Origin: Balneolales bacterium
GTDB lineage: Bacteria; Bacteroidota; Rhodothermia; Balneolales; Cyclonatronaceae
Length of the DNA stretch: 48,056 nucleotides
NCBI GenBank assembly: GCA_020832405.1
Contig: JAFIET010000019.1
Span: 1-48,056, forward strand
Reading direction: 5' to 3'
The position numbers and the translations under genes were made by a program. Shown in pieces: positions 1 to 48,056 of this stretch (its first letter is position 1; every line of letters starts with the position of its first letter). Under the pieces are notes generated by a model. That model was given only the letters and a program-made list of their open reading frames with translations, was not told the DNA's origin and ran no database searches.

Positions 1-1256
1 CTCACACTTCCCACCAGAAACTGACTATAATAATAGGTGAGGTTGTTGTTAATCCCGTAGCGGTAAATCAGATAATTTTCTTCCTCTTTGCGCATCGCAA
101 AAGGCGTAAAGGCCAGGTTGGAACGGGGATTAACGAAGCCGGGAATAAGATATTCGAGGTTGCCGCGCTGTTCGATAAAAGAGGCACGCGTGCTCACGCT
201 GAAGCGGTGCCCGTTGCCAAAGGGGTTCCGGTGTGTCCAGCTAACCTGCCCGCGCAGCAGCTCTTCGTTTCCGAAACCGGCCTGCACCTGCACCGAGCGC
301 AGGGCCTGCTCCCGGATGCGGATGCGCACATCGACCTGCTCGCCGGGTTCCTGTTCGGGCAGGCTGATGGTTACAAGGCGCATGAGCGGGTGCCTGAACA
401 GCAGCTGCTGTGCCTCGCGCATTTTGCGCAGGCTGTACACATCACCAGGCCGGATGGCCGACTGATACCGGATGAGGTCTTCTGATATGCTCAGCTCTCC
501 CTCAACTTCGATATTGCGGAAGCGTGCGATCATTTTGGGCTCCATCACCACACGCACATCAGCGGTGCGGCGCAGGGTATCCACATCGGCTTCGATGCGG
601 GTACGGGCAAATGCAAAACCGGAATTCCGCAGCGCGTTGAGGTAGGCAGACTCAATATCGGGGTGCTTCACCACTTCATACCGCCGGCCGGGCTGCAGCG
701 GGTTGGTCCTTTCAGCTCTCAGAAAATCACGCATCTCCCTGATTTCGGCCATGAGGGCCTCATCTGTATTTTCAAAGACAAGCTCGAGCTCCTGAACGAG
801 TGTGGGATCGCCTTCATCAACCGTGAAAGTGACGAGCCGCTGATGCCTTTTTTTACCATCTTCCACCTGATAGGTAACGGCTACATCATAAAAGCCACGG
901 CGGCGGTAAAAGCGCTCAATCCGGATAGCATCACGGCGCACTTCATTCAGCGAATAATCAAACTCATCGGGCCGCCAAAACTGCATGCGCCTGAAGAAAC
1001 CGGGTGCTTCTGTGGCAATGATATTTTGCAGCACGAGATCGGGGAAAGTCTCATTACCGCGAATACGCACCCTTCTGATTTGCGGTCGCCTGTCATTTTC
1101 AGCAAAAAATGCAGAACCGGCCAAAACTCCAGCAGCCTCAGCCCGCGCTTCAGCTTCAGCTCTGGCTTCAGCAATAACCACTGCCGGTAAAGCTGTAAGC
1201 AGCAAAACAGTTATTGGTAACAAGTAACCGTAAATAAGCAATTTGCCTGATTTCAA
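1..1256 (-). CDS. BamA/TamA-family outer membrane protein (partial, 3' end outside window)
   Basis: The minus-strand frame is open from a TTG at 1256 to the window edge, giving about 418 residues of the N-terminal part. The start is chosen because TTG-AAA-TCA opens a good signal peptide (MKSGKLLIYGYLLPI, then a Leu/Val-rich core ending near VVIAEA). No ATG occurs in frame upstream. The mature part begins with a POTRA-like segment (IRRVRIRGNETFPD; later RRRGFYDVAVTYQVEDG, VDEGDP). More POTRA-like units follow (SGFAFARTRIEADVDT, then FRNIEVEGELSISEDL). The visible end enters the barrel region (VQVQAGFGNEELLRGQVSW, NPFGNGHRFSVS). Omp85 proteins insert or translocate beta-barrel proteins at the outer membrane. 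With only the 5' part visible I cannot tell BamA from a TamA-like paralogue. The non-ATG start and the lack of a clear Shine-Dalgarno make the exact start uncertain. Confidence 0.85.
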   Translation of the reverse strand, partial: MKSGKLLIYGYLLPITVLLLTALPAVVIAEARAEAEARAEAAGVLAGSAFFAENDRRPQIRRVRIRGNETFPDLVLQNIIATEAPGFFRRMQFWRPDEFDYSLNEVRRDAIRIERFYRRRGFYDVAVTYQVEDGKKRHQRLVTFTVDEGDPTLVQELELVFENTDEALMAEIREMRDFLRAERTNPLQPGRRYEVVKHPDIESAYLNALRNSGFAFARTRIEADVDTLRRTADVRVVMEPKMIARFRNIEVEGELSISEDLIRYQSAIRPGDVYSLRKMREAQQLLFRHPLMRLVTISLPEQEPGEQVDVRIRIREQALRSVQVQAGFGNEELLRGQVSWTHRNPFGNGHRFSVSTRASFIEQRGNLEYLIPGFVNPRSNLAFTPFAMRKEEENYLIYRYGINNNLTYYYSQFLVGSV

Positions 1257-1436
1257 TAGGCCGCCGTGATCTGTACTCAAAGTTTTGAACGATATTTTAA
1301 AAGCACTTAGCTGAAAGAATGAATTGGTTGGGTAAAATAAAGCAATTATCCTGAAATTATTACTTATATGCTGAAAAGACCTTCCAATTAAACTGAATGA
1401 TGCTCCATACCGGCATCCAAACCGTTCTTCAACCCT

Positions 1437-4400
1437 GTGACAAAATTAAATTTTAACAGCTGCTTATCGCTCCTCTGCCTCGACAAGGGCGGCACTTTTA
1501 CCGACTGCCTGATGCGCAGCCCCGATAGCAGCCTCCACAGCCTGAAGCTGCTGAGTTCAGGAGAACTCCGGCTGCCCTGCAGGGGAGCTGCCGGCTCACG
1601 CAGACTTTATTTTACTTTACCAACGGATGTGCTGCCGGGCGCACTCCCAGGCTTCCGGGTAAGAACAACAACTGCCGCAGGTGAGTTTAATTGCACGGTA
1701 AAGCGGATTTTCAGTAATAAAGCAGCTGCCGGTTCTGACATGCTGCCGGCGAAAACAGAAGCAGAAGCCGAACTCGAACTCGATGAAGCGCTTCCGGCGG
1801 AGGCTTCGTCGGTTTCTTTTTTTACAGGTGAAGACGCCCCGGTCGTTGCTGCCCGCCTGCTCACGGGCACCCCTGCCGGGCAGCCGCTGCCGCCGCTCAG
1901 CTGGCGCTTAGCCGGCACGCAAACAACCAACGCCCTGCTCGAAGGCCGGCACGCTCCGACCGCACTGGTTCTGAGTGAAGGCTTTGCTGACCTGCTGCGC
2001 ATCGGCAATCAGCAGCGGCCTGATATTTTTGCACTGGAAGTGAAGCAGCCCGAACCGCTGTACAAGCATGTCAGCACGGTGCCGGGACTCATCAGCGCTG
2101 CGGGAGTCGAAATTGAGCCGCTCCGCACCGGCACGCTTGAAAAGCTGATTCCGGAATGGAAGGCTGCCGGCGTTGTGGCCGTGGCCGTTAGCCTGCGCAA
2201 TGCGTGGAAAAATCCGGCGCACGAGCAGCAAATCGGCAGGCTGCTGCGGGAAGCAGGCTTCGATCATGTGGTGCTCTCAAGCGAAACGGCGCCGCTGATA
2301 CACTACCTCGACCGCAGCCGCACGACCCTCATCAACGCGCTGCTTTCGCCCGTGCTCGCGCAGTGGCGGCGCGATCTCGAGCTGGCCGCGCCCGGCGGCA
2401 GCAAATTCGCCATGAGCAGCGCCGGCGGACTGCTGCCCTTCACAACATTCCGCCCGGTTGACAGCCTGCTGAGCGGCCCTGCGGCCGGTGTAACCGGTGC
2501 GGCGGCTGCAGGCAAAGAAGCCGGCTTCAGCCGCCTGCTCACCTTCGATATGGGCGGCACGAGCACCGATGTTGCCCGTATCGACGGCCGGCCGGGCCTG
2601 CGCTTCAGCCATCGCGTGGGCGAAGCCGAGGTGATGGCACCCGCCGCCGATATCGAAACGGTGGCCGCAGGCGGCGGCTCGCTCTGCCGCTTCGACGGCT
2701 ACCGGCTGCTTGTGGGCCCTGAAAGCGCCGGCGCCGATCCGGGCCCTGCGGCCTACGGACGCGGCGGCCCGCTCACCCTTACCGACGTAAACCTGCTTGC
2801 CGGGCGAATCCCGGTGGCGGGCTTCAGCATCCCGCTTGACTTACAGGCCGCTGAAGCGCAGCTCGAAGCCCTGCGTGCTGAAATCGCAGCCCGCACCGGC
2901 GTAAGGCCCGCGCGCGAGCAGCTGATCCGCGACCTGCTCGACATCGCCAACGAGCGCATGGCCGGGGCCATCCGGGCGGTTTCGGTACAGCGCGGCTACC
3001 GGGCATCGGAACACACGCTGGTCTCGTTCGGCGGCGCGGGCGGACAGCATGCGTGCGAACTGGCAGGGCTGCTGGGCATCAGCCGGGTGCTGTTTCCGGG
3101 CTACGCCTCGGTACTCAGTGCCTACGGACTGCTGCATGCCGAACGTGAAGAAATCGCCGAACAGCAGATTCTGATGCCGTTTGAGCGCTGGGTTCAGGCT
3201 TCGGAGCGCATCACCCGAAACCTAAAAACAGAACTGCTCGCACGGTTTTCGGGGGATGAGGCCTCCCGGGCGGAAATCAGTATGGTGCTGCAGCTCCGGA
3301 TTGAGGGTCAGGAGGAGAGCCTGCCGGTTGCCGTGCCGCTTGAGGCGTATGAGGCAGACCGGGCACGGGAGCTATTCGCGCAGGCCTGGCAGTCGCGCTA
3401 CGGCATGGCATTGCGGAAGGGCGCCCCGGTTGAGCTCGCTTCGGTGCGGCTGATTGCCCGGCTGCCCGAAACGCCGCGGGTGCGGGCTTCAGCGGAGGCC
3501 GGTACAAGGCGCACGGAGGGTGATGCGCGCACGGCAGCAGTCATCACCCTGCAAAAAACCGAGACCGTTCCGCTGCGCGACCGGGCAGAACTGGCGGGCA
3601 GCAGGGAGCCGGTTGAGGGTCCCGCGCTCATCACCGGCGGGGCAACGACAGTGTATCTGGCACCGGGCTGGTCGGCGGCGCTCACGGAAACCGGCGCACT
3701 GCTTGCAACACAGCAGCCGGATTCGAAGCCGACTCACGATTCGGAGCGTGAGGGCGGGCGGCTGGCTTCGGCCCGGCTGGAGCTGGCCGGCAACCGGCTG
3801 CAGGGCATCGCCAACGAAATGGGTGAGGTGCTGCAGCGGAGCTCGGTTTCGGTGAACATCCGGGAGCGGCTGGATTTTTCGTGCGCCGTTTTTGATGCGG
3901 AGGGCTATCTCGTGGCAAATGCGGCGCACATCCCCGTGCATCTGGGTGCGCTCGGGCTGTGCGTGCGCGGGCTGATGGCGAAACTTGAAATGAAGCCTGA
4001 CTCGGTGTACATCACAAATCACCCGGCTTTCGGGGGTTCGCATCTGCCGGATGTGACCGTTGTGAGTCCGTTTTTTGCGGACGGGAAGCTTCAGGCGCTG
4101 GTCGCGAACCGGGCGCATCACGCGGAAATCGGCGGCACCCGGCCCGGCTCGATGTCGCCCGATGCGGCGCACCTGGGCGAGGAAGGCTGCGTAATTCCGC
4201 CGCTCTGCATCGTGGATGAAGGCATGCCGCAGTTTGCAGCGCTCAGGGCCTGCCTCACCGAAGTACCCTGGCCAACCCGCGCGCTGCGGGAAAATCTGGG
4301 CGATATCGAATCGGCGATTGCTGCCAACCGCAGGGGTCTGCACCGGCTTCAGGAATGGACCCGGCAATACGGCACCGACGACCTGCACGATAGCATGCGG

Positions 4401-5294
4401 ATGATTCTCGATTACGGCGAAACGCGCACCCTGGAGATGCTGGCGCAAAGCGGGCTTCGGGAGGTCAGCGCGAAAGAACTGTTAGACGACGGCACACCGC
4501 TGCGTGTGGCGGCATCGGTTCGCGAAGGGCTGCTGCATCTGGATTTCAGCGGCAGCGGTGCGGTACACCCCGGCAACCTGAACGCAACCCCGGCCATCGT
4601 GAACAGCGTGGTAATGTACGTGCTCCGGCTGCTGCTCAACGAGCCGGTACCGCTGAATGAGGGCCTGATGCGGGCCGTGCGGCTGCGACTGCCTGAGGGC
4701 ACGCTGCTGAACCCGGTTTTCGGCGCAGAACCGGAAGCCTGCCCCGCCGTTTTTGGCGGAAACACGGAGGTGAGTCAGCGCCTCACCGACACCCTGCTGA
4801 AGGCCTTCGGGCGCATCGCCTGCTCGCAGGGCACCATGAACAACCTGCTGTTCGGCAACGAAAATTTTGGCTTCTACGAAACCCTGGGAGGCGGCACCGG
4901 CGCCGGGCCGGGCTTTAACGGGGCGCACGCGGTGCATCACCACATGACCAACACGCGGGTTACCGACCCGGAAATTCTGGAAAGCCGGTACCCGGTGCTG
5001 GTGAGGCAGCTGGAAATCAGACGGGGCTCAGGCGGGGCCGGCAAATGGCGGGGCGGCGACGGCATGCGGCGCGAGCTGGAATTTCTGGCTCCGGTTTCCC
5101 TCACCCTGCTCAGCGAACACCGGCAGCAGCAGCCCTACGGCCTGAACGGAGGCCTGCCGGGTGAAGCCGGGCGGCAGGGCGTTATCCGGACGGACGGCCT
5201 TACACAAGCACTGGAGGGGCAGGCCAAGGTACAGCTCGAAGCCGGCGACCGCTTTTGGATTGAAACGCCGGGCGGCGGCGGCTGTGACGAATGA
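1437..5294 (+). CDS. Fused hydantoinase A/B (5-oxoprolinase-like) protein
   Basis: A 1285-residue single-chain HyuA-HyuB enzyme, about the length of eukaryotic-type ATP-dependent 5-oxoprolinase. The HyuA half (about residues 1-740) has the ASKHA-fold phosphate motif DKGGTFTD at 16-23 and a second one, FDMGGTSTDV, near 370. The HyuB half starts near 780 (RLQGIANEMGEVLQRSS) and carries the Gly-rich GGGTGAGPGFNG segment. It ends with the family-typical ETPGGGG tail. Family members hydrolyse 5-oxoproline or hydantoins using ATP, and substrate cannot be read from sequence. The start is GTG at 1437; the two nearby ATGs upstream are out of frame. The gene stands alone, divergent from the BamA-like gene. 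No glutathione-cycle gene is adjacent, although a glutamate-cysteine-ligase-like gene lies about 40 kb away. Cytoplasmic. Confidence 0.92.
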   Translation: MTKLNFNSCLSLLCLDKGGTFTDCLMRSPDSSLHSLKLLSSGELRLPCRGAAGSRRLYFTLPTDVLPGALPGFRVRTTTAAGEFNCTVKRIFSNKAAAGSDMLPAKTEAEAELELDEALPAEASSVSFFTGEDAPVVAARLLTGTPAGQPLPPLSWRLAGTQTTNALLEGRHAPTALVLSEGFADLLRIGNQQRPDIFALEVKQPEPLYKHVSTVPGLISAAGVEIEPLRTGTLEKLIPEWKAAGVVAVAVSLRNAWKNPAHEQQIGRLLREAGFDHVVLSSETAPLIHYLDRSRTTLINALLSPVLAQWRRDLELAAPGGSKFAMSSAGGLLPFTTFRPVDSLLSGPAAGVTGAAAAGKEAGFSRLLTFDMGGTSTDVARIDGRPGLRFSHRVGEAEVMAPAADIETVAAGGGSLCRFDGYRLLVGPESAGADPGPAAYGRGGPLTLTDVNLLAGRIPVAGFSIPLDLQAAEAQLEALRAEIAARTGVRPAREQLIRDLLDIANERMAGAIRAVSVQRGYRASEHTLVSFGGAGGQHACELAGLLGISRVLFPGYASVLSAYGLLHAEREEIAEQQILMPFERWVQASERITRNLKTELLARFSGDEASRAEISMVLQLRIEGQEESLPVAVPLEAYEADRARELFAQAWQSRYGMALRKGAPVELASVRLIARLPETPRVRASAEAGTRRTEGDARTAAVITLQKTETVPLRDRAELAGSREPVEGPALITGGATTVYLAPGWSAALTETGALLATQQPDSKPTHDSEREGGRLASARLELAGNRLQGIANEMGEVLQRSSVSVNIRERLDFSCAVFDAEGYLVANAAHIPVHLGALGLCVRGLMAKLEMKPDSVYITNHPAFGGSHLPDVTVVSPFFADGKLQALVANRAHHAEIGGTRPGSMSPDAAHLGEEGCVIPPLCIVDEGMPQFAALRACLTEVPWPTRALRENLGDIESAIAANRRGLHRLQEWTRQYGTDDLHDSMRMILDYGETRTLEMLAQSGLREVSAKELLDDGTPLRVAASVREGLLHLDFSGSGAVHPGNLNATPAIVNSVVMYVLRLLLNEPVPLNEGLMRAVRLRLPEGTLLNPVFGAEPEACPAVFGGNTEVSQRLTDTLLKAFGRIACSQGTMNNLLFGNENFGFYETLGGGTGAGPGFNGAHAVHHHMTNTRVTDPEILESRYPVLVRQLEIRRGSGGAGKWRGGDGMRRELEFLAPVSLTLLSEHRQQQPYGLNGGLPGEAGRQGVIRTDGLTQALEGQAKVQLEAGDRFWIETPGGGGCDE

Positions 5295-5394
5295 AGAATA
5301 AAGTGCTCTGATCCTGAATTTTCTGAATCTGATTTTCATAACTTGTACTTCTTATTATCTAACCATCATTGGGCCGACATAAAGTGCATGTACC

Positions 5395-7554
5395 ATGAAA
5401 CCATTATCGAACTTGCTGTTCGCTTTCTTTTGGCTTGCAGTTCTGATTTCAGGCATTGGCTGCGACAAACAGGCCTATTACCCTGCCCCCGACGGGGAGC
5501 TTGAGCGCCGTAGTGAAGAAATCAGATCTTTTTTTATGTCAGTTGAGCCTGCTGAGGGTGAGGATGGGTTACGCCGCTTTGAAGCTTTTATGGACGAGTA
5601 CCGGGAGCTGCATGGAAATGATGAACGCACAGAAGCTTACCTGCTCTATTATTTTGGCTACCTGAACGGCCTGTTACAGCAGTACCCGCAAACGCTGGGA
5701 CTATATCTTGCTTCCTATGAACTTGCGAAAGCGCATCAGCTCCGTGCTTTAATATTAGAGCTAACGCAAAAACTAATCTATGTTAACCATGTGTTGTCAG
5801 CCGTACTCAACGTAGGTGAAATGGTTGACTACGCAGTTGAACTGGCCAACAGCCCGCCGGCTGATCCTTTTTTGCATCATTTGGCTTTGCATACAAAAGG
5901 GAGTATGTATTATTACAAGCAGAATTACACAGCCGCGATTGAAGTTTTACTGCCCGCAGCCGCCTTTTTCCGTGAGCGAGAAATCCGACAAAAGCAGCTT
6001 GAAGTAAATAATCTCCTTGCACTGTCTTTTCAGAGAGTAGACAGATATAGCGATGCATTGGAGTACCTGGGCAGAAATCAGGAACTACATCAGATTAGCG
6101 GTAACCCGATTGCAATTTCACAAACACGGGGCAACATCGCCATTGTACATGCCAGAACAGGGAATTTTAGGGCAGCTATAGATTCGACCAAGGTATCTCT
6201 TGCGTTTAATGATTCGCTGGGCCGAAGGGTTGTAGCCATTCAAAATATCTACAATATTGCCACTTTTTACCGCGATTCCGGAAATCCGGATGAGGCAATT
6301 GCTTACTTCCGGGAAGGGCTTGACCGTAGCCTGACCATCGGCCTTAAGCAGGGCGTAATGTTTAACGGCCTCGGGCTTGCCCGCCTTCTTTTAAATTCCG
6401 GCTCAGAAGATTTGGCTCAGATTCGTGACCTTTTAGACATGGCGTACCGCAACGCGGACAATTTCGAGCAAAGTGATTTATATGAAGATTATGCTTCCGC
6501 CATGTTCCGTCTTGAGCTGAAGTCCGGAAACGCGGATGAAGCCTTCAGCTGGCACGAGGTTTACCTGGTTGTACTGGAAACCAAATATAACCTTGAGAGG
6601 CAGGCAGCCATCGACGAAATACTGGTAGAAAACCGGCTGCTAAGCTCGCAGGCGGAAATTCAGCACCTCAACGAGACCATTTCGCTGAAAGAAGAAGCCC
6701 AGCGAAACCTGTATGCGGGTCTTTTTATTCTTATGACCATGCTGACCGGAGCAGCCGGGGCTACGTGGCACTTTAGCCGCCTCAGCCGGAAAATCAACCG
6801 TGGGCACGCCATCCTTAAATCACAGAATCAGGAAATTGTTGATCAAAATGCACGACTGGTGCAGCTCAGTGAGGAACGGCAGCGCCTGATCAAAATCATC
6901 ATTCATGATTTGCGCAACCCGATCAGTTCTCTGAACGGCTCCCTTGAATTGCTCCGGGATGACCGCCTGAGCTTTCTTGAATCTTTTTTGGAAATAGCAA
7001 CGCTTTCGGTCAGCCGTATGGGAACCATTGTGAACGGCCTTCTGGAGCTTTTTAAGACGGAATCGATGGATGTTTGCAACGAGCTCGAAAAGACGGCTGT
7101 TGATGACTTCCTCAAAGGAATCCTAAAAGAATTTGAAACACTTGCTACGCAAAAGCAGCAGTCAATTGTGGCTGAGCTTCCGCACTTAGAAGCTGTTACC
7201 CATCAGAAAAGCCTGCAAACGATTGCCGGCAACCTTGTTTCAAATGCGATTAAGTACGCACCTGCCGGAACCCAAATAAAGGTAAGCGTACAAACCGTGG
7301 AGAAAGGCTGGCAGCTGAAAGTCCGCGATCAGGGGCCCGGCTTCCGTGAAGCAGACAGGAAAAAAATGTTCACCCTTTTCGGGCAGCTCTCCTGCAAACC
7401 TACCGGCAATGAGGAAAGTACCGGCATCGGTCTTTATGCAGTAAAAACAACCATTGAAAAGCTTGGCGGCAGCATTACCCTCAATTGGGATTATGAAGAA
7501 GGAGCCGAGTTTATTTGCTGGTTTCCTTATCTTAGACCGGGCTACTTTCAGTAA
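5395..7554 (+). CDS. TPR-containing sensor histidine kinase, copy 1 of 3
   Basis: A 719-residue protein. The N-terminus is a hydrophobic signal ending in a cysteine at position 23 (ISGIGC), so a lipoprotein signal is likely although the -3 residue is not ideal. Residues about 40-420 are helical TPR-like repeats. A membrane span lies at about 439-461 (LYAGLFILMTMLTGAAGATW), followed by a coiled-coil linker. HisKA carries the phospho-acceptor H504 in IIIHDLRNPISSL. HATPase_c has the N-box NLVSNAIKY (N617), G1 box VRDQGPGF and G2 box STGIGLYAVKTT. There is no receiver domain and no adjacent response regulator. The inferred topology is a TPR sensor outside the inner membrane with the kinase inside. 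It is the first of three paralogues in the same orientation, and the start of copy 2 lies exactly 2300 bp downstream. Confidence 0.9.
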   Translation: MKPLSNLLFAFFWLAVLISGIGCDKQAYYPAPDGELERRSEEIRSFFMSVEPAEGEDGLRRFEAFMDEYRELHGNDERTEAYLLYYFGYLNGLLQQYPQTLGLYLASYELAKAHQLRALILELTQKLIYVNHVLSAVLNVGEMVDYAVELANSPPADPFLHHLALHTKGSMYYYKQNYTAAIEVLLPAAAFFREREIRQKQLEVNNLLALSFQRVDRYSDALEYLGRNQELHQISGNPIAISQTRGNIAIVHARTGNFRAAIDSTKVSLAFNDSLGRRVVAIQNIYNIATFYRDSGNPDEAIAYFREGLDRSLTIGLKQGVMFNGLGLARLLLNSGSEDLAQIRDLLDMAYRNADNFEQSDLYEDYASAMFRLELKSGNADEAFSWHEVYLVVLETKYNLERQAAIDEILVENRLLSSQAEIQHLNETISLKEEAQRNLYAGLFILMTMLTGAAGATWHFSRLSRKINRGHAILKSQNQEIVDQNARLVQLSEERQRLIKIIIHDLRNPISSLNGSLELLRDDRLSFLESFLEIATLSVSRMGTIVNGLLELFKTESMDVCNELEKTAVDDFLKGILKEFETLATQKQQSIVAELPHLEAVTHQKSLQTIAGNLVSNAIKYAPAGTQIKVSVQTVEKGWQLKVRDQGPGFREADRKKMFTLFGQLSCKPTGNEESTGIGLYAVKTTIEKLGGSITLNWDYEEGAEFICWFPYLRPGYFQ

Positions 7555-7694
7555 GCTTATTTAACTTGTGCACATTCGGGGGCAGGTATGCGGCACAGTT
7601 GCCTCTGAGTCAGATCGTTGCTGATTCATACTTATTGTGCCTTACACACAGGTTAAACTAACTAACAATTGGACTGCTTTAAAGCTATTTTACA

Positions 7695-9875
7695 ATGAAA
7701 CACGCTTCGGGTTTACTGCTCAGCTTCCTGTTCACTCAGTTTTTGCTAACGGCCACAGGCTGTTACACACAGCCCCCGTACCCGGAACCCGGCCAACAGT
7801 TTGATGCTCATGATGCAGCAATCGACTCCGTATTTCAATCTGTTTCCCCTGGAGAAGGCCCTGATGGATTGCGTCGTTTTGAAATCTTCATGGAAGATTA
7901 TCTGGAGCTTCATGATAATGATGAACGTGTTCAGGCCTACCTTCTTTATTATTCCGGTTATCTGAACGGTCTTTTTCAGCAGTACCCGCAGGCGCTTGAA
8001 AATTTTCTCGCCGCCCATGAGCTTGCAAATCAGCATATGCTGCGAAGCTTAGCCGTCCGGATTACAGCAAAATTACCCTACGCCAATAATATTCTGTCGG
8101 CCGGGCTCGACATGGATTCACTGGTCGCGCAGGCTATTGAAATGGCCGATATTCCTCCTGCTGCCCCCTACACGCAGCACCTGGCTCTGTACGCGAAAGG
8201 GGCCGCCTTGTATTACGAACAGGCATATACAGCAAGTATCGAAGTTTTACTACCCCTCGCTGCTTATTTCGGTGAACACGGCCATATAATAGAGGAAATC
8301 GACACCAACAACTACCTTGCACTGGCTTCGCAGAGAGCCGGCAGATTTGAGGATGCATTTGTTTACCTGAGCCGCAATCATCAGATACACCAAGTTAGCG
8401 GTGACCCGATTGCGATTTCACGAACCCGTAGTAACATCGCAATTCTGCATGGACTTTCAGGCAATTACAAAGCTGCCATCGATTCAACCAAGGTGTCGAT
8501 TGCATTCAACGATTCGCTCGGACGCAGCTTCGCAGCAGTTCAGAATATTTTCAATATTGGCATCTACTACCGAAACATCAATCAATTTGAGGCGTCAGCT
8601 GCATATTTTCGGGATGGTCTTGCCCGAAGTGAAGCCCTTGATTTTACGCAGGGCATACTTTTTAACAGCCTTGGTCTTGCAGCTACTCTTATAGCGGCAG
8701 ACTCAGATGATCTGAATGAAATCCGTGCACTTCTCTATATGTTTAAACAACATATAGAGAAGCCCGAAGAAACGGAACTCTACCGCGATTTTACCAGCTC
8801 CATGTTTAACCTTGAGCTTAGATCAGGCAATACAGCAGAAGCCCTTCGCTGGCATGCAATTTTTCTGGAAACACTGGAGAACTTCTTTGACCTTGAAAGA
8901 CAGGCAGCAATCAATGAAATTTTAACAGAAAACCGTTTACTGCAATCACAGGCTCAAATTCTGCACCTGAACCAAACGATTCTCCTGAAAGAACAGGCTC
9001 AGCGAAACCTGTATGCAGGGTTGATTTTTCTTTTCCTCCTGCTCGCCGGGGCTGGCGGAGCAAACTGGCACTTTAGCCGCCTCAGCCGAAGAATCGCACA
9101 GGCACACGCGGTACTTCAATCACAAAACCAGGAAATTGCTACTCAGAACGAGCTTCTTTTAAAACTTAGTGAAGAACGTCAGCGCCTGATCAAAATCATC
9201 ATTCACGACCTGCGTAATCCTATCACCTCGCTCAACGGGTCGCTTGAGTTAATGAAGGAAGATGTCTCTCAATTTCAGGAACCCGTCATAGAAATAGCAA
9301 TGCACTCGGTGAGCCGCATGAGAACCATTGTGAACGGACTGCTTGAACTTTTTAAATCTGAATCAGCAGATATTTCTAATGAACTGCAACAATTTTCACC
9401 TGCTGATTTACTGAACAGGGTAATTAAGGATTTTGGAGCAGAGGCTAACCATAAACAGCAGGAAATTGTGGCTGAGCTGCAGGATTTTGAAACAGTTTCC
9501 CATAAAGAAAGCCTGCAAACGATTGCCGGCAACCTTGTTTCAAATGCGATTAAGTATGCCCCGCCCGAAACCCGAATACTTGTTAGCCTGAAATGCGCCG
9601 GAAACGGCTGGCAGCTGAAAGTCCGCGATCAGGGGCCCGGGTTCAGTGAAACAGATAAGGAAAAAATGTTCACCCTTTTCGGGCGGCTCTCCGGCAAACC
9701 CACCGGGAATGAAGAAAGCACCGGCATAGGGCTTTATGCGGTAAAAACAACCATCGAAAAACTCGGCGGCAGCATTTCCCTGAACCGGGATTACACAGAA
9801 GGGGCTGAGTTTGTGTGCCGGTTTCCTTATCTTAAATCAAACAATGATAGTAAGGCTAAACCCGTAACCACCTGA
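7695..9875 (+). CDS. TPR-containing sensor histidine kinase, copy 2 of 3
   Basis: A 726-residue paralogue of the preceding kinase with the same layout: signal with a lipobox-like TATGC (C23), TPR-like helices to about 420, a membrane span from about 439, HisKA with H504 in IIIHDLRNPITSL, and HATPase_c with NLVSNAIKY, VRDQGPGF and STGIGLYAVKTT. All these landmarks have the same residue numbers as in copy 1, so no net indel separates the two over most of their length. Several nucleotide stretches are identical, including 49 bp (9508-9556 versus 7208-7256) and 35 bp (9606-9640 versus 7306-7340). This points to recent duplication or gene conversion in the kinase half. The TPR half is more diverged, which suggests different input signals. 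The 140-bp gap to copy 1 contains no terminator I can recognise, so co-transcription is possible. Confidence 0.9.
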   Translation: MKHASGLLLSFLFTQFLLTATGCYTQPPYPEPGQQFDAHDAAIDSVFQSVSPGEGPDGLRRFEIFMEDYLELHDNDERVQAYLLYYSGYLNGLFQQYPQALENFLAAHELANQHMLRSLAVRITAKLPYANNILSAGLDMDSLVAQAIEMADIPPAAPYTQHLALYAKGAALYYEQAYTASIEVLLPLAAYFGEHGHIIEEIDTNNYLALASQRAGRFEDAFVYLSRNHQIHQVSGDPIAISRTRSNIAILHGLSGNYKAAIDSTKVSIAFNDSLGRSFAAVQNIFNIGIYYRNINQFEASAAYFRDGLARSEALDFTQGILFNSLGLAATLIAADSDDLNEIRALLYMFKQHIEKPEETELYRDFTSSMFNLELRSGNTAEALRWHAIFLETLENFFDLERQAAINEILTENRLLQSQAQILHLNQTILLKEQAQRNLYAGLIFLFLLLAGAGGANWHFSRLSRRIAQAHAVLQSQNQEIATQNELLLKLSEERQRLIKIIIHDLRNPITSLNGSLELMKEDVSQFQEPVIEIAMHSVSRMRTIVNGLLELFKSESADISNELQQFSPADLLNRVIKDFGAEANHKQQEIVAELQDFETVSHKESLQTIAGNLVSNAIKYAPPETRILVSLKCAGNGWQLKVRDQGPGFSETDKEKMFTLFGRLSGKPTGNEESTGIGLYAVKTTIEKLGGSISLNRDYTEGAEFVCRFPYLKSNNDSKAKPVTT

Positions 9876-9924
9876 TATTTGTGCCGGATGCAGGTTGGGT
9901 TTGACCTTTATTTACGAATGAAGT

Positions 9925-9950
9925 CCCTCTATACAAAGGCCTGTAGAGGG
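9925..9950. other. Short inverted repeat between kinase copies 2 and 3
   Basis: CCCTCTA and TAGAGGG pair as a 7-bp stem with a 12-nt loop, 50 bp after the stop of kinase copy 2. No T-tract follows, so this is a weak candidate for an RNA 3' end or processing site rather than a standard terminator. Confidence 0.3.
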
Positions 9951-10160
9951 TTGATTACCTGATCGGATTATCCTTTGAGCTTACTTATAATTTCATAGCA
10001 TTGAATGCTTCATAAACACAATTCCAAGCCTGCCTTGAAATAATCCGCACTCCCAAAAGATGCCTGTCTTCAATTTTGAAAAAATATGGCGTAAATAATC
10101 GGCTGTAGATGTATCAACACTGCGTAAACGTATCCAAATCCATTAACGAGGTAGCTTACG

Positions 10161-12395
10161 ATGTCCCCTGTTTTCAAGACCCCTATCGTGCACTTTATAT
10201 TTTTAACCCTCATTTTGCTGATTATACAAGCATGCGGGCACAAAACAGATCCGTTGAAAAGCAGTGAAGAGTGGAGACCTGCTGTTGCCAAAATGGACTC
10301 GCTGTATAACAGCTTTCGTGCTAACCCAAATACTGCTGATAAACAACTGGCGCTGAACATGCTGGCAGAACTTCGGGAGGAACATCCGGAAAGTGATGTC
10401 ATTAAGGCTTACAGCTGGCTTTATAAAGGTTTTATACACAAAACCACCAGGGAATGGCAAGCGGTAAATGAGAACATGAACAAGGCTTATGAGCTTGGAA
10501 TGGCCCTCAATATCCGTGAAATTCCGATTCGGGCAGCCCCTGCGCTGCTCAACTCAGCTTATAACCTCTCGCTCGAAAATTACCCGGCGCATATTGTCGA
10601 TGAAGTGAATGAACTGGCGAGCCAGGCCCCGGAAGACCCTTTTCTGATACATCTGGCGCTTTTAAGCCGCGGCTTTTATCATTTTCATCAGGAGGACTAT
10701 CCGGCAGCGCTTATTCCGTTTATTCAGGCGGCTGACTTTTTTGAGCAAAACGGCAACGAACAGCTTTTTCTGAGTACAAACAATTCCATCGCGCTGGCTA
10801 TGCATCGGGTAGGGCGCAGCGAAGAAGCCATCAACCGATACTCGCGCAATCTGAGCCGATATTATGCTAATAACAACCTCGTCGGGGTCAGCCAGACTTT
10901 AAACAATCTTTCCATTACGCTCAATCTGATGGGGGAGCGGCAGCGTGCCGTTGATTCTCTGAAAGTAGCCCTTCAGATAAATGAGGAACTCGGGCTCGAA
11001 TTCAATGCCATTCAGGCACAGTACAACCTTGGTTCTTATCTGCGGGAATTAGCTGAACTGGAGGAATCCGAAATGTACTTCAGAGAAAGCCTTGCCCGAA
11101 GTGAGGCCTTAAATCTCAGCATGGGTATTGTATTTAACAGCCTCGGGCTGGCGAAGAACCTTTTGATGAGGGAGCAGGAAAATTTAAACCTGACAGAAAT
11201 AAGAAGGTTACTCCAGCTTACCAAAGATACAGCCGTTAACCTGCCCGAACAGGATTTGTATATCGATTTTGCACTGGCCATGACTACCCTTGAATCAGCT
11301 GCGGGAAATTATCAGGAAGCTTTGCGCTGGCATAAAATCTATCAGCAGCAGTACAGCCGGATAAAAAGCACCGAGCGACAGCTTGCTATTGAAGAGCTTA
11401 TGTTTGCCAACCGCTTAGCACGCTCAGAGGATGAAATACGGCACTTGAGTGATGTGATCAGCCTCAAAGAGCAGGCAGAGCGGAATCTGTATGCGGGGCT
11501 TGCGGTGCTGATCCTGCTTCTGATCGGCACGGGTGCCGCAGGAATTCATTTTAGGCGCTTAAGCTACAAAATAAGCTCCATGTACAATGTGCTAAAAACG
11601 CAAAGCAATAAAATCACCGGGCAGAATAAGGAACTAAAACGCCTGAATGAAGAAAGGGCGCGCCTCACCAAAGTTATCATTCACGACCTGAGAAACCCTA
11701 TCGGATCGATTGATGCAACTCTTGAGATGCTTGAGGATTACCCTGATAAAGAACTGGATCAGTTTAAAATGTTCATGCATCTTTCTGTCAGAAAGATGCA
11801 GCTCATTGTTGACGGCCTGCTTCAGGTATATCAGACTGAATCGCTTGGTATTCAGGATAAGCTGAAAATGCAGCCTGTCTCCCAGCTGCTTCAGATGGAA
11901 GTTCAGGAGTTTGCAGTTACAGCACTTCATAAACAGCAGACCCTGGTGCATCAGATTGATGAAATCCAGGCCGTAACCCATAATCAGACCCTGCACATAA
12001 TTGTTTCTAACCTGCTGTCTAATGCAATCAAGTTTACACCGGCAGGTAAAACCATTACCCTGTTGGCTGAAAATAAACCGGGAGGATGGATGCTTATCGT
12101 TCGGGATGAAGGGCCTGGTTTCCGGGAATCAGACAAAGCCAAAATGTTCACCCTTTTCGGACGGCTTTCCGGCAAACCCACCGGCAGTGAGCAAAGTACC
12201 GGTATAGGGCTGTATGCCGTAAAAACGGCCGCCGACAAGCTCGGTGCCGTTCTTTCTGTGAATTGGGATTATAAAGAGGGAGTGGAGTTCAGCTGCTGGT
12301 TTCCTGAACTGCATATCAAACCTGAACCTAAGGCTTCTTTGGAAGCAGCAGAGATTGAAGCGGCAGAGATTTCAGAGGATGCCCGTTTGGGGTGA
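10161..12395 (+). CDS. TPR-containing sensor histidine kinase, copy 3 of 3
   Basis: A 744-residue, more diverged third paralogue. A hydrophobic signal ends in IIQAC (C25, lipoprotein-like). TPR-like helices span about 45-420. The membrane span starts near 443 (LYAGLAVLILLLIGTGAAG). HisKA has H508 in VIIHDLRNPIGSI. HATPase_c has NLLSNAIKFTP, VRDEGPGF and STGIGLYAVKTA. The C-terminus has an Ala/Glu-rich extension (EAAEIEAAEISEDA) absent from copies 1 and 2. The 285-bp spacer before it, larger than the 140 bp between copies 1 and 2, leaves room for its own promoter. Like its neighbours it has no receiver domain and no adjacent response regulator. Confidence 0.9.
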   Translation: MSPVFKTPIVHFIFLTLILLIIQACGHKTDPLKSSEEWRPAVAKMDSLYNSFRANPNTADKQLALNMLAELREEHPESDVIKAYSWLYKGFIHKTTREWQAVNENMNKAYELGMALNIREIPIRAAPALLNSAYNLSLENYPAHIVDEVNELASQAPEDPFLIHLALLSRGFYHFHQEDYPAALIPFIQAADFFEQNGNEQLFLSTNNSIALAMHRVGRSEEAINRYSRNLSRYYANNNLVGVSQTLNNLSITLNLMGERQRAVDSLKVALQINEELGLEFNAIQAQYNLGSYLRELAELEESEMYFRESLARSEALNLSMGIVFNSLGLAKNLLMREQENLNLTEIRRLLQLTKDTAVNLPEQDLYIDFALAMTTLESAAGNYQEALRWHKIYQQQYSRIKSTERQLAIEELMFANRLARSEDEIRHLSDVISLKEQAERNLYAGLAVLILLLIGTGAAGIHFRRLSYKISSMYNVLKTQSNKITGQNKELKRLNEERARLTKVIIHDLRNPIGSIDATLEMLEDYPDKELDQFKMFMHLSVRKMQLIVDGLLQVYQTESLGIQDKLKMQPVSQLLQMEVQEFAVTALHKQQTLVHQIDEIQAVTHNQTLHIIVSNLLSNAIKFTPAGKTITLLAENKPGGWMLIVRDEGPGFRESDKAKMFTLFGRLSGKPTGSEQSTGIGLYAVKTAADKLGAVLSVNWDYKEGVEFSCWFPELHIKPEPKASLEAAEIEAAEISEDARLG

Positions 12396-12422
12396 ATCTC
12401 CTCATGGCCGCCTTATACTTTT

Positions 12423-12953
12423 TTAAAGGCTACCGGCAATCCTTGCTGTCCACCTTACAGCTCTTTCAATAACTGCCCTGTCCGCAACTGTTTGGTTCAG
12501 TCTGCTTAGCAAAATATCCGTGCTGATGAGCTGGTCCAGAATCAGCCGCCGCACAAACTCGGTATCTTTTTCGCGAAAAGCTACCAGTTTGCTTGCTGCG
12601 AGATCATGTGCTTCAATACAATATCCAATTTTGTTTTCATCCATATAATCACGAACAATTATTGTTCTTTACTTCCAGTCTTTCGGAAGTACGGTTGTTT
12701 CAACCGGTACTCCGTGCACATAAAATCCGTGTGTTTTGTGAAACGGGGAGTTCTCTCCAAGCGCACAATCTATTTTATCAACAGCTTCCGGTTTATTAAC
12801 AGGGGAAACATCCACCTCAACAGATCTCCTCAGTTCAGGTGGTGCATCCGGGTACTGCCCTAAAATTGCCTGGGAGCCAAAAACAATAAGCTCCTCGTCC
12901 TCAGAAACCGTACAAGCAGCACGGATGGCATGTTCAAGCTGCTCTCTGTTCAT
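12423..12953 (-). pseudogene. DUF6036-type nucleotidyltransferase-fold gene interrupted by an in-frame TAA
   Basis: Read in a single frame, 177 codons give one continuous DUF6036/AbiEii-like protein apart from a TAA at codon 95 (12669-12671). The first half has the NTase-like VFGSQAILGQYPD (GSQ at 26-28) and SVEVDV acidic pair, and ends VETTVLPKDWK. Codons resume RTIIVRDYMDENK and continue through the family-typical GYCIEAHDLAASKLVAFREKD. The frame before and after the stop is the same and no bases are missing, so one substitution (for example GAA to TAA) would explain it. The start overlaps the stop of the upstream wHTH gene by four bases (ATGA), implying translational coupling. The second half has its own ATG at 12644 but no convincing ribosome site. 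It is either a recent nonsense pseudogene, two split proteins, or a base-call error. Confidence 0.75.
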
Positions 12954-13924
12954 ATATTTAACAGTTCCCCGATCATTATTTTGAACTTTTTCTGTTCATG
13001 CTCAGTAAGCACGGGCCAGAATGGCAGCGACTGCCTGAGTCGGGTGGCTCTTTCCGAATCTGATGTCAGAAACTTTTTTAGCCTTTGAGGGGAACAGTTC
13101 CTGAGCAGGTGTTTCCATTCCAGCAGCTCACTTTTATCTCCATTGGAAATCTCTCTGATCCGGCTCTCCAGGTATTTGATCGTTCTGGGAATTATTTCCG
13201 GGTTAGACTTTAGCAGCTCGCTCCAGACTTCAGACTCAGCCAGGGATCTTTCATCGAAATCCTGGTGGCCATGCACAGCCGCGAATCCGTTTGTTTGCGG
13301 GTTCAGATAATTATCCGGGTCCAAACCCCACAACCGGATAACGGCACCTTCTGTAAGAAAAGGTCTTGCTTCAAGGTCGGCAAGTGTTACACCTCTCACA
13401 TCTATCGTTACATCAAAAGAGTGCTCAACTTTTTCAACCATTATTTTTTCACGGAATTCCCGGGTTATATCATCAATCTCTTTCAGTTTTCCCAGCAGTG
13501 CCAGCTGTATTGGGTCACCATATTCATCATATCCAAGTGCAGCATCACCGAAAATCCAGGCTGATTCCGGCTTTTTCCCGAGCCCGCCAATTATCTGTTT
13601 CAGGGTTTCCAGAAAATTCTCATAGACCTTTAATTCTGAGGAAAAGAGTTGATTCAGCGAATCGTAGAGGGGGAAATCCTTTCTCAACCCGATCAGCTGC
13701 TGCCTGCCTGATCCGGAGTAAGCCGCGACTCCGGTTTCAGTCAGCCTTTTTGTAACATCATAAACTCCTTGCCTGGAAAGGTCTGTACGTTCCAGCAATT
13801 CGCTATGACTCACAGGATTTCCTGATCTGAATAGTTCACGAAGCACAACAAGGTGACCTCTTGAGCCAAGTATGGCTGAAAGCGGGTATTTTACAGCACT
13901 ATCCTGTTTTCGGTTATTTTTCAT
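12950..13924 (-). CDS. Winged-HTH protein with degenerate nucleotidyltransferase domain (toxin-antitoxin-like partner)
   Basis: A 324-residue protein. An N-terminal winged helix-turn-helix lies at about 15-75 (VLRELFRSGNPVSHSELLER, then LSRQGVYDVTKRLTETGV). The middle has an NTase-fold signature at 124-142, AWIFGDAALGYDEYGDPIQ, which aligns with the usual hGSxxxGxxxxxSDhDh pattern, with GD replacing GS. A later acidic strand FDVTIDV (about 170) could supply the third carboxylate. The C-terminal third is helical and unassigned. The stop overlaps the start of the DUF6036 gene by four bases, so the pair is a bicistron. By analogy with wHTH plus AbiEii/DUF6036 pairs, a regulator/antitoxin plus toxin role is plausible, but this is inference. 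The patch looks more AT-rich than flanking genes, consistent with an accessory insertion. Start ATG at 13924. Confidence 0.75.
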   Translation of the reverse strand: MKNNRKQDSAVKYPLSAILGSRGHLVVLRELFRSGNPVSHSELLERTDLSRQGVYDVTKRLTETGVAAYSGSGRQQLIGLRKDFPLYDSLNQLFSSELKVYENFLETLKQIIGGLGKKPESAWIFGDAALGYDEYGDPIQLALLGKLKEIDDITREFREKIMVEKVEHSFDVTIDVRGVTLADLEARPFLTEGAVIRLWGLDPDNYLNPQTNGFAAVHGHQDFDERSLAESEVWSELLKSNPEIIPRTIKYLESRIREISNGDKSELLEWKHLLRNCSPQRLKKFLTSDSERATRLRQSLPFWPVLTEHEQKKFKIMIGELLNI

Positions 13925-14068
13925 GATACGGTCGGGTTTAATTCAGCGCACACACAAACATAATATTAGAACTGACAAATATCAACTGATTTAGACCCTT
14001 ATCAATTCCACTTGACAAATATGCGCCTCCAACTCCCGTCCCATTTCAAGGAAAGAGGAGTTCCCAAA

Positions 14069-14112
14069 TAAAAAAGCCGCCCGGCAGGGTATCCCCATTG
14101 CCGGGCGGCTTT
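14069..14112 (-). terminator. Intrinsic terminator after korB
   Basis: A perfect 14-bp stem, AAAGCCGCCCGGCA with TGCCGGGCGGCTTT, around a 12-nt loop. Read on the minus strand it is followed by a T-tract (the A-run at 14069-14075), so it ends the korAB transcript. Confidence 0.85.
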
Positions 14113-14178
14113 CTGATTCAATCATAATTATTTTCAGGATTCACGCATCTTGTCAAACAGCGATTTACCCGATCCGCT

Positions 14179-15228
14179 TTATTTCACCACCCAGGTTTCT
14201 TCGCCGGCGAGGAGGGCATCGAGATCACCTTTGCCTTTCTTCTCGTAAGCCTGCTCAATCTGCCGGTTGAAGATTTCGTCGTAGGCGGGGCGCTCCACAT
14301 CCAGGAAAACACCGAACGGGCGCGGCAGCCGGTCTTCGTGCCGGTTGTCCTCAAAGAAGCGGGCGAGCAGATAGGCTTTGAAGGCATCTTTTTCGTCGTG
14401 CACCCAGAGGTCGCTTTCACTCCACTGCCCTTCACCAAGCTTCACCAGCTCCGGACGCGTGCCGTCGAGGCGGATGCCCTTCTCTCCTTCTTTTCCGAAC
14501 ACCAGCGGCTTGCCGTGCTCAAGATACAGCGCGGTATCGCTGCGGCGCTGCTTATCGGTGTACACCTCGAATGCGCCGTCGTTGAAAACGATGCAGTTCT
14601 GGTAGATCTCCAAAAGGGAGGCCCCCTTGTGCTGATGCGTGCGGATCAGCATCTCGTTGAGGTGCTTGGGGTCGCGGTCCATTGCGCGGGCAAAGAAGCA
14701 GGCATTGGCTCCCATTGCCAGGGCCGCCGGGTTAAACGGGTGATCGAGCGAACCCATTGGGGTGGATTTGGTTACCGTGCCCTCATGCGAAGTGGGCGAA
14801 TACTGACCTTTGGTGAGGCCGTAAATTTCGTTGTTGAACAGCAGGATGTTGAGGTCAACGTTCCGGCGCAGCACGTGTATGAGGTGATTCCCCCCGATGG
14901 AAAGCGCATCTCCGTCGCCGGTGATCACCCACACGCTCAGCTCAGGGCGGCTGGTTTTGAGGCCGGTTGCAATAGAGGGCGCCCGCCCGTGAATGGAGTG
15001 CATCCCGAAGGTATCCATGTAATAGGGGAAGCGTGAAGAGCAGCCGATACCGGCCACAAATACGATGTTCTCGCGCGGCACGCCCAGCCCGGGCATCACA
15101 TTCTGTACCTGCTTGAGGATGGTGTAATCCCCGCAGCCGGGGCACCAGCGCACATCCTGATCAGAGGCGAAATCTTTGGGCTTCAGGGCAGGAGTGCTTC
15201 CGTTGGTTGAGGCAGTTTTTTGAACCAT
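14179..15228 (-). CDS. korB: 2-oxoacid:ferredoxin oxidoreductase subunit beta
   Basis: A 349-residue TPP-binding beta subunit. It has the N-terminal metal motif WCPGCGDY (C29, C32) and GIGCSSRFPYY. The TPP/Mg region is GDGDALSIGGNHL, with NNEIYGLTKGQYSPTS downstream. With the alpha subunit it converts a 2-oxoacid plus CoA and oxidised ferredoxin to acyl-CoA and CO2, most likely 2-oxoglutarate in the TCA cycle. Substrate choice between 2-oxoglutarate and other oxoacids is inferred from overall similarity. The start is ATG at 15228 (MVQKTAST). A longer frame to 15543 exists but would overlap the end of korA by about 290 bp and encodes no family sequence there. It lies 23 bp downstream of korA, clearly in one operon. 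No ferredoxin gene is adjacent. Confidence 0.95.
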   Translation of the reverse strand: MVQKTASTNGSTPALKPKDFASDQDVRWCPGCGDYTILKQVQNVMPGLGVPRENIVFVAGIGCSSRFPYYMDTFGMHSIHGRAPSIATGLKTSRPELSVWVITGDGDALSIGGNHLIHVLRRNVDLNILLFNNEIYGLTKGQYSPTSHEGTVTKSTPMGSLDHPFNPAALAMGANACFFARAMDRDPKHLNEMLIRTHQHKGASLLEIYQNCIVFNDGAFEVYTDKQRRSDTALYLEHGKPLVFGKEGEKGIRLDGTRPELVKLGEGQWSESDLWVHDEKDAFKAYLLARFFEDNRHEDRLPRPFGVFLDVERPAYDEIFNRQIEQAYEKKGKGDLDALLAGEETWVVK

Positions 15229-15251
15229 GTTTGTACTTAAGATCTGTTCTG

Positions 15252-17105
15252 TTAAAAATTTGTTGCACGACGGATGGCATCGCTCAGCGCGGATACCGGC
15301 AGCGGGGTGCCCTTCACCTGATTGAAACCGTGGAAGGTGAATGCCGGAAACTGATCGCGCAGCAGTTTGATGAGCTGACCGTTGTTGATTTCCGGTACCA
15401 GAATGGTTTCGAATTTTGCAAAAAGGTCGGCCAGGTTTTGCGGAAACGGGCTGAGATAGCGGATGTGCGTGTGCGATACCGCCAGGCCTTCGGCGTTCAG
15501 CTCGTTTACAGCCGCTTTGATGGAGCCGTGCGTTGAACCCCATCCCACAACCAGCACCTTGCCGCTTTCAGGACCTTCCTCGATTTTCTGCTCGGGGATG
15601 TTGGCGGCCACGTTGTTGCGCTTCTGCTCACGGATGAGCGTCATCTGATGATGGTTGTCCGGGTCGTAAGAAATATTGCCCGTGCCGTGCTCTTTTTCGA
15701 GTCCGCCGATGCGGTGCTCCAGCCCTTTGGTGCCGGGTACGGCCCATGGGCGCACGAGGCGCTCGTCGCGGCTGTAGGGCAGGTAAGGGGCATCCTCGGG
15801 CTCGCGGGGCGGGGCGAAGGAAACTTTAATCTGAGGCAGCTCAGCAGCTTTCGGGAAAAGCCAGGGCTCGGCACCGTTGGCAATGTAGCCGTCGGAGAGG
15901 AACATCACCGGAATCATGTGTTCGATGGCGATGCGGCAGGCTTCGAAAATCATCTGAAAGCAGTCCGCCGGCGATTCCGGCGAAAGCACCACAACGGGCG
16001 ATTCCCCCGCACGGCCGTAAACGGCCTGAAGCAGATCTGACTGCTCGGTTTTGGTCGGCATACCCGTTGAAGGCCCAGCCCGTTGCACGTTGATGACCAC
16101 CAGCGGCAGTTCCAGCATCAGGGCAAGAGTGAGGGCTTCCGTTTTGAGCGCAATACCGGGACCCGAGCTGCTCGTTACGCCCAGGCTTCCGCCGAAGCTC
16201 GCTCCGATGGCCGAGCCGATGGCCGCGATTTCATCCTCTGCCTGAAAGGTGCGTACGTTGTAGTGCTTCAGCTTGGACAAACCGTGCAGAATTTCGGAAG
16301 CCGGGGTGATGGGGTACGAGCCCAGAAAAAGCGGTAAACCCGATTTATCCGCGGCGGCTGCAAGCCCGATTACGGTCGCCTCATTCCCGGTGATGTTGCG
16401 GTAGGTACCGGGCCTGATCTGTGCGGCCTGCACGGAGAAGCGCTCGCTGAACAGCTCGGTCGCCCCGCCGTAGGCGTAGCCGGCCTTGAGGGCCAGCACA
16501 TTGGCCTCGGCAATCTCAGCCTTCCGGCTGAATTTCTTCTCAATAAAAGTCTGCGTAACCTTGATGTCGCGGCTGAACAGCCAGTAAATAACGCCGAGCA
16601 CAAACATGTTTTTGCAGCGGTCCACATCTTTGGGCGGCAGACCGGTATCGGCGAGGGCTGCTCGGGTGAGCTTGGTGACATCCAGCTGAATGAGGCCGTA
16701 GCCGGAGGTCTGAATCTGCTCCAGCGGCTTATCCTCGGGGCCGTACTTGGCCAGGCTGAGGTCGCGCTTGCCGAAGCCGTCCACATTGGCGATAATAATA
16801 CCGCCGGCTTTGAGGTATTTGAGGTTGGCTTTCAGGGCCGCAGCGTTCATCACCACAAGCACATCGCAGCTGTCGCCCGGGGTGTGTATGGCCTTGCTGC
16901 CGAAGTGAATCTGAAAACCCGAAACCCCGGCAACCGTGCCCTGCGGCGCGCGGATTTCTGCGGGGTAGTCCGGCAGGGTACTCAAATCATTGCCTGCCAG
17001 CGCGGTGGTGTTGGTAAACTGTGAACCGGTAAGCTGCATCCCGTCGCCGGAGTCGCCGGCAAAGCGGATGGTTACATCGTCTTTTTCAGTAATTTTTACG
17101 GACAT
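15252..17105 (-). CDS. korA: 2-oxoacid:ferredoxin oxidoreductase subunit alpha (gamma-alpha fusion)
   Basis: A 617-residue protein in which the gamma domain (about 10-190: IRFAGDSGDGMQLTGSQFT, DYPAEIRAPQGT) is fused to the alpha subunit. The alpha part has GSYPITPASEILHGL, FQAEDEIAAIGSAIGASFGG and TSSSGPGIALKTEALTLA, followed by the VINVQRAGPSTGMPTKTEQ segment, all typical of KorA. A C-terminal domain begins near 510 (KVLVVGWGSTHGSIKAAV). It pairs with KorB just downstream to form the 2-oxoglutarate (or related) ferredoxin oxidoreductase in the cytoplasm. It is the first gene of the operon, divergent from proC across a 301-bp spacer. The ATG at 17105 begins directly at the conserved N-terminus, so I accept it. 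Confidence 0.95.
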   Translation of the reverse strand: MSVKITEKDDVTIRFAGDSGDGMQLTGSQFTNTTALAGNDLSTLPDYPAEIRAPQGTVAGVSGFQIHFGSKAIHTPGDSCDVLVVMNAAALKANLKYLKAGGIIIANVDGFGKRDLSLAKYGPEDKPLEQIQTSGYGLIQLDVTKLTRAALADTGLPPKDVDRCKNMFVLGVIYWLFSRDIKVTQTFIEKKFSRKAEIAEANVLALKAGYAYGGATELFSERFSVQAAQIRPGTYRNITGNEATVIGLAAAADKSGLPLFLGSYPITPASEILHGLSKLKHYNVRTFQAEDEIAAIGSAIGASFGGSLGVTSSSGPGIALKTEALTLALMLELPLVVINVQRAGPSTGMPTKTEQSDLLQAVYGRAGESPVVVLSPESPADCFQMIFEACRIAIEHMIPVMFLSDGYIANGAEPWLFPKAAELPQIKVSFAPPREPEDAPYLPYSRDERLVRPWAVPGTKGLEHRIGGLEKEHGTGNISYDPDNHHQMTLIREQKRNNVAANIPEQKIEEGPESGKVLVVGWGSTHGSIKAAVNELNAEGLAVSHTHIRYLSPFPQNLADLFAKFETILVPEINNGQLIKLLRDQFPAFTFHGFNQVKGTPLPVSALSDAIRRATNF

Positions 17106-17406
17106 GCGGATGGATCAAAAAAAAAGTGGTAATAATAAAGAGGCGTTGTCTGAAACAAATAAATTTAAGGCCCGCTAACTCTGCCGGGCTGATGCTCAAA
17201 TCCTGTACCGTTCTGCTGCCGGCCCCGTTTCACAACGCTGATTTCAAGCTGACAAGCAGCAGTTCAGGAAGATGATTTCATCCTAAAACAACTTCATAAT
17301 CTAACTATATTATTTGAATTTATCTTCCCCCGATGCATCGGGGGCGTATCACTGCAATGAGGCCGCAGCCTCCCGCTAACTCTTTAATTCTGCACACATT
17401 CAAGCT
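17106..17406. promoter_or_regulatory. Divergent korA/proC intergenic region with an 18-bp perfect palindrome
   Basis: This spacer must hold the promoters of both korAB and proC. It contains a perfect palindrome, CCCCCGATGCATCGGGGG, at 17327-17344, 63 bp before the proC ATG. It could be a regulator site or a short hairpin in the proC leader. An AT-rich block just upstream (17296-17326) would suit a proC promoter, but I cannot assign -33/-7 elements with confidence. Confidence 0.5.
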
Positions 17407-18222
17407 ATGAGTACTACCTATAACCCACAGAGCATCGCCATCATTGGCGCAGGCAAAATCGGCGAGGCCATGATTGAGGCCATGATCGCCGCCCGTTTTT
17501 TTAAACCCGAACAAATTCTGGTCAGCGCCCGGCGCAGCAAGCGCGTGGAGCAGCTCGAAGCTGATTACGGCGTGCGGGGCATGAGCAACACCGAGGCCGC
17601 CGCTCAGGCTGAGGTCGTCGTGCTCGCCGTAAAACCGCAGCTCGCCGGTCAGGTTCTGCCGGAACTCGCCCCTTCACTCGGGCCCGAAAAACTGCTGATT
17701 TCGGTGATGGCCGGCACCACCATCACGCAGCTCACGGAGTGGAGCGGCCGCAACTGCCCGGTAATCCGCGCCATGCCCAACACCCCGCTGCGCATCCGTA
17801 AAGGGATGACCGCCCTCTGCGGCTCGGCCCTCGCACAGGAGCATCACCTTGGGTTTGCGCAGGCCATGTTCAACACCGCAGGCCGCACCCAAATTATGGA
17901 TGAAAAGCTGTTTGATGCAGTCACCGGCCTGAGCGCGAGCGGACCCGCCTTCATCTACATCATGATTGAAGCCCTGGCCGAAGGCGGCGTGAAAGCGGGC
18001 ATCCCCCGGAATCTGGCAACCGAACTCGCCGCACAGGCCTGCCTCGGCTCAGCCTCGATGGTGCTGGAAACCGGCAAACACCCCGCCATGCTCAAAGATG
18101 AAGTAACAACCCCGGCCGGCTGTACCATCGACGGCATCCTCAAACTCGAAGAAGGCGGCATCCGCGTAACCCTCATCAAAGCCGTAGAAGAAGCCACAAA
18201 ACGCGCCAGGGAGCTGGGGTAA
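17407..18222 (+). CDS. proC: Pyrroline-5-carboxylate reductase
   Basis: A 271-residue enzyme, the normal ProC length. An N-terminal Rossmann fold has the dinucleotide motif IAIIGAGKIGEAM (about 12-24). Then come VVLAVKPQL, the conserved VIRAMPNTP near 120, and GLSASGPAFIYIMIEALAEGG. The C-terminal signature is VTTPAGCTIDGILKLEEGG. It performs the last step of proline synthesis, NAD(P)H-dependent reduction of 1-pyrroline-5-carboxylate, in the cytoplasm. It is a single gene, divergent from korA. Its TAA stop abuts an intergenic palindromic repeat block that may shape its 3' end. The ATG at 17407 lies 12 residues before the Rossmann motif. Confidence 0.96.
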   Translation: MSTTYNPQSIAIIGAGKIGEAMIEAMIAARFFKPEQILVSARRSKRVEQLEADYGVRGMSNTEAAAQAEVVVLAVKPQLAGQVLPELAPSLGPEKLLISVMAGTTITQLTEWSGRNCPVIRAMPNTPLRIRKGMTALCGSALAQEHHLGFAQAMFNTAGRTQIMDEKLFDAVTGLSASGPAFIYIMIEALAEGGVKAGIPRNLATELAAQACLGSASMVLETGKHPAMLKDEVTTPAGCTIDGILKLEEGGIRVTLIKAVEEATKRARELG

Positions 18223-18366
18223 GGGCGACCATCGTGGTCGCCCCGGATGCGAATCGACCCGGATGGCGAATTCGCTCCCTCCCCAATATCGCCCCTCCCC
18301 GGCCGCGGGGGGCGACCGCACGGGGCGACCACGAGGGGCGACCACAAGGGTCGCCCGTACGGGATG
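18223..18366. repeat. GGGCGACC palindromic intergenic repeat block
   Basis: The block starts immediately after the proC stop. It opens with a perfect hairpin GGGCGACCA-TCG-TGGTCGCCC (18223-18243). It contains the palindrome GCGAATTCGC (18266-18275), then three near-tandem GGCGACC units (about 18311-18343). It closes with a second hairpin, GGGCGACC-ACAAG-GGTCGCCC (18336-18356). The two end hairpins share the same GGGCGACC arms, as in a mobile REP/MITE-like intergenic element. Only one full copy is visible in this window. It lies between the convergent 3' ends of proC and the CotH-family gene. Confidence 0.7.
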
Positions 18367-18408
18367 CTTTGATATGATATGGGATGGCAATGCCCTTCCC
18401 AAAAGCCC

Positions 18409-21400
18409 CTATCGGATGAGGAGCATTTTCCGGGTTTGCTGTATCTCGGGGCCGGGGCCGTCCGTGTTGCGGAGGCGGAGGCGATAGAGGTAGAGTCCGC
18501 TGGCGAGGCTGCCGGCATCGAATTGGAGGTTGTGGGTGCCGGCGGCGAAGGGCTGACCGCTGGCCAGTGCTGCGACCCGCTGACCCTGAATGTTGAAGAT
18601 TTCGAGCCAGACCTCCGCCGGGGCGGGCAGCGAAAACGGAATAATAGTGACGGGGTTGAAGGGATTCGGGTAGTTTTGGTGCAGCTGTATTTGGGTGATG
18701 CGCTCCGTGCCCTCATCCGGGAGGTGAGATGGTTCAACAGCTTCGGCGCGGAGGTTGCCGAGGCGCAGCCAGGTGCGGCTGCCGTCGGCGGCATCGTGCC
18801 GGATGCCGGTATAGTAGTAGCGCCAGAGCAGCTGCACGTACGGCTTGCCGAGGGCCGCTTCCGGCAGGGCGATGTCTTCGAAGAGGGCGCTGTGCCCCGC
18901 TTCGGCTGCCCGCAGGTACTGCACCGGCGCACCGTCTGGACCGGTGAGGTCTTCAAACGGACCTGCATCACCCAGGCGGTACTGCAGCCGCCAAGCGTAC
19001 TCGCGGGAATTGGGCAGCAGGGTTCCGGCTTCGAAGCTGAGGTTCACGGAGGCGGCCTCACGGGTATCGAGGGCGAGCAGCACACCGCCGAGGCGCGTGC
19101 CGGGGAATCCCGGGTTGCCGTCGGCGTTGCCGGTATTCAGGAAGGCGAGGCCCTCAGAACCCAGCCCGTTGATGCGGGTCCGGCTTTCGAGGTTGTAGGC
19201 GCCGCTGACCGTGCCCGCAACGGACGCCCCCAAACCCGGATCAGTTTCAGTCATATACACAAACTGCATGTTCGTGGGGAAGCTTCCCGGCTCAGCTTCC
19301 GCATCCCAGGCGGAAAAGATGTAAGGGATGCCGGCGCTGAGCGCAAAGGGCGGCGGATCGAAGGCTTCATCTCCCCCCGGCTCATACACAGCCCGCACCT
19401 GAAGGTCGGTTTCGGGCGAGAGGGTGAGTACCGGCTGGGTGAACATCTCCCCGTTAATTTCCCAGTGACTGAAGTTGAAACCGCCGAAAGGTTTGGCGGT
19501 AAGGGTGAGGGGGAAGTCCGCCGGATAGCGGCCGGTCCACGGGAAGGGCGCCGGGCCCGCGCCGGGCAGGCTGCTGTTTACGGTGAGGGTGTTCACGCCA
19601 ATGCCGCCCGAGCCCGGCTGCGCGAGCTCAAGGGTGAGGGTGATGCGCTCCTCAACACCCGCAAATTCAAGCAGCTGTGCCAGCTGATGCTCCGGCCGCA
19701 GGTCGGCGAAGGTGCGCATCACCTCCAGCTGCTGCTGCCAGAAACTGTAGCTCTGTATGCGACGCCAGCGGCTGACCTGCCCCGGAATTTCGGCATCAAT
19801 CAGGGCGGCGTATTCATCGATGATGTGCCGGGCGCGCTCCGGCCTGAACCAGGAGTTGAGCAGGTCGGCAAAGCGGGTGATGAAGTGCTGCCGGTACGCC
19901 TCGTTTTCGAGCATTTTCCGTAGCAGGAAGGTCGCTTCGGGCCGGTTCTGATTGTGGCCCTGAAAGCCGGTCCAGGGACCGTCGGGCTCGGTGAGGTAAT
20001 CGAGCATGTTGAAGGTCCAGGGCTCATCCAGGCTCCAGAAGCCGCCGAAGCCGGTATCGAGATCGAACATCATCCAGCGCCAGCGGCTGCCGGGCGTGCG
20101 CTCGCGCCAGTGCCGGATGTTGCCGATATCCCAGCGGTAGAAAAAAGCCTCCGCAATCTTCAAGTCGGTGAAATTCTCCACATCCATTTGCGTCTCCAGC
20201 CAGGCGAAATGGGCATCGTTTTGCAGGCCGTTTTGACTGATATAGCTGAGCATGGCCTCGTAATGTTGCCGGTCGCCTTCGATGATTTCGAGATTGGTGT
20301 GGTTGAGCAGGTCCAGGTTTTCGGGATCAACCGGGTGATGGCTGCCGATGTAGTGCCGGTCGAAGCGCTCGCGGATGTTGTGGATGCCCCAGAACTCGCC
20401 GTTGATGTAGAGCACCGCCGGGCGAAACGCCTGGAAATCCATCGGCAGGCCTTCAGCTATGCGCTGCATAATGGGGTCGCGCAGGAAGGTGTAGATGTCG
20501 TCCTGACCGGCCATGCGCAGAATGAGGCGGCGGAATTCCTGCACGGGGTAGTCGCCGAAAACAGGATAGCGGAGGGCGTCGTCGCCGTAGCGGCTGCGCC
20601 AGTAGAGCCGCAGCGATTTCTGCGGCAGCCGCCGCGAAGTCCCCCCGTGAATGCGGAGTCCGGTGCCGCCCTGCCAAACGGGTGTGCCGTCGCTTTCGAA
20701 AAAAGTGAAGGATGCGGGCCGCTCCCACTCCTCGCCCCGCTGCCAGAAATTGCCGTTGGGCGCATTCCCGAAAACGTAGATGCCGATATCGGGGTCGAAC
20801 AGGTTTTCGGGCGGGGTTACAATGCTGAGCACCGGCAGTTCATGGGTGAAGCGTCCCTCGGCCGTAATAAAGTAGGTGGCTGAGACCGGCTCGCTTGGGT
20901 ACCAGCCTTCGCGAAAACTCCGGGCCGTGACCGTGAACGCGCGCGGCACTTCGCCCAGCGGGGCCTGCCAGCTGCCGGCCGTGGGGATGAGGGAGATGAC
21001 GGCACCCTCAGCGGTGCGGTCGGTTACGGGGATGCCGGCCGGGTCCAGCAGCGGGGAGTCAGCCTGCGGCAGGCTGCCGTCGGTGGTGAAACGGATTTCG
21101 GCTGCGCCGCCGGCCTGCGCGCTCAGCTGAAAGGGAGCGGGGTAGAAACCCGGCTCATGGGAAAATGCGGGCGGGGCGGCGATGCCCTGCCAGCCGCCGG
21201 CACCATTGGCTGCCGCAGGGCTGGGCTCATCATAAAAAAAGAAGGAAGAAGCGCCGTCGGGGAAGCGACCGTAGGAAAAATCAGCCGGGACGGCCGTTTC
21301 GGGGATGAAATCGGCAACGCTGCCATCGGGCGCGGTAAGCTGCAGCGGCTCGCCGGCAGCGGCAATGCTGAAATTGGTATGCAGCTCCCCAAAGGCAAGG

Positions 21401-21759
21401 CGGCGGTCTTTGCCGGAGGCCCAGACCAGCAGGAAGCCGCCGGGCGCGATGCTGACCGGCGGAAAAATCCAGCGGTAGGGCCGGGAGGGATCGTCGGTGA
21501 GGCCGAAGCCGCTTAGGTTCACCGCTTCGGTGCCGGCGTTGAACAGCTCGATCCAGTCTTCGAAATCGCCGTCTTCATCAGCGATGGTGCTTTGGTTGGA
21601 CGCCTGGAATTCGTTGATGAACACCTGCGCAACGGTCGCGGGAAGTGGGATGAGGCCAAATACGAATACGGCGCACATCACCCTAAAAAGAAAAGCATGT
21701 CCCTTCAAAAATTGTGATAAAGAGGCTCTTGTCGGAAGGATAGAATTAGGATTTGGCAC
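18409..21759 (-). CDS. Secreted LTD / CotH-kinase protein with type IX secretion sorting domain
   Basis: A 1116-residue multidomain secreted protein. A signal-like hydrophobic stretch lies at about 25-45 and ends PATVAQ. A lamin-tail domain follows (FINEFQASNQSTIADEDGD, WIELFNAG). Next is a chitobiase-like segment (RFTTDGSLPQADSPL). A CotH kinase-like region spans about 330-640 (GTGLRIHGGTSRRLPQKSLR, GIHNIRERFDRHYI, MMFDLDTGFGG). Beta-rich domains precede a C-terminal T9SS type A sorting domain of about 80 residues (HQNYPNPFNPVTIIPFSLP, then SGLYLYRLRL and KMLLIR). CotH-type kinases phosphorylate proteins in Bacillus spores; the substrate here is unknown. Export through T9SS to the surface or medium is inferred from the tail. 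The N-terminus before the hydrophobic core is long, so the true start may be an internal Met. It is a single gene, convergent with proC. Confidence 0.9.
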   Translation of the reverse strand: MPNPNSILPTRASLSQFLKGHAFLFRVMCAVFVFGLIPLPATVAQVFINEFQASNQSTIADEDGDFEDWIELFNAGTEAVNLSGFGLTDDPSRPYRWIFPPVSIAPGGFLLVWASGKDRRLAFGELHTNFSIAAAGEPLQLTAPDGSVADFIPETAVPADFSYGRFPDGASSFFFYDEPSPAAANGAGGWQGIAAPPAFSHEPGFYPAPFQLSAQAGGAAEIRFTTDGSLPQADSPLLDPAGIPVTDRTAEGAVISLIPTAGSWQAPLGEVPRAFTVTARSFREGWYPSEPVSATYFITAEGRFTHELPVLSIVTPPENLFDPDIGIYVFGNAPNGNFWQRGEEWERPASFTFFESDGTPVWQGGTGLRIHGGTSRRLPQKSLRLYWRSRYGDDALRYPVFGDYPVQEFRRLILRMAGQDDIYTFLRDPIMQRIAEGLPMDFQAFRPAVLYINGEFWGIHNIRERFDRHYIGSHHPVDPENLDLLNHTNLEIIEGDRQHYEAMLSYISQNGLQNDAHFAWLETQMDVENFTDLKIAEAFFYRWDIGNIRHWRERTPGSRWRWMMFDLDTGFGGFWSLDEPWTFNMLDYLTEPDGPWTGFQGHNQNRPEATFLLRKMLENEAYRQHFITRFADLLNSWFRPERARHIIDEYAALIDAEIPGQVSRWRRIQSYSFWQQQLEVMRTFADLRPEHQLAQLLEFAGVEERITLTLELAQPGSGGIGVNTLTVNSSLPGAGPAPFPWTGRYPADFPLTLTAKPFGGFNFSHWEINGEMFTQPVLTLSPETDLQVRAVYEPGGDEAFDPPPFALSAGIPYIFSAWDAEAEPGSFPTNMQFVYMTETDPGLGASVAGTVSGAYNLESRTRINGLGSEGLAFLNTGNADGNPGFPGTRLGGVLLALDTREAASVNLSFEAGTLLPNSREYAWRLQYRLGDAGPFEDLTGPDGAPVQYLRAAEAGHSALFEDIALPEAALGKPYVQLLWRYYYTGIRHDAADGSRTWLRLGNLRAEAVEPSHLPDEGTERITQIQLHQNYPNPFNPVTIIPFSLPAPAEVWLEIFNIQGQRVAALASGQPFAAGTHNLQFDAGSLASGLYLYRLRLRNTDGPGPEIQQTRKMLLIR

Positions 21760-22215
21760 GGCGTAATCAGTTGAGAATGGCTATTTTGTCCAAAATTTCA
21801 GATGAAACCTGCGACGCTTTACAGACAACTTTCTACAGATGGTATCCGCCGGCTTTTTTTGAAAGTGCTGCCTGTGAAAAAAATAATATTGACTACGGAA
21901 GCCGACAGGATGCAGTCTTTCCAAAGATAGCATTGAAGAAGATGAAAAGTACAGAATTACCGTAGCGGGGAAAGGTCTCTCATGGATGGTTCGAAGGTGT
22001 CCACACATTAATGGTCATACAGCGCATTTGCAAATCCATGGTTTGACAGCGAATCTGGGATTTTGTGATATTCGCTAAGGAACCTCATCTTTGGAACGAA
22101 GGCTATTAACGATGAAAGCTGCCAGTACCACAGAACTGTCCAAAACCCAACCTTCGCCTTTAGCCTGCGTAGGCAAAGCCTTTGTATTTTGACTTAACTA
22201 TACCGACCTGAACTG
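21760..22215. other. 456-bp intergenic region, no gene recognised
   Basis: This spacer lies between the divergent CotH-family and DUF2207 genes. Short open frames on both strands show no signal peptide, motif or ribosome site. A weak inverted repeat GCGAAT/ATTCGC occurs near 22049-22077. The composition is more AT-rich than the genes on either side. It should contain both promoters, but I cannot place them. Confidence 0.4.
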
Positions 22216-24006
22216 ATGAAAACGATGATGAAAGCTTACCACACGCCATCTGCTTTTCTATTTTTCCTGCTGGTGATTGCGGGGGGCTTCACGCTCCTCC
22301 TTCATCCGGCTGATGCCCTGGCCAAAGATTACGAGATCCCCGCCCTGCGGATTGTGGCGGAAATCCGGCCTTCGGGGGAAGTCTTCATCACCGAGGAGCG
22401 CACTTTCCGGTTTGAGGGCAGCTACAGCTGGTTCGAGCAGGATATCCGGAAGCAGGGTTTCCGGGAAATCCGGGAGATTGAGGTGCGCGAGGGCGGGCAG
22501 CAGTTCCGCTTTGAAGACAGCAACGAGCCCGGCACCTATTCGATCCGCGACGGGAACCGCGTGGTGACCATCCGCACCAATTTCAGTGCGCAGGATGAAA
22601 GCCGGACCTTTACGCTGAGCTACATTCTGGAAGGTGCGCTGGCTTCAGACGGCGAATGGGCGGAGTTTTACTGGGCATTTCTCGGTTCTGACTGGGACCG
22701 TGCCCATCAGAATATTGAAATCGAAATTGTGCTGCCGGAGGGCCTTTCTGCGGATGAGCTGATTGCCTGGCCGGAAACCCGCGCACAGAATGCGCAGCTC
22801 AGCACAGAAAGCAATCGGGTGCTTTTTACTGCGGAGCGGAACCGGGGCGACCGGGCGCTGCGCATCCGCACTTTTTTCCCGGAGCGTCTGGTCGAAAACA
22901 CGGTACCCTCAGAGGCGACGCTCAATCCGTTCGTGATCATGCAGGAGCGGGAGGAAGCCGAGCTGCGCAAAGCCCGGATGTCAGCTTTTCTGATACCGCT
23001 GGGCTGGGTGCTTGCAGCTGCAAGCCTGGTTTTTGCGATGGTGCTGGTTCTCAAATTCGGCGGACGCCCGCAGCTGGCCGAGCACTTCCCGGAAATGCTG
23101 GAAACGCCTCCCTCTGAAATGCCGCCGGCAATGGTCGGCTGGCTGTTCCGCAACCTCTACAGCGATCACAACAGCCGCTTTGTGGCAACCATCTTCGATT
23201 TATCGCGGAAGGGCTACTTCCGGATTGTGCAGGAAAAAGAAGAAACCGGCACCTTCCGGAAAAAGGAGACCGAGGTTTACCTGCTTGAGCGCACTGGCAA
23301 AACAGATTACAGCGGGCTGAAAAGCTGGGAAACGGAAGTCGTTACCCTGCTCGAAGGGCGGCTGAACGGCGAAAAAAAGCGGCTCAACAAGCTTTTTGAT
23401 TTCAGCTCAAAAGAGCACAAAGCCCAAACGGCATTCACGACATGGTGGAGCAAATGGTTCAGCGAAATCGGCCTGGAAGCCCGCGCCAATAACTGGATGG
23501 TGGATAACACCAAGCCTATTGTGCTGAATATGTTGGTTCAGGCGATGCTGTTTTTGTTCGGATTTTTCCTCCTCATTTACAACAGCGAAGCAGGGCCGGC
23601 AAGCGGTGTAGCCCTGCTCATTGCATCAGGACTTGCCTTGGTGCTGACCATCGCCCTGAATGTACGCACCGAGGAAGGCGAGCGCGTGTACCGCCGCTGG
23701 AAAGCCTACCGGCTCGCACTCACTGAAGGCCGGGTTTCCATGAAGCCGGAACTGAAAGGGCTGCACATCGTGTACGCCATCGCCCTGGGGCTGAACAAAA
23801 AGAAGATGGGTACACTCATCGAAAGCATTAATCCGCAGCCCGACGATTTAACGTGGATGTTTTTCATGCCGGGCTTTTTCCCCAACGCGGCCCTGTTTTC
23901 GAACGTAGTGCACACGGCGGTTGTGTCAACCACCACAAGCATCAGCACCGGCACGGGTGCGGTTGGCGGGGCAGCAGGTGGTGGTGGCGGAGGTCGTGCA
24001 GGATAG
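22216..24006 (+). CDS. DUF2207 domain membrane protein
   Basis: A 596-residue protein. A signal/TM segment (about 10-36, AFLFFLLVIAGGFTLLL) precedes an extracytoplasmic DUF2207 beta domain at about 38-235 (YEIPALRIVAEIRPSGEVFI, EERTFRFEGSYSW). A membrane span lies at about 255-278, then a soluble region (PPAMVGWLFRNLYSDHNSR, LSRKGYFRIVQEKE), and two further spans at about 433-475. A conserved-type C-terminus ends in a Gly-rich tail (GGAAGGGGGG). This layout is typical of the family, whose function is unknown. A second ATG four codons downstream is an alternative start. It is a single gene, followed by the bidirectional hairpin shared with the bacilliredoxin gene. Confidence 0.88.
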   Translation: MKTMMKAYHTPSAFLFFLLVIAGGFTLLLHPADALAKDYEIPALRIVAEIRPSGEVFITEERTFRFEGSYSWFEQDIRKQGFREIREIEVREGGQQFRFEDSNEPGTYSIRDGNRVVTIRTNFSAQDESRTFTLSYILEGALASDGEWAEFYWAFLGSDWDRAHQNIEIEIVLPEGLSADELIAWPETRAQNAQLSTESNRVLFTAERNRGDRALRIRTFFPERLVENTVPSEATLNPFVIMQEREEAELRKARMSAFLIPLGWVLAAASLVFAMVLVLKFGGRPQLAEHFPEMLETPPSEMPPAMVGWLFRNLYSDHNSRFVATIFDLSRKGYFRIVQEKEETGTFRKKETEVYLLERTGKTDYSGLKSWETEVVTLLEGRLNGEKKRLNKLFDFSSKEHKAQTAFTTWWSKWFSEIGLEARANNWMVDNTKPIVLNMLVQAMLFLFGFFLLIYNSEAGPASGVALLIASGLALVLTIALNVRTEEGERVYRRWKAYRLALTEGRVSMKPELKGLHIVYAIALGLNKKKMGTLIESINPQPDDLTWMFFMPGFFPNAALFSNVVHTAVVSTTTSISTGTGAVGGAAGGGGGGRAG

Positions 24007-24193
24007 CGGAGGACAGGGCGGGGAGCCGGATATCGCACGCCAAAAAGCAAGGCGTTTGCCGTTGGCCTGCGATGGTTGTTAAATCACGAAAGACCTTGAT
24101 GTGCACGGAGTTTCCCCCCCTAAAAAAGAAAACAGCACTGCCGGGCAGCCGGTTTCAGGCGGATCGGTTGCTTCCCGGACTTGCATAAAACAG

Positions 24194-24227
24194 CAAAAGC
24201 CTTCCGGCGCGAACCGGAAGGCTTTTG
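24194..24227. terminator. Bidirectional intrinsic terminator
   Basis: A perfect 14-bp stem CAAAAGCCTTCCGG/CCGGAAGGCTTTTG around a CGCGAA loop. T-rich sequence follows on both strands. It sits between the convergent DUF2207 and bacilliredoxin genes and can serve both. Confidence 0.85.
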
Positions 24228-24264
24228 TTTTATTTGGAAATTTGAAAATCCGCGATGGGACGGC

Positions 24265-24696
24265 TTACTCGCAAAAAGCGTCGAAAACCATTTTGAGGTC
24301 GCCGGCAACTTCCTGTGCGCTGCGGCCTTCTACGCGGTGGCGCGGGATCATCGCCTTAATTTCGCCGTCTTTAAAGAAGGCAAAGCTGGGCGATGAGGGC
24401 GGATATTCCGCAAAGTACTCGCGGGCGCGGGCGGTTGCTTCTTTATCCTGACCGGCGAACACGGTGAAGAGGTGGGTCGGCTTCTTGTCGTTTTCGAGGG
24501 CGATTTTCACTGCGGGGCGTGCGTTGCCGGCGGCACAGCCGCAAACGGAGTTGATCACGAGCAGCATGGTGCCTTCTTTGGTGCCCTGCATCATGGTGTC
24601 AACTTCAGCCGGGGTGGTAACTTCTTTTACACCAAGTTCGGTGAGCTCATCGCGCATCCAGGTGGTGTCGGGACCTATACCAAAACCAAATTGCAT
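24265..24696 (-). CDS. Bacilliredoxin (BrxA/BrxB, YphP/YqiW family)
   Basis: A 143-residue thioredoxin-fold protein with the diagnostic CGC active site (C52-G-C54) in NSVCGCAAGNARPA. It also has the family C-terminal region PSFAFFKDGEI and IPRHRVEGRSAQEVA. In Firmicutes these proteins remove bacillithiol from mixed disulfides; other bacteria use them as general disulfide reductases. Whether this organism makes bacillithiol cannot be seen here. It is a single cytoplasmic gene ending at a bidirectional terminator. It lies within 4 kb of superoxide dismutase and an SthA-like flavoprotein, so an oxidative-stress neighbourhood is plausible. Length and start match the family. Confidence 0.93.
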   Translation of the reverse strand: MQFGFGIGPDTTWMRDELTELGVKEVTTPAEVDTMMQGTKEGTMLLVINSVCGCAAGNARPAVKIALENDKKPTHLFTVFAGQDKEATARAREYFAEYPPSSPSFAFFKDGEIKAMIPRHRVEGRSAQEVAGDLKMVFDAFCE

Positions 24697-24898
24697 AATA
24701 GTTTCTGTTTTCAGGTTAGTAATAGTTGCAGCAGTGCCGGTTAGGCACCTGAACTGCCCTGAATTGTGTTATTAATACAGGTTTTGTGTTAGCACAGGGC
24801 AGTCTTATCTTAGTGGGCTAATATAACATTTTTTGTTTTCAATACGTGCCCGTCCTAACGATTGCGGCGCCCACTGCTACGCCTTTACGTTCAGCCCT

Positions 24899-25771
24899 AT
24901 GACTGCATTTTCCGTCCCAAAATATTTTGTTTTTTTGCTGCTGCCTGTGCTGCTATGGCTGCTTGCAGCCTGCTCCGGGCCGAGGCAGGTTTCGAGCCTC
25001 GCACTCGCAGAGCCGGTTACCATCGACGGCGACTTCAATGACTGGCCCTCAGCGGCTCTGAATTCTAATTTAATTGATGATTTCGATGTTGCCATTGGCA
25101 ACGACGACCGTTTCGTGTACATCGCAGTGAACTTCCGGAATAACCGCACCTGGCAGATGGCCCGCGACCACGGGTTCCGGATGTTTTTCGACAACGGCAA
25201 TCAGCTGCGGCGCTCGTTCGGGATTGTGTTCCCTACCGGAATTGTGGAGGCACTCGGCGACTTCCCCGGTGCCCGGCAGAGCTACCTCGAGAACCCGGGC
25301 TGGCAGAATATGCCGGAAAACCAGCGGCTGGTGCAGCAGGCGGAGCAGCAGCTTGGCGAGCGGGTGCAGGTGATACGGCGCACCGAACGCCGCGACCGCA
25401 TCAGGCCAACGCTGGTTTCTACTGAGCGGCTGGAGGCCAACGGCATCCTCGTTGGGGTAAGCGGCAGCAGCCGGGTGATGTCGCTGGAAGTGCGCATCCC
25501 GCTCGATGACGGCTCGGGCGATTTTTTCGCCATCACACCGGATAACAACGGCCGGTTTTACATAGATTTCGAGATCGAACCGCTGAGCTATGAAGAGATT
25601 ACCGGTGAAAACCCTACCTTCGAAACCGTAGAAACCGCTGACCGCCGCGACCCGACCGGGCGCCAGACCCGAACCCGGCAGCAGCTCAGCGTTTCAAACC
25701 CGCGGCTGTATGCGCAGCTGAGCTACATTTTCCAGGAGCGCGTTCGGGTTACCCTAAGCGAGCAAAACTGA
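24899..25771 (+). CDS. Lipoprotein with CBM9-like domain
   Basis: A 290-residue protein from the ATG at 24899. An earlier in-frame start adds 22 residues without hydrophobic character, so I chose the ATG that opens the lipoprotein signal MTAFSVPKYFVFLLLPVL, ending in LLAACSG with C25 as the lipidation site. The mature part begins EPVTIDGDFNDWPSA, typical of the carbohydrate-binding family 9-like beta-sandwich often found in Bacteroidota lipoproteins. It continues with FVYIAVNFRN and SLEVRIPLDDGSGDFF. A Thr/Arg/Gln-rich stretch near the end (RRDPTGRQTRTRQQ) is unassigned. Ligand unknown; envelope-anchored. It is a single gene, convergent with the superoxide dismutase gene. Confidence 0.8.
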   Translation: MTAFSVPKYFVFLLLPVLLWLLAACSGPRQVSSLALAEPVTIDGDFNDWPSAALNSNLIDDFDVAIGNDDRFVYIAVNFRNNRTWQMARDHGFRMFFDNGNQLRRSFGIVFPTGIVEALGDFPGARQSYLENPGWQNMPENQRLVQQAEQQLGERVQVIRRTERRDRIRPTLVSTERLEANGILVGVSGSSRVMSLEVRIPLDDGSGDFFAITPDNNGRFYIDFEIEPLSYEEITGENPTFETVETADRRDPTGRQTRTRQQLSVSNPRLYAQLSYIFQERVRVTLSEQN

Positions 25772-25828
25772 GCGCGCAATTGCCGCATAGGTTGTTCAGG
25801 ATTGGAAGCGCATCATCCTGAAAAAAAT

Positions 25829-25872
25829 AAAGGCCGGACATCTGCACTTGCAGACATCCGGCCTTTTTTTTT
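25829..25872. terminator. Bidirectional intrinsic terminator
   Basis: AAAGGCCGGA and TCCGGCCTTT pair, with an inner TCTGCA/TGCAGA stem. A T9-type tract follows on the plus strand and an A-rich run on the other side. It lies between the convergent CBM9-like and sod genes. Confidence 0.85.
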
Positions 25873-25900
25873 GCGCTGCTGCTGCTAAGCAGTCATGAAC

Positions 25901-26509
25901 TTATTTTGCAGCAAGGTAAAGCTCGTTCACTTTGGCCCAGTTTACCACATGCCAGAAAGCCGAGATGTAGTCGGGGCGGCGGTTCTGATAGTTGAGGTAG
26001 TAGGCGTGCTCCCAAACATCGAGACCAAGAATCGGGGTATGCCCGCTCATTACCGGTGAATCCTGATTGGCGGTTGAAGTTACGTGCAGCTTGCCGCTGC
26101 CGTCAACTACCAGCCATGCCCAGCCTGAACCGAAACGGGTAGCGGCTGCATTCGCGAAGGCCTCTTTAAAAGCATCGAAGCTGCCGAAAGTACTGCTGAT
26201 CGCATCAGCAAGTTCGCCGGTGGGGTTTCCGCCGCCGTTTGGAGAAAGAACCGTCCAGAAAAGCGTGTGGTTGGCGTGTCCGCCGGCATTGTTGATAACA
26301 CCCTGCTTTTTGTCAGCGGGTAGTTTATCCAGATTTGTGAGAACTTCTTCTACGGAAGCATCAGCGAGTTCGGTGCCTGCAAGGGCATCGTTTGCTTTGG
26401 TAATATATGCGTTGTGATGCTTGGTATGGTGTATTTCCATAGTTTTTGCATCGAAATGCGGCTCAAGGGCATCGTATGCATAGGGAAGTTCTGGAAGTGT
26501 GAAAGCCAT
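25901..26509 (-). CDS. sodA: Superoxide dismutase (Mn/Fe family, Mn-type signature)
   Basis: A 202-residue enzyme of standard length. All four metal ligands are visible: H27 in [10 protein letters not shown]81 in [10 protein letters not shown], and D164 and H168 in [13 protein letters not shown]. The G77 and the Q149 of the ANQDSP segment fit the Mn-type pattern better than the Fe-type, although cambialistic use is possible. It disproportionates superoxide in the cytoplasm; no signal peptide is present. It is a single gene, divergent from the SthA-like gene across 338 bp and convergent with the CBM9-like lipoprotein. The start codon sits at the conserved [18 protein letters not shown] beginning. 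Confidence 0.96.
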
Positions 26510-26847
26510 AATAAATTTCCTTTTAATTTATAGTTAATAACAGCAGTAAATGAAGGCGCTTTTGAAAGGCCTTATAAACGATTTATGTGAAAATGTTGCC
26601 TGAAACAACATCATCCGGAACACTGCAAGTTTTATACCAGTGTTGCTATTATACAGCACAGCAACAAGTTAGCAGTCGTTTACATGTCAGAATAACAGAA
26701 GGCAGTTCATTATAATTCACCGGCTTGGGGCTATAAGTCAGGGAAAAACGTTTATCCTTTTGTATCTTAAGCGATTATATGAATAAACGCAGATAGAGAA
26801 GTTAGCAGCCTAAACTGCACAGCAAAGGACGAACCAAACCTATTTTT
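26510..26847. promoter_or_regulatory. Divergent sodA / SthA-like intergenic region
   Basis: An AT-rich 338-bp spacer that must carry both promoters. A short inverted repeat TGTTG/CAACA occurs at 26594-26610. I could not recognise a regulator operator or a confident Bacteroidota-type promoter. Confidence 0.35.
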
Positions 26848-28305
26848 ATGAAATACGATTATGACCTGATTATTCTGGGAAGCGGCCCTGCCGGTTTTTC
26901 AGCCGCGATGCAATCAACCAAGTTCGGGAAAAAGGTGTTGCTCGTTGAGGCCGACGCCAAACACCTTGGCGGCGCGTGGATCAATGCCGGAACCGTTCCG
27001 AGCAAAGCCCTGCGTGAAGCAGCAGCTTCCATTTTTAAGTACAATCAGCTTTTCGGAGCTGACGGGGCAAGCCGCAATTATCAGCGGTATAAAATGGCCG
27101 ACCTGCTTCGCTTTAAGGATCAGGTAGTGAAGTATGAAAACAGCGAAGTAAAGCGCAACCTGATAAAAAATGAAGTTCATACGGCAAGGGGGATGGGGCA
27201 TTTGCTCGATCCGCATACTGTAGAAGTGAGCGATCACCTGGGTACACGGAAAAAATACCGGGCTGAGTTTATCCTGCTCGCAACGGGATCTTCAGGCAGC
27301 AAGCCCAAAAACTTTGAAGTGGATCACCGCCTTGTGGTTGATAACCGCAGCCTTGTTAATATGAGCCATGTACCTAAACGACTGGTGATTATCGGTGGCG
27401 GCGTTAACGCAATTGAATATGCTACCATTTTTTCAGCTCTTGGCACCAAAGTAAACCTGCTGAGCTCACGCGAGACCTACCTACCTTTCCTGGATTCAGA
27501 AATTAAAAAGGAATTCGATCTTGCTCTCAGTCAGCAGCGCATGGTTATTCATACGCAGGTTTATGTTGAAGGCGTTTCTGAAAATCCGCTTCGCAATTGT
27601 ACCGAAGTTAAGTACCGCAGCCTCAAAGATAATGAACTGCGGGTGCTTGAAACCGAACAGGTGCTGCATTTCGGTATCAGGCAGCCTAATACCCGCGGAA
27701 TCGGCCTCGAAGAAGTCGGCATTGAGATGAACGAAGAAGGGTACATCAGCGTGAACGGGCACTATCAGACTTCGGTGCCTTCTGTTTACGCAGCCGGCGA
27801 TATTGTTGGATTTCCCGGCCTTGCTTCTGCTTCTTTCACACAAGGCCGTATTGCAAGCTGCCACATGGCAAATATCGATAATGTGAAGCTGAGCGGCGCT
27901 CATCCGTTTGGGATTTACACCATTCCGGAGATATCGAGTATCGGTCTCACCGAAGATGAAGCCATTTCACAGGGGCTTGATTTCGCTGTGGGCCGGGCGT
28001 TTTATAAGGAACTGACGAAGTCATCAGTTTCTAACACAACCCTTGGTCTGCTCAAGCTCATCATCGACCGGAAAACCCTTAATCTGCTTGGGGTACATGT
28101 AATCGGTGAAAATGCCTGCGACATCATCCACATTGGTCAGGCGGTGATGAAGAATAAGATTGATGTGCGTTACTTCGTAGATAACATCCTGAATTACCCT
28201 ACCTTCAGCGAAGCTTACCGGGTAGCCGCTTTCAACGGGCTGAACCGCATTAACAAGTCTGGTGTGAAGTATCGCAGCCTTATTTCTTCTGAAAAAGACA
28301 GCTGA
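26848..28305 (+). CDS. sthA: SthA-like soluble transhydrogenase / pyridine nucleotide-disulfide oxidoreductase without redox cysteines
   Basis: A 485-residue FAD flavoprotein. The FAD motif is LIILGSGPAGFSAA (7-20), the NAD(P) motif RLVIIGGGVNAIEYA (about 180-194), then VYAAGDIVGFPGLASAS. The C-terminal dimer domain (HVIGENACDIIHIGQAVM, FVDNILNYPTFSEAYRVA) resembles SthA closely. Family disulfide oxidoreductases have GGxCxNxGCxPSK; SthA keeps the first Cys and has Thr at the second. Here the segment is LGGAWINAGTVPSKALREA, with W44 and T49, so neither cysteine remains. Direct flavin hydride transfer between NADH and NADP is still possible, as expected for a transhydrogenase. Cytoplasmic. It is divergent from sodA and ends at a strong terminator. 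Confidence 0.85.
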   Translation: MKYDYDLIILGSGPAGFSAAMQSTKFGKKVLLVEADAKHLGGAWINAGTVPSKALREAAASIFKYNQLFGADGASRNYQRYKMADLLRFKDQVVKYENSEVKRNLIKNEVHTARGMGHLLDPHTVEVSDHLGTRKKYRAEFILLATGSSGSKPKNFEVDHRLVVDNRSLVNMSHVPKRLVIIGGGVNAIEYATIFSALGTKVNLLSSRETYLPFLDSEIKKEFDLALSQQRMVIHTQVYVEGVSENPLRNCTEVKYRSLKDNELRVLETEQVLHFGIRQPNTRGIGLEEVGIEMNEEGYISVNGHYQTSVPSVYAAGDIVGFPGLASASFTQGRIASCHMANIDNVKLSGAHPFGIYTIPEISSIGLTEDEAISQGLDFAVGRAFYKELTKSSVSNTTLGLLKLIIDRKTLNLLGVHVIGENACDIIHIGQAVMKNKIDVRYFVDNILNYPTFSEAYRVAAFNGLNRINKSGVKYRSLISSEKDS

Positions 28306-28323
28306 TTTTTCTGCCATCAATTT

Positions 28324-28361
28324 AAAAAGGGTACGTGAAGCCTGCTTCACGTACCCTTTTT
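28324..28361. terminator. Intrinsic terminator after the SthA-like gene
   Basis: A perfect 17-bp stem AAAAAGGGTACGTGAAG/CTTCACGTACCCTTTTT with a CCTG loop and a long T-tract on the plus strand. The symmetry means it may also stop the convergent DUF429 transcript. Confidence 0.9.
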
Positions 28362-28415
28362 TTTGTAATGCCGGAAATATTTCTGAACACTGCTCAGGTC
28401 CGTTAAACCATCACC

Positions 28416-29126
28416 CTACACAAAATGTATAGCCATGGGGATGCCGCGGTTGTCCGTTTCAGGAGGGAGCGGGAGTGTGCGGACCGGCCGGTACGGGCTT
28501 TGTGCGGCCATAAGGGCGAGTACGAGGGCATCCAGCAGGTCGTCGTCTTTGGCCTGCGATTTTTTCAGGCCCTCCCGCATTTTGGTGAAAAGCTCCTCTG
28601 TTCGCGGGTCGGCGCTGAACAGCAGTTTCTGCCGCCTTTCCACGCCTTCGGGGGTTTTCTTTTTGGGAAGCGGCTCACCCGCACGGTTCAGCTTCTTGAA
28701 AAGCAGTTCGGGATGGCTTTCGTGAAGCACCTGCCTCAGTGCCGGCTGCTCAGCAATCAGTTCATCAACCTGCCGTATTTTCGGCATGATGTTCCAGGCC
28801 TGTTTGGTGATGCGTTTGCCGGTTCTTGTTTCGTTGATGTCGCAGGCCGCGGTGTAGTCATTCACCAGAAATGCAGCCCTTACCGGCGGACTAAAAACCG
28901 ATGATGCGTAGGCTCTGCCCAAAACCAGCCTGAGCAGCTGATCGCATTTACGCACCGGCTCGGTTTCCGACAGCCCGATCGGGATATCGATAAACACGGT
29001 ATTTTTAGCCGCGGCATAAGCTGCGAGCTCCGTCGGGGTTTGCAGCAGCTGCCACGCGGCAAGGCTGCGGTCGAGGGTTACGGCCAGCCAGCCGGCCCGG
29101 CAGCCGTCGATTCCGGCAGTTTTCAT
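28416..29126 (-). CDS. DUF429 family protein (predicted RNase H-like nuclease)
   Basis: A 236-residue protein with the DUF429 pattern: N-terminal AGIDGCRAGWLAV, FIDIPIGLSE near 45-56, SVFSPPVRAAF, then KQAWNIMPKIRQVDELI and ESHPELLFKKLN. The C-terminal DDDLLDALVLALMA supplies acidic residues. The fold is predicted RNase H-like, with acidic residues at the expected places, but no substrate is known for the family. Cytoplasmic. It lies downstream of aspS in the same direction but behind a hairpin terminator, so it probably has its own promoter in the short 57-bp gap or depends on read-through. Confidence 0.88.
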   Translation of the reverse strand: MKTAGIDGCRAGWLAVTLDRSLAAWQLLQTPTELAAYAAAKNTVFIDIPIGLSETEPVRKCDQLLRLVLGRAYASSVFSPPVRAAFLVNDYTAACDINETRTGKRITKQAWNIMPKIRQVDELIAEQPALRQVLHESHPELLFKKLNRAGEPLPKKKTPEGVERRQKLLFSADPRTEELFTKMREGLKKSQAKDDDLLDALVLALMAAQSPYRPVRTLPLPPETDNRGIPMAIHFV

Positions 29127-29145
29127 GGTTGTTGAGAAACAGGCT

Positions 29146-29176
29146 AAAAAACGCCCGGCAGCTGAGCCGCCGGGCG
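29146..29176 (-). terminator. Intrinsic terminator after aspS
   Basis: GCCGGGCG/CGCCCGGC arms form an 8-bp GC stem read on the minus strand, followed by TTTTTT (the A-run at 29146-29151). It lies between aspS and the DUF429 gene. Confidence 0.8.
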
Positions 29177-29183
29177 CGTGTGT

Positions 29184-30959
29184 TTATTTGATGATGGGTT
29201 TGAGCTGAATGTAAAGCTCGTCGAGCTGTCGGGTTTCCACCACATCGGGGCAGTTATCCATGGTGCTTTGGGCCCGCTGATTTTTGGGGAAAGCGATCAC
29301 ATCGCGCAGGCTTTTGGCACCCGCGAGCAGCATCACGATACGGTCGAGGCCGAAGGCGATGCCGCCGTGCGGAGGCGCGCCATACTGGAAAGCCTCAAGC
29401 AGGAAACCGAATTTCTCGCGGGCTTCTTCATCCTCAATACCGAGCATGCGGAACATTTTCTGCTGAGTATCGAAATCGTGAATCCGGATGGAACCGCCTC
29501 CGATTTCGCTGCCGTTGAGCACCAGATCATAGGCCCTTGCGCGCACTTTGCCCGGCTTGGACTCCATGAGCGGCACATCTTCGGGCTTGGGTGAAGTGAA
29601 CGGGTGATGCATGGCGTAGTAGCGGCCGTCTTCCTCGCTGTACTCAAACAGGGGGAATTCCGTAACCCAAAGGAAGTTGGCGAGGCTTTCATCAATCATG
29701 TCGTACTCTTTGGCGAACATAAGGCGAAGATCGCCAAGCTGCTGATACACGAGCGGCGCTTTGCCTGCAAGAATCAGGATGAGGTCGCCTTCAGCTGCGC
29801 CGGCGGCATCGGCCATTGCGCGGGTTGTTTCTTCACTCACAAATTTACTGACGGAGGAGTACAGCTCATCCGCATTGTTTTTGATATAGATGAGCCCGCC
29901 GGCACCGATTTCCTGCTGAACGCGCTTGGTGAGGCGATCCATAATGCCGCGGCCGAGCGTGCCGAAACCGGGTGCTACAAAGCCGACAACCTTGCCGCCT
30001 TCGGCAACGGTTTTGGAAAAAACCCGAAACTCGGAGTCTTTCACGATATCGGAAAGGTCGCGGAATTTCATCCCGAAGCGGGTATCAGGTTTGTCGCTGC
30101 CGTAGGTTTCGATGGCCTGCTGATAGCTCATTCGGGGGAAGGGGGTTTCGATTTCTTTACCCTGCGCTTCGCTGAGCACCTTCGCCATCAGGCCTTCTGC
30201 CATTTGGTAGATGGCCTCTTCATCTACAAACGACATCTCGACGTCGATTTGTGTAAACTCGGGCTGGCGGTCGGCGCGGAGGTCTTCATCCCGGAAGCAC
30301 TTCACAATCTGGAAGTAGCGGTCCATGCCGGAAATCATGAGCGTTTGCTTGTAGATTTGCGGGCTTTGCGGCAGGGCGTAGAATTTACCGGGATTCACAC
30401 GGCTGGGCACGAGGTAATCACGGGCGCCTTCGGGGGTTGAGCGCATCAGCACCGGCGTTTCGACTTCCGCAAAGGCATTGTCATAGAAATAATTGCGGGT
30501 ACTGCGGTAAATCGCAGAACGAAGCATCAGGTTCTGCTGAAGCGGTGCGCGGCGCAGGTCAAGGAAACGGTATTTGAGCCGGGTTTCTTCGTTGGTCTGA
30601 ATGTCATCCTTAATTTCAAACGGGGGGGTTTTCGCACGCGAATAGATATGCAGCTGCTGCACACGCACCTCCACATCGCCGGTTTTCATTTTGGGATTTA
30701 CATTTTCGGCATCCCTTTGCTGAACTTGCCCGACAACGCCAATTACGAACTCGTTGCGCAGCTCATCGGCAGCCAGATGTGCCTGCGCATTGTCCTGAGG
30801 TGAAAAAACGACCTGAGTGAGGCCGTAACGGTCCCTCAGATCAATAAAAATTACACCGCCAAGATCCCGGCGGATATTTACCCAGCCGTTGAGCGTAACT
30901 TCTTTTCCTACGTGGCTGAGGCTGAGTTCACCGCAGGTATGCGTTCTGTTTAACAGCAT
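29184..30959 (-). CDS. aspS: Aspartyl-tRNA synthetase
   Basis: A 591-residue bacterial-type class IIb synthetase of normal length. The N-terminal OB-fold anticodon domain is GWVNIRRDLGGVIFIDLRD. The catalytic core includes motif 2 (FRDEDLRADRQPEFTQID), and motif 3 is GGIAFGLDRIVMLLAG near the end. The bacterial GAD insertion lies between (about 300-410, SEETTRAMADAAGAAEGDL). The protein ends with the family-typical QLDELYIQLKP. It charges tRNA-Asp; whether it also charges tRNA-Asn cannot be judged without gatCAB and asnS context. Cytoplasmic, single gene, closed by its own terminator. The ATG at 30959 precedes the conserved THTCGEL beginning. Confidence 0.97.
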   Translation of the reverse strand: MLLNRTHTCGELSLSHVGKEVTLNGWVNIRRDLGGVIFIDLRDRYGLTQVVFSPQDNAQAHLAADELRNEFVIGVVGQVQQRDAENVNPKMKTGDVEVRVQQLHIYSRAKTPPFEIKDDIQTNEETRLKYRFLDLRRAPLQQNLMLRSAIYRSTRNYFYDNAFAEVETPVLMRSTPEGARDYLVPSRVNPGKFYALPQSPQIYKQTLMISGMDRYFQIVKCFRDEDLRADRQPEFTQIDVEMSFVDEEAIYQMAEGLMAKVLSEAQGKEIETPFPRMSYQQAIETYGSDKPDTRFGMKFRDLSDIVKDSEFRVFSKTVAEGGKVVGFVAPGFGTLGRGIMDRLTKRVQQEIGAGGLIYIKNNADELYSSVSKFVSEETTRAMADAAGAAEGDLILILAGKAPLVYQQLGDLRLMFAKEYDMIDESLANFLWVTEFPLFEYSEEDGRYYAMHHPFTSPKPEDVPLMESKPGKVRARAYDLVLNGSEIGGGSIRIHDFDTQQKMFRMLGIEDEEAREKFGFLLEAFQYGAPPHGGIAFGLDRIVMLLAGAKSLRDVIAFPKNQRAQSTMDNCPDVVETRQLDELYIQLKPIIK

Positions 30960-31091
30960 AAAGTAATCCTGAAACTTAATCTAAATTAACGAAGTGATTG
31001 GGTTGAAATGTTTTCTGCACGCCTTTTTGTTAGGCTTAATTCTCAAAAGCCTGCAAAATAAGGATTTCCGCAACCAATTTTCCGTACTCTT

Positions 31092-31574
31092 ATGCCACTA
31101 ACCCATGAAACTGCTTTTTTGAGCCTGCTTCTGCTGAATCTTGTAAGCTGCGCTTTTATGTGCGGACTCACAACTTTTGTTCAGCTTGTGCATTATCCCG
31201 GCTTCGTGTTTGCTGATTCCCAATCAGGTACGGTATTTCATGACTTCCACTCCGGCCGGACCGCTCTTGTTGCAGGGGTTCCTATGCTTGCCGAGCTTTT
31301 CTCTGGCATTGCTCTGATAACGCTGAGTTTTGGATCATCTCTTTTTTGGGCTTTTGTGCTTAGCGGAGTATTGCTCGCATACATATGGGGTGAAACAGCC
31401 TTCCGGGTGATACCCGTACATAACAAAATGAGCATTACCGGCGCGCATAATGCGCAGCTTGTACAACGCCTTAGCCGTGCAAACCTTCCGAGAACCCTGG
31501 CCTGGAACCTTCGGGTTCTTCTGCTGAGCAGCCTCACTCTGTTCATCCTCTATGGAGGACCCTACTATTTGTAA
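31092..31574 (+). CDS. Small integral membrane protein, four predicted spans
   Basis: A 160-residue, very hydrophobic protein. Segments at about 9-30, 60-80, 84-104 and 136-156 look like membrane helices. Conserved-looking polar features are FVQLVHYPGFVF after helix 1, FHDFHSGRTALVAGVPML before helix 2, and VIPVHNKM after helix 3. Similar uncharacterised small membrane proteins with a QxVHYP segment exist in many bacteria; I know no function. It is divergent from aspS across 132 bp and upstream of an orphan response regulator, with a 272-bp gap that makes co-transcription doubtful. Confidence 0.75.
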   Translation: MPLTHETAFLSLLLLNLVSCAFMCGLTTFVQLVHYPGFVFADSQSGTVFHDFHSGRTALVAGVPMLAELFSGIALITLSFGSSLFWAFVLSGVLLAYIWGETAFRVIPVHNKMSITGAHNAQLVQRLSRANLPRTLAWNLRVLLLSSLTLFILYGGPYYL

Positions 31575-31846
31575 AAATAAAGAGACTACGGCCGATAAAT
31601 AAGGCTTTTTAGTCTTCATTATTTTTTATATTGCACACTATAGGATTTGGAGCCTTCGCTAAAGATTGAAATGCTGTTTTAACGCACGGCCTTACATTAG
31701 GAAGCTTCAACCATATAAGGGGTACCAACTTCTCTAAGCTGCTCATTATCCTTTTCGGTTCTTATATCCCTTTAGCTATCCGGTTACGCTTTTCCACTTA
31801 ATTTATCTACCGTTAAGATTTTTTTGAAACATATCAAAAGCCCAGT

Positions 31847-32494
31847 ATGTCCGTAATCACTTTACTTGTAGCAGACGATCATAGTGTAGTCCGTTTAGGG
31901 CTTACTTCCATTTTAAACAGCGTATCCACATTCAAAGTTGTTGCAGAAGCTTCGTCGGGGAGAGAGGCTGTAGAGTTGTACCAGCAGTTCAGGCCGGATG
32001 TTTGTTTTTTAGATATAACCATGCCGGAGTTAGACGGCATCGATGCGTGCAGAGAAATTCTGAAGTTCGACGAAGATGCCCGCATCATTATGATGACTAT
32101 CCACCTTGATGAAAAGTACCTGAATGAAGTGCTTGAAGCCGGTGCATACGGTTATATGCTCAAAAGCTCCGGCAAGGACGAGATCATCGAGAATATTCAC
32201 CGGGTACTGAACAACGAGCGTGTTTTCAGTAAAGCCGTTTCAGATATGATCACGACCAGTTTCCTGCAACGGAACCGCAAATCTGATGATCCTAAGCCCC
32301 TTTCCAGACTTACCCGCCGGGAAAAGGAAATCCTCAAATATATCGTTGACGGTAAAACCAATCAGGAAATAGCTGAAATACTTTCCATTTCTCCCCGAAC
32401 TGTTGAAACACACCGCTCTAACCTGATGCAGAAAATGGGTGTCAAAAATATAGCAGCGCTTGTCAAAAAGGCTCTTGCTGAAAATCTTATCTAA
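31847..32494 (+). CDS. NarL/FixJ-type response regulator
   Basis: A 215-residue regulator. The receiver domain (1-120) has the acidic pair D10/D11, phospho-acceptor D56 (CFLDITMPELDG), T84 and K106, so it looks competent for phosphorylation. A LuxR-type HTH follows at about 150-210 (LTRREKEILKYIVDGKTNQE, ISPRTVETHRSNLMQKMGV). DNA-binding transcription factor. No kinase gene is adjacent; the three sensor kinases at 5.4-12.4 kb are the only ones in the window, so they are conceivable partners, but this is inference. The leader of about 270 bp is AT-rich. A strong terminator lies about 130 bp downstream. Confidence 0.93.
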   Translation: MSVITLLVADDHSVVRLGLTSILNSVSTFKVVAEASSGREAVELYQQFRPDVCFLDITMPELDGIDACREILKFDEDARIIMMTIHLDEKYLNEVLEAGAYGYMLKSSGKDEIIENIHRVLNNERVFSKAVSDMITTSFLQRNRKSDDPKPLSRLTRREKEILKYIVDGKTNQEIAEILSISPRTVETHRSNLMQKMGVKNIAALVKKALAENLI

Positions 32495-32623
32495 TTTATA
32501 CGTATTTATACTTATAATTATTTTTTAGATAATTACGCGTAAATACTAATTGTTTGAACACCTATTATTTCCTTATATTTAAAACAACAAATGGGGTAAT
32601 AGCCGTCTGTAGATGATAAATTT

Positions 32624-32659
32624 AACGCCGCGTTTTGAACAGACGCGGCGTTTTTTTTG
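32624..32659 (+). terminator. Intrinsic terminator downstream of the response regulator
   Basis: AACGCCGCGT/ACGCGGCGTT is a perfect 10-bp stem with a 9-nt loop followed by eight T residues. Confidence 0.85.
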
Positions 32660-32747
32660 TCCGTTATGCTGCTAAGCGCCTGTATAAAACAGCCATTCAG
32701 CATCAGCCGTCCGGCAGCTTGGTCTTGAAGACACAGTTCAGGCAAAG

Positions 32748-32777
32748 AAAAAGCCCGGACTTCCGACCGGGCTTTTT
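32748..32777 (-). terminator. Intrinsic terminator downstream of nrdJ
   Basis: AAAAAGCCCGG/CCGGGCTTTTT is a perfect 11-bp stem with an 8-nt loop. T-runs lie on both strands, and its position 57 bp after the nrdJ stop suits the minus-strand transcript. Confidence 0.8.
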
Positions 32778-32833
32778 GTTGTTCCAAGTATATGTTTTTA
32801 TTTGAGATCGTATGTTGATACTATTGCACTTCG

Positions 32834-35800
32834 TCAGGAGCAGCCGCTTGTTGAACCGCAATTCTCACATTTAAGGCAGGTTCCGTTTCTTACCATCGAC
32901 ATACTGCCGCATTCGCTGCAAACATCGCCGGTGTAGCCCATACTTCGGGCTCTTTTGTAGCGGCTCATGAATGAGTTCTCTGCTTTCTCCGTGCCTGGCG
33001 AAACAATACTAACAGTTTCAGCTACTTCTGCTTTGAGGTTGGCAATGTTGCTTTTGGGAAGTGTTTCGGAAACCACATCCTGTGATGAGCCTGAATTTTT
33101 TTCCGCATCTTTCACTTCCTCTTCGGTTTTGAGGGTACGCTCCATAATTTCATCAGCCCCTACATGAGCAAGATCATGACGGCCAAGATATGAAATGGCA
33201 AGCTCGCGGAAGATGTAATCCATCACAGAAGTTGTCATTTTAATATGCGGATTGCCGTGTACCATACCGCTTGGCTCAAATTTGGTGAATACAAAGGCAT
33301 CCACAAATTCATCAAGGGGCACACCATGCTGCAGGCCCAGTGATATAGAAATGGCAAAACAGTTAAGCAAACTCCGGAAGGCAGCGCCCTCCTTGTGCAT
33401 ATCTATGAAAATTTCACCCAGCTGACCGTTTTTATACTCGCCGGTACGCAGGTAAACGCTTTGTCCGCCTATTTTGCATTTCTGTGTGTAGCCCCCACGC
33501 CGGTTTGGAAGCCTGCGGCGCTCTGAAACATATTTATGAATGATGCGCTCCGCAACCTGAAGCACTTTATCCTGTGCGGCGGCAACTTCCGGGTTCATCA
33601 TCTGTTCATTCTCTTCTTCTTCTTCAGCTTCAGCTACCTGAAGCACGTCTGAAGTAGAGTTCAGCGGCTGACTCAGCTTGGAGCCGTCGCGGTACAGCGC
33701 GTTGGCTTTGAGCATCAGCTTCCAGGAGGTCATATAGGCTTCCTGAATTTCGCTAACAGTTGCTTCGTTGGGCAGGTTAATGGTTTTTGAAATCGCCCCG
33801 GAAATAAACGGCTGTGCAGCCGCCATCATCCGGATATGGCCCATGCTCGAGATAAAACGCGTTCCGGTACGGCCGCATTTGTTGGCACAGTCGAACACCG
33901 GCAGGTGCTCGTCTTTGAGTTTGGGCGCGCCTTCAACGGTCATGGTTCCGCATACGTAATCGTTGGCCAGGCTGATTTCACTTTGCGAAAAACCCAGGTG
34001 CGCGAGCATGTCGAAGCTCCAGTCAGAGAGCTGCGCATCAGTAATGCCGAGTACCTCTTTGCAGAAATCTTCGCCGAGTGTCCACTGATTAAAGGCAAAC
34101 TTGATTTCAAATGCTCCCGGCAGGCCGGCTTCAACGGCTTCAATTTTTTCGTCGGTGAAACCGAGCGCCTGCAGACGCTCATGCGTAATGGTCGGGCATC
34201 CTTTAAAAGTGCCGTGCCCCTTGGCGTACTTCACAATTGCATCAATTTCTTTTTCGCTGTAACCCAGCTTTTCAAGTGCAGCAGGCACACTTTGATTGAT
34301 GATTTTAAAGTAGCCGCCTCCCGCAAGTTTTTTGAATTTCACCAGGGCAAAGTCCGGCTCAATACCGGTTGTATCGCAGTCCATCACCAGGCCGATGGTG
34401 CCTGTTGGTGCGATTACGGTAACCTGTGCATTGCGGTAACCATGCTTCTCGCCCAGCGCAAGCGCAAGATCTGCATCTTCACGGGCAGCGGCAATAAGAT
34501 AGTCCGGGCACTGCGTTGCATCTATGCCCATCGGTCTTATGGTGAGGTTTTCGTACTCTTCGGCTGAAACATTATAAGCAGCACGGCGGTGATTCCGGAT
34601 CACGCGCAGCATGTGGTCTTTGTTCCGGTCGTAGCCTTCGAAAGTGCCGAGCTCTTTGGCCATCTCAGCGCTCGTAGCATAGCTGTGCATGTGCATGATG
34701 GCGGTAAGGGCGCCGGTAAGCGCTGCGGCCTCTTCGCTGTCGTAGGGGATGCCCTGAATCATCAGCAGGGAACCGATATTGGCGTAGCCCAGCCCAAGGG
34801 TGCGGAACTGCCAGGAAAGCTGTGCGATCTCTTTTGAAGGAAACTGCGCCATCAGCACGGAAATTTCCAGGGTGATAGTCCACAGGCGGGTTGCATGCCG
34901 GTAGGCCTTCACATCAAATACACCGGTTTCGCGGTCATAAAACTTCACCAGGTTCATCGAGGCAAGGTTACAGGCCGTGTTGTCGAGGAACATGTACTCG
35001 CTGCAGGGGTTGCTCGCGTTGATGGGGCCGTCTTCGGGGCAGGTGTGCCACTCGTTAATGGTATCATGGTACTGCGTGCCCGGATCGGCTGAAGCCCATG
35101 CCGCGTAAGAAATCTGCTCCCAGAGGTCGCGCGCTTTCAGGCTGCGGTACGGCCTTGGTGCGCGGCCTTCTTTTTCAGCAACTTTCTTTTCTGTGCGGAA
35201 GTACAGGTTCCAGTCGCCGTCGTTTTCTACGGCTTCCATGAATTCGTTGGTGATGCGCACCGAGTTGTTGGAGTTCTGTCCGCTCACGGTTCCGTACGCT
35301 TCGGAGTTCCAGTCGGTGTCGTAGGTATCAAACTCAATATCGGTGAAGCCCTGTGCGGCAAGCTGCATAATCCGGTGGATGTAATTCATCGGCACCTGAT
35401 CGCGGTTCGCTTCGCGGATGGCTTTCGCAAGCGCTTTGTGCTTGAGCGGGTTGCGGCTCATTTCGCCGTTGTAGCTTCTGCCCTCAATTTCAACAGGCGT
35501 ATGGCAGAGGTTGATGATGCGCTTGAGGTGTTTCTCAATAATTTTGGAGCCGGCCACGATGGAAGCCACTTTTTCTTCTTCCTTCACCTTCCAGCTCACA
35601 TATTCTTCAATATCGGGGTGATCGAGGTCGAGGGTCACCATCTTCGCTGCCCGCCGCGTAGTGCCGCCTGACTTGATAGCACCTGCCGCGCGGTCACCTA
35701 TTTTGAGGAAGCTCATCAGCCCGGATGACTTCCCTCCGCCGCTCAGCGGCTCGTTTGATCCGCGCAGGTTAGAGAAGTTGGTGCCCGTTCCGGAGCCGTA

Positions 35801-36481
35801 CTTGAACAGGCGCGCCTCACGCACCCACAAATCCATAATGCCGCCTTCATTCACCAGATCATCATCAATGCTCTGAATGAAGCAGGCATGCGGCTGCGGA
35901 TGGGAGTAGGCATCCTGCGAGCGAAGCACCCGGCCGGTTTGCGGATCCGCGTAATAGTGCCCCTGCGCCGGTCCGTTAATGCCGTATGCCCAGTGAAGCC
36001 CTGTATTGAACCACTGCGGACTGTTGGGCGCGGCCATCTGCGTAGCCAGCATGTAGCGCATTTCATCGAAGTAGGCTTTCGCATCAGATTCTTCGTTAAA
36101 GTAGCCGTGCTTCCAGCCCCAGTAGGTCCAGCAGCCCGCCATGCGGTCAAAAACCTGACGCGAGTCGGTCTCCATTCCATAGCGCTCTTCTGCGCTGAGC
36201 CCTTCCATACTATCAGTATCGGCCTCTGAGCGCTGCAGCCACTCGGGAACGCCTTCCTCAGCTACTTTCCGCAACTTTACCGGCACACCGGCCTTCCGAA
36301 AATACTTCTGCGCAATAATGTCGGTCGCCACCTGACTCCACCCGGAAGGCACCATCACCTTATCAAGAGAAAAAACTTTTGACCCGTCCGGGTTTTTAAT
36401 TTCTGATTTGCGGGCTTCGAAACCAAGCTTGCTGTAGGGAGATGTACTTTTCTTATCCGTAAAATGACGACTGATTTTCAT
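32834..36481 (-). CDS. nrdJ: Adenosylcobalamin-dependent (class II) ribonucleotide reductase
   Basis: A 1215-residue long-form NrdJ that reduces ribonucleotides to deoxyribonucleotides using coenzyme B12, independent of oxygen. The N-terminal region contains [20 protein letters not shown]. The catalytic barrel has the NxCxE motif NPCSEYMF and [14 protein letters not shown]. Also visible are [19 protein letters not shown] and, near the C-terminus, a TSCPD-type domain (about 1000-1110, [20 protein letters not shown]). The tail is a Cys-rich zinc-ribbon (CSECG, then CLKCENCGS), which supplies the redox thiols in this class. It is a single gene between two terminators. Its upstream region carries a perfect DnaA-box sequence. 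No cobalamin riboswitch was recognised there. Confidence 0.96.
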
Positions 36482-36936
36482 AGTTATAGCTTGTCTTGTT
36501 GAACTGCGATTATATATGTGTGAAGCATGTTAACGGGCTTCTCGGGCATTCTAATTTAGGGCCTTAAGCCTTCCCGTTCAAAGTTATTTATCAACAACTT
36601 ATTAACACCAGCCGGTACCCGTAAGCGACACACACGCCTGTTGACAACATGTGGATAACGTTCTAATTATCTGTTATATCACTGCTTCAGCACAAATCCC
36701 GAAACCTGACCAAAAACCCTTCCAAAGCATGTGCAAACTCATGATTTCAGGAACTTAGGCCTGCCGGCAAAACCCTTCGGAAAGAAACCCCTCCCCGAAA
36801 ACCGAAGCCGCCAAAAAAAAAAGGGCACGACCGAAAACATCTGTTTCCGGTCGTGCCCTGAAGATCTTATCCGATACTGAGAGCGCTTACCCACATTCGG
36901 GGAAACACCGGCTCAGCACCGGCCGGAATAGCTGAC
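36482..36936. promoter_or_regulatory. nrdJ upstream region with DnaA-box-like sites
   Basis: A 455-bp gene-free stretch. On the minus strand a perfect DnaA box TTATCCACA lies at 36650-36658. On the plus strand the one-mismatch relatives TTATCAACA (36588-36596) and TTATTAACA (36599-36607) follow. Nearer the nrdJ start, ACACATATATAATCG (minus strand, about 36509-36523) loosely recalls an NrdR box but lacks its symmetry. The distal end holds the terminator of the neighbouring protease gene. No gene was seen. Confidence 0.45.
36812..36859 (-). terminator. Intrinsic terminator after the metalloprotease gene
   Basis: AGGGCACGACCG/CGGTCGTGCCCT is a perfect 12-bp stem. Read on the minus strand it runs into about ten T residues. 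Confidence 0.88.
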
Positions 36937-39522
36937 CTACCCCTCCAGCGCCTCATCCACAATGCGCAGAATGTGCGCGGTGTGCGCGCGGGTTTCGGCA
37001 TTGCCGCGGGCGCGGTTGTTCATCATCGTTTTAACACGCTGCAGGCTGTGCAGGGCAGCACTCTGGGTGAAGGTATCGTACTGATTCCGCTCATTGGCCA
37101 GCGCAGCGGCGAGGTTCGTAACGTACAGCACCTGCAGGTTCTGACGGAAGGTGTTCACGTTGGTGCGCAGATCGGCCTGAAATACGGCGTTGGTGAGGTC
37201 ATCCATCATTTCGATGAGCGAATACTCATTGCCGTACAGGCGGGTGTTCGTGATGCGCTTCGTCGTGTTCGGGTGCAGGATGTGCGCAAGGGCGTTGCGC
37301 TGCATGTTCAGCACGAGATCATGGATGCGCGGATCTTCGCCGGCAAACGGGTTGCTGAAGCCTCGGCGCTGACGCATCAGGTGATTGTACACCTCGTGCT
37401 GCTCGTAAAACGCATCGGGAGCAAACAGCCTGCTGCTGAGCAGCTCCATGGCGCGCTTCTGATCGGTACGCGATACGGGCGTGTAGGGAACATCTGCACC
37501 CGTCTGACCCACAAAACCGCGATCAATATACACCCCGCCAATAAAGCGCGCACTCACGCCCATGGCTGTGTTAATCTGCCCCATGCTTGACATGAAAGCG
37601 TTATACAGCGCCTGATAGCTCTCGTTTTCAACCGAGTACTTTTCCAGAAGGTTGTCGAGCATATCGTGTACAATCTGTACGCGGGTTTCAGAGTAGGCGA
37701 TGGGGTCGCTGCTCATCGCGCCGATCATGATGCGCGGATCGATACCCTTGCCAGGGCTGCGCATGTCGTCGGCGTCGTTGCCGAAAATGAGCTCGGGCTG
37801 TGTGGAGCGCTCAAGAATGGCGTTGAGGCGGGCTTCCTCAGCTACAGGATCTTCGAGGCCGCGGGAGTAGCCGTACTCGATGGCCCAGATATCGTACGGG
37901 CCGGTCGTAGTGGTGTAAAACTGACCCTGCTGAGAGCGGTCGCGGGCAACGTTAATCGCCGGGTAGTCCATCACCGAGCCTGAAAGGCCCATCTGCTCGG
38001 TGAGTGTGCGGTCGTGCACCTGATCAGGGCTCAGCATGTATGAGGCCGCCATGTTGTGATTAAGGCCGAAGGTATGGCCCAGCTCATGCATGATGAGGTA
38101 AACCAGCGCTTCATGCACCAGCTGCTCTTCGTCCAGATCATCGAAATCGAGGGCACGCAGTGCGGCTTTACCGAACATGTTGCTCATTTGGATGAAATGA
38201 CCGGCTGAGCAGAACACCCCGTGCTCGTGGCTGTGCCCGTGCTCCAGCTCATCCTCTGAGGGCAGACCCATGTTAAGGAAGTACTCAATTACGTTTTCCG
38301 TGAACAGCCGCTCGCTGTTGGCCGCGTTGCGCAGGAAAACATACTCCAGCATGATATCGGCGCCCAGAATCTGACCGGTGCGCGGGTTGGTGAAGCTCGG
38401 ACCGTAGCCGCCAAAGGGAGGCGTCGGGGATGAGGTCCAGCGAAGTACATTATAACGGATATCGCCTGCATCCCAGTCAGCCGTATCGGGCTGCACTTTC
38501 ACCTGAATCGCATTCCGGAAGCCGGCTGCCTCAAACGCGCGGTTCCACTCCAGGGTTGCCGCTTTAATGGCGGGGCGCAGCTCATAAGGCGTTGTGTTTT
38601 CAATCCACCAGGTGATGGGCTCTACCGGCTCGGAAATTTCCGCATCCGGATCCTGAGGCTCCAGGTGCCAGCGGTTGATTACATCGCGCCAGGGTGTAGC
38701 GCCCAGTGCGGTCTGATCATTGATTTGCTGTGTGAAATAGCCCACACGAGCATCATCGCGACGGGGCACGAAATTGTTATCAGGCATTTCGATGAAGGTG
38801 TGCTGATACACGATGCTGATAGCACGGGCATCGGTAACGGCAGCGCCGCCGCGGTTAATGGGCGACGGATTATCGTACACGTATTCCACAGTAACGGCCG
38901 TGTTCATCGGGTAACTGTGAATGCTGCGGAACTTGGTCTTGTCGCGGCTGAGGTTACCCAGGGTGAGCATCGCGCCCGGAGGCATACCCGGAAACGGGGA
39001 AGGCTTCACCTGATGCAGGGCTTCGCTGAGGAACAACGGATCAGAGTTAACGAGCATCTGACCCTCGTGCTCGGTATCAATTTTGGCCGAAAACAATACC
39101 GCGCGGGAAATGTTGGCATCGGCGGCGCGGGCCAGCGGACTCGCCTCATCAAAATGGAAGCGGGTGTTTTCTACCACAAATTCGATGCGGTCGAAATACC
39201 GCTGAATGCTGAAAACTTTGTTGTCGCGGTAGTTTCCGCGGAAGTGCCCCACCTGCGGCACGCCGTCAACGGTGTGGCCCCAGTAAATGAATTCTTTGCC
39301 GATCTGATCTTCGGTTATCAGCATTTTGGTGCTTCCGGAGGTCGTATCCTGATACACGGTAAACAGCCCTTCAAAGGCAACATGGCCGGATACAGCTCTT
39401 TCAATGGGGTTTTGCCGCGGTCGTTCCTGCTGATCGCCGGAGGCAGGTGCAGTTTGCTGCGAGCCGGTGCATCCTGCTACGATCAAAAATGAAAGCAGCA
39501 GCATGGTAATTGAATGCTTCAT
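36937..39522 (-). CDS. Zinc-dependent metalloprotease lipoprotein (DUF5117/DUF4953 type)
   Basis: An 861-residue protein with a clear lipoprotein signal, MKHSITMLLLSFLIVAGC (C18). The N-terminal DUF5118/DUF5117-like part contains GLFTVYQDTTSGSTKMLITE and VEYVYDNPSP. The catalytic site is metzincin-like HELGHTFGLNH with H479, E480, H483 and H489, so it should bind zinc. A downstream Met (SVMDYPAINVA) fits the Met-turn. The C-terminal domain is helical. The family is common in Bacteroidota; substrates are unknown, and an envelope location is inferred from the lipid anchor. It sits downstream of a porin gene in the same direction, with a 217-bp gap, and ends at its own terminator. Confidence 0.93.
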   Translation of the reverse strand: MKHSITMLLLSFLIVAGCTGSQQTAPASGDQQERPRQNPIERAVSGHVAFEGLFTVYQDTTSGSTKMLITEDQIGKEFIYWGHTVDGVPQVGHFRGNYRDNKVFSIQRYFDRIEFVVENTRFHFDEASPLARAADANISRAVLFSAKIDTEHEGQMLVNSDPLFLSEALHQVKPSPFPGMPPGAMLTLGNLSRDKTKFRSIHSYPMNTAVTVEYVYDNPSPINRGGAAVTDARAISIVYQHTFIEMPDNNFVPRRDDARVGYFTQQINDQTALGATPWRDVINRWHLEPQDPDAEISEPVEPITWWIENTTPYELRPAIKAATLEWNRAFEAAGFRNAIQVKVQPDTADWDAGDIRYNVLRWTSSPTPPFGGYGPSFTNPRTGQILGADIMLEYVFLRNAANSERLFTENVIEYFLNMGLPSEDELEHGHSHEHGVFCSAGHFIQMSNMFGKAALRALDFDDLDEEQLVHEALVYLIMHELGHTFGLNHNMAASYMLSPDQVHDRTLTEQMGLSGSVMDYPAINVARDRSQQGQFYTTTTGPYDIWAIEYGYSRGLEDPVAEEARLNAILERSTQPELIFGNDADDMRSPGKGIDPRIMIGAMSSDPIAYSETRVQIVHDMLDNLLEKYSVENESYQALYNAFMSSMGQINTAMGVSARFIGGVYIDRGFVGQTGADVPYTPVSRTDQKRAMELLSSRLFAPDAFYEQHEVYNHLMRQRRGFSNPFAGEDPRIHDLVLNMQRNALAHILHPNTTKRITNTRLYGNEYSLIEMMDDLTNAVFQADLRTNVNTFRQNLQVLYVTNLAAALANERNQYDTFTQSAALHSLQRVKTMMNNRARGNAETRAHTAHILRIVDEALEG

Positions 39523-39739
39523 GCGAGATTTCTTTAGATGATTAGATTGAAATGAGATATGGTTTTGCCTTCGTCTCCGACGCCAAACAAACAGATAAAG
39601 TTCTGTAATGTGTGCGATTTGTTCGGAAAAAGATTACAAGTGCATAAAGTAAGGCATTTATACAGAATCGTTCTGTAAATTAACAAAAGGGGCATATACA
39701 AACCCTTTACATTTAAGCCAAAGACTGCCTTCTGTTTCT

Positions 39740-40993
39740 TTAAATCCCTATCTCAACCTGAAAGCGCAGGTACCAGCTGTCGCGGGCATCCGCAAAATCT
39801 GTAGCAGGGAAGCGGTCGTGTGTGAGCTCGAGCTGCAGCTTCAGGGCGTGTTCCCACACGTAGCGGGTGATGCCCCCGCTGAACTGTTCCCGCGGCCGGA
39901 ATGCGCGCCTCACCTCCCGCTCAGGGGTCTGTTTTGAATACCGGCCGATCAGCTCAAAGTCGGATGGAAACAGGTAGCTTGCCTGCACATCGAAGCCCGT
40001 ACCTGTCAGGAAATAGGCCGTTCCCTGTTCAGCGCCGGGATCTGCTTCTGGAAGCAGAACCACCGGATTATCGGTTTGCCGGCTCATCCAGGCGCCCATC
40101 AGCGCCCAGCCCTGATATTTCAGCATGGCGTCGAGGTGAATAACGGTGAGGTCGCGTTTGCCGAAAGTGGCCGAACCCAACTGACCCTGCGTGCGGCGTG
40201 CGCCCACATTGTGGTGCAGGGTTCCGGCAAGCAGCAGCTTCGGGCTCTGCTCACGGGCGAGGTCGCCCTCAAACTGCGTTCCGTTGTTGCGAAAAGCGCC
40301 CAGCGGCATCAGCTCAAGGCGGCCGGTGTAGGCCAGATCCGTGTCCGGGCTGCGGGTGTAGTTGCGGCCGTCGCCGGTGCTCACTGCCGTTCTCAGGTTG
40401 TAGGAAAAGCGGTTGAGGTCTTCCCGGCCGTAGTTCACAAACAGGCCGTAATCGCGGTCGATAGTGAAGGACGCGTTGTTGATAGAGCGGTCGGTGAGCT
40501 GCAGCGCGCCGGAAGAATTTACCCGCTGACGGTTACCGGGCAGCTTGGTCTGCCCGAAACCAATGCTCCAGTGCCGGTCAGGCCGGTAGAAGAACACCGC
40601 ATCCCGAATCACGTTGAGGTTTTCGCCCTCTTCCAGCACGCCGACATCGCCCGGGGCAAACGACAGCTGAATGGCGTACAGGAAGCGCGGATCGCCCACG
40701 AAACCGTCAAACCGGAGCCTCAGCCGGCGCACCATCGCCTCAACGGCGCTGTCCTGATGGCTGTAGCTGATGTAGGTGGCCCGGTTCTGCATCCTGAAAC
40801 GAATGTTGACCTGATAGGTGCTGTCAGGCGTAGTGAGCCCCAGCCCGCGCCCGAAGGAGTAGTAGGGCAGCGACGGGATATCGATGTCCTGAAAGCGTCT
40901 TTCGGCTTCCGTTTGCTGCGCCTGTGAAGGCTGCGGGAGTGCAGCAACTGTGAGCACGACAACCAGGAGAAATGCTGTGATAGTTTTTTTCAT
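39740..40993 (-). CDS. Phosphate-selective porin (OprO/OprP)-like outer membrane protein
   Basis: A 417-residue barrel protein with a standard signal peptide, MKKTITAFLLVVVLTVAALP, cleaved near SQAQ. The body has alternating hydrophobic strands: VNIRFRMQNRATYISYS, LRLRFDGFVGDPRFLYAIQL, then WSIGFGQTKLPGNRQRVNSS, which resembles the conserved region of OprO/OprP porins. The C-terminus ends in a barrel strand (WYLRFQVEIGI). The transported anion cannot be deduced. It starts 42 bp after the pseudouridine synthase on the same strand, with GAGG just before the ATG, so it may share that transcript or have a promoter inside it. Confidence 0.85.
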   Translation of the reverse strand: MKKTITAFLLVVVLTVAALPQPSQAQQTEAERRFQDIDIPSLPYYSFGRGLGLTTPDSTYQVNIRFRMQNRATYISYSHQDSAVEAMVRRLRLRFDGFVGDPRFLYAIQLSFAPGDVGVLEEGENLNVIRDAVFFYRPDRHWSIGFGQTKLPGNRQRVNSSGALQLTDRSINNASFTIDRDYGLFVNYGREDLNRFSYNLRTAVSTGDGRNYTRSPDTDLAYTGRLELMPLGAFRNNGTQFEGDLAREQSPKLLLAGTLHHNVGARRTQGQLGSATFGKRDLTVIHLDAMLKYQGWALMGAWMSRQTDNPVVLLPEADPGAEQGTAYFLTGTGFDVQASYLFPSDFELIGRYSKQTPEREVRRAFRPREQFSGGITRYVWEHALKLQLELTHDRFPATDFADARDSWYLRFQVEIGI

Positions 40994-41035
40994 AATCCTC
41001 GATAGGTGATTTTTTTGCTTTGGTTGAAGGAATCC

Positions 41036-41752
41036 TCAAATAAATTCCTGCTGTTGGGCGGGCGCATCAAAACGGTTCCAGGGTGAATCCTGCGGGAAAT
41101 CTGCCGAGAACGTCATTTCTTTTTTTAGGGTGGGATGGGTGAAGCCGATCCGGGCCGACAGCAGCGCGAGGGTGCGGCCCTGCGGCTGATTGCCGTCGCC
41201 GTACTTATAATCGCCCCACAGCGGGAAGCCTGCATGTGCGCACTGCACCCGAATCTGATGCGAGCGCCCGGTTTCCAGATCAATTTCGATCAGGCTCAGG
41301 CCATTCAGGTGCTTTATCAGCTTCAGACTGAGCCGCGCTTCTTTTGCCCCTGCCCGGCCCGGTGCCACAACGCTGACCTTATTCGTGGCAGCATCTTTCA
41401 CCAGAAAATCGCGCAGATCTGCCTGCGGCGGCGGGGTGCCCTGCACAACGGCAAGGTATTTCTTACTCAGCTGCCGCAGCCGAAACTGCTCCGAAAGCCG
41501 GGAAGCTGCCTTGGAAGTCCGCGCAAAAACCATCAGCCCCGAAGCCGGACGGTCGAGCCGGTGCACCATCCCCAGAAACACATTCCCCGGCTTGTTGTAC
41601 TTCGTTTTGAGGTACGCCTTCAGCGCATTCAGCAGGTCGGGGTCGCCGCTTGCATCTTCCTGCACCGGCACGTTGGGCAGCTTGTGCACCACGAGCAGGT
41701 GATTGTCTTCAAAAACGGGGGTAAAAAAGGGGTGGGTTTCTTTTTCTTGCAT
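41036..41752 (-). CDS. RluA-family pseudouridine synthase
   Basis: A 238-residue RNA pseudouridine synthase. The catalytic motif is GMVHRLDRPASGLMVFAR with the nucleophile D67. Other family segments are FEDNHLLVVHKLPNVPVQ, LSKKYLAVVQG and LIEIDLETGRSHQIRVQCAH, then GDYKYGD. There is no N-terminal S4 domain, as in short RluA-type enzymes, so target specificity (rRNA or tRNA) is open. Cytoplasmic. It is the first gene upstream of the porin, and functional linkage with it is not obvious. The start ATG at 41752 fits the family beginning a few residues before the first strand. Confidence 0.93.
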   Translation of the reverse strand: MQEKETHPFFTPVFEDNHLLVVHKLPNVPVQEDASGDPDLLNALKAYLKTKYNKPGNVFLGMVHRLDRPASGLMVFARTSKAASRLSEQFRLRQLSKKYLAVVQGTPPPQADLRDFLVKDAATNKVSVVAPGRAGAKEARLSLKLIKHLNGLSLIEIDLETGRSHQIRVQCAHAGFPLWGDYKYGDGNQPQGRTLALLSARIGFTHPTLKKEMTFSADFPQDSPWNRFDAPAQQQEFI

Positions 41753-42000
41753 GAAATTGGATGGGGTTAAACCTTAACCGGCAGAAGACCTGAGCCGCCT
41801 GAAGTTTTGAAGGACATAATTTCGGGATCAAATCTAAAGGAAATTGGAAGGAGATGCTTTTGGAAAATAACTCATCCAGCTCAATTAAATATCGCTTCCT
41901 TCAGTCTTATAAAGCTCTCAGCACTAAACCATATCCACATTTCTTTCTATTTTTGCGAGATTCAATTTCTCACCTTAACGGCTTTAAATAATTGCTTCAA

Positions 42001-42882
42001 ATGAAAAAGATTATCATCCGCTCTGTTATACTTCCCTGTTTGCTGGGGCTCTTTGGCCTGCTTCTGCCTCAATATGCTGATGCCCAATATGCTGATACCT
42101 GGCGATTCAAGGTATCCCCCAAACTACTGATTCCTTTTAACTTGAAGTCTGATGTGAGTGTTCAGGGAATCACGGAAACCTTTGAGTTGGGGCTGTCTGA
42201 TTTTGTCTCCCTCGATCAGGCTTTTTCCGGTGGCTTTCGCCTGGAAGGCCGAAGAAACGACTGGGGACTTTTCGCCGACCTCAGCTTTACTTATGCCGAG
42301 GATACACGCCTGGCCCAAAATTACCCGCTTCCCCCAACCCTGGCGCTCATCATTAATTCGCGCTTCAATCCCCCAAGTCCGGTACCTGCCGGCACGCCGG
42401 TTACGGCCGGTATTCTGGCAAGCGGCAGCGCACTGAGCCTTGAATTTGGGGTTTTGTACCGCCTGTGGGAAGCGGAGGCGACCAACGGAAACCGCTACTT
42501 TGCCGAGCCGCTGGCCGCCGTACGCTTCAGCAGCCTGAAGTCAGAACTGGATTTTGAACTGGATTTGGCAGGCATCCCCGTGGTGCGCACCAATCTGAAC
42601 GTAAGTGACAGTCCGCTAAAGTCGGTAATCGGGCTCAATCTGGGTCTGGAAACAACAGGCCGGTGGTCGGCTGCACTGCTCACTACTGTTGGCGCCTCAC
42701 TGATCAGTCAGGAAGATCACTTTTCTTTCCGAATCTCACCGCAGGCTGCTTACGCCTTTAACCCCAACCTTGCCCTTACCCTGGGCTACGATTTCCGCTA
42801 CCTGAATTACGAGCGCAGCCCCAATATCGGGCTCACCCAGAAGCAACATGCGCTCAGCATTGGGCTCAGTGCTGGCTTTTAA
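42001..42882 (+). CDS. Outer membrane beta-barrel protein (uncharacterised)
   Basis: A 293-residue protein from the ATG at 42001. An in-frame TTG nine bases upstream is possible but breaks the MKKIIIRSVILPC signal start. The signal ends near YADAQ. The mature chain shows amphipathic strands (WRFKVSPKLLIPFNL, GGFRLEGRRNDWGLFADLSF, SALSLEFGVLYRLWEA) and a final strand HALSIGLSAGF ending in Phe, the usual barrel C-terminus. I do not recognise a specific family. A 15-bp direct tandem repeat at 42070-42099 duplicates QYADA around the cleavage site. It is a single gene, followed by a hairpin terminator and then spmA. Confidence 0.75.
   Translation: MKKIIIRSVILPCLLGLFGLLLPQYADAQYADTWRFKVSPKLLIPFNLKSDVSVQGITETFELGLSDFVSLDQAFSGGFRLEGRRNDWGLFADLSFTYAEDTRLAQNYPLPPTLALIINSRFNPPSPVPAGTPVTAGILASGSALSLEFGVLYRLWEAEATNGNRYFAEPLAAVRFSSLKSELDFELDLAGIPVVRTNLNVSDSPLKSVIGLNLGLETTGRWSAALLTTVGASLISQEDHFSFRISPQAAYAFNPNLALTLGYDFRYLNYERSPNIGLTQKQHALSIGLSAGF
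42070..42099 (+). repeat. 15-bp tandem duplication at a signal-peptide cleavage site
   Basis: CAATATGCTGATGCC is followed directly by CAATATGCTGATACC (14 of 15 identical), giving QYADA-QYADT in the protein at the predicted cleavage point. Confidence 0.8.
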
Positions 42883-42915
42883 GCCCCTTTTGTAGCTCAT
42901 ATTTCCTCAACAGGC

Positions 42916-42959
42916 AGCCGCTTCGGATTAGTTAAAACTTCCCGGAGCGGCTTTTTTTT
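42916..42959 (+). terminator. Intrinsic terminator after the barrel gene
   Basis: AGCCGCTTCGG pairs with CCGGAGCGGCT (one G-U pair) and is followed by eight T residues. Confidence 0.8.
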
Positions 42960-43160
42960 GCCCGGATGCTGCCACAGGTGAAGCCGAACGGCTGACCAAA
43001 AGCCGGCCCGGGGGATTTTATAGGGGGATGGGGGAACTAACCGGCTGATGAAAATTTATGTTGCCCTACCCCGGCATTTGGTTTTGGGCAATGGCCTGCG
43101 GTTCTGTATCATAAATGCGCGTCACCTTTTTTTCAAATTTCCCACCAAAGACCCTCTTTC

Positions 43161-44120
43161 ATGCTGAATTACATTTGGGCCGGCCTCATCATCTTCAGCC
43201 TGCTTTTTGCCGTCTCGTCCGATCTTCGCGATTATGCGACGGACGAATTCCAAAATGGTGCTGAAATCGGCATCGAACTCATCATCCCCGAAAACACCCC
43301 GCTGCAGCGGCGAACGGCCGTACAGTTCCGGATTACGGCAGGGCCTGATGCTTCCCCCGAAGTTTACCGGGCGGAGTGGTTCCCGAGCGAAGATCAGGCG
43401 GAGCTCATCATCCCGGTAACGGAGGCGCTGCCCGCGCACTGGCGCAAGGTGGCGCAGTTTCAGGATGCGCGGGACCTCACGCAGCTTCGGGCGCTGGTGG
43501 TGCAGCGCGAAAGCGGCGCGGCGGCGGTTACGGCGGTCATCACCCTGCCGGAAGTGCATCTGGTGAAAATGCGCAGCATCACCAAGGCGGCCTTCGATAT
43601 GGCCGAGTTTGCCGTAACCCTGGCCATCGGGCTCATCGGCATTATGGCGCTCTGGCTGGGACTCATGAAAATTGCCGAAGAAAGCGGCCTGATCTATAAA
43701 ATTGTGAAGGTGGTGAATCCGGTGCTGGGCTTCCTGTTCCCGAATGTGCCGAAAGATCACCCGGCGCTGGGGGCCATCAGCCTGAACCTTTCGGCCAATA
43801 TGCTGGGGCTGGGCAATGCCGCTACGCCGCTGGGCATCAAGGCGATGGAGGAGCTCCAAAAGCTGAACCCCGACAAGGAAAGCGCGACCAACGCCATGTG
43901 CATGTTCCTTACCATGAATACCGCGAGCGTGCAGCTGGTGCCGCCGGTTACGCTCATCGCGCTGCTTGGGGTCGGGGTCGCGGAGCTGTTTTACAGCATC
44001 CTCATTACTACGGCGATTTCGCTGGTGGTTGGCGTCACGGCGGCTTCCTACTACGCCCGGAAGTTCCCCGAGCCGCCTGCCGTCGTACCCGCAGCGGCTG
44101 CGCCTCAGTCGGAAAGCTGA
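43161..44120 (+). CDS. spmA: SpmA-like Gate-domain (nucleoside recognition) membrane protein
   Basis: A 319-residue membrane protein. The first span is at about 3-20 (YIWAGLIIFSLLFAVSS). A soluble, non-conserved segment of about 110 residues (28-138) is absent from typical SpmA. The conserved Gate core follows: ITKAAFDMAEFAVTLAIGL, IMALWLGLMKIAEESGL, VPKDHPALGAISLNLSANM, LGLGNAATPLGIKAMEELQ, and NAMCMFLTMNTASVQLVPP. In Bacillus SpmA/SpmB affect spore core dehydration; non-sporulating bacteria also carry the pair with unknown transport function. It lies 57 bp upstream of spmB in the same operon. The C-terminus is Ala/Pro-rich (PPAVVPAAAAPQ). Confidence 0.9.
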   Translation: MLNYIWAGLIIFSLLFAVSSDLRDYATDEFQNGAEIGIELIIPENTPLQRRTAVQFRITAGPDASPEVYRAEWFPSEDQAELIIPVTEALPAHWRKVAQFQDARDLTQLRALVVQRESGAAAVTAVITLPEVHLVKMRSITKAAFDMAEFAVTLAIGLIGIMALWLGLMKIAEESGLIYKIVKVVNPVLGFLFPNVPKDHPALGAISLNLSANMLGLGNAATPLGIKAMEELQKLNPDKESATNAMCMFLTMNTASVQLVPPVTLIALLGVGVAELFYSILITTAISLVVGVTAASYYARKFPEPPAVVPAAAAPQSES

Positions 44121-44177
44121 TTTCCGCCCGGAACCCCATCACCCTACAAAAATTGTGAACCCACACCGCTCAACACC

Positions 44178-44699
44178 ATGCAGATTTTAAGTATTCTCGT
44201 TTTGCCGCTCATCATCGTTGCCATCCCGCTGTACGGCCTCATCAAAAAAGTGCGGGTCTATGAGGTTTTTGTGGAAGGCGCCAAGGAAGGATTTCAGATC
44301 GGGGTGCGCATCATTCCGTACCTTGTGGCCATTTTGTTTGCCATCGGCATGTTCCGGGCAAGCGGGGCATTGGAAATGCTCATCGGCCTGCTCGATCCTG
44401 TGCTGGCGCTGGTCGGTTTTCCGGCCGAAGTGCTTCCGATGGCGATCATGCGGCCGCTCACCGGCAGCGGCTCGGTTGGCGTAATGGCCGACCTCATTGC
44501 CGCCTACGGCGAAGATTCATTTGTGGTGAAGGTGGCCGGAACCATGTTCGGCTCTACGGAAACGACTTTCTACGTGCTCGCCGTGTACTTCGGCGCCGTG
44601 GGCATCCGCAAGGTGCGCTATGCCGTGCAGGCCGGGCTCATTGCCGACCTCGCCGGCGTTATTGCCTCCGTAGCCGTGTGCTACTGGCTGTTCGGGTGA
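44178..44699 (+). CDS. spmB: SpmB-like Gate-domain membrane protein
   Basis: A 173-residue partner of SpmA with the SpmB pattern: N-terminal span ILSILVLPLIIVAIPLYGL, VFVEGAKEGFQIGVRIIPYL, MFRASGALEMLIGLLDPVL, then MAIMRPLTGSGSVGVMADLI, the conserved Gate motif GTMFGSTETTFYVLAVYFG, and a final span. Several inner-membrane helices. It follows spmA closely in the same direction, so the two are probably translated from one mRNA and form a complex. An AT-rich inverted repeat about 60 bp after the stop may end the transcript. Confidence 0.93.
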   Translation: MQILSILVLPLIIVAIPLYGLIKKVRVYEVFVEGAKEGFQIGVRIIPYLVAILFAIGMFRASGALEMLIGLLDPVLALVGFPAEVLPMAIMRPLTGSGSVGVMADLIAAYGEDSFVVKVAGTMFGSTETTFYVLAVYFGAVGIRKVRYAVQAGLIADLAGVIASVAVCYWLFG

Positions 44700-44762
44700 T
44701 GTGTACCCTGGCCTACCCTGTTTTCAAAGAAAAACAAACATTTAAGTTTCACAGCCCTTTAA

Positions 44763-44792
44763 TTTTTGATAACTAATCACGATTATCAAAAA
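44763..44792. promoter_or_regulatory. Perfect 10-bp inverted repeat upstream of the ligase-CBS gene
   Basis: TTTTTGATAA, a 10-nt spacer, then TTATCAAAAA. The dyad lies between spmB and the ligase-CBS gene, 95 bp before the latter's ATG. Low GC makes a weak terminator or a regulator operator equally possible. Confidence 0.5.
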
Positions 44793-44810
44793 AATGAATA
44801 TTTGATTTCT

Positions 44811-44845
44811 GTACCGGATTGTTAAACACTGCGGCAGTCCGGTAC
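44811..44845 (+). promoter_or_regulatory. Leader hairpin of the ligase-CBS gene
   Basis: GTACCGGA and TCCGGTAC form a perfect 8-bp stem with a 19-nt loop, followed by TTTTCC. It sits 42 bp before the ATG and may act as an attenuator or leader structure. The gene's own Shine-Dalgarno GGAGG is at 44875-44879. Confidence 0.45.
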
Positions 44846-44886
44846 TTTTCCAATACGACTGAAAACAGGCCTGCGGAGGCATTTTT

Positions 44887-46809
44887 ATGGGGATTCAAAA
44901 CATAGCAATTGCAACTAACCCGGAAGCCCGGAAGGTTTTTCTGCGGCACCTGATCGATGACGTTCAGGCGCTGCAGCAAATGCTCGATGAAGAGCTGTTC
45001 GAATCGGGCATTACCCGCATCGGGGCGGAGCAGGAGTTCTGCCTGGTGAACAGTTTCTACAAACCCTCGCGCAACAACCTGCGGGTGCTGGAAACCATCG
45101 GCGACCGCCATTTTACGACCGAGCTCGCCCGCTACAATCTGGAAATCAACCTCGATCCGGTAGAACTGAAAGCGGGCGCCATCGACGGAATGGCCGCACA
45201 GCTGAAGGAAATGCTGGAAAAGGCAGACCGCGGAGCAGCGCTTCACGGCGAGAAGGTAGTTTTGGCCGGCATACTGCCTTCCATCGATTACCGCTGCGTG
45301 CAGCTCGATTACCTCACCCCGCGCGACCGCTACCGCGCCCTCGACACCATGCTCAAAAACCTGCGGGGCGGCGAATTCGAGCTCAATATTTCGGGCGTTG
45401 ATGAGCTCATCATCAAGCACCGCAACATTCTGTTTGAGGCCTGCAACACGAGCTTTCAGATGCACTATCAGGTCAACCCCGCTGAGTTCGTGCAAAAATA
45501 CAACTGGGCGCAGGCCATCGCGGGCCCGGTGCTGTCGGTCTGCACCAACTCGCCCCTGCTCATCGGCCGGCAGCTGTGGGCCGAAACGCGCATCCCGCTG
45601 TTTCAGCAGAGCATCGATACGCGCAGCATCGGCTTCCACATGCGGGAGCGGCAGCAGCGGGTTACTTTCGGCAACAAGTGGATTTCGGTGCCCACCGATG
45701 TGTACAAGAGCGACATCGCCCGGCATACGATTTTATTTTCGACCGATATCGAAAAGAGCTCGCTTCAGGTACTGCGGGAAGGCGGCATACCCAAACTTCG
45801 GGCGCTGATGCTGCACAACGGCACCGTTTACAAGTGGAACCGCCCCTGCTACGGCGTGAGCGGCGGCGTGCCGCACCTGCGTATCGAGAACCGCTACCTG
45901 CCTTCCGGACCAACACAGGCCGATGAAATGGCGAATATGGCATTCTGGGCCGGCCTGATGCACGGCATGCCCGAGCGCTACTCGGAAATTGAAAAAATGA
46001 TGCCTTTCGAGCACGCCAAAGAGAATTTCCAGAAGGCGGCCATGTGGGGCATCGGCAGCATTATGTGGTGGGAGGGTGAGCACATCGCAGCTAAGCGCCT
46101 GGTAACTGATAAACTGATCCCCATTGCCGACGAAGGTCTCGCCAAAGCCGGCGTGCCGGAAGAAGAGCGCTTCCGCTGGCTGAGCATCGTGCTGCGGCGC
46201 ACGGCAAGCTACCACACCGGCTCCCGCTGGATGCTCGGCAGCTTTCGCAAGCTGCGCAAAGATCTCAGCCGCGACGAAGCCTGCACCGCGCTCACGGCCA
46301 TTCTGTACAAGCGGCAGCAGTCAGGCGAGGTGGTAAGCAAGTGGAAAACCGCCGAAACCAAAGAGCTGGAAGGCATCCGCATGCGCTACGAAATTGCGGG
46401 CAACGCCATGACAACCGACCTCATTACCGTGCAGGAGCACGACCTTGCCGATATGGTACAGCGCATTATGAGCTGGCGCAACATCCGGCACCTGCCGGTT
46501 GAAGACAACGACGGCCGCCTGCTCGGGCTCATCACCAAGGCCGGGCTTACCGCCTGGCTGCAGGCCAACCCCGATCAGCCGTTTGCAACCGCAGCCGACG
46601 TAATGCAGCGCGATCCGCTCACCATCTCTGCCGGCATGGAAATCGAGGCCGCCCTCGACCTCATGGAGCGCAACAACCTGAGCTGCCTGCCGGTTGTTAC
46701 CGAAGGCCTGCTCGCGGGCCTCATCACCGATAAAGACGCAGCGAAAATCCGCTCCCGGCACCGTCTGATCAGCGATAATGAGGATAATGACACCACACCT
46801 GAAGGATGA
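44887..46809 (+). CDS. Glutamate-cysteine-ligase-like enzyme fused to a CBS-domain pair
   Basis: A 640-residue two-part protein. Residues about 35-420 resemble GCS2-type glutamate-cysteine/carboxylate-amine ligases: SGITRIGAEQEFCLVNSF, FTTELARYNLEINLDPVEL, ALMLHNGTVYKWNRPCYG, and VPHLRIENRYLPSGPTQAD. Residues about 505-556 and 572-625 form two CBS motifs (MTTDLITVQEHDLADMVQ, RHLPVEDNDGRLLGLITKAG; VMQRDPLTISAGMEIEAAL, LSCLPVVTEGLLAGLITDK). CBS pairs commonly bind adenine nucleotides, so allosteric control of the ligase is plausible. Substrate is unproven: gamma-glutamylcysteine or another amide product. The start ATG has GGAGG seven bases upstream. It is a single gene behind a leader with two inverted repeats, convergent with tyrA. 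Confidence 0.85.
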   Translation: MGIQNIAIATNPEARKVFLRHLIDDVQALQQMLDEELFESGITRIGAEQEFCLVNSFYKPSRNNLRVLETIGDRHFTTELARYNLEINLDPVELKAGAIDGMAAQLKEMLEKADRGAALHGEKVVLAGILPSIDYRCVQLDYLTPRDRYRALDTMLKNLRGGEFELNISGVDELIIKHRNILFEACNTSFQMHYQVNPAEFVQKYNWAQAIAGPVLSVCTNSPLLIGRQLWAETRIPLFQQSIDTRSIGFHMRERQQRVTFGNKWISVPTDVYKSDIARHTILFSTDIEKSSLQVLREGGIPKLRALMLHNGTVYKWNRPCYGVSGGVPHLRIENRYLPSGPTQADEMANMAFWAGLMHGMPERYSEIEKMMPFEHAKENFQKAAMWGIGSIMWWEGEHIAAKRLVTDKLIPIADEGLAKAGVPEEERFRWLSIVLRRTASYHTGSRWMLGSFRKLRKDLSRDEACTALTAILYKRQQSGEVVSKWKTAETKELEGIRMRYEIAGNAMTTDLITVQEHDLADMVQRIMSWRNIRHLPVEDNDGRLLGLITKAGLTAWLQANPDQPFATAADVMQRDPLTISAGMEIEAALDLMERNNLSCLPVVTEGLLAGLITDKDAAKIRSRHRLISDNEDNDTTPEG

Positions 46810-46860
46810 TGGGGTGTTGTATCAGGGTGATGCGCACCGCGCCCTTAGACTGCTTCCGGC

Positions 46861-47985
46861 TTAGCCGAAACGGTCGGCGAGCCGGTTGATGAGGTAGCCG
46901 CTCTCCCGAAGCGCCTGCGGACCAAATTCCCCGAAGAAGTCGGTCGCGGCTTCAAATTCACGGATGAATTTTTCCTTGTCGCCGGTCTGCACCATTTCCG
47001 AAAGCTGCGTGTGGTGGGCGAGGAAATCGGTAAGCAGCTGCCGCCGCTCGCTATCGGAGAACACGATATCGGCATAGAGGCGGGCATCCTGCGCAAAAAT
47101 GCGGCCGGTCATCATCAGCTCGGCGCGGTAAATGGGGCTGCTGTAATCGAGCATGTCTTCGGGGCGCAGGTCGAGGCGGTTCATAAACGACGCATGAAGC
47201 AGGGCCACAAAGTGCCGCAGGCCCTGCACGAGATGCATGGCGCGGTCGTGAATACCGGCATCGGCCCTTTTGATGCGCATCCCCCAAAGCTCAAACTGAC
47301 GGATCAGCCATTCTGAAGCATCAGGCTGCCGGCCTTCACAAACCACCATGAGCTGTCGCGAAACCTGCCGCACATCGGGGCCGTGCATGGGGTGCAGCCC
47401 CACAACCGGGCCGGCGTGTGCCTGTGTCATGGCCGCTACATAGTCAGCCTTCAGGCTGGTGAAATCGCACAGCAGCTGCTCCGGGCTCATGAAGCGCGCC
47501 ACACGGGCGATCACATCTTTGGTAAGGTTGATGGGCACCGTGATCAGAACCACATCGGCGCCCTCAATCAAAGCTTTGGCACGCAGCCAATCGTTGCGGT
47601 CGAGCGTGCGCACCACATGACCGCTTTTCCTGGCCAAACCGGCGTACAGCCAGCCCATGCCGCCTTCCCCGCCCACAATAAGCCAGGTTTTGGGCTCAGC
47701 AGTGGCGCTTGGAAAAGTAGCCTCAGACTGATTTGCGCGGGAGGCGCTCATCATCATCCTTAAAAAATCTTCTGCCCAGTCCGGGTCGATGCCGAGTTCT
47801 TCGGCCTGTGTGCGGAAACGGTCGGTTTTCTCCTGTTCGCGGCCGGCAACGTAAACCGGCACTTTGGTCTGCCGTTTGGCCTGCACCACCTGCCCGATTA
47901 CTTCCTGACGTTCGGCGAGCAGGCGCAGCACGGCTTCGTCAATTTGATCGAGCTTTTTGCGCAGCTCTTCGAGGGGTTGACTCAT
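46861..47985 (-). CDS. tyrA: Chorismate mutase / prephenate dehydrogenase (T-protein)
   Basis: A 374-residue bifunctional enzyme, nearly the length of E. coli TyrA. The chorismate mutase domain is 1-90 (LRKKLDQIDEAVLRLLAERQ, VPVYVAGREQEKTDR). The dehydrogenase Rossmann part starts near 105 (TWLIVGGEGGMGWLYAGLAR), with LITVPINLTKDV, VVGLHPMHGPDV and the helical domain LVQGLRHFVALLHASF, then SSPIYRAELMMTGRIFAQD. It makes 4-hydroxyphenylpyruvate for tyrosine synthesis in the cytoplasm. The start is ATG at 47985, which matches the family N-terminus; an upstream Met at 48036 would add 17 polar residues with no homology. It is a single gene, with its promoter in the last 70 bp of the window. Confidence 0.95.
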   Translation of the reverse strand: MSQPLEELRKKLDQIDEAVLRLLAERQEVIGQVVQAKRQTKVPVYVAGREQEKTDRFRTQAEELGIDPDWAEDFLRMMMSASRANQSEATFPSATAEPKTWLIVGGEGGMGWLYAGLARKSGHVVRTLDRNDWLRAKALIEGADVVLITVPINLTKDVIARVARFMSPEQLLCDFTSLKADYVAAMTQAHAGPVVGLHPMHGPDVRQVSRQLMVVCEGRQPDASEWLIRQFELWGMRIKRADAGIHDRAMHLVQGLRHFVALLHASFMNRLDLRPEDMLDYSSPIYRAELMMTGRIFAQDARLYADIVFSDSERRQLLTDFLAHHTQLSEMVQTGDKEKFIREFEAATDFFGEFGPQALRESGYLINRLADRFG

Positions 47986-48056
47986 TATTAAGTATGCACT
48001 CGTCTTATTTTTGTTGATGGGCGTCAAAGATAGCACATTTACAAGTAGCCTGCTCA

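Follow-up and report, generated by a model that had tools for sequence, protein, structure and literature searches.

A clade of TPR sensor histidine kinases with a predicted lipoprotein signal, represented by three consecutive genes in a Balneolales genome

Three consecutive genes on one strand of a contig from a Balneolales bacterium (the whole stretch of DNA analysed here, 48,056 nucleotides, is called the window) encode histidine kinases in which a TPR sensor lies between a signal ending in cysteine and a central membrane span. How would such a sensor be attached to the membrane? Is the cysteine shared by the relatives of these kinases? How did three copies come to stand in a row? Which regulator receives their signal? 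We consider it likely that kinases 1-3 are orphan TPR sensor kinases with a sensor held at both ends, by a lipidated Cys and by the helix of the span. The features of the locus are as follows.

1437..5294, + strand: large upstream ORF, 1285 aa; a syntenic marker, also just 5′ of the single kinase L050 in the congener G005
5395..7554, + strand: kinase 1, 719 aa; lipoprotein-type signal to Cys23, TPR sensor, span ~438-458, HisKA 495-556, HATPase_c 604-712
5461..5463, + strand: Cys23 codon of kinase 1 (SGIGC), conserved alignment column
7555..7694, + strand: spacer between kinases 1 and 2, 140 bp, with just 8-10 base matches to other spacers
7695..9875, + strand: kinase 2, 726 aa; lipoprotein-type signal to Cys23 (TATGC), TPR sensor, span 438-456, HisKA 495-557, HATPase_c 605-712
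7761..7763, + strand: Cys23 codon of kinase 2, conserved alignment column
9876..10160, + strand: spacer between kinases 2 and 3, 285 bp
10161..12395, + strand: kinase 3, 744 aa; lipoprotein-type signal to Cys25 (IIQAC), TPR sensor, span 444-462, HisKA 499-560, HATPase_c 609-716
10233..10235, + strand: Cys25 codon of kinase 3, conserved alignment column

The three proteins have a common order: a lipoprotein-type signal with a terminal Cys, about nine TPRs, one membrane span, HisKA and HATPase. HisKA and HATPase_c exceed the Pfam cut-offs in all three, as in sensor histidine kinases, and TPR matches lie N-terminal to the span in all three, as in TPR sensor kinases, the best TPR match of kinase 2 scoring 30.0 bits against a Pfam cut-off of 30.1. 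In the alignment the H-box reads HDLRNP, the phospho-acceptor His is residue 504 in kinases 1 and 2, and the ATPase motifs also align. In-frame stops stand 15, 15 and 9 nt 5′ of the ATGs of kinases 1, 2 and 3, with no ATG, GTG or TTG in between, so that a longer N-terminus with a usual start is not possible for any of them. A preliminary description of this DNA had reported three same-strand kinases, signals ending at Cys23, Cys23 and Cys25 and a central span in each, and all of these were located; a hydropathy scan calls the span at 438-456 in kinase 2 and 444-462 in kinase 3, and that of kinase 1 is below the scan threshold but the segment aligned to the span of the other copies is nevertheless present. 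The architecture had also been called identical, which holds for the domain order but not for the sequence: the protein identity is 60% between kinases 1 and 2 and 39% between kinases 1 and 3, and the TPR parts of kinases 1 and 3 are just 32% identical. The offset of 2300 bp between copies 1 and 2 at the start, the span and the His is true, but since the two are gap-free relative to each other as far as the C-terminal tail and 2160 + 140 = 2300, it is one fact rather than three.

The meaning of the cysteine depends on its fate among the relatives. An alignment (A3) was made of 30 closely related full-length sequences, the window's three among them, obtained from a search of 40 related genomes and from fetched stretches; for 12 relatives a start codon further downstream was chosen by hand (13 were named, one of which was left unchanged). 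Within the part that precedes the TPRs, 29 of the 30 rows have Cys in the Cys column, L054 being gapped there, and the next best column of the signal region scores 14 of 30 when the start Met is left out. The residue before the Cys is A, G or S in 28 of these 29 rows; kinase 1 has Gly at −3, which is no classic lipobox residue. Both TGC (17) and TGT (12) are used as the Cys codon, which means that the Cys has been kept through silent changes. As far as sequence comparison can tell, the Cys at the end of the signal is present in this kinase clade beyond chance.

A family model derived from A3 was run over 296 genomes of the phylum and 128 genomes of the order. At E ≤ 1e-140, with eight candidates scored per genome, it gave 36 matches in 27 of the 128 order genomes, all within three families; because only these eight were scored, the copy numbers of the clade are lower bounds. 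Under the same threshold and the same eight candidates, two of the eleven genomes of the window's family (G002 and G009) gave no clade member. The N-terminus is readable in 34 of the 36 matches, the other two (L055 in G003 and L205 in G376) being cut at contig ends and excluded from N-terminus counts. An outside set of 67 TPR kinases (71 loci minus 4 duplicates) was used for comparison; it is a non-random set of the best-scoring among the matches listed, 40 of them hand-picked, with three candidates scored per phylum genome. The family-model score is at most 541 bits in these outside kinases and at least 741 bits in the 34 clade members. In a tree of the 101 sequences with TPR kinases of related genomes, as the preliminary description had proposed, built after removal of the 30 N-terminal residues from every open frame, all 34 clade members are monophyletic with a support of 1.0, which was rechecked on the unrooted tree.

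The signal itself was judged by a home-made lipobox rule, standing in for SignalP and DeepTMHMM predictions: a Cys after A, G or S, ten uncharged residues preceding it, a hydrophobic stretch before, polar residues after and a start codon in range. Counts by this rule are independent of the hand-shifted starts. Kinases 1-3 pass it and thus have, by this rule, the signal with lipobox of a bacterial lipoprotein, as do all five clade kinases of the window's genome (the window's three and those named C80 and C9). In total the rule is passed by 31 of the 34 clade members versus 2 of the 67 TPR kinases outside the clade, and by one of the 41 further kinase-like frames in the window's genome (37 stretches; three frames were cut at the stretch start). 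On the tree the lipobox label changes just 5 times, compared with a mean of 27.9 (minimum 22) over 500 shuffles. In the two outside passes (L139 and L169), more hydrophobic residues come next and, by eye, a type I-like site. Among the three clade misses, copy b of L058 does not pass despite its AVAC and has a short hydrophobic part; in L053 the Cys is preceded by Phe, and L054 is without Cys. As L053 and L054 are sisters (support 0.938), the tree points to a single loss of the lipobox, at the C9-type locus. Conservation of the Cys among orthologues, on which the preliminary description had staked its reading, stands in the alignment, and the lipobox is lost in this sister pair at another locus. 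As clade sisters without the lipobox, the two (L053:6842-9091 and L054:6443-8653) offer a natural control for what the anchor contributes. The only pass among the 41 other frames is a hybrid kinase of the Reg_prop/Y_Y_Y type with HisKA, HATPase_c and a receiver (L218:3-4112, minus strand, G000:C183), which carries VFLAAC and hints at further lipid-anchored kinases elsewhere.

The same tree bears on the origin of the three copies. Kinases 1 and 2 are sisters (support 0.999). Kinase 3 is joined to L050 (1.0), which in the congener G005 is the one member of the clade at the matching place, after the same large ORF; the two further clade kinases of G005 pair with those named C80 and C9 in the window's genome (1.0 in each case). 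This grouping indicates that an old duplication preceded the split of the window's species and G005, that the line of kinases 1 and 2 seems to have been lost in G005, and that kinases 1 and 2 separated later, or on the window's side. A recent duplication of kinases 1 and 2 was considered and ruled out, as they have 67.6% of bases in common, a dS of 1.23 and dissimilar spacers; dS is above 2 for the other window pairs and for kinase 3 and L050. Kinases of this type have also been copied locally, and separately, in two other genomes: three in a row in G036, forming one group (0.987; L058:7960-14937, minus strand), and two in G006 with three called ORFs in between (1.0; L059:4196-11975, minus strand).

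Elsewhere in the neighbourhood, the large ORF upstream of kinase 1 may encode a fused hydantoinase/oxoprolinase. The idea that each kinase gene has its own promoter and terminator was dropped, the excess in a window scan being too weak to use (13 promoter-like sites against 9.9 expected, 15 terminator-like sites against 9.3 expected). Rfam gave no match in the window. Downstream of the array, a 94-aa ORF (12672-12953, minus strand) with no Pfam match, a putative small nucleotidyltransferase, abuts a gene with weak HTH matches (12950-13924, minus strand), and the two are perhaps a toxin-antitoxin-like pair.

Can the cell attach a lipid to these kinases? Lgt and signal peptidase II, the lipoprotein machinery, are both encoded in the window's genome. 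By its Pfam model LolA has no match in this genome (G000), and the same model detects a Bacteroides control; lipoprotein transport may rely on a diverged carrier. In an AlphaFold2 model of kinase 2, made from the three window proteins, residues 41-390 mostly have a pLDDT of 75-95 by block and the TPR part contains 18 helices in nine pairs, the first of which begins 10 residues beyond the Cys. The span is part of a helix formed by residues 380-451. Past residue 400 or so, the stalk and the kinase half are modelled with low confidence: pLDDT values are mostly under 50 in the stalk and HisKA region and 37-72 by block in the ATPase part. In a Foldseek search, LGN/Pins TPR domains rank first and Rap peptide receptors are within the first 40 matches, which on the strength of the model hints at a peptide or protein as a possible ligand.

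An outline of how such a kinase might work is as follows. The N-terminus of the TPR sensor, which would be periplasmic, would be tied to the membrane by the lipidated Cys just before the first TPR helix, and its C-terminus would be held by the long helix running into the single span. The solenoid could be altered by a change in the envelope or by a ligand, for which a peptide or protein tail is the likeliest candidate, as in other TPR grooves; the long helix would relay this change across the span, and the HisKA dimer would then phosphorylate a regulator encoded elsewhere. It is conceivable, though highly improbable, that the lipid end sits in the outer membrane and the helix in the inner membrane, so that an elastic TPR solenoid and its long stalk would span the periplasm, with the kinase gauging the distance or tension between the membranes; if so, repeated local duplication would yield a set of gauges with different set-points. 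The length from the Cys to the span, 403-423 aa in 29 clade members, was considered as a ruler and rejected: by one common measure the median is 413 for 25 measurable outside kinases of the same order and 415.5 for the clade, so the lengths are similar and do not serve as evidence.

The attachment by lipid and helix proposed in the preliminary description is well supported by the comparison, by the lipobox rule (31/34 against 2/67) as well as by the Cys column (29/30). The lipidation of kinases 1-3 is nevertheless a prediction from sequence, and these proteins might instead be TPR kinases of the ordinary kind, with a type I signal or a first membrane helix that stays uncleaved; the Cys would then be a relic or serve some other purpose. 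This would agree with FimS, a studied TPR kinase whose TPR sensor, by the description in the accessible part of the source, lies between two membrane regions (PMC11053733), and with L053 and L054, which are without a good lipobox. However, it leaves unexplained why the Cys is the sole residue kept in an otherwise unconserved signal, almost always behind A, G or S, and why so few outside kinases pass the same rule; we regard it as quite unlikely. A somewhat better case, still on the unlikely side, can be made for a lipoprotein-type signal that serves only sorting or the placement of a partner and takes no part in signalling, given that one sister pair does without the lipobox. Against this, the Cys is kept, with synonymous codon changes, in relatives only 18-25% identical to kinase 2. 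Such conservation speaks for selection and does not tell which role was selected, and the double attachment of the sensor is, in our judgement, the likelier reading.

The output of the kinases raises a further choice. No response regulator adjoins kinases 1-3, as the preliminary description had noted: the sole receiver match on the contig (31865-32197) is about 19.5 kb downstream, and a complete two-component system with the regulator beside the kinase is therefore not found at this array. That match is carried by a NarL/LuxR-type response regulator (31847-32494, + strand). The further proposal that the array widens the input onto a shared output received no clear support from the comparison, and we would give the feeding of several inputs into one shared regulator a somewhat less than even chance. 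It would fit the lack of an adjacent regulator and the higher identity of the DHp domain compared with the TPR part, 74% versus 53% between kinases 1 and 2 and 93% versus 57% in the G006 pair, the pair that most favours a common partner. A similar contrast, however, exists between counterparts in different species (80% and 53% for kinase 3 and L050, 70% and 55% for L056 and L051), and it can therefore be read as the normal pace of the family and not as a sign of input diversification. In addition, a genome-wide search found 57 receiver matches in the window's genome, and the stretch that follows the phospho-His hardly differs between kinases 1 and 2 but is different in kinase 3. Partner choice is usually read in this stretch. 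It is thus possible from the sequences that kinases 1 and 2 on the one hand and kinase 3 on the other feed two outputs. No conserved partner gene was indicated, neighbour clusters being common to at most 8 of 32 sources and the ten proteins from them tried in Pfam being mostly enzymes. At the C9-type locus of two species, the clade kinase has a single-domain response regulator at a distance of about 3.5 kb (L052:2074-2475 and L057:2297-2692, both minus strand); a receiver match was obtained for that of L052 and in the window's genome, and this single-domain receiver is a candidate partner.

TPR sensor kinases are common in this phylum, as a family-model match at E ≤ 1e-40 was found in 214 of the 296 phylum genomes sampled. 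A clade with a lipid-tied sensor end, in which members with and without the anchor are separated by one loss, would offer a natural contrast for studying how a solenoid signals across the membrane, and such a lineage would connect lipoprotein maturation with two-component signalling.

How do these kinases compare with described systems? Lipoproteins with membrane helices exist, such as CyoA, which combines a lipid anchor and a helix in one chain; those are respiratory enzyme subunits and not kinases. A scan of the contigs of named relatives gave only four distant kinases. The literature searched, mainly non-subscription papers and in part only, yielded no description of a lipid-anchored histidine kinase, nor is one described in the accessible parts of PMC7240162, PMC8980031 and PMC11784079. 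The closest described protein found is FimS of the FimS-FimR system of Porphyromonas gingivalis, for which the accessible part of the source describes a periplasmic TPR sensor with eight predicted TPRs and a C-terminal kinase (PMC11053733). The TPR sensor with a C-terminal kinase is shared with kinases 1-3, whereas FimS differs in its two membrane regions and its cognate regulator FimR, and the word "lipoprotein" does not occur in the main text of that paper (PMC11053733). Kinase 3 matches the NCBIfam FimS model (NF053520) with an E-value of 4.6e-20 and 71.4 bits, far from the cut-off of 600, and so is no member of FimS; for kinases 1 and 2 it is not one of the 25 models listed. The Vibrio kinases VbrK/VxrA also have a TPR-like part in the periplasmic sensor, but according to the accessible part of a review of kinase sensing theirs is a mixed sensor, TPR-like plus PAS-like, and "lipoprotein" is likewise absent from the main text of the review (PMC8534201). 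The 67 other TPR sensor kinases of the phylum and order examined here have the same order of TPR sensor, span and kinase and differ in the lipobox, found by the rule in just two of them, and in their family-model scores, which stay below those of the clade. The predicted double anchoring by lipid and helix looks unusual for TPR kinases of this common Bacteroidota type.
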